IMG/VR virus record: IMGVR_UViG_3300047300_000896
Span: 1-22,659 of that record
Origin: a virus
DNA length: 22,659 nucleotides
Strand: one strand, 5' to 3'
Shown here: positions 1 through 22,659 of the stretch, in pieces
How positions within the stretch are numbered: the first letter of the stretch is position 1
Layout of the letters: every line of letters starts with the position of its first letter
Made by a program: the position numbers and the translations under genes
The notes under the pieces: model-generated
The model's input: only the letters and a program-made list of their open reading frames with translations
Database searches by the model: none
Told to the model about the DNA's origin: nothing

Positions 1-531
1 GAACCGGGCGAAGCTCCCTCAAAGAAGTGCAAGGGCTGCGGAATTGACCTGCCGATTTCGACCATGATCTGCCCGGTGTGCGGCTACGAGGACAAGGTCA
101 GCAAAGGTATTCTCGAGGAGTTCCGCATGACCGAGGTGGAGCTTATCGACGCTTCACCGTTCCAGTGGGAGAGCCTCTTTGACGGCTTAGTGCTAGTGGC
201 CAACGGCATGCAGGCATGGGCGGCAGTCGTGTCTTTTGGAGGTTGCTTCTGGGCCGTGGGGGCTGTCGAAGGGCAGCGCGTGCAGAAGCTGGAGGTCAGT
301 GACGACAAGATTCTTGCAATCTCGAGCGCAGATGATTTTCTTCGTGCCAACGGAGATACTAGCTTGTGTCGGAAGACACGGTCGTGGCTTAATCTGCCGC
401 CCACAGCCAAACAGATTCAGACTCTTGGCAATGGAGCAAACATGTTCAATATGAGCCGTTACCGTGCGTCATGTCTGCTGACATGGAATTTCAACGAAAA
501 CAAAATCAGAACCAAAATAACCACTAAATAA
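1..531 (+). CDS. SF2 (DEAD/DEAH-type) DNA helicase, C-terminal part, 5'-truncated by window edge
   Basis: The reading frame is open from base 1 (beginning EPGEAPSKKC) to the TAA at 529-531, so the ATG at 64 is internal and the true start lies upstream of the window. What remains is a zinc ribbon (CKGCG followed by CPVCG) and a roughly 135-residue tail containing LIDASPFQW, an alternating hydrophobic segment, a WLNLPPTAKQIQ motif and a MSRYRASCLLTW end. I recall this arrangement, zinc ribbon then a 'W-L-x-x-P-x-x-x-Q' and 'SRYxASCxLTW' tail, from the C-termini of phage superfamily II helicases. The ATPase core is not in the window, so helicase activity is inferred. The gene heads an early operon that leads to the primase-helicase and probably unwinds DNA during replication or recombination. 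Confidence 0.6.
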   Translation, partial: EPGEAPSKKCKGCGIDLPISTMICPVCGYEDKVSKGILEEFRMTEVELIDASPFQWESLFDGLVLVANGMQAWAAVVSFGGCFWAVGAVEGQRVQKLEVSDDKILAISSADDFLRANGDTSLCRKTRSWLNLPPTAKQIQTLGNGANMFNMSRYRASCLLTWNFNENKIRTKITTK

Positions 532-532
532 A

Positions 533-679
533 ATGATAGGCCACTGCCCAAACCCTGACGACGAACCTGACAACATCTGCCCAGTGTGCGACGAGCTGCT
601 GGTGCGCGACCTGCTAGGCGACTGGACATGCCCGGGCTGCGGATTCCCGGAGGAGCAACCTGAGGAGGACGAGAAATGA
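533..679 (+). CDS. 48-aa zinc-ribbon microprotein
   Basis: This ORF starts at an ATG one base after the helicase stop and ends at TGA 677-679, overlapping the next start by four bases (ATGA). The product is 48 residues and acidic. It carries two CxxC knuckles, CPVC and CPGC, about 17 residues apart, the spacing of a rubredoxin-like zinc ribbon. The C-terminus is a Glu/Asp-rich tail (PEEQPEEDEK). The coupling on both sides and the paired knuckles are the evidence that it is a real gene. Its function is unknown; a protein-protein or nucleic-acid contact role next to the helicase, which has its own zinc ribbon, is only a guess. Confidence 0.6.
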   Translation: MIGHCPNPDDEPDNICPVCDELLVRDLLGDWTCPGCGFPEEQPEEDEK

Positions 680-1002
680 CCGACGAACAAATTAACGTGG
701 CGATTGCTGAAGCGTGTGGGTGGACACAAATTGAACAGCATCCTCCTGACGACACGCTTTATGGTCAACACCCATCGTGCACAGATGAAGTCAACAAGTA
801 TTATGAGTATCCAATCCCAAACTACTGCAACGACCTCAACGCAATGCATGAGGCGGAGGAGATGATTACCGGAGTGATTTGGAGAGATTACTTTGAGAGA
901 CTCCAACGCTACGGTAAGGCATCCGGCATTCGAGCTACCGCTCGGCAACGCGCTGAGGCGTTTCTCAGGACGCTTGGCAAATGGGAGGAGACAGCGAAAT
1001 GA
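676..1002 (+). CDS. Phage 'ABA sandwich' (DUF2591-like) small protein, copy 1
   Basis: The product has 108 residues. It begins MTDEQINVAIAEACGW, has a central IPNYCNDLNAMHEAE block and ends with ATARQRAEAFLRTLGKW. I recall this pattern (N-terminal helix with a Gly-Trp, 'P-x-Y-C-x-D-L-N-A-M-H-E' and 'R-A-E-A-F-L-R-x-L-G-K-W') from small phage proteins grouped as the phage ABA sandwich domain. A paralogue lies at 1530-1850 with the same start, centre and end but a diverged middle. A possible ribosome site, GAGGAGG, lies at about 661-668, ahead of the ATG, and the gene is ATGA-coupled on both sides. The molecular role of this family is not known to me. Confidence 0.65.
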   Translation: MTDEQINVAIAEACGWTQIEQHPPDDTLYGQHPSCTDEVNKYYEYPIPNYCNDLNAMHEAEEMITGVIWRDYFERLQRYGKASGIRATARQRAEAFLRTLGKWEETAK

Positions 1003-1346
1003 ACATTTATCCATCTCAAGTTCCGCCACCTATTCCTGCCGGAGCAAAAATTAAATGCAAATGTTGCGGCCATATGCACGGCGAGCACTTCCCATGTCAT
1101 GAATTTCAGTTGGCAGGAGACTTAATTCCAAAATTATTAACGGTAAACAAGCTGCACAGCATTGGAGCAGACGGAAAACCCATGCCGATTGACAAACCTG
1201 TCACCCTGCGCGAACGCGCCGCGATTGCTGCAATGCAGGCATTGCTTAGTGATTTCCCCGTGCGTGAAGTGAGGTATACGGCAGAGTGGGCGGTCAAAGC
1301 CGCCGACGCGCTCATTGCCGAGCTTCAGAAGGAGGCGCAGGGGTGA
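999..1346 (+). CDS. Hypothetical early protein with Cys/His cluster (115 aa)
   Basis: I chose the ATG at 999 because it overlaps the previous TGA (ATGA coupling) and follows GGGAGGAG at 984-991. The product is 115 residues. Residues about 20-36 contain CKCCGHMHGEHFPCHE, a compact Cys/His cluster that could bind a metal. The second half, TLRERAAIAAMQALL followed by AVKAADALIAEL, matches the helical 'R-x-x-A-A-x-A-M-Q-A-L-L ... A-D-A-L-I-A-E-L' pattern seen in many small phage proteins. I cannot assign a function. The next gene starts within its stop codon (GTGA). Confidence 0.6.
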   Translation: MNIYPSQVPPPIPAGAKIKCKCCGHMHGEHFPCHEFQLAGDLIPKLLTVNKLHSIGADGKPMPIDKPVTLRERAAIAAMQALLSDFPVREVRYTAEWAVKAADALIAELQKEAQG

Positions 1347-1537
1347 GCGCACACGAAACAACAGACACTGCATTAGCCATATGTCCGCACTGCGGATTTA
1401 GAGATGATGCATCCCACGAACTGGGCCGCGTGTGGTTTTGTGATACAGGCGAAGATGAATGTTTAAAATGCGGTAAACTGTTTGAGTGGGACAGGACAAT
1501 TATAATTACTTACACGACAAGAAAAATAAATGACTGA
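1343..1537 (+). CDS. Zinc-ribbon protein (64 aa), GTG start
   Basis: The start is the GTG at 1343, fused to the previous stop as GTGA and preceded by a GGAGGCGCAGGG purine run. The 64-residue product has CPHCGFRDD near the N-terminus and CLKCGKLFEWDRT about 30 residues later. This is a two-knuckle zinc ribbon with an aromatic residue after the second knuckle, followed by a strand (IIITYTT). This is a common design for small phage zinc ribbons of unknown function. It ends eight bases inside the start of the next gene (start 1530), so translation is probably coupled. Confidence 0.6.
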   Translation: MSAHETTDTALAICPHCGFRDDASHELGRVWFCDTGEDECLKCGKLFEWDRTIIITYTTRKIND

Positions 1538-1850
1538 CGAACAAATAAATGTGGCTATTGCAAAGGCGAGTGGGTGGAAAAATTTACATTCACATCCACT
1601 AAATCCGACTGTGTGGACAGGCGATGAACCATTGGATGATGGAAGATATTTGCCTTACACTCAGATTCCCGATTACTGCAACGACCTCAACGCAATGCAT
1701 GAGGCGGAGAAGACCTTAAATGTAGAACGATGGCAGCTTTATGCGGCCTTTCTATTTAAAGCGACATCGCGCCCACAGCACGCCACAGCACGCCAACGCG
1801 CAGAAGCGTTCTTGCGGATGCTCGGTAAATGGGAGGAGGTGCAGGAATGA
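1530..1850 (+). CDS. Phage 'ABA sandwich' (DUF2591-like) small protein, copy 2
   Basis: This 106-residue protein is a paralogue of the 676-1002 product. It shares MTDEQINVAIA at the start, YCNDLNAMHEAE in the middle and HATARQRAEAFLRMLGKWEE at the end, whereas residues about 20-45 and 60-80 differ. At the DNA level the two genes share an exact 36-bp block (823-858 and 1674-1709), although flanking codons differ at many third positions. The start overlaps the previous gene by eight bases, and the stop overlaps the next ATG. Function is unknown. Two diverged copies in one operon suggest duplication followed by specialisation. Confidence 0.65.
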   Translation: MTDEQINVAIAKASGWKNLHSHPLNPTVWTGDEPLDDGRYLPYTQIPDYCNDLNAMHEAEKTLNVERWQLYAAFLFKATSRPQHATARQRAEAFLRMLGKWEEVQE

Positions 1851-2038
1851 GCAACCAAATGCGTGACCCATTGGATATTTCAATCATTGAGGCGTTGCGA
1901 AACGACCTCAAAGAGGAGCGTAAACGTGTCGAAATGCTTACTGTTGCTCTTGAGCGCATCCGCGATTGCGACTGGGTGATAACGCTACCGGATCGGATGG
2001 ACGCCGTGCGGCAGATAGCAAGAGAGGCGCTGGAATGA
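1847..2038 (+). CDS. Small coiled-coil protein (63 aa)
   Basis: The ATG at 1847 overlaps the preceding TGA and follows GGGAGGAGG at 1829-1837. The 63-residue product is charged and helical, with a segment EALRNDLKEERKRVEMLTV of heptad-like spacing, followed by ALERIRDCDW and a C-terminal helix AVRQIAREALE. I recall short phage proteins of the type 'LRxDLxxEREKVAELxxxLxxI' with this size and position, but no function is established. It is coupled by ATGA to the next gene. Confidence 0.55.
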   Translation: MSNQMRDPLDISIIEALRNDLKEERKRVEMLTVALERIRDCDWVITLPDRMDAVRQIAREALE

Positions 2039-2292
2039 GCCGCGTTTTAATGGGCAACGATGCGCGATGTCCTTGTGAGTGCGAAAGTCCTTGTGTGTTG
2101 AACGAGGATTTGGATCACGCTGAACATAGAATTGAACAACTTGAGCGCCTGATTAAACAATGCCGGACAGCCTTGGCGTCTATATTGTGCGCAGGTGAAT
2201 CTGGATGCCCAACAGAGAAAGAGGCACGCAAAATGTGCGCAGATGCACTGGTTAAATTGAACACGGAATTGAACACTAAAAACACGAAATGA
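2035..2292 (+). CDS. Hypothetical cysteine-rich early protein (85 aa)
   Basis: The start at 2035 is chosen for its ATGA overlap with the previous stop; AGAGAGGCGCTGG lies ahead of it. The 85-residue product has a Cys-rich N-terminus (CPCECESPC), a helix with possible coiled-coil character (AEHRIEQLERLIKQCR) and two further cysteines. The CxCxCxxxC cluster might bind a metal. The end is low complexity (LNTELNTKNTK), encoded by a short DNA repeat (ttgaacacggaattgaacac). No family is recognised. It is coupled to the next gene at 2289. Confidence 0.5.
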   Translation: MSRVLMGNDARCPCECESPCVLNEDLDHAEHRIEQLERLIKQCRTALASILCAGESGCPTEKEARKMCADALVKLNTELNTKNTK

Positions 2293-2489
2293 GCACACAC
2301 GACGAGGCAGAGATTGAGCGGCTGAGGGCCGTCAACGAGGAACTCCGGGCTGCCGTGCGCCGGTGTGAAATGCAGCTCGCGACAGCGATGCTGCTGCTCT
2401 CCACTGCGTGCTGCAACCGGGGCGACAGACTAAACGGAGAGATCTGGCAGAATCGAAAACAGAAACTGGAAGCCGAATACAATGTTTGA
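2289..2489 (+). CDS. Small coiled-coil protein (66 aa)
   Basis: The ATGA overlap with the gene before and the eight-base overlap with the nuclease gene after (start 2482) support this ORF. The product is 66 residues, starts MSTHDEAEIERLRAVNEELR and looks like a short leucine-rich coiled coil (E-x-E-R-L-R-x-x-N-E-E-L) continued by a second helix. Function is unknown. Position suggests it could be an accessory subunit of the nuclease or primase-helicase, but nothing in the sequence proves this. Confidence 0.55.
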   Translation: MSTHDEAEIERLRAVNEELRAAVRRCEMQLATAMLLLSTACCNRGDRLNGEIWQNRKQKLEAEYNV

Positions 2490-3249
2490 ACCACCCAAGC
2501 AGTACCACAACGAGGAAATCGAAGCCGCCATCTCCAATGCACTCGCCATCGCCAGATCCCGAGAAGACCGCCGCACCTATCTTGGGGCAAGCCGGTGGGG
2601 GCATCACTGTGAGCGGGCACTCGGCTACGAGTTCCACGCCACCGACCGGGACGACATGTCCAGACCTCAGTTCTCCGCAGACTTGTACCGCGTATTCGAC
2701 ATGGGACACGACGGCGAGAGTCGCATGTCCCAGTATCTGCGAATGGCGGGGTTTGAGATGCAGACAGAGAAACCCGGAGGCGGCCAGATAGGATTCTCCG
2801 TCTGCGACGGCAAGCTGGGGGGGCACTGCGACGGGATTATCCACGCCGGCCCCGGGATCACCAAGGCTCCACTGGTGTGGGAAAACAAGGCTCTCAACAA
2901 CAAGAGTTGGAACGACACCAAGACCAAGGGCGTACAGAAGTCCAAGCCGCTGTACTACGCGCAGATGCAGACCTACATTGCATATTTGGGTTTGCAAGGT
3001 TACCTGTTCACAGCCATGAACCGGGACACCGGCGAGATCTTTGTGGAACTGGGGGAGCCGGACATGCGGACGGCCCAAGAGGTCAGCGACAAGGCGCTGC
3101 GGATCGTGCAGAGCCAGCACCCAGAGCAGTTACCCCGCTGCGCCACAGAGGAGACCGATTTCCGGTGCCGCTTCTGTGACTTTGCAAAGCGTTGCTGGAA
3201 CAGGAAAGAAACCATTAGTCAACCGCAGTACTTTACATACAAAAAATGA
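2482..3249 (+). CDS. PD-(D/E)XK exonuclease with Cas4/AddB-like iron-sulphur cysteines
   Basis: This 255-residue protein has the ordered signatures of a RecB/Cas4-type nuclease: a first cysteine (C43, in HHCERALGY), a metal-binding Asp in GHCDGII (D117), ENK (E134, K136), and a QMQTY motif (Q161-Y165) matching the RecB-family QxxxY. Three late cysteines, C229-x2-C232-x5-C238, complete a four-Cys set split around the nuclease domain, as in 4Fe-4S nucleases (AddB, Cas4, Dna2). It probably resects DNA ends during phage replication or recombination. It is not next to any CRISPR array, so a spacer-acquisition role is not suggested. It overlaps the primase-helicase start by four bases, implying coordinated expression. 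Confidence 0.8.
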   Translation: MFEPPKQYHNEEIEAAISNALAIARSREDRRTYLGASRWGHHCERALGYEFHATDRDDMSRPQFSADLYRVFDMGHDGESRMSQYLRMAGFEMQTEKPGGGQIGFSVCDGKLGGHCDGIIHAGPGITKAPLVWENKALNNKSWNDTKTKGVQKSKPLYYAQMQTYIAYLGLQGYLFTAMNRDTGEIFVELGEPDMRTAQEVSDKALRIVQSQHPEQLPRCATEETDFRCRFCDFAKRCWNRKETISQPQYFTYKK

Positions 3250-5711
3250 TGACCGCAAAAATTGAAAGCCTGGCTCACTTCGATGAGAGTCAGGTCAGGG
3301 AACACTTGTCTTTTATCTTTGGAAGCGTGGACTTTCAGCCCGGGGCGTTTGTGTGCCTGAGAGGCATCGGGGAAAAGGGCACAGCGCAGGAGGGAACCTT
3401 CCGGGAAGAGTTCTTTTTTGAACCGGCAGTAAATCAGAACTGGATGAATGCTGCGGTGGAGCACTGCCGCCGCTGGGGACAGCATGCCGTAGCCTCGTTT
3501 ATCGTGCCGTGTGTGCTGAAGGCGCCGAAGGCGACTGCCGTGAATGTGAGTCTATTCACCACGGTGGTGGCGGATTTTGATAGTGGCAACACGGATGAGC
3601 GGATTGCGTGGGTGGTTGAGAACATTGGTGTGCCGGATCTGGTAGTAGAGTCTGGTGGTATTACTGAGGCGGGAACACCCAAGCGTCATGCCTGGTGGCG
3701 GATCGAGCCGACTGCCGACATCGAGGGTGTGATTAACTTACGGCACACAATAGCGGAGCTTTCCGGCGGGGACTTGATGCTCGGGCGGGGAGTGAAGTCC
3801 AATCCGTTTGGCCGGTCGCATCAGCCGGTACGGCTTGCAGGGACCGTCCACGGAAAGGGTGGAACAGCGAAGCCATGCAAGGTGGAGTGGAGCGGGGAAG
3901 TTGGCCCAGACCGCTGTCATGTCATGTTTGCCGACAAACTGAAGTGGTTGCAGCCAGCCCCGTGGGCGGTTCGGACCAAGATGTCCCTTGGGGACGGGGA
4001 CAACGTGATTCGGGGACTGTTCGGCGAGGACACCACCAACGCCGGTGAAAACTTTGAGCCGGTGGATCTGACACGGGATGTCCATGCTGGCGGGGACACG
4101 GTGACGAGGTTCTCCGAGTTCAACCGAGTTGCCGGCCACTACATCCACTGCATCCGCCGTGGGGACATGTCCAAGGACGCCGCGTTCGAGGCTCTGTCTG
4201 GTTGGGTTGTGGCTCACATGAAGCCGGCATGGCCTGAGACAAGAGTAAGGACAGAATGGGAGGCGCTTATTCGGCAAGATGTTGCGTCCAAAGGAGCTTT
4301 TGAGGACACAACGGGGACACGAGGCCAAAAAGAACAGCTCCCGATCCCAGTGTCTGGGGATGAGAACGGACTTCTGGCTTGGAGCGCACACCGCTGGATT
4401 GTAGACCCAGTGCCGCAACACGAGGAACTCGTGGAAGGACTGGTACTCAAGGGAGAGCCCCACTTGTTTGTGGGTGAGGGCGGTTCAGGGAAGACGTTTC
4501 TAGTGGCGGATCTGGCGCTCAAGGTTGCAGCTTGGGGCGAGGGTCGGGATTTCACTTGGTGCGGGCAGAAGATTAAGAGCGGCGGCACTGCGGTGCTGAT
4601 ACTGTGCGAGGACAGCCAGATTGAAATGCATATCCGCATCAAGCAGCTTGATCAAGGAGGGTTGATCTCGCAGGCCGGGGACAGGCTGATCGTACTGCCA
4701 ATGACGAACATTGGAGGCGCCTTTCCGCTCACCGAGCGAGACTTCAAGACCGGCGGGACGGTGACGAGCGACAAGTGGCGCCGGATGCTGGATCTGATGA
4801 AGACGCTGCCGGAGCCGCCGGTATTGGTAGCGATTGATACGCTCAACAGTGTAAGCCACGGGGACGAGAACAGCAATGTCGTCATCGCCGAGATGATGCG
4901 GGAGGCGCACCGCGTCTGCGGGGAATTGGGGGCGGCGCTGCTGATCAACCACCATATCCGCAAGTCCAACGAGCCGCTCAGGAGTCTTGAGGAACTGCGC
5001 AGTGCGATCCGTGGCGCCAGTGCCATCCCGTCGTATTTTCGTATCAACTTTGGAATGTTCCACGCGAGCGATTACGAGCGGCGCATGAAGGCTATGGGGC
5101 TTGTTCCCAAGCGCGGACAGATGTGGAAATTTGGGATTGTGAAGGCGAATATTCATGGTCTGCTTCAGGGAGAACGTACGCTTTTGCGTAACGGGATCGG
5201 ACTCTTGGAGGATTTGACCGAGAGGGACTCGTATGCCGCTGTGAATATCTCTGAGAGGGTAGCGTGGATGGTGTATGCCTGCCAGCAGGCGGCGAGTGCG
5301 CTGCATCCGTATGCCGTGGGTGGGAAGAATGCCGCGAACGGACTCTACAAGAGGCGGAATGAGCTGCCACAGATACTGCGGGGTGTGGGCTGGCGGGAGT
5401 TCGGGAACCTGGTGGAGGAGGCGTTGGTGAAGGGATTGCTTGTGCCGTGTGCTGTGCGAGGGTCGAAGTCGAAGGCGTACCTGGATGTGCCGGGAGGAGT
5501 GCTCTCGAGTGATGAGGCCGGGGTTGTGCTGGCTGCCGGCGCCTACAATCACCCGCCAGAGTGGGAGGATTACTACTACGATGCGGACGCCGGAGAGGTC
5601 GTTTTGGCCGCAAAAAGCAATGCCTGGAAGGCCCAGTTCGGACCCAAAAGCGAGCCGATTGCAGGCAGAAAACAAGTGAATCCTGCCGAGGACATAGGCG
5701 AGGACGCCTGA
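3246..5711 (+). CDS. Primase-helicase: primase-like N-terminus fused to RepA-type AAA ATPase
   Basis: This 821-residue protein has two parts. The N-terminal part looks like an AEP/prim-pol-like primase domain: VVADFDSG (D110, D112), RHAWWRI (H148) and QPVRLAGTVHGK (R196), the usual acidic pair, His and basic motif order. From about residue 395 there is a RepA/DnaB-like (AAA_25) ATPase: Walker A GEGGSGKT near residue 410, Walker B VLVAIDTLNSVS near 525, and an INHHIRKS sensor-like segment near 560. It should unwind DNA and prime synthesis at the phage fork. The start is one of two consecutive ATGs overlapping the nuclease stop. Its last codons already contain GAGGACAT and GAGGACGC, the first members of the downstream repeat array, so this protein, or a domain of it, is the natural candidate to act at that array. 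Confidence 0.8.
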   Translation: MMTAKIESLAHFDESQVREHLSFIFGSVDFQPGAFVCLRGIGEKGTAQEGTFREEFFFEPAVNQNWMNAAVEHCRRWGQHAVASFIVPCVLKAPKATAVNVSLFTTVVADFDSGNTDERIAWVVENIGVPDLVVESGGITEAGTPKRHAWWRIEPTADIEGVINLRHTIAELSGGDLMLGRGVKSNPFGRSHQPVRLAGTVHGKGGTAKPCKVEWSGEVGPDRCHVMFADKLKWLQPAPWAVRTKMSLGDGDNVIRGLFGEDTTNAGENFEPVDLTRDVHAGGDTVTRFSEFNRVAGHYIHCIRRGDMSKDAAFEALSGWVVAHMKPAWPETRVRTEWEALIRQDVASKGAFEDTTGTRGQKEQLPIPVSGDENGLLAWSAHRWIVDPVPQHEELVEGLVLKGEPHLFVGEGGSGKTFLVADLALKVAAWGEGRDFTWCGQKIKSGGTAVLILCEDSQIEMHIRIKQLDQGGLISQAGDRLIVLPMTNIGGAFPLTERDFKTGGTVTSDKWRRMLDLMKTLPEPPVLVAIDTLNSVSHGDENSNVVIAEMMREAHRVCGELGAALLINHHIRKSNEPLRSLEELRSAIRGASAIPSYFRINFGMFHASDYERRMKAMGLVPKRGQMWKFGIVKANIHGLLQGERTLLRNGIGLLEDLTERDSYAAVNISERVAWMVYACQQAASALHPYAVGGKNAANGLYKRRNELPQILRGVGWREFGNLVEEALVKGLLVPCAVRGSKSKAYLDVPGGVLSSDEAGVVLAAGAYNHPPEWEDYYYDADAGEVVLAAKSNAWKAQFGPKSEPIAGRKQVNPAEDIGEDA

Positions 5712-6146
5712 GGACACGAGGGCCGATTTGAGGACGCTCTCTCTGTAAATTGGGGCGTCCTCAAAAAAAGAATGGGTGTCCTCAAGGGGAAAGCAATGTG
5801 GCAAAAATACCATACGCAAAAAGAACGTTAGGACAAATTTAAGGACACGGGGACACGCGGTTCCAACAGAGTAAATAAATAATGTGTGTCCTCGGAGGAC
5901 ACGTCTGAGGACACGCTAAAATACGCAGAAAAAACGTCGTGTCCTTTTTGGTGAAAAAAAGGGGGGGTCGAGGACACGCAAAATTGGTCAGTCAAGTTGT
6001 TGAAAATCAAATTTTTGCAAATTTCGGAACTCGTTTTAGGACACGAGGACTATATAAGGGGGAAAAGGGAATAAATCCCCTTGTTCCCTATATCCTCATA
6101 TATTCGGATACCTTACCGCTTACGCTAGGTATCCGTATGAGGACCG
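5688..6146 (+). other. Probable replication origin: array of GAGGACAC iterons on both strands
   Basis: No gene occupies 5712-6222. I count six exact copies of GAGGACAC: plus strand at 5710, 5895, 5907 and 5970; minus strand (as GTGTCCTC) at 5776 and 5886. Eight further copies have one mismatch (5688, 5700, 5730, 5755 minus, 5841, 5849, 5939 minus, 6037), plus looser ones at 5829, 6045 and 6139. Most exact plus-strand copies continue with G, giving consensus GAGGACACG. Two face each other as a perfect 17-bp palindrome at 5886-5902. Between and after them lie A/T-rich tracts (about 5795-5845, 5925-5960, 5990-6035). Direct and inverted short repeats with AT-rich DNA beside a primase-helicase gene are the hallmarks of an iteron-type origin. 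An operator array for a regulator is the main alternative. Confidence 0.6.
6093..6143. other. Long imperfect hairpin/cruciform at right edge of the origin region
   Basis: TCCTCATA (6093-6100) pairs with TATGAGGA (6136-6143), and CGGATACCT (6105-6113) pairs with AGGTATCCG (6127-6135). That gives 17 base pairs interrupted by a four-base bulge (TATT, 6101-6104) and closed by a 13-base loop. No T-tract follows on either strand, so it is not a typical intrinsic terminator. It could be a single-strand initiation or primase site, a cruciform in the origin, or a structured leader upstream of the resolvase gene. Confidence 0.5.
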
Positions 6147-6222
6147 TGAACTTCTTCCTTCCTTAAGTTGCGGCAGTGCTCAAAGTTTGCAAAAAAGTGC
6201 GTATACTTAGAAATGCAGTACA

Positions 6223-6759
6223 ATGAAATCGAGATCAAAATTGAGTCAGGAGTGCGGCGAGGGCACCGGCGGCATGCTGGTGCGGATGGTGGTGCGCGGT
6301 GAGCCAAAGAGCCAGCCGCGTCCGCGCTTCGTAAATGGCCGTGTAGTGTCCAATATCACTCCGGCAGTATCATCATGGCAGGCGGCAGTGTGGAGGGCTG
6401 CTGGTGAGGCAATGTGCGCGATTGAGGAGGGGTTGCTGGACAAGGTGACAGCCCTGAGGGTGGATGTGACGTTCTTTTTCCCGACCAAGAAAAGCGACCG
6501 CTGGGGAAAACCGCATACTCAGAAGCCTGACAGGGACAACTGCGACAAGCTGGTGCTGGATGAATGCACCAAGGTCGGCTTGTTCGGCGGAGACGACTGC
6601 CGAGTCTCTGCTGGCATGATCCGGAAGTACTGGTGTCGTCCGGGGGGTGAGGGATGCATCGTAGAGGTCTCAATAGACGCATCAGGAGCCCCGTGGGAGG
6701 GCCTGGACGCGTCGCCAAGTATGGATACACCCGACGACGCTCCAGGGTGGTTGCTTTAG
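6223..6759 (+). CDS. rusA: RusA-family Holliday junction resolvase
   Basis: The product is 178 residues from ATG 6223; an internal ATG at 6274 would give a form closer to the usual RusA length of about 120-160 residues. Core motifs are present: an N-terminal strand VRMVVRGEPKSQPRPR, the catalytic KPDRDNCDK (D103, D105, K109, matching the D-x-D-N-x-x-K of E. coli RusA D70, D72, K76) and FGGDDCRV (D124/D125, matching D91). RusA dimers resolve four-way junctions and remove branches from replicating phage DNA before packaging. The gene follows the origin directly and faces the minus-strand cassette across a 20-bp gap. A TATACT hexamer at 6202-6207 could be a -10 element, but no good -35 is visible. 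Confidence 0.8.
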   Translation: MKSRSKLSQECGEGTGGMLVRMVVRGEPKSQPRPRFVNGRVVSNITPAVSSWQAAVWRAAGEAMCAIEEGLLDKVTALRVDVTFFFPTKKSDRWGKPHTQKPDRDNCDKLVLDECTKVGLFGGDDCRVSAGMIRKYWCRPGGEGCIVEVSIDASGAPWEGLDASPSMDTPDDAPGWLL

Positions 6760-6779
6760 GGCAAAGGCTGGCTGGGGGG

Positions 6780-7190
6780 CTACAGCTTGCGGCAGCCGAT
6801 AGCGCAGGCTATCAAGAGCAGCTCCGCTGAGATTGCAAGTGCTGCAAAAACGTAATGTTCCACAACGTTCTCGGTCCAGACCGCGAGCGCAATGCCGTCA
6901 GCCATGAGCATTACTGCCGCGAGAGCAAACAGCGCCACGTAGCGAGCGCGAAGCGCGGCCTTGTGGTAGTTGCGTGCCGCCGCCAAGGGAATCCGAATCG
7001 TGTCCATCCCCACGTCGTTACACTCGGGTCTGGAGCGCGAGAGCGAAGGGCGGTCCGCCTTTGAGAGCGGGCTCTCCCATGCCGGCAACACAGAACGCAT
7101 CTCGCTCATGTGCGGCTCAGGATAGTCATCCGTGCGGGAAGGTGATGTAATACTGTTGTAGCTGGTGCTGGCGTAGTGCGAGGTGCTCAT
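6780..7190 (-). CDS. Hypothetical membrane protein, two C-terminal TM segments (136 aa)
   Basis: I place the start at the ATG complementary to 7188-7190 (MSTSHYAS) because it follows the A/C-rich leader found before the other genes of this strand; longer in-frame starts run through the neighbouring gene. The first 80 residues are Ser/Pro-rich and polar. The end holds two hydrophobic spans, about residues 82-104 (YVALFALAAVMLMADGIALAV) and 112-133 (YVFAALAISAELLLIACAIGC), linked by a short acidic loop. Topology resembles small holins or superinfection-exclusion proteins, but no family is recognised. It is the last gene of the minus-strand block and converges on the resolvase gene. Confidence 0.5.
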   Translation of the reverse strand: MSTSHYASTSYNSITSPSRTDDYPEPHMSEMRSVLPAWESPLSKADRPSLSRSRPECNDVGMDTIRIPLAAARNYHKAALRARYVALFALAAVMLMADGIALAVWTENVVEHYVFAALAISAELLLIACAIGCRKL

Positions 7191-7239
7191 TGGTTCGGTT
7201 TTGGGGTTTGGGGTTGGAGTCAGGGCCGGTGGCGTTGTG

Positions 7240-7680
7240 TTAGACTGTTGCTGTTGGTGCGGCATCTTTTGAGTCATGACGGTTGGTTTTGTGTTTGATG
7301 TTGGGGATTGCGGCTGACTTGAGCGGCTTGGTGAACTTCCTGCGGAACCGGCGCCGGGCGACCTCGATGGGATACCCCAGCGATACAATCGAGCGCATCA
7401 GCTCCTCAGGCTCAGGCTCCGCATCAGGATGACACAACGGCTCACACAGCCACCGGTCGAACTCGTTCACGCGCTTCCCGCAGGTCCGGTCTCCAAACCA
7501 GTCCCACCAAACCACTCGCGCCACTATCCCGCGGTGCGATGCCGGCAAGCGCTCTATGCGCTCAAGCCACTCCGCGGGGGTGCGGCGCTCCGCCGCATAC
7601 CGGTAGGCAAACTTAATGCGCCGTTGCTTTGAGGTAAGTTCTGAAGGTGTGCTCATGTTTTGTGCTTCTGTTAGTTTCAT
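7240..7680 (-). CDS. Hypothetical basic protein (146 aa)
   Basis: The start at 7680 (MKLTEAQN) sits directly after the A/C-rich leader; MSTPSEL at 7656 is an alternative. The product is Arg/Lys-rich, with a helical centre (TPAEWLERIERLPASHRG, VWWDWFGDR) and a strongly basic stretch (RRRFRRKFTKPLK), ending in a low-complexity polar tail. Basic charge and Trp-rich core would suit nucleic-acid binding, but I recognise no family. A promoter-like repeat lies about 35 bp upstream (7716-7794). Confidence 0.5.
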   Translation of the reverse strand: MKLTEAQNMSTPSELTSKQRRIKFAYRYAAERRTPAEWLERIERLPASHRGIVARVVWWDWFGDRTCGKRVNEFDRWLCEPLCHPDAEPEPEELMRSIVSLGYPIEVARRRFRRKFTKPLKSAAIPNIKHKTNRHDSKDAAPTATV

Positions 7681-7893
7681 TGGTTTTGGTTTTGGTTTGT
7701 TGTTGTCTGCTGCGTTTTGGGTCCCCTTTTCCCGAGTAAATTCACTTTCGAGAAATGGTTTGACCAAATTTGGTTTTGGGAAATTGCCTTCAGGAGCGGC
7801 AAAGCAGCCGTTGGCTTTAGCGGGTCTCCCGCCCGCATGCAAGGCTCCAGGCCGGGGGCAACACCGCGCCGCAGGCGCACAACCGCCGAAGGC
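7681..7893. other. Non-coding gap between minus-strand genes
   Basis: This 213-bp gap holds the leader of the 7680 gene, the copy A promoter-like repeat and a GC-rich remainder with small hairpins: GCGGG-tct-CCCGC (7820-7832), GCGCC-gca-GGCGC (7866-7878) and CGAAG/CTTCG (7887-7901) around the stop of the next gene. None is followed by a clear T-tract on the minus strand. I see no gene in it. Confidence 0.5.
7716..7794 (-). promoter_or_regulatory. 79-bp promoter-like repeat, copy A
   Basis: This segment aligns without gaps to 8172-8250, about 62 of 79 bases identical by hand count. Read on the minus strand it offers a -35-like TCAAAC (complement of 7758-7763), a 17-bp spacer and a -10-like TTTACT (complement of 7735-7740), then GGGGACCC near the expected transcript start. 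It lies just upstream of the gene starting at 7680. A shared spacer length in both copies supports a promoter, though each hexamer is only a partial match to sigma-70 consensus. Confidence 0.45.
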
Positions 7894-8097
7894 TTACTTC
7901 GCTCGAGTCGCCCGGAAGGTCATGTTGATGACTTCGCCACGCTCCCCGCCGAGTTTCTCCCAGGCTTTCTCCTCAGCGTGCTCACGGTCGTATGCAAACA
8001 CATAGAGCACTTCGGTGTCTGTGTAGATCTCATCAACATAGTGCTGAATGCATTCAACGCGGTACTTCTTAAGGGCTGTGTCTTTTGTGGTGTTCAT
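7894..8097 (-). CDS. Hypothetical small protein (67 aa)
   Basis: The start at 8097 (MNTTKDTALKKYRVEC) follows a long A/C-rich leader. The 67-residue product contains YRVECIQHYVDEIYTD followed by EVLYVFAYDREHAEEKAWEKL, an alternating strand-helix pattern, and ends in a strand and Arg/Lys tail. The 'YxxxxxDxxHAEEKAxE' segment resembles small phage proteins with an alpha/beta fold, but I cannot name the family. The copy B promoter-like repeat lies about 75 bp upstream. Confidence 0.5.
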   Translation of the reverse strand: MNTTKDTALKKYRVECIQHYVDEIYTDTEVLYVFAYDREHAEEKAWEKLGGERGEVINMTFRATRAK

Positions 8098-8171
8098 TGG
8101 TTCTGTTTGGTTAGTTTGGTTCTGTCTGCCCAGGCTGGTCACGCCAGCTCGGGCTACAAAATCATGCCGAC

Positions 8172-8250
8172 TTTGGGTCCCCTTTTTCGGAGTAAAATGA
8201 CTTTTGAGAAATAGTTTCAGCGATTTTGGTTTTGAAGATTTTCCCTTAGG
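8172..8250 (-). promoter_or_regulatory. 79-bp promoter-like repeat, copy B
   Basis: This is the partner of 7716-7794. On the minus strand it reads -35-like TGAAAC (complement of 8214-8219), 17-bp spacer and -10-like TTTACT (complement of 8191-8196), then GGGGACCC. Blocks TTTGGGTCCCCTTTT, GAGTAAA, GAGAAAT and TTTGGTTTTG are identical in both copies as written on the plus strand, while spacer positions vary. This pattern of constrained blocks fits a regulatory element better than decayed coding sequence. Confidence 0.45.
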
Positions 8251-8466
8251 GAACAGGGCGTTTCAGACGCTTTTCTAGGGTGGAAACGGGGTGCTTTTTG
8301 GTGGAACGTGTCTCTTGGGAGTGTGCTTTTCTAGGGCTTTGAGCGGTGTTTCTAGTGGGGTCTGAAAAGGTTCAGCATAGGACGTAGCTGGAAAGGCATT
8401 GAGGGCGTTTTAAGGGGCGTTTAAAGCGCTTGGTGGTAGGGTGTTTTTGGGGACGGTTTTGACGCC

Positions 8467-8500
8467 AAAAAAGAAGGGCGCCCCTTGTGAGGGCGCCCTT
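8467..8500 (-). terminator. Intrinsic terminator on the minus strand
   Basis: AAGGGCGCCC (8474-8483) and GGGCGCCCTT (8491-8500) form a perfect 10-bp GC-rich stem with a 7-base loop. On the minus strand the stem is followed by a run of six Ts (complement of 8467-8472). It lies 35 bp beyond the stop of the gene ending at 8535, so it should end the transcript of the 8535-9081 genes, and possibly of the genes further upstream. Confidence 0.8.
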
Positions 8501-8534
8501 GTTCGGCGGAGCGTTTGATTGCGTTTGATTGCGG

Positions 8535-8708
8535 CTAGTCGCGGTCTCGGTCGCATCGGTCCGCTCTGCGTACCCGGAGCCGATAGCGTTTGGCGTGGTC
8601 CCTGGCTTCGCGAGCCGTTTGGAATTGTTGACTCCAAACGTGATACGAATCCGGGAACCTAGCCTCTAAAATCCAGGCCGAGCCGATGCGATACAGAATT
8701 GCGCTCAT
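8535..8708 (-). CDS. Small basic protein (57 aa), coupled to upstream membrane protein
   Basis: The start at 8708 overlaps the stop of the upstream ORF as TAATG, so translation is probably by reinitiation; GGGGGAAAACGC lies before it. The 57-residue product begins MSAILYRIGSAWILEARFPD, has a helix-like centre (TAREARDHAKRYRLRVRR) and ends in an Arg/Asp-rich tail. Longer in-frame starts exist but would run through the coupled ORF. No family is recognised. Confidence 0.5.
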   Translation of the reverse strand: MSAILYRIGSAWILEARFPDSYHVWSQQFQTAREARDHAKRYRLRVRRADRCDRDRD

Positions 8709-8848
8709 TAGCGTTTTCCCCCTTTCTTGAGGTTGTCGAGAATGAAAGGAATGTAAACAGAGAGGAACGTGCCCATTAGACAGAATACCATGAACACATG
8801 GAGTTTGTGCCGCACGGAGGCTATCTCGGGTAGTGAAATATCGATCAT
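8708..8848 (-). CDS. 46-aa single-span membrane peptide
   Basis: This short ORF begins at the ATG complementary to 8846-8848, five bases after the stop of the 8854-9081 gene, with an AAAAACTAAAAATC leader. The product starts MIDISLPEIASVRHKLH, continues as one hydrophobic span (VFMVFCLMGTFLSVYIPFIL) and ends with a basic tail (DNLKKGGKR). The positive-inside tail and TAATG coupling to the next ORF argue that it is real. Size and topology would fit a small holin-like or inhibitory membrane peptide, but there is no sequence evidence for either. Confidence 0.5.
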   Translation of the reverse strand: MIDISLPEIASVRHKLHVFMVFCLMGTFLSVYIPFILDNLKKGGKR

Positions 8849-8853
8849 GATTT

Positions 8854-9081
8854 TTAGTTTTTGGGTTGGAGGCTGTAAACGCGACCAACGTCACAGAATC
8901 CCTCAGCGACAACGTCCAGACCAGTGTCGGGGATGTCTGAGAGGTCATGCCCACGCCAGAGCGTGAGATGAATTGTTGGCGTTGAATCCTCGGCGGAAAA
9001 CTCACACAGAACGGCGCTCTCGATTATTCGACTCCGAGGATCGAATTCCAATAGGGATTCAAGCGTTTTTTGCAGGTTCAT
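8854..9081 (-). CDS. Hypothetical small acidic protein (75 aa)
   Basis: The start at 9081 (MNLQKTLESLL) follows a CAACAACTAAACAAA leader, as for its neighbours. The product has 75 residues, an acidic middle and alternating strand-like segments (TIHLTLWRGHDL, GLDVVAEGFCDVGRVYSL). I do not recognise a family. It sits between the clamp-like gene and the 46-residue membrane peptide and is probably co-transcribed with them down to the terminator near 8467-8500. Confidence 0.5.
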   Translation of the reverse strand: MNLQKTLESLLEFDPRSRIIESAVLCEFSAEDSTPTIHLTLWRGHDLSDIPDTGLDVVAEGFCDVGRVYSLQPKN

Positions 9082-9107
9082 TTTGTTTAGTTGTTGGGGG
9101 TGAGTTG

Positions 9108-9641
9108 TTAGACTGCGCGAATCGGCATGAGCAAGCCGAAGGCCTTGTTGTCTCGGCTTTGATCCCCGGAAGGAAGGACGGTGATGATGTCTTTATCAGA
9201 CTTGAAATTCAGAGTAACCTTTTCGGAGCCAAGCGCTTCTGACAAGCGCTTTAGAAGATCAACGTCAAGCGTAACAGAGAACGTTGCTTCTTCTCTTTCG
9301 AGCCTAGCCGATACAATCTCAGCAACCTTAGGAGCCTGAACGTCAACATGATGCAACGGGAAGGAAGCGCCTCCCAAAATAGAGCAATGCGACTCGGTAA
9401 AGGTGAAAGGCATATCTGGCCAAAGTTTCCCGGACGCTTTGCGGGCGGCTTTGATTGCATCGAGGGGGATTTTCTTTCCTTCAACTTCTTCGCCGTATTC
9501 AATTTCGACGGGCACACTTGCGAGCATCCGTCCGTCCGTTGCGATGCAACGGCCATCTTGAATGTAAGGCTGATTGATCCCGGGACGGCATTCATCTTTA
9601 GAGCATGCGGACTCGAGTTTGTGGATTTTTGCGATTTTCAT
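9108..9641 (-). CDS. Short DNA sliding-clamp-like protein (177 aa)
   Basis: The start at 9641 (MKIAKIHKLES) follows the A/C-rich leader; upstream in-frame codons belong to the leader and a hairpin. The product shows DnaN-like signatures. GRCIATDGRMLASVPVE resembles the 'CLATDGHRLA' strand of beta clamps, GGASFPLHHVDVQAP the 'G-x-(F/Y)P-x-Y' turn, VTLDVDLLKRLSEAL a clamp helix, and the end GLLMPIRAV resembles the clamp C-terminus 'VVMPMRL'. At 177 residues it is about half a bacterial beta clamp and shorter than T4 gp45, so the ring would need a different subunit number, or this is a regulator built on a clamp fold. It would tether the replication polymerase, whose gene is not in this window. 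Confidence 0.5.
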   Translation of the reverse strand: MKIAKIHKLESACSKDECRPGINQPYIQDGRCIATDGRMLASVPVEIEYGEEVEGKKIPLDAIKAARKASGKLWPDMPFTFTESHCSILGGASFPLHHVDVQAPKVAEIVSARLEREEATFSVTLDVDLLKRLSEALGSEKVTLNFKSDKDIITVLPSGDQSRDNKAFGLLMPIRAV

Positions 9642-9692
9642 TTTTGTAGTTTGTTTGTGTTGTTTTGTTTGTGAAGCGAAGCGCTTCCCTAT

Positions 9693-9714
9693 GCTCTCTC
9701 CCGAAAGAGAGAGC
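9693..9714 (-). other. Perfect 8-bp hairpin between minus-strand genes
   Basis: GCTCTCTC (9693-9700) and GAGAGAGC (9707-9714) form a perfect stem with a six-base loop in the 86-bp gap between the gene ending at 9728 and the clamp-like gene. No T-run follows on the minus strand, so it may be an attenuator, an RNA-processing site or a weak terminator. A 10-bp palindrome GAAGCGCTTC (9678-9687) lies beside it. Confidence 0.35.
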
Positions 9715-9727
9715 AACGGGAAAAGCT

Positions 9728-10069
9728 CTAGAAGTTTTGAATGATCACTCCGCCTTCAAACTTAATGACTTGCGTTTGGTCCTGCAGCCATGCAAGAGCA
9801 TCGGCTTCCTTGTCCTCTTCGCTTTGTTCCTCTTCGCCAAGGTTTGGATTAGGCTCAAAGCCATACTCTAGAGCGGCTTGCAAAGCCGATTCGTGTTCAG
9901 AGTAGTCGCAACGGAGCGCGACAACGTCGAGCTCAATCTCGTTGCCAGTATCTTCCTCAATTTGTTCAATATACTCGATAAGCGCAAAGGCTCCAGAGCG
10001 GGACCAGCTTGCGTTTTCATCGGCTTTGAGGATTTCAGCGGCTTGTGAGGTTGTTAGGGTTGTTTTCAT
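9728..10069 (-). CDS. Acidic small phage protein (113 aa)
   Basis: The start at 10069 (MKTTLTTSQAAEIL) directly follows the leader CCTAACCAAAAACAAAAA. The 113-residue product is strongly acidic. It has SWSRSGAFALIEYIEQIEE, then NEIELDVVALRCDYSEH and a Glu/Asp-rich linker (EEEQSEEDKEAD). I recall many small phage proteins with 'ALxEYxExxEEDTGxxIExDxVAxRCDxSE', of unknown function, so the family assignment is fair but the role is not known. High negative charge would allow DNA mimicry (anti-restriction-like), which is speculation. It is the first gene of the minus-strand block. Confidence 0.6.
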   Translation of the reverse strand: MKTTLTTSQAAEILKADENASWSRSGAFALIEYIEQIEEDTGNEIELDVVALRCDYSEHESALQAALEYGFEPNPNLGEEEQSEEDKEADALAWLQDQTQVIKFEGGVIIQNF

Positions 10070-10247
10070 TTTTTGTTTTTGGTTAGGGGTGAGAGTGTTT
10101 GCTCTGGGGTAGATATAGGCTGTTTTTTGCGAGAGTATAGAGAAAAGTTTCGCTTTTTTTGCGTACTGGGTGGAAGGGATTTGGTACGTGGAAGTTGCGT
10201 AGTGTAATTTTTTTGGACTGGCGACTAAAATAGGAGAAGATAGTCGC
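10070..10247. promoter_or_regulatory. Divergent promoter region between minus-strand cassette and packaging genes
   Basis: This 178-bp gap separates divergently transcribed genes and must hold the start signals for both. On the minus strand TATACT (complement of 10134-10139) is a good -10 candidate, downstream of a GAAACTTTTCTC block that resembles the GAAACTATTTCTC block of the 79-bp repeats. It is followed by a C/A-rich leader. On the plus strand AGGAG at 10232-10236 is a likely ribosome site 11 bases before the ATG at 10248. No -35 element is convincing. Confidence 0.4.
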
Positions 10248-10664
10248 ATGCTTCCCGAAGCACTAAAACAGAACATATTTCAACCCGGTGAACGTCCTAT
10301 CGGTCGCGCCAAGGGCACGCCCAACAAACTCACCGTAAGCGTGAAAGAAGCGGTAGAGCGCGCCTTTGAGCGTCTCGGCGGCGCCTCGTACCTCGAGCAT
10401 GTCGGTCGGACGGACCCGCGCACGTTCTGCGCGCTACTGTCCCGGTTGTTGCCGACCAAACTCGCCAATGCCGACGGTTCGCCACTGCTAGCAGCGCTAA
10501 CCGAGCTGACAGATGCGCAGCTGGAAGCCAGGACTGCCCGGGCGCTTGCCGATGCGCAGCGCTCCGGGGTGCTCTCGGCTCCATCCGGGCCCGTGATTGA
10601 GGTTGCCGCGGAGCCTGTGCAAGCTACTGTTGCAACGTCAACAGACTCAAGCACTTCCGCATAG
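10248..10664 (+). CDS. Terminase small subunit-like protein (DUF5681-type)
   Basis: The 138-residue product starts MLPEALKQNIFQPGERPIGR, with an AGGAG ribosome site 11 bases ahead. It has the N-terminal basic motif GRAKGTPNKLT, then a helical domain (VKEAVERAFERLGG, YLEHVGRTDPRTFCALLSRLLP) and a Thr/Ser/Ala-rich tail. I recall 'G-R-P-K-G-(T/S)-x-N-K' followed by 'D-P-x-x-F-x-x-L-x-x-x-L-P' in small phage proteins that sit upstream of large terminases. The large terminase lies 1.9 kb downstream, which supports a packaging-initiation role (binding DNA at the pac site). Certainty is limited because small terminases diverge strongly. Confidence 0.55.
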   Translation: MLPEALKQNIFQPGERPIGRAKGTPNKLTVSVKEAVERAFERLGGASYLEHVGRTDPRTFCALLSRLLPTKLANADGSPLLAALTELTDAQLEARTARALADAQRSGVLSAPSGPVIEVAAEPVQATVATSTDSSTSA

Positions 10665-10709
10665 GTAAATACTATACACGTCATATAGAGTGGCCAAACC
10701 GGATGCGAT

Positions 10710-10758
10710 ACCACAACCTGTAGTGTGAGCAAAAAGCTACACCACAACCTGTAGTGGT
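10710..10758. repeat. Twin 16-bp repeats, each an imperfect dyad, three helical turns apart
   Basis: ACCACAACCTGTAGTG occurs exactly at 10710-10725 and 10741-10756, 31 bp start to start. The second copy extends to ACCACAACCTGTAGTGGT, an imperfect palindrome with ACCAC/GTGGT arms. They lie 45 bp after the terminase-like gene. The spacing suits a protein that binds one face of the helix, such as an operator regulating dcm or a terminase recognition (pac) site. Confidence 0.55.
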
Positions 10759-10838
10759 CGATGGGTCGTCACCCCCAGGCCTGGCCGCTCTAGAAGAAGA
10801 AGTCGAGGTCCCTCCACAGTCGCGCCGAGGGCGCCCCA

Positions 10839-10885
10839 CACCCCAGAGGGTGCCATCACCCCAGAGGGGTACCCCCTGCTTTTTT
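10839..10885 (+). other. Tandem CACCCCAGAGGG repeats ending in a terminator-like GC palindrome and T-run
   Basis: CACCCCAGAGGG occurs at 10839-10850 and 10857-10868, 18 bp apart. The second copy runs into GGGGTACCCC (10866-10875) and six Ts (10880-10885). The palindrome and T-run could end the small-terminase transcript, but the stem is short with a minimal loop, so a binding site for a packaging or regulatory protein is equally possible. Confidence 0.35.
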
Positions 10886-10927
10886 CTGGACGGGGCTGCG
10901 CGGCGCGGATACACCCAGCGGCACTAA

Positions 10928-12055
10928 ATGTGGATACTACCAAAACAATTACACACCTCGGCCTTTGTGCCGGATATGGCGGCATTGAACTTGGACTCAA
11001 ACGAGTCCTCCCAACTCTGCGCACAGTCGCTCTTTGTGAGATCGAAGCCTTCGCCTGCGCGAACCTGGTTGCAAAAATGGAAGCGGGACTCATGGACGCA
11101 GCACCTATCTGGACGGATCTTAAGACCTTCCCATGGGCAGAGTTTTGTGACCGCGTGGACATCCTCACTGGAGGTTATCCCTGCCAGCCATTCAGCAGCG
11201 CAGGCAAACGTTTCGGAGCAGATGACCCGCGACATCTGTGGCCCTACATCGCAGACGGCATTCGCCTTTTGCGACCCAGAGTCTGCTTCTTTGAGAACGT
11301 CGAGGGACACATTAGCCTTGGACTCCGAGAAGTCATTGCAGACTTGGAAAGCCTTGGTTACCAAGCGACGTGGGGAATATTCAGCGCGTCGGAATGCCTC
11401 GATGCAAGTGGACGCACAGCACCGCACCAGCGTAAACGAGTGTTCATCTTGGCCCACCGTGACAGCGAACGAGGACAGCTATCGGATTGGCGGCAACAGT
11501 CAACAGAGCAAATGCCTATCGGCAATGGCACGGCGTGGAGAGATGTTTGGCCCAGCCGCCCCGGCGAACCCCAGCACGCATGGGAGCCGCCCAGAGTTGT
11601 TGTGGCCGACACATACAAACACGGGAACGGGACGAGTCTCGGACGGGAAGCGCGGCAGGGATCTGGAGAGCTGCATAACGAATCCACAAGCGTGGAGCCG
11701 CCCAGAGTCGTGGAGCACTCCAACGGTGACAGACGCAAGTGCAATGTCGCCGGAGATGCGGCCCAGCAGGATAGCAACAGGCAGGACAACGGAGTATCTG
11801 GCGAGGCAAATTCAATGGGCGACGCCCAGAACGAAAGATGCAGAAGGCTGGATGATGAATCAAGCGAGACTAGCGGCTGGCAAGCCAGAGGACACGCTGA
11901 CAGGGCAAGCACTTCAGAGCAACAAGGACAATGGCAAACTCAACCCTCGATGGGTCGAGACATTAATGGGCCTGCCAGTGGGCTGGACTATGCCGAGTTG
12001 TGCGTCTCCTGTGACAATCGAACTGACGAGTTGCGGCTGCTCGGCAACGGAGTAG
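10928..12055 (+). CDS. Candidate overprinted gene: 375-aa +1 frame inside dcm, methylase-associated phage protein
   Basis: The frame opens at ATG 10928, one codon position from the dcm GTG, and stays open for 375 codons on the same strand. Its product has repeated W-x-T/P motifs (WPTVTANED at 175, LLWPT at 225, WSTPTVTDA at 262, WATPRTKDA at 297) and ends with LNPRWVETLMGLPVGWT (338-354). I recall this pattern from many phage proteins annotated as methylase-associated, where it occurs as a coding frame in its own right. The N-terminal half matches the same family (RDICGPTSQ, SLRTSRDTLALDSEKSLQTW). No other plus-strand shadow frame in the window approaches this length. Whether it is translated is unproven; the alternative is that dcm composition alone keeps the frame open. 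The function is unknown. Confidence 0.45.
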   Translation: MWILPKQLHTSAFVPDMAALNLDSNESSQLCAQSLFVRSKPSPARTWLQKWKRDSWTQHLSGRILRPSHGQSFVTAWTSSLEVIPASHSAAQANVSEQMTRDICGPTSQTAFAFCDPESASLRTSRDTLALDSEKSLQTWKALVTKRRGEYSARRNASMQVDAQHRTSVNECSSWPTVTANEDSYRIGGNSQQSKCLSAMARRGEMFGPAAPANPSTHGSRPELLWPTHTNTGTGRVSDGKRGRDLESCITNPQAWSRPESWSTPTVTDASAMSPEMRPSRIATGRTTEYLARQIQWATPRTKDAEGWMMNQARLAAGKPEDTLTGQALQSNKDNGKLNPRWVETLMGLPVGWTMPSCASPVTIELTSCGCSATE

Positions 12056-12105
12056 TACCGGCAACGGCAGAGCGAGCCTTCAGAACACTCTTAGCACAAA
12101 TATGA
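10930..12105 (+). CDS. dcm: DNA (cytosine-5) methyltransferase
   Basis: The 391-residue product carries the C5-methyltransferase motifs in order: I, LGLCAGYGGIELGL (residues 10-23); IV, GGYPCQPFS with catalytic C85; VI, ENV (122-124); VIII, QRKRVFI (167-173); and X, LLGNGVVPATAERAF near 370-385. The region between VIII and X (about 180-360), where target recognition normally lies, is polar and low in hydrophobics. It ends in NGPASGLDYAELCVSCDNRTDELR, which I recall from intact phage Dcm proteins, so no frameshift is needed. The start is a GTG that overlaps an ATG of the +1 frame (ATGTG). It probably methylates phage DNA against host restriction. Unusually, most of the gene also encodes a second long frame (10928-12055). 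Confidence 0.85.
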   Translation: MDTTKTITHLGLCAGYGGIELGLKRVLPTLRTVALCEIEAFACANLVAKMEAGLMDAAPIWTDLKTFPWAEFCDRVDILTGGYPCQPFSSAGKRFGADDPRHLWPYIADGIRLLRPRVCFFENVEGHISLGLREVIADLESLGYQATWGIFSASECLDASGRTAPHQRKRVFILAHRDSERGQLSDWRQQSTEQMPIGNGTAWRDVWPSRPGEPQHAWEPPRVVVADTYKHGNGTSLGREARQGSGELHNESTSVEPPRVVEHSNGDRRKCNVAGDAAQQDSNRQDNGVSGEANSMGDAQNERCRRLDDESSETSGWQARGHADRASTSEQQGQWQTQPSMGRDINGPASGLDYAELCVSCDNRTDELRLLGNGVVPATAERAFRTLLAQI

Positions 12106-12272
12106 CTCCAGACGCCCCATCACCCCATCCCCCTGAGGACGCTGCCGCTATGGCTTACGCTCTCGCCGAGAGCGCGGCGCAGCGCGACATAGACTACGAG
12201 GAGTACACCTTCGAGATCGAGGACGGCGCCTCGGACGGCACCGAGATCAAGGTTCTGGTGATACGGGTATGA
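12102..12272 (+). CDS. Small acidic protein (56 aa)
   Basis: The ATG overlaps the dcm stop (ATATGA) and the stop overlaps the next ATG (ATGA), so the ORF is coupled on both sides. The 56-residue product has a Pro-rich start (MTPDAPSPHPPEDA), a helix and an acidic segment, YEEYTFEIEDGASDG, followed by a hydrophobic strand (IKVLVIRV). No family is recognised. Position between dcm and the large terminase suggests a late or packaging-period accessory protein. Confidence 0.55.
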   Translation: MTPDAPSPHPPEDAAAMAYALAESAAQRDIDYEEYTFEIEDGASDGTEIKVLVIRV

Positions 12273-12547
12273 GCAGAGACACCGACGAGAACTTCCACCC
12301 CGTGGAGACCAGCTACGACCTAGACAGCGGCATTGACGCCCTGCGGCTGGCGGTGGATATGTGCCACGAGGCAGACCGTGTGGAGCACTGGAAGCAAATA
12401 GCCACGGCCCTCGCTAGAGCCCTCAACACCAGCGGCTGGACGCCGCAGAGCGGCGGCACTGAGGCCATCGAGCGATTTAAACGCTTGCTCCGCGAGGAAG
12501 CCCGCACTAGCGTGCGGGTTCAACCTACAACTCGGCTGGGCGGCTGA
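12269..12547 (+). CDS. Hypothetical protein upstream of terminase (92 aa)
   Basis: This 92-residue ORF is coupled to the previous gene by ATGA. The product is mostly helical and charged (DALRLAVDMCHEADRVEHWKQ, IATALARALNT, IERFKRLLREEA) and has no recognised motif. Its last 15 codons contain a perfect hairpin (12501-12518), so the 3' end of the gene may also carry a regulatory or packaging signal. Confidence 0.55.
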   Translation: MSRDTDENFHPVETSYDLDSGIDALRLAVDMCHEADRVEHWKQIATALARALNTSGWTPQSGGTEAIERFKRLLREEARTSVRVQPTTRLGG

Positions 12548-12591
12548 GTTGAGGCGGATAGAGCCCGGCCCCGCGTGTGCGGGTGTCCGGG
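12501..12591 (+). other. Two GC-rich hairpins just upstream of the large terminase gene
   Basis: Hairpin 1 is CCCGCAC-tagc-GTGCGGG (12501-12518), a perfect seven-pair stem with a tetraloop. Hairpin 2 is CCCGG (12564-12568) with CCGGG (12587-12591) around an inner CCCGC-gtgt-GCGGG (12570-12583). Neither is followed by a long T-run. They end 15 bases before the terminase ATG. They could limit terminase expression, act as weak terminators or serve as part of a pac/cos site. Confidence 0.4.
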
Positions 12592-12606
12592 TGTCCTTTA
12601 CTGAAC

Positions 12607-14055
12607 ATGGAAGACGTACTTGACGGCATAGACCAGCGGCTGGAGTTGACACTCCTGCTCGAGGAGACGCTGCGCCGCAAGCGTGAGCGCAAGATCCAGT
12701 CGTACTTCCCTGAGGAAGGCCCGCTCAGACGCGAGCTCTACCCCAAGCATCTGGCGTACTTTGCTGCCGGCAAAACCTACCGCGAGCGGCTGATGATGGC
12801 GGCGAACCGTGTTGGCAAGACCGAGAGCATCGGCGGCTACGAGATGGTGTTGCACATGACCGGCAAGTACCCGGCATGGTGGGAGGGCAGACGGTTCGAC
12901 CGGCCTATCAATGCATGGGCGGCGGGAGACACGGGGAAGACGACCCGTGACATTCTCCAGATGAAGCTGTTGGGACCACCGGGAGAGTTCGGCACCGGCC
13001 TGATCCCGAAAGCGGATCTAGTGCGGACCACGGCAAAGGCCGGGGTGGCGGAAGCGATTGAGACCATCAGCGTGAAGCACATCAGCGGCGGCGAGAGCCG
13101 CCTCGTGTTCAAGTCCTACGACCAGCGCCGCGAAGCCTTCCAGGGCTCCGAGCAAGATGTGATCTGGCTGGATGAAGAGCCGCCTCTGGATGTATACACG
13201 GAGTGTCTGCTGCGTACGATGACCAACAGCGGCATGACGATGCTGACCTTTACGCCGCTGATGGGTTTGAGCGAGACGGTGTTGTCGTTTATGCCGAATG
13301 GCGACATCAAGGAACAGTCTGGTGGCAGCAAGTACGTCGGCATGGCGACGTGGGACGATGTCCCTCACCTCACCCAGCAACAAAAAGACGAGCTGTGGGC
13401 GAGCATCCCGCCCTTCCAGCGGGACGCCCGCTCCAAAGGCATCCCCCAGCTTGGGGCTGGGGCCATCTACCCCGTCCCTGAGAGCGAGCTTCTCATTGAG
13501 GAGTTCACGATCCCCGAGCACTGGCGGCGGTGTTATGGGATGGACGTGGGTTGGAATCGGACGGCTGTGGTGTGGGGGGCGACGAACCCGGACTCCAATG
13601 TGACGTACCTTTACAGCGAGTACTACCGCGGGCAGGCGGAGCCGATTCTGCATGCGGAGGCCATCAGAGCCCGTGGCGAGATGCCGGGGGTAATTGATCC
13701 AGCCAGTCGCGGTCGAGCGCAGACAGATGGGCAGCAGCTTCTGGGGATCTACCGGCGGCATGGGTTGGATATAACGCCGGCACAGAACTCGGTGGAATCA
13801 GGGTTGTACACGGTATGGCAGGCGATGTCCTCGGGGAAGCTGCGAGTGTTCCCGAGCCTGAAGAACTGGCTGAATGAGTTCCGGCTTTACCGACGGGACG
13901 AACGGGGGCGTGTCGTAAAGGAAAACGATCATTTGATGGACGCGACACGGTATTTGATGGTAAGTGGTTTGGGTAGAGCTGCGATTCCCGGCAAGTACAC
14001 CGGCAAGAGAAGTGGTTCATTTGTGATGCCGGTTATCAACTTTTTCAAGCGATGA
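12607..14055 (+). CDS. terL: Terminase large subunit (ATPase and nuclease)
   Basis: I chose ATG 12607 (MEDVLDG) over the GTG at 12577, which lies inside a hairpin; this gives 482 residues, typical for the family. The N-terminal ATPase has a Walker A AANRVGKT (about 65-72) and Walker B VIWLDEE (about 185-191), followed by a coupling-type TFTPLMG segment. The C-terminal nuclease has acidic residues in YGMDVGWNRTA (D313), GVIDPAS (D363) and DHLMDATRY (D441, D445), an RNase H-like arrangement. It cuts concatemeric DNA and pumps it through the portal. No Shine-Dalgarno is visible before the start. The stop overlaps the portal start (ATGA). Confidence 0.92.
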   Translation: MEDVLDGIDQRLELTLLLEETLRRKRERKIQSYFPEEGPLRRELYPKHLAYFAAGKTYRERLMMAANRVGKTESIGGYEMVLHMTGKYPAWWEGRRFDRPINAWAAGDTGKTTRDILQMKLLGPPGEFGTGLIPKADLVRTTAKAGVAEAIETISVKHISGGESRLVFKSYDQRREAFQGSEQDVIWLDEEPPLDVYTECLLRTMTNSGMTMLTFTPLMGLSETVLSFMPNGDIKEQSGGSKYVGMATWDDVPHLTQQQKDELWASIPPFQRDARSKGIPQLGAGAIYPVPESELLIEEFTIPEHWRRCYGMDVGWNRTAVVWGATNPDSNVTYLYSEYYRGQAEPILHAEAIRARGEMPGVIDPASRGRAQTDGQQLLGIYRRHGLDITPAQNSVESGLYTVWQAMSSGKLRVFPSLKNWLNEFRLYRRDERGRVVKENDHLMDATRYLMVSGLGRAAIPGKYTGKRSGSFVMPVINFFKR

Positions 14056-16067
14056 ACGAAGAGAAATTAGCAGAAATCCATCAGGCTGCGCGTGCTGAGT
14101 TCGACCAGGTTCAATCGGCCCTGTATCAGGAGCGGATGAACTGTCTTGGGGACCGGCGTTTTTGTTCGCTTACCGGCGCACAATGGGAGGGACCGCTTGG
14201 GAACCAGTTCGAGAACAAGCCCCGCTTTGAGGTCAACAAGGTGCACATGGCGGTGCAACGGATCATCAACGAGTACCGCAACAACCGTATCGGGGTACAG
14301 TTCGTGTCCAAAGAGGGCGAGGAGTACGACAAGCTGGCGGAGACGTGCCAGAACCTGTATCGGGCGGATGAACAGACGCCTACGGCGGATGAGGCCTATG
14401 ACAATGCCTTTGAGGAAGCGGTGATGGGAGGGTTTGGAGCATGGCGGCTGCGGACGGAGTACGTCAACGACGAAGACCCCGAGGACGAGAAGCAGCGGGT
14501 GTGTATCGAGCCGATTTTTGATGCGGATAGCAGCGTGTACTTTGATCTCGGCGCAAAGCGCCAGGACAAGTCTGATGCGAAGCGTTGCTGGGTCTTAACC
14601 AGCATGACCCGCGAAGCCTACCGTGCGGAGTGGAACGACGATCCCTCGACTTGGCCTAAGACAATCACGCGCAGCCAGTTCGACTGGTATACTCCAAGTA
14701 TTGTCTACGTCGCGGAGTACTATGTCGTGGAGGAAGTCTCCGAGCAGATCCGCATCTACAAGAGCCTCACCGGCGAGGAGGAAAGCCTGCGGCCTGATGA
14801 ACTCTATAAGGAAGAAGAGATGCTGGCGACCGGCTGGAAGGAGACACGCCGCAAGAAGGTCAAAGCCCGCAAGGTGCGCAAGTACATCATGTCGGGGGCG
14901 GCGATCCTTGAGGATTGCGGCTATATTGCGGGCAAGAACATCCCGATCATACCGGTGTACGGGAAGCGTTGGTTTGTGGACAACGTAGAGCGTTGCATGG
15001 GGCATGTGCGGCTTGCCAAAGACGCGCAGCGGCTTAAGAACATGCAGCTTAGTAAACTCGGCGAGATTGCGGCCCTGAGTGCCACGGAGAAGCCGATTCT
15101 TTTGCCCGAACAAGTCGCCGGCCACCAGCTCATGTGGGCCGAGGACAACCTCAAGAACTACCCCTACCTGCTCATTAATCCTATCACGGATGCCAACGGC
15201 AACCCCGCCCCGGGCGGGCCTGTGGCGTACACGAAACCTCCGTCGATTCCGCCTTCGATGGCGGCACTGCTTCAACTCACCGAGGCCGACATGCAGGAGA
15301 TTCTCGGCTCCCCGCAGCAGGGCGACAAGATGGTCTCTCACCTTAGTGGCAAGACCGTGGAACTCATTCAGCAACGGCTGGATATGCAGACCTTCATCTA
15401 CATGAGCAACATGGCCAAGGCTGTGAAGCGGTGTGGAGAAGTGTGGCTCTCTATTGCACGGGATATTTTTGTGGAGCAAGGCCGGAAGATGAAGTCGATT
15501 GCGGCAAGCGGCAAGGCGGAGCCTGTGGAGTTGATGAAACCGGTTGTCAACGACGAGGGTGAGATCGAGTATGAGAACGACATGTCCTGTGCGGACTACG
15601 ATGTCGAGGTTACGGTCGGCCCAAGCAGCCAGACCAAACGGCAGGCCACGGTGCGGAGCCTCACGGACATGATGACGCTGACCCAAGACCCTGAGATGAC
15701 CCAGGTGCTGTCCTCGATGGCGATGCTCAACATGGACGGCGAAGGCATTAGTGACGTGCGCGACTATTTCCGCAAGAAGCTGCTTCGCATGGGGGTTCTC
15801 AAGCCCACCGACACCGAGGCCCAGGAACTCGCCATCGAGGCCCAGAACGCCCAGCCAGACCCGCAGGCGCAGTACCTCAGGGCGGCAAGCGAACAGGCCA
15901 TTGCACAGGCCTCCAAAGCGCAGGCTGACAGTATTCTCGCGGTGGCCAAGGCCGAGGAGGCCCGGGCCAAGACGACAGAGACCCTTTCCAAGGTCAGCTC
16001 AACAGATCAAGAACGGATCTTTGCGCTGGCTGACCGGCTTACCCAGCCGGCGCCCCAGATGCAATAA
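14052..16067 (+). CDS. P22-like portal protein
   Basis: The 671-residue product is close to P22 gp1 (725 residues) in length and pattern. It has an N-terminal helical region (EEKLAEIHQAARAEFDQVQ), FEVNKVHMAVQRIINEYRNNR, FGAWRLRTEY, a core with PIIPVYGKRWFVDN and GHVRLAKDAQRLKN, and a C-terminal helix-rich stretch of Ala/Glu/Lys (about 600-665) that matches the barrel region of P22 portals. Twelve copies form the ring through which DNA passes and on which terminase docks. Start overlaps the terminase stop, and the scaffold gene follows after 27 bp. Confidence 0.92.
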   Translation: MNEEKLAEIHQAARAEFDQVQSALYQERMNCLGDRRFCSLTGAQWEGPLGNQFENKPRFEVNKVHMAVQRIINEYRNNRIGVQFVSKEGEEYDKLAETCQNLYRADEQTPTADEAYDNAFEEAVMGGFGAWRLRTEYVNDEDPEDEKQRVCIEPIFDADSSVYFDLGAKRQDKSDAKRCWVLTSMTREAYRAEWNDDPSTWPKTITRSQFDWYTPSIVYVAEYYVVEEVSEQIRIYKSLTGEEESLRPDELYKEEEMLATGWKETRRKKVKARKVRKYIMSGAAILEDCGYIAGKNIPIIPVYGKRWFVDNVERCMGHVRLAKDAQRLKNMQLSKLGEIAALSATEKPILLPEQVAGHQLMWAEDNLKNYPYLLINPITDANGNPAPGGPVAYTKPPSIPPSMAALLQLTEADMQEILGSPQQGDKMVSHLSGKTVELIQQRLDMQTFIYMSNMAKAVKRCGEVWLSIARDIFVEQGRKMKSIAASGKAEPVELMKPVVNDEGEIEYENDMSCADYDVEVTVGPSSQTKRQATVRSLTDMMTLTQDPEMTQVLSSMAMLNMDGEGISDVRDYFRKKLLRMGVLKPTDTEAQELAIEAQNAQPDPQAQYLRAASEQAIAQASKAQADSILAVAKAEEARAKTTETLSKVSSTDQERIFALADRLTQPAPQMQ

Positions 16068-16094
16068 TGCTTGCATTTGGGAGAAGAATCCCAC

Positions 16095-16943
16095 ATGAAT
16101 ACAACCCAACCGGCAGAAGAAAGTACGGCAACCCAAGAACCTGAAGAAATCCTAACCCAGCCAGAGGCCACCCCGGTGGAGCCTGAGCAAAGCGAGGAAT
16201 CAACAGAAGAGGTTGTTGTTACGATCAAAGGAGAATCGCCACCTCCCGAAAAGGAAGAGAAGCAGGCACCCGAATGGGTGCGTAACCTGAGGAAAAGCTA
16301 CCGAGAGTTGCAGCGCGAGAAGCGCGAACTCGAGGAAAAGCTCAAGACGGTACTACCGGCACCAGAGACAAATCCTGTTGATCCGGGCAAAAAGCCGACA
16401 CTAGAGCAGTGCGATTACGATTCAGACAGGTTCGAGAACGAACTGGCGGCATGGTTTGAGCGCAAGCGGCAGTCTGAAGAGGCTGCGGCAAAGCAGAAAG
16501 CCAAGCAACAGTCCGAGCAGGAATCCTGGCAGAAGAAGCTGGAAGGCTACAACCAGAGTAAAACCGGGTTGAAAGTGTCTGATTTTCAAGAAGCCGAGGA
16601 GACAGTTCTTGAGAATCTGAGTGTGACGCAACAGGGCATTATCCTTCAGGGCGCCCAGAACCCCGCCGTAATGGTCTATGCCTTAGGCAAAAACCCAAAG
16701 AAGGCCAAGGAACTGGCAGAGATCACCGACCCGGTGCAGTTCGCGTTCGCGGTAGCGAAACTCGAGACTCAACTAACGGTGACTCGCAAACAACTCCCTC
16801 CTCCCGAAAAACGAATTGTAAGCAATGGGAATCCCGGCACATCGAGCGTTCAGCTTGATCGGTTGCGTGAAGAGGCGGCTCGCACCGGGGATTACTCCAA
16901 GGTTCTCGCCTTCAAAAAGCAGTTAAAAAATCAATCCAACTAG
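16095..16943 (+). CDS. Procapsid scaffolding protein
   Basis: The start ATG 16095 (MNTTQPAEE) lies 12 bases after GGGAG (16079-16083); a TTG at 16071 would add eight residues and is less likely. The 282-residue product is like P22 gp8 (303 residues) in size and composition: Glu/Pro/Thr-rich disordered N-terminus, a long charged coiled coil (about 65-160, LRKSYRELQREKRELEEKL onwards), and a basic helical C-terminus (LAFKKQLKN) suited to coat binding. Position between portal and coat supports the call. It directs coat assembly and leaves before DNA packaging. Confidence 0.8.
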   Translation: MNTTQPAEESTATQEPEEILTQPEATPVEPEQSEESTEEVVVTIKGESPPPEKEEKQAPEWVRNLRKSYRELQREKRELEEKLKTVLPAPETNPVDPGKKPTLEQCDYDSDRFENELAAWFERKRQSEEAAAKQKAKQQSEQESWQKKLEGYNQSKTGLKVSDFQEAEETVLENLSVTQQGIILQGAQNPAVMVYALGKNPKKAKELAEITDPVQFAFAVAKLETQLTVTRKQLPPPEKRIVSNGNPGTSSVQLDRLREEAARTGDYSKVLAFKKQLKNQSN

Positions 16944-16946
16944 TTT

Positions 16947-18215
16947 ATGGCTAATTCATTCAGCAAAGAAGAAAGGGTGGCGTTTGAGAACCTTCTCGAA
17001 GGGTTCCAGGACGCTCTTGTTTTGTCCCGCAACGTCTCGATCTACAACACGGATCAGACGATGATGGAACGCACCAACAACGTCATCTGGAGGCCGCAGC
17101 CTTATATCGCGAAGTCCTATTCGGGCACCGATATGACCAGCAACTTCACCGACTACACGCAGCTCTCCGTCCCTGCGACGATTGGCTACAACCAGTCTGT
17201 GCCTTGGATCATGTCCGCCACGGAACTCCGTGACGCCCTCCAGGAGCAGCGCCTCGGTGACGCTGCCAAGCAGAAGCTGGCGAGCGACATCAACGTGGCT
17301 GTGCTCAACGTGGCTTCCGCTCAGGGCACGCTTGTTGTCAAGCGTCTCTCGGCAGCGACCGGCTTTGATGACGTCGCCCAGTGCGAGGCCATCTTCAACG
17401 AGCAGGGCGTGCAGGACTTCGACCGCTATCTGGCGCTCTCGACCCGCGACTACAACGGCATGGCGAACAACCTCGCCGGTCGTCAGACGCTTCAGGGCAA
17501 GACGCTGACCGCTTATGACCGCGCCTTCATCGGCCAGGTTGCCAGCTTCAGCACATACAAGCTCGACTACGCAAACCGCATTGCGGCAGCGGCTGGTTCC
17601 GGCATCACGATTGACACCCGCGACTCGGCTGGCAACTACCAGATCCCGAAAGCGGTGACCAGCTCACCCACGACGGCTGAACGCCTCAACGTGGACAACC
17701 GCTACCAGTCCGTGACTGTGAGCAGCACGACCGGCGTTGCCGCTGGCGACTGCTTCACGATCGCTGGTGTGAATGCCGTGCATCACATCACCAAGGGCGA
17801 CACCGGCCAGCTGAAGACCTTCCGCGTCATCAGTGTGACCGACAGCACTCACATGGTGATCAGCCCCGGTATTGTTTCCAACCAGGTTCCCTCTGCGGCT
17901 TCCGCCGAGTACCAGAACTGCGTTGTCAACACCAAGGCCTCCAACAGCGCAATCGTGTTCTTGAACACGGTGGCGGCTCCGATCAACTGCTTCTGGCAGA
18001 AGGACGCAATCGAAATCCTGCCCGGTCGCTACGCGGTGCCTTCGGACGCTGGTGCCAACGTGATGCGTGCTTCCACCGATCAGGGCATTGAACTGGTCAT
18101 GCAGAAGCAGTACGACATCAACACGATGAAGACTCGCTACCGTTTGGACACGCTCTTCGGGGTTGTGAACAAACAGCCTGAAATGAGCGGGATCATCCTG
18201 TTCGGCCAGTCCTAA
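16947..18215 (+). CDS. Major coat protein, P22 gp5-like with inserted domain
   Basis: The 422-residue product is near P22 gp5 length (430). It begins MANSFSKEERVAFENLLEGF, has an HK97-fold N-terminal half with a long helix (SATELRDALQEQRLGDAAKQ), and a segment about 225-335 of beta-rich repeats (YQSVTVSSTTGVAAGDCFTI, KTFRVISVTDSTHM) that corresponds to the I-domain of P22-type coats. The end, DINTMKTRYRLDTLFGV, matches the conserved 'K-x-R-Y-R-x-D-x-x-F-G' closing motif. It forms the icosahedral shell. No Shine-Dalgarno precedes the ATG (ccaactagtttATG), and a strong hairpin terminator follows the gene. Confidence 0.92.
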   Translation: MANSFSKEERVAFENLLEGFQDALVLSRNVSIYNTDQTMMERTNNVIWRPQPYIAKSYSGTDMTSNFTDYTQLSVPATIGYNQSVPWIMSATELRDALQEQRLGDAAKQKLASDINVAVLNVASAQGTLVVKRLSAATGFDDVAQCEAIFNEQGVQDFDRYLALSTRDYNGMANNLAGRQTLQGKTLTAYDRAFIGQVASFSTYKLDYANRIAAAAGSGITIDTRDSAGNYQIPKAVTSSPTTAERLNVDNRYQSVTVSSTTGVAAGDCFTIAGVNAVHHITKGDTGQLKTFRVISVTDSTHMVISPGIVSNQVPSAASAEYQNCVVNTKASNSAIVFLNTVAAPINCFWQKDAIEILPGRYAVPSDAGANVMRASTDQGIELVMQKQYDINTMKTRYRLDTLFGVVNKQPEMSGIILFGQS

Positions 18216-18229
18216 GCTGACTAACACTT

Positions 18230-18260
18230 GGGGAGAGCGGTTGACTCCGCTCTCCCCTTT
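18230..18260 (+). terminator. Intrinsic terminator/attenuator after the coat gene
   Basis: GGGGAGAGCGG (18230-18240) and CCGCTCTCCCC (18247-18257) form a perfect 11-bp stem with a six-base loop, followed by only three Ts. The tail genes continue on the same strand, so it probably lowers read-through, which would keep coat mRNA abundant and tail mRNA scarcer. Confidence 0.75.
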
Positions 18261-18275
18261 GTGTATCAACTCTTT

Positions 18276-18437
18276 ATGCCACTAAAAAAAGGTTACTCAC
18301 AGAAAACGATCTCCAGCAACATCAGCCGGGAGATGAAAGCCGGTTATCCCCAAAAACAGGCCGTTGCCATCGCGCTCAGTACGGCTCGTAAAGCCAAGCA
18401 GGCGGCAGGGAAACCCGTTGGAAAACTCAAGAAATGA
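18276..18437 (+). CDS. Small basic virion-region protein (53 aa)
   Basis: The start at 18276 lies 16 bases after the terminator. The product begins [20 protein letters not shown], then [25 protein letters not shown] recall this short basic protein ('[35 protein letters not shown]') from the virion regions of many podovirus-like genomes, where no function has been assigned. Its conserved KQAVAIAL helix and charge suggest DNA or protein binding. It is ATGA-coupled to the next gene. Confidence 0.7.
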
Positions 18438-18781
18438 CTAAGTTCCCCGCATTTGTTTATCAGGCCACCGGCAAGTACCAACGCCCCGGCGGCGGATACG
18501 ATTTTTTGCACGTCAAAGACGAAACGGAGTTTCAAAATGCGCTTGCTGACGGCTGGTTTGAGACGCTTGAAGCAGCAGTGGAAGCCCGCAAGCCCAAGAA
18601 GTTTGCAGAAACACCCGTTTCCAAGGCCGCAGAGCCTGTTTCTGAGCCTTCTGTGGATAATAATGCTCCACCTACCCGCGAAGAGCTTGAAGCCAAGGCT
18701 ACGGAGCTGGGAATCAAGTTCGATGGCCGGTATTCGGACAAAAGAATCGCGCTGTTAATCGACGAAGCACTCGCAAAATGA
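18434..18781 (+). CDS. Protein with C-terminal HeH/LEM-like domain (115 aa)
   Basis: The 115-residue product has an N-terminal part ([34 protein letters not shown]) that resembles short phage head or neck accessory proteins, then a Pro/Ser-rich linker. The last 35 residues, [20 protein letters not shown] and [11 protein letters not shown], form the helix-extension-helix pattern of the HeH/LEM or SAP-like fold that phages often attach to small proteins for DNA or protein contact. The gene starts within the preceding stop and is followed by the gp4-like gene after one base. The precise role is unknown. Confidence 0.6.
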
Positions 18782-18782
18782 C

Positions 18783-19268
18783 ATGAGCTGGACCAAGAAA
18801 CAGATTATTGAGCAGGCTTTCGAGGAAATTGGGTTGGCGTCGTACATTTTCGACCTCACACCGGATCAACTCGACAGTGCGCTCAGGCGTCTGGATCTGA
18901 TGGTCGGCTCGTGGCTGGCAAAGAACATTCGGATTTCCTATCCGCTGCCGGAAAGTCCTCAGAACAGCAGTATTGATGAGGAAATTGATGTGCCGATCCA
19001 ATGCAATGAAGCTCTGGTTCTTAATCTTGCGGTTCGTCTGGCTCCTTCCTATGGGAAAACACTCACTCCGGAGACGAAAGCGAACGCGAAACTGATGTAC
19101 GACCAGCTTCTTGTGGAGGCTGCGGCTCCGATTGAGCAGCAATTCGTTAAAACACTGCCACTTGGTGCTGGATACAAGCGCACTGAGCGTGTATTTGTAA
19201 ATGATCCGGATCTGAACCCGATTATCGTTCAGAACAACGGACAGGCACTCTTTAAGAACCTACCATAG
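18783..19268 (+). CDS. P22 gp4-like tail accessory factor (head completion)
   Basis: At 161 residues this matches P22 gp4 (166). Signatures are the N-terminal TKKQIIEQAFEEIGLASYIF, LRRLDLMVGSWLAK, the central CNEALVLNLAVRLAPSYGK and LMYDQLLVEA. It binds the portal ring after packaging and begins the tail, in P22 serving to retain the packaged DNA. Position after coat and small accessory genes fits. The ATG follows the previous TGA after one base, with no clear ribosome site. Confidence 0.85.
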   Translation: MSWTKKQIIEQAFEEIGLASYIFDLTPDQLDSALRRLDLMVGSWLAKNIRISYPLPESPQNSSIDEEIDVPIQCNEALVLNLAVRLAPSYGKTLTPETKANAKLMYDQLLVEAAAPIEQQFVKTLPLGAGYKRTERVFVNDPDLNPIIVQNNGQALFKNLP

Positions 19269-19269
19269 T

Positions 19270-19716
19270 ATGGCTATCGAACGACTTTCATTGCTGGATC
19301 AAATCACACCGTCCACGGTTGTTGCCGTGAACCAAGACGGCATTGATTACCGCGCCAACATTGGCACCGTGGCCACTTACATCAACCAGCAGGGCGGCTC
19401 TGGAGATGGCAAGATCCTTCAGTACTCCGGCCCCACTGCAACGGGGTTCACGACCACCATCACTGACAGCAGTTCCAGCGTGTGGCTTGTGTTGACTCCA
19501 AACGCCACACTTGCTGCGGGCACAATCACGCTGCCGAATGTGGCCAACTGCGTTGAGTCACAAGAGATCCTTGTGAGTTCCTCGCAGACGGTCACGGCAC
19601 TGACCATCGGGCTCAATGGAGCACTGGCCGTGGGGGCGCCTACAACGATTGCCGCCGGCGGGTTCTTCCGTCTGCGTTTTGAACCAATTCTAAAGACCTG
19701 GTATCGGGTCGGCTAA
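19270..19716 (+). CDS. Virion-associated beta-rich protein (148 aa)
   Basis: The 148-residue product starts MAIERLSLLDQITPSTVVAV and has YRANIGTVATYIN, a short Gly-rich turn, and a beta-rich C-terminal domain (VWLVLTPNATLAAGTITLPN ... GGFFRLRFEPILKTWYRVG). I recall this 'GGFFRLRFxxxxxTWYRVG' type of end from phage tail or fibre-associated proteins. Position between the gp4-like gene and the fibre favours a virion role such as a fibre adaptor or head decoration. It starts one base after the previous stop, without a Shine-Dalgarno site. Confidence 0.55.
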   Translation: MAIERLSLLDQITPSTVVAVNQDGIDYRANIGTVATYINQQGGSGDGKILQYSGPTATGFTTTITDSSSSVWLVLTPNATLAAGTITLPNVANCVESQEILVSSSQTVTALTIGLNGALAVGAPTTIAAGGFFRLRFEPILKTWYRVG

Positions 19717-19728
19717 CCAAATTGACTT

Positions 19729-20028
19729 ATGGGACTTGCATTTCAACCTGCTTATCACAATGGCGTTACAGTAACGCCAAACACGTCATCCCAGACAATC
19801 ACACTGGGGTTCACTTCCGAGACAATCGTGTTCACAAACCTTGGTTCAACCACGGTTTATGTTCGTGTTGGAACCACCCAGAGCGGCACACCGGCCACGA
19901 CCGCTGACTATCCCGTTGTCGCTGGCTCTCAAGTATCCATCGGCAAAGATCAGGATGACAACACAGTCTCGTTCATTTCTCCCGGTGGCGCTGGATCGCT
20001 TCACATCATCCAAGGCATCGGTATCTAA
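19729..20028 (+). CDS. Small beta-rich virion protein (99 aa)
   Basis: This 99-residue protein (MGLAFQPAYHNGVTV start) is rich in Thr, Ser and Val and looks like a single beta sandwich: TITLGFTSETIVFTN, VYVRVGTTQSG, SQVSIGKDQDDNTVSFIS. Proteins of this size and composition in phage virion operons are often head decoration or tail-tip components. No specific family is recognised. Its stop is followed immediately by the next ATG (TAAATG). Confidence 0.5.
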   Translation: MGLAFQPAYHNGVTVTPNTSSQTITLGFTSETIVFTNLGSTTVYVRVGTTQSGTPATTADYPVVAGSQVSIGKDQDDNTVSFISPGGAGSLHIIQGIGI

Positions 20029-20181
20029 ATGATTCGGTTTCTTTCCAGACGCAGGTCAAAAGTACCCGCTACGGTGGGAGGTGTAACGCCTCCGCCGCCT
20101 GGTGTGTATGTCTACAATCGTCCGGACGGAACTTCTGGCTATCGGCGCCCTGACGGCACTTCCACTTACAACAGACCCTAA
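20029..20181 (+). CDS. 50-aa Pro-rich peptide with YxRPDGTS repeats
   Basis: This short ORF starts at the base after the preceding stop and ends two bases before the fibre ATG. The product begins MIRFLSRRRSKVPATVGG, continues TPPPPGVYVYNRPDGTSGY and ends RRPDGTSTYNRP. The motif Y-x-R-P-D-G-T-S occurs twice in tandem, with a third partial copy (YNRP). A basic N-terminus and repeated Asp-Gly turns are unusual. It may be a linker or assembly peptide for the fibre. Tight packing between genes supports expression. Confidence 0.5.
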   Translation: MIRFLSRRRSKVPATVGGVTPPPPGVYVYNRPDGTSGYRRPDGTSTYNRP

Positions 20182-20183
20182 GT

Positions 20184-21968
20184 ATGGCAAATCTCACGGT
20201 ATCAACGGACGTTGACAACTTCATGCAAGCCGCCAACAACGCGGCGGCCCGCACTTCACTGGGGGTGCCTGCGGCTACGACCACAATCTCGGCAGGAACC
20301 GGGTTGACTGGTGGCGGTGATCTGAGCGCAAACCGCACTCTCACGGTATCATATGGCACCACTGCCGGAACCGCTGCCGAGGGCAACGATTCCCGGCTTT
20401 CTGATGCGCGGACTCCCACAGCGCACAAGACCACACACTCCACAGGCGGCAGTGATGCGCTGTCTCCCAGCGACATTGGAGCTGTCGCCACGTCTCGTTC
20501 TATTTCTGCCGGCACTGGGTTGACTGGCGGCGGAGATTTGAGCGCGGATCGTACTCTGTCCGTGTCATATGGCACAACGGCAGGCACTGCTGCACAGGGC
20601 AACGACAGCAGGCTCTCTGACGCTCGCACTCCCACCGCTCACGCAAGCACCCATGCCACAGGAGGATCTGACGCGCTTTCTCCGAGCGACATTGGTGCAG
20701 TTCCTACAGCGCGTTCTATTTCTGCCGGGACTGGACTCACTGGAGGAGGAGACCTGAGTGCAGATCGTACTCTTTCGGTTTCCTACGGGACAACCTCAGG
20801 GACTGCGGCTCAAGGCAACGATTCTCGCTTGAGCGATGCCCGCACTCCCACGGCTCATGCCAGCACGCATGCCGCGGCTGGGAGCGATCCCATTACGATT
20901 ACTTCGGCGCAGATCAGCGGATCCCTCACACAGAACACAAGCGGCACGGCTGCCGGCTTGTCTGCGACGCTTGCAGTGGCATCTGGCGGCACTGGGCAGA
21001 CGACCTACACGGATGGTCAGCTTCTGATCGGAAACACAACTGGAAACACGCTTACAAAAGCAACTCTGACAGCCGGTTCAAACATGACCATCACCAATGG
21101 TGGTGGGTCTATTACGCTGACTCCAAACACAGGGGCAACTCCCACAGACATTCAGATTTTTGCTTCCAGTGGAACATGGACAAAGCCCGCAAACGCACAA
21201 CAGGTTTGTGTTGAACTTGTCTCAGGAGGGAATGGAGGCGGAGCAGGTGGAAAAGGAACATCTGGAACTGCGATTTACGGCGGATCTGGAGGTGGAGCAG
21301 GCGGATACAGCAGGACTTTAATTAGTGCAGTCGATTTGACTGAAGCCACATACTCAATCACTGTTGGAGCTGCTGGCACTGGTTCAATTTATGGAGGTGC
21401 TGTTGCAACAACTGGAGGTGCATCAGGATTTGCATTAGGAAGCAATTCTGCCGTATTTCTTGCTCGCGCTCAGTCTGGAGGTACTGCTGGACAAAATGGT
21501 GGAACTACTGCTCCAACAACTGGAACCGGAGGGGCACCAAACAGCAACGCGGGTGGAACCGCATCCATTACAGCAACCGCAGGAGCCGGAAGTGGATCTG
21601 CAAATGCACCAACTGGCGGCGGAGCTGGTGGTGGAATTTCTGCTGCGAACGCTGGTTTTAATGGCGGCCCTGGGGCGACAAATGCAATCACAAACAGTGC
21701 TTCTGCTGGAGGGGCAGCATCAAGCACTGGTAACGGCACATCTGCCACGGCCTCCACGCCAAGAACAGGCACAAGTCTTGTAATCAACGGGTCTGGCGGA
21801 GGCGGCGGAGGAGCATCTACATTTTCCACTGGGTCTGGTGGCAATGGAGCTAACGGATCTGGATATGGATCTGGTGGAGGCGGGGGTGGCGCAACTACCG
21901 GAACAGGCAGTGGAGGGAATGGCGGAAATGGAGCTCCTGGAATTGTTATTGTTACAACCTACTTCTAA
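20184..21968 (+). CDS. Tail fibre-like adhesin with 72-aa repeats and Gly-rich tip
   Basis: The 594-residue product has an N-terminal part (MANLTVSTDVDNFMQAANNA), three 72-residue repeats starting at about residues 35, 107 and 179 (SAGTGLTGGGDLS, SYGTT-GTAA, DSRLSDARTPTAH), a linker with LAVASGGTGQTTY and QLLIGNT typical of phage fibres, and a GTWTKPANAQQVCVELVSGG segment at 330. From there to the end it is Gly/Ala/Ser-rich with GGNGGGAGG-type motifs and a closing strand GIVIVTTYF. This resembles the Gly-rich receptor-binding domains of phage adhesins such as S16 gp38 (polyglycine II bundle). It should bind the host surface, and the Gly-rich loops are probable specificity regions. Confidence 0.75.
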   Translation: MANLTVSTDVDNFMQAANNAAARTSLGVPAATTTISAGTGLTGGGDLSANRTLTVSYGTTAGTAAEGNDSRLSDARTPTAHKTTHSTGGSDALSPSDIGAVATSRSISAGTGLTGGGDLSADRTLSVSYGTTAGTAAQGNDSRLSDARTPTAHASTHATGGSDALSPSDIGAVPTARSISAGTGLTGGGDLSADRTLSVSYGTTSGTAAQGNDSRLSDARTPTAHASTHAAAGSDPITITSAQISGSLTQNTSGTAAGLSATLAVASGGTGQTTYTDGQLLIGNTTGNTLTKATLTAGSNMTITNGGGSITLTPNTGATPTDIQIFASSGTWTKPANAQQVCVELVSGGNGGGAGGKGTSGTAIYGGSGGGAGGYSRTLISAVDLTEATYSITVGAAGTGSIYGGAVATTGGASGFALGSNSAVFLARAQSGGTAGQNGGTTAPTTGTGGAPNSNAGGTASITATAGAGSGSANAPTGGGAGGGISAANAGFNGGPGATNAITNSASAGGAASSTGNGTSATASTPRTGTSLVINGSGGGGGGASTFSTGSGGNGANGSGYGSGGGGGGATTGTGSGGNGGNGAPGIVIVTTYF

Positions 21969-21971
21969 ACA

Positions 21972-22160
21972 ATGAGATACGCAATCGTTGATGACGCAAC
22001 AAAAGTTGTTTTGAACATTATTATTTGGGATGGAATAACTCCGTATACGCCTGCTTCTGGAACCATATTGGTAAACGTGGACGGAGTTGAATGCGGTCCC
22101 GGGTGGATTCAACAACCCGACGGCTCTTTCATTCCTCCTACTGAAGAATCCAATGGCTAA
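21972..22160 (+). CDS. Small fibre-associated protein (62 aa)
   Basis: The 62-residue product MRYAIVDDATKVVLNIIIWD ... is of the type 'VDxxxxVVxNIIxWDGxxxYxP', which I recall from short proteins encoded directly after tail fibre genes (fibre assembly or tip attachment, function not proven). Its end GWIQQPDGSFIPP carries a Pro/Gly motif. It overlaps the next gene by eight bases. Confidence 0.55.
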   Translation: MRYAIVDDATKVVLNIIIWDGITPYTPASGTILVNVDGVECGPGWIQQPDGSFIPPTEESNG

Positions 22161-22425
22161 GAAACAAGTCAACCTATCGGTGTCCAAAGGCGAGAAGCTG
22201 CCGGTATCAAAAGGCGCCGGTCTCACCGCTAAAGGCCGCGCCAAGTACAATGCCGCCACAGGCAGCAACCTTAAGGCTCCGGCGCCACACCCTAAGACCG
22301 AGAAGGACGCGGCCCGCAGGAGGTCTTTCTGCGCTCGCATGAGCGGTATGCCGGGGCCAATGAAAGACGAAAAGGGTCGCCCCACTCGCAAGGCCGCTTC
22401 ACTTAAACGCTGGAACTGCAAATGA
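22153..22425 (+). CDS. DUF6321-like small basic protein (90 aa)
   Basis: The start at 22153 (MAKKQVNLSVSKGEKL) gives a 90-residue basic protein. It has GLTAKGRAKYNAATGSNLKA and then RRRSFCARMSGMPGPMKDE, closing with GRPTRKAASLKRWNCK. I recall 'RKSFCARMSGxxGPMKDxxGKPTRKAxALKxWxC' as a conserved phage domain of unknown function (DUF6321). Three cysteines and high charge fit DNA binding. The stop overlaps the next start. Confidence 0.75.
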   Translation: MAKKQVNLSVSKGEKLPVSKGAGLTAKGRAKYNAATGSNLKAPAPHPKTEKDAARRRSFCARMSGMPGPMKDEKGRPTRKAASLKRWNCK

Positions 22426-22568
22426 AACCCGGACTCTACGCAAACATTCACAAGAAACGCGAACGCATCGAGGCTGGCTCGAAGGAAAGAATGCGTAAGC
22501 CCGGGACAAAAGGTGCTCCTACTGCCGCTGCGTTTAAGGCTGCCGCCAAGACTGCCAAGAAGAAGTAA
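22422..22568 (+). CDS. Small basic protein (48 aa) of 'YANIHxKRxRI' type
   Basis: The 48-residue product MKPGLYANIHKKRERIEAGS ... then KERMRKPGTKGAPTAAAFKA is a short conserved basic phage protein I recall from many podovirus-like genomes, of unknown function. It is coupled by ATGA to the gene before and by TAATG to the gene after. High Lys/Arg content suggests it accompanies packaged DNA or a virion assembly step. Confidence 0.7.
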   Translation: MKPGLYANIHKKRERIEAGSKERMRKPGTKGAPTAAAFKAAAKTAKKK

Positions 22569-22659
22569 TGCAAGTTCCGATCCTCAACGGCATCTACACG
22601 AACACTGCCGGTGACTTCCGTGTGGAGTACCCGCGCAATATGGTGCCCGTTGTGCTCGA
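22568..22659 (+). CDS. P22 gp10-like head completion/tail hub protein, 3' part outside window
   Basis: The ATG overlaps the previous stop (TAATG) and the frame stays open to the window end, giving 30 residues: MQVPILNGIYTNTAGDFRVE then YPRNMVPVVL. The short pattern 'P-I-L-N-G-I-Y ... D-F-R-x-x-Y-P-R-N-M-V-P' resembles the starts of gp10-like proteins that close the head above the tail in P22-type phages. With only 30 residues the call rests mainly on this start and on position. Confidence 0.5.
   Translation, partial: MQVPILNGIYTNTAGDFRVEYPRNMVPVVL

Follow-up and report, generated by a model that had tools for sequence, protein, structure and literature searches.

A tailed-phage contig of 22,659 bases, referred to here in its entirety as the window, carries two long open reading frames on the plus strand that share 1126 nt. 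Their overlap is genuine and conserved, and selection acts on both of them. One, frame A, is a C5-cytosine DNA methyltransferase gene as judged by its motifs and profile matches, and the other, frame B, is read in the +1 frame of A (Table 1). We give a probability of about 0.88 to the reading that A and B encode the alpha and beta subunits of one split C5-cytosine methyltransferase of the M.EcoHK31I type, specified by two interleaved same-strand genes. This reading was drawn from sequence comparison, and it rests on the partition of the conserved motifs between the frames, the switching of selection from frame to frame along the gene, the conserved paired start codons, and the shuffling of recognition cassettes. 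Both frames, with the same ends, lengths, and interleaved starts, had been called in the initial annotation of this DNA, which proposed that joint selection had shaped the recognition region of the methyltransferase and the second protein, so that a single segment possibly encodes both a modification enzyme and its partner. Our results support that proposal: none of the observations that its authors had named as counting against it (stop codons in the second frame of homologues, a lack of synonymous constraint, and matches to unexpressed frames only) was made. The partner is best read not as an accessory protein but as the putative chain that carries the recognition cassettes and the motif IX missing from A.

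The surrounding genes are those of a tailed phage and include a Cas4-like exonuclease, a primase/helicase, RusA, terminase, portal, scaffold, major head protein, and tail genes. Within the window locus, frame B contains no stop in 375 codons, compared with 5.2 expected when the synonymous codons of A are shuffled, so its openness exceeds chance; by the same shuffle, the 19 stops of the third frame match expectation. The initial claim that same-strand shadow frames elsewhere reach at most about 130 codons outside the tail-end regions needs correction, as such frames reach 165 aa (TTG 7717-8214) and, inside the tail gene, 180 open codons. Among the eight large window genes compared, none apart from this locus contains a same-strand alternative frame of more than 180 open codons. 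Antisense open reading frames of 439 and 363 aa lie opposite the primase/helicase and portal genes (minus strand, 4500-5819 and 14595-15686) and are probably ordinary antisense shadows.

Frame A contains motifs I, IV (PCQ), VI (ENV), VIII (QRKR), and X (GNGVVPATA), in agreement with the motifs first reported for it (PCQ with C85, ENV, QRKR, and GNGVVPA), and matches Pfam PF00145 (1.8e-30) and phrog_363 (6e-55). In a structural model, residues 1 to 191 are confident and match the fold of M.HaeIII and M.HhaI (E value, 6e-12), and a C-terminal helix (residues 377 to 390) is modeled with high confidence. Frame A thus has the catalytic motifs and the fold of a PF00145 C5-methyltransferase; motif IX and the recognition domain that such enzymes carry between motifs VIII and IX are absent from its chain. 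The model has pLDDT values mostly below 50 over residues 192 to 371, approximately, as expected of a chain that lacks these two elements. The variable region of A does retain one conserved element, WPSRPGEPQHAWEPPRVV, which is also present in phages C75C1 and Shelly. The N-terminal pattern of the family, which had been ascribed to the second frame, is found in frame A and not in frame B.

Frame B matches phrog_1008, labeled "DNA methyltransferase" (5e-17 overall, with B residues 74 to 183 on profile positions 35 to 143), and phrog_26627 (3e-6). All B-type frames tested matched phrog_1008, and that of locus L002 aligns to positions 35 to 279 of its 329; this is a family of predicted proteins with no characterized enzyme. 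No Pfam or NCBIfam model matched the B frames, and a PDB profile search with B returned no match. Modeled alone, B reaches a mean pLDDT of 53 and is confident only for a helix at residues 134 to 167. The WPT/STPT/ATP repeats and the block LNPRWVETLMGLPVGWT described earlier for this frame are indeed present. Toward its C terminus B carries motif IX (KLNPRWVETLMGLPVGW). A profile of B matches the methyltransferase of locus L265 at this motif, given by the B sequence KLNPRWVETLMGLPVGWT (8.9e-9); the L265 enzyme is a monomer, with motif IX in frame with all other motifs, and its C-terminal part aligns weakly to M.HhaI residues 270 to 318, which span motifs IX and X.

Table 1. Features of the overlapping methyltransferase locus (positions in the window)
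Feature	Position	Strand	Basis
Interleaved start codons ATGTG	10928..10932	+	ATG for B, GTG for A
Frame B, putative beta subunit, 375 aa, ATG start	10928..12055	+	Open in 86/86 homologues; phrog_1008, phrog_26627
Frame A, putative alpha subunit of C5-cytosine DNA methyltransferase, 391 aa, GTG start	10930..12105	+	PF00145, phrog_363
Catalytic half, A-dominated	10930..11469	+	Codon-position and synonymous-site patterns
Motif IV GGYPCQPFS with catalytic Cys85, frame A	11170..11196	+	Invariant in 40 homologues
Variable region, B array of W-[PAS]-T-[PVH] cassettes	11450..11935	+	Cassette clusters, shuffled order
Cassette starts in B	11450, 11603, 11711, 11816	+	W-[PAS]-T-[PVH] pattern
Conserved A-frame element WPSRPGEPQHAWEPPRVV within variable region	11548..11601	+	Near-invariant among A homologues
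Motif IX KLNPRWVETLMGLPVGWTM, frame B	11936..11992	+	Codon-position pattern; B-profile match to L265
Motif X LRLLGNGVVPATAERAF, frame A	12031..12081	+	Sequence motif; modeled helix 377-390
A-only tail past B stop	12056..12105	+	Internal control: synonymous constraint gone

We scanned IMG/VR with A and with B, which gave 143 loci, and used 86 nonredundant full-length homologues. Frame B is open across the entire overlap in every one of them, with no stop before the C-terminal end of B; the first B stop falls near or beyond the end of A, except in L125, where an insertion lengthens A. When the synonymous codons of A were shuffled, a mean of 5.5 B stops per homologue was expected (minimum, 3.2), and when those of B were shuffled, a mean of 12.1 A stops; none was observed in either case. 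The third frame, which contains about 9 to 29 stops in the homologues, showed 17.2 stops against 17.2 expected. The starts are likewise conserved as a pair: ATGTG in 49 homologues, two ATG codons 5 nt apart in 32 and 8 nt apart in 4, and TTG/GTG in 1, with typical sequences ATGTGG or, for two ATG codons 5 nt apart, ATGACATGG. A Shine-Dalgarno-like sequence precedes the starts in somewhat less than half of the homologues; none precedes those of the window.

Selection was compared along the overlap in 600 divergent pairs (mean A identity, 57%) against a null of A-synonymous changes. Across most of A residues 1 to 375, the B frames were more similar than this null predicts, the excess reaching +4.3 BLOSUM units per residue, although it was weak or absent in some stretches of the variable region, which aligns poorly. 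Just past the B stop, at A residues 376 to 390, the excess was -0.11 in B, compared with +0.01 in the third frame. Differences at 4-fold sites showed the same boundary, at 0.24 for A residues 1 to 75, 0.44 for residues 76 to 180, and 0.68, near saturation, past the B stop. Synonymous constraint, for which the initial annotation had proposed a test, is therefore strong in the overlap and ends where B ends. Position 3 of the A codons is most variable at residues 76 to 180, and residues 1 to 75 are constrained in both frames. In the motif IX stretch, identity is 46% for A and 74% for B, and the 4-fold sites of A are almost unchanged, with differences in 1.8% of comparisons (0.018). Together, the codon-position and constraint patterns indicate that the more strongly selected protein switches along the gene: selection is stronger on A at the catalytic motifs, on B at the recognition region and motif IX, and on A again at motif X. 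Observed changes were also significantly conservative for B in the recognition region (131 transversions better versus 82 worse) and at motif IX (10 versus 1). In B residues 1 to 180 the changes were not significantly conservative for B; since this half is nevertheless constrained, an RNA- or DNA-level cause is possible there.

The variable region evolves as a set of modules. Each B protein contains 1 to 7 W-[PAS]-T-P cassettes, and an identical cassette can occupy differing positions in different phages. In 462 ungapped pairs of homologous cassettes, the first, second, and third positions of B codons differed at frequencies of 0.149, 0.118, and 0.397; identity within homologous cassettes was 83% in B and 54% in A, and stops occurred in 11 of 576 cassettes in the A frame and in 491 of 576 in the third frame. 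These values indicate that the cassettes evolve as B protein and that A merely stays open through them. Because they lie between motif VIII and motif IX, the usual site of target-recognition domains (TRDs), the B cassettes are probably such domains. The proposed split methyltransferase may well be multispecific.

M.EcoHK31I and M.EaeI are C5-methyltransferases composed of alpha and beta chains; M.EcoHK31I recognizes YGGCCR and needs both chains for methylation, and its beta chain is reportedly encoded within the alpha gene but in a different frame, as described by Lee, Kam, and Shaw in 1995. Phages of the SPbeta group encode multispecific C5-methyltransferases as single chains with several TRD-like modules in a row; the window pair likewise has several modules in a row but places them in a separate frame and, we infer, a separate chain. 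The larger polypeptide of M.EcoHK31I holds motifs I to VIII and X, and the smaller holds motif IX (PMC3404938). The window pair shares this partition, with motifs I to VIII and X in A and motif IX in B, and its putative second chain is likewise encoded in a different frame of the gene for the first, here over 1126 nt. Unlike M.EcoHK31I, B starts 2 nt before A and spans nearly all of it (375 versus 391 codons), and the shuffled cassettes lie in B, the smaller-type frame, whereas the predicted TRD of M.EcoHK31I was placed in the larger subunit (PMC3404938). M.AquI is split as well, one of its two chains holding motifs I to VIII and the other motif IX together with what remains of the variable region (PMC3404938). 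The window pair resembles it in this division; motif X, unlike in M.AquI, belongs to the large chain A, so that the small chain does not combine IX with X.

As a split enzyme, A would supply AdoMet binding, catalysis (motifs I to VIII), and motif X, and B would supply exchangeable W-[PAS]-T-P recognition cassettes and motif IX. Initiation at the ATG of B or at the overlapping GTG or ATG of A would yield both chains from one start region, and these would assemble into one enzyme, presumably a heterodimer. The assembled enzyme may methylate the phage genome at one or, if multispecific, several sites, most likely as protection against host restriction. A plausible origin is a single-frame enzyme in which two compensating frame changes arose around the segment from the recognition region to motif IX, after which each chain would have kept its ancestral half and gained an overprinted half.

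The same motifs could be united in a single chain if ribosomes that start in A moved into B by programmed frameshifting to read the recognition region and motif IX, then returned to A to read motif X. Motifs I to VIII and X of A joined with the recognition region and motif IX of B would make a canonical monomer, the L265 monomer exists, and the rearranged locus L143 has its catalytic half in frame with its recognition half. Two shifts would be required, however, and a fusion would have no need for B to be open, and A constrained at synonymous sites, upstream of any shift point as far as the conserved ATG, or for A to remain free of stops across the recognition region, as it does in every one of the 86 homologues; we consider this route improbable. 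Somewhat less probable again is that B is no subunit but an independent protein, such as a regulator or inhibitor of the methyltransferase. In favor of this, B alone folds poorly in the model, and its constrained N-terminal half has no known homologue outside the group; yet B carries two things that a C5-methyltransferase requires and that A lacks, motif IX and variable cassettes, and the partition equals that of the naturally split M.EcoHK31I (PMC3404938). Codon bias together with conservation of A might instead have held open an unexpressed shadow frame, given that long shadows favor the +1 frame and that the catalytic half of A is highly conserved. We reject this reading on stop counts (3 to 6 per gene predicted by the shuffles, none in 86 homologues), on synonymous constraint that stops at the B stop, on identities at motif IX, where B is more conserved than A, and on the evolution of the cassettes as B codons. 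Sequencing or assembly errors that broke a single-frame gene can be dismissed too: three loci (L137, L142, and L143) appear rearranged or broken, but the identical layout recurs in 86 independent assemblies, in N15, in Shelly, and in bacterial contigs, and two compensating errors at matching sites everywhere are not credible.

The two-frame layout is common in phages, but as a rule just one of its two proteins carries an annotation. For an IMG/VR census by DNA-pattern search (WVEWLMG), which matched at least 120 stretches, loci were classified by an upstream PCQ motif. Of the 91 classifiable loci among the matches listed, 90 have motif IX at +1 relative to the catalytic frame and 1 has it in that same frame, a result that is not fully neutral because the pattern was written from the B peptide. 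Across the segment from PCQ to motif IX, to which the shuffle was fixed, the 90 listed loci contain no B stop, compared with about 269 expected in total. Nested B-type frames lie under annotated methyltransferases in phages N15 (gp58), SEN5, PHB09, BS-TP4, ABMM1, PhiXhv-18, C75C1, and Yong-M2-251. The initial annotation had raised the possibility that B would match only unexpressed shadows, but B-type frames are themselves annotated in four phages. In Pseudomonas phage PMG1 (L151, 1420-2181) the annotated "DNA methyltransferase" is the beta frame and the catalytic alpha frame is unannotated; in Synechococcus phage Ssp-JY39, B is the annotated hypothetical protein XAI96804; Paenibacillus phage Shelly has annotations for both frames, with B entered as "g55 internal gene"; and both are annotated in PhiXhv-18. 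The phages with a nested beta frame (N15 gp58, SHELLY_55/56, and others) carry motif IX and W-T-P cassettes in the +1 frame, as in the window. The annotated beta gene of Shelly begins within alpha, unlike that of the window; the B frames of C75C1 and of the Synechococcus phages extend over almost the whole of alpha, as it does here.

The bacterial relatives of the window pair lie on contigs of Verrucomicrobia-type assemblies; the overlapping pair is present in Pedosphaera, Geminisphaera colitermitum TAV2, a Verrucomicrobia MAG, and a Spartobacteria MAG (L281-L284), which weakly suggests a verrucomicrobial host for the window phage.

Several loci depart from the common layout. In L143 and L144 (about 3000-4200), the catalytic half, cassettes, and motif IX share one frame and motif X lies in another, and in L137 (about 3000-4200) the N-terminal half of B continues in frame into the C-terminal half of A; these rearrangements could be natural frame swaps or sequencing errors. 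L127 and L125 (about 3000-4500) have an altered motif IX (LNPRWVCVLMNL) and, judged by eye, an HNH- or zinc-finger-like insertion between motifs IX and X. Stops interrupt A in L185, L196, L197, and L236, where the B-type frame is still open, and in the first three of these, motif IX and a motif X-like GN share one frame, nearer to M.AquI.

It appears reasonably likely that many phage C5-methyltransferases annotated as single proteins are alpha/beta pairs whose +1 frame carries recombining cassettes and motif IX, and that in the clade of the window beta was overprinted back to the alpha start, gaining a constrained N-terminal domain. If so, one of the two frames would evolve for recognition and the other for catalysis. 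Enzymes of the M.EcoHK31I kind are already known; the novelty here lies in interleaved starts that make the overlap near-total and, as the comparisons suggest, in a second frame that carries shuffled recognition cassettes and in how common this layout is among phages. Literature searches for phage methyltransferase genes that overlap or are nested turned up no account of such breadth.

With 1.1 kb of overlap, 86 homologues, and an internal control, the locus is among the clearest sequence-testable long same-strand overlaps in tailed phages, one in which two enzyme halves are selected in alternate frames of one DNA. The recognition domains of many phage cytosine methyltransferases may have to be looked for in the frame that gene callers discard, and specificity prediction and cloning from the annotated open reading frame alone would then fail. 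The shuffled cassettes, in turn, would provide a naturally occurring collection from which to learn how methylation specificity is determined by short modules.
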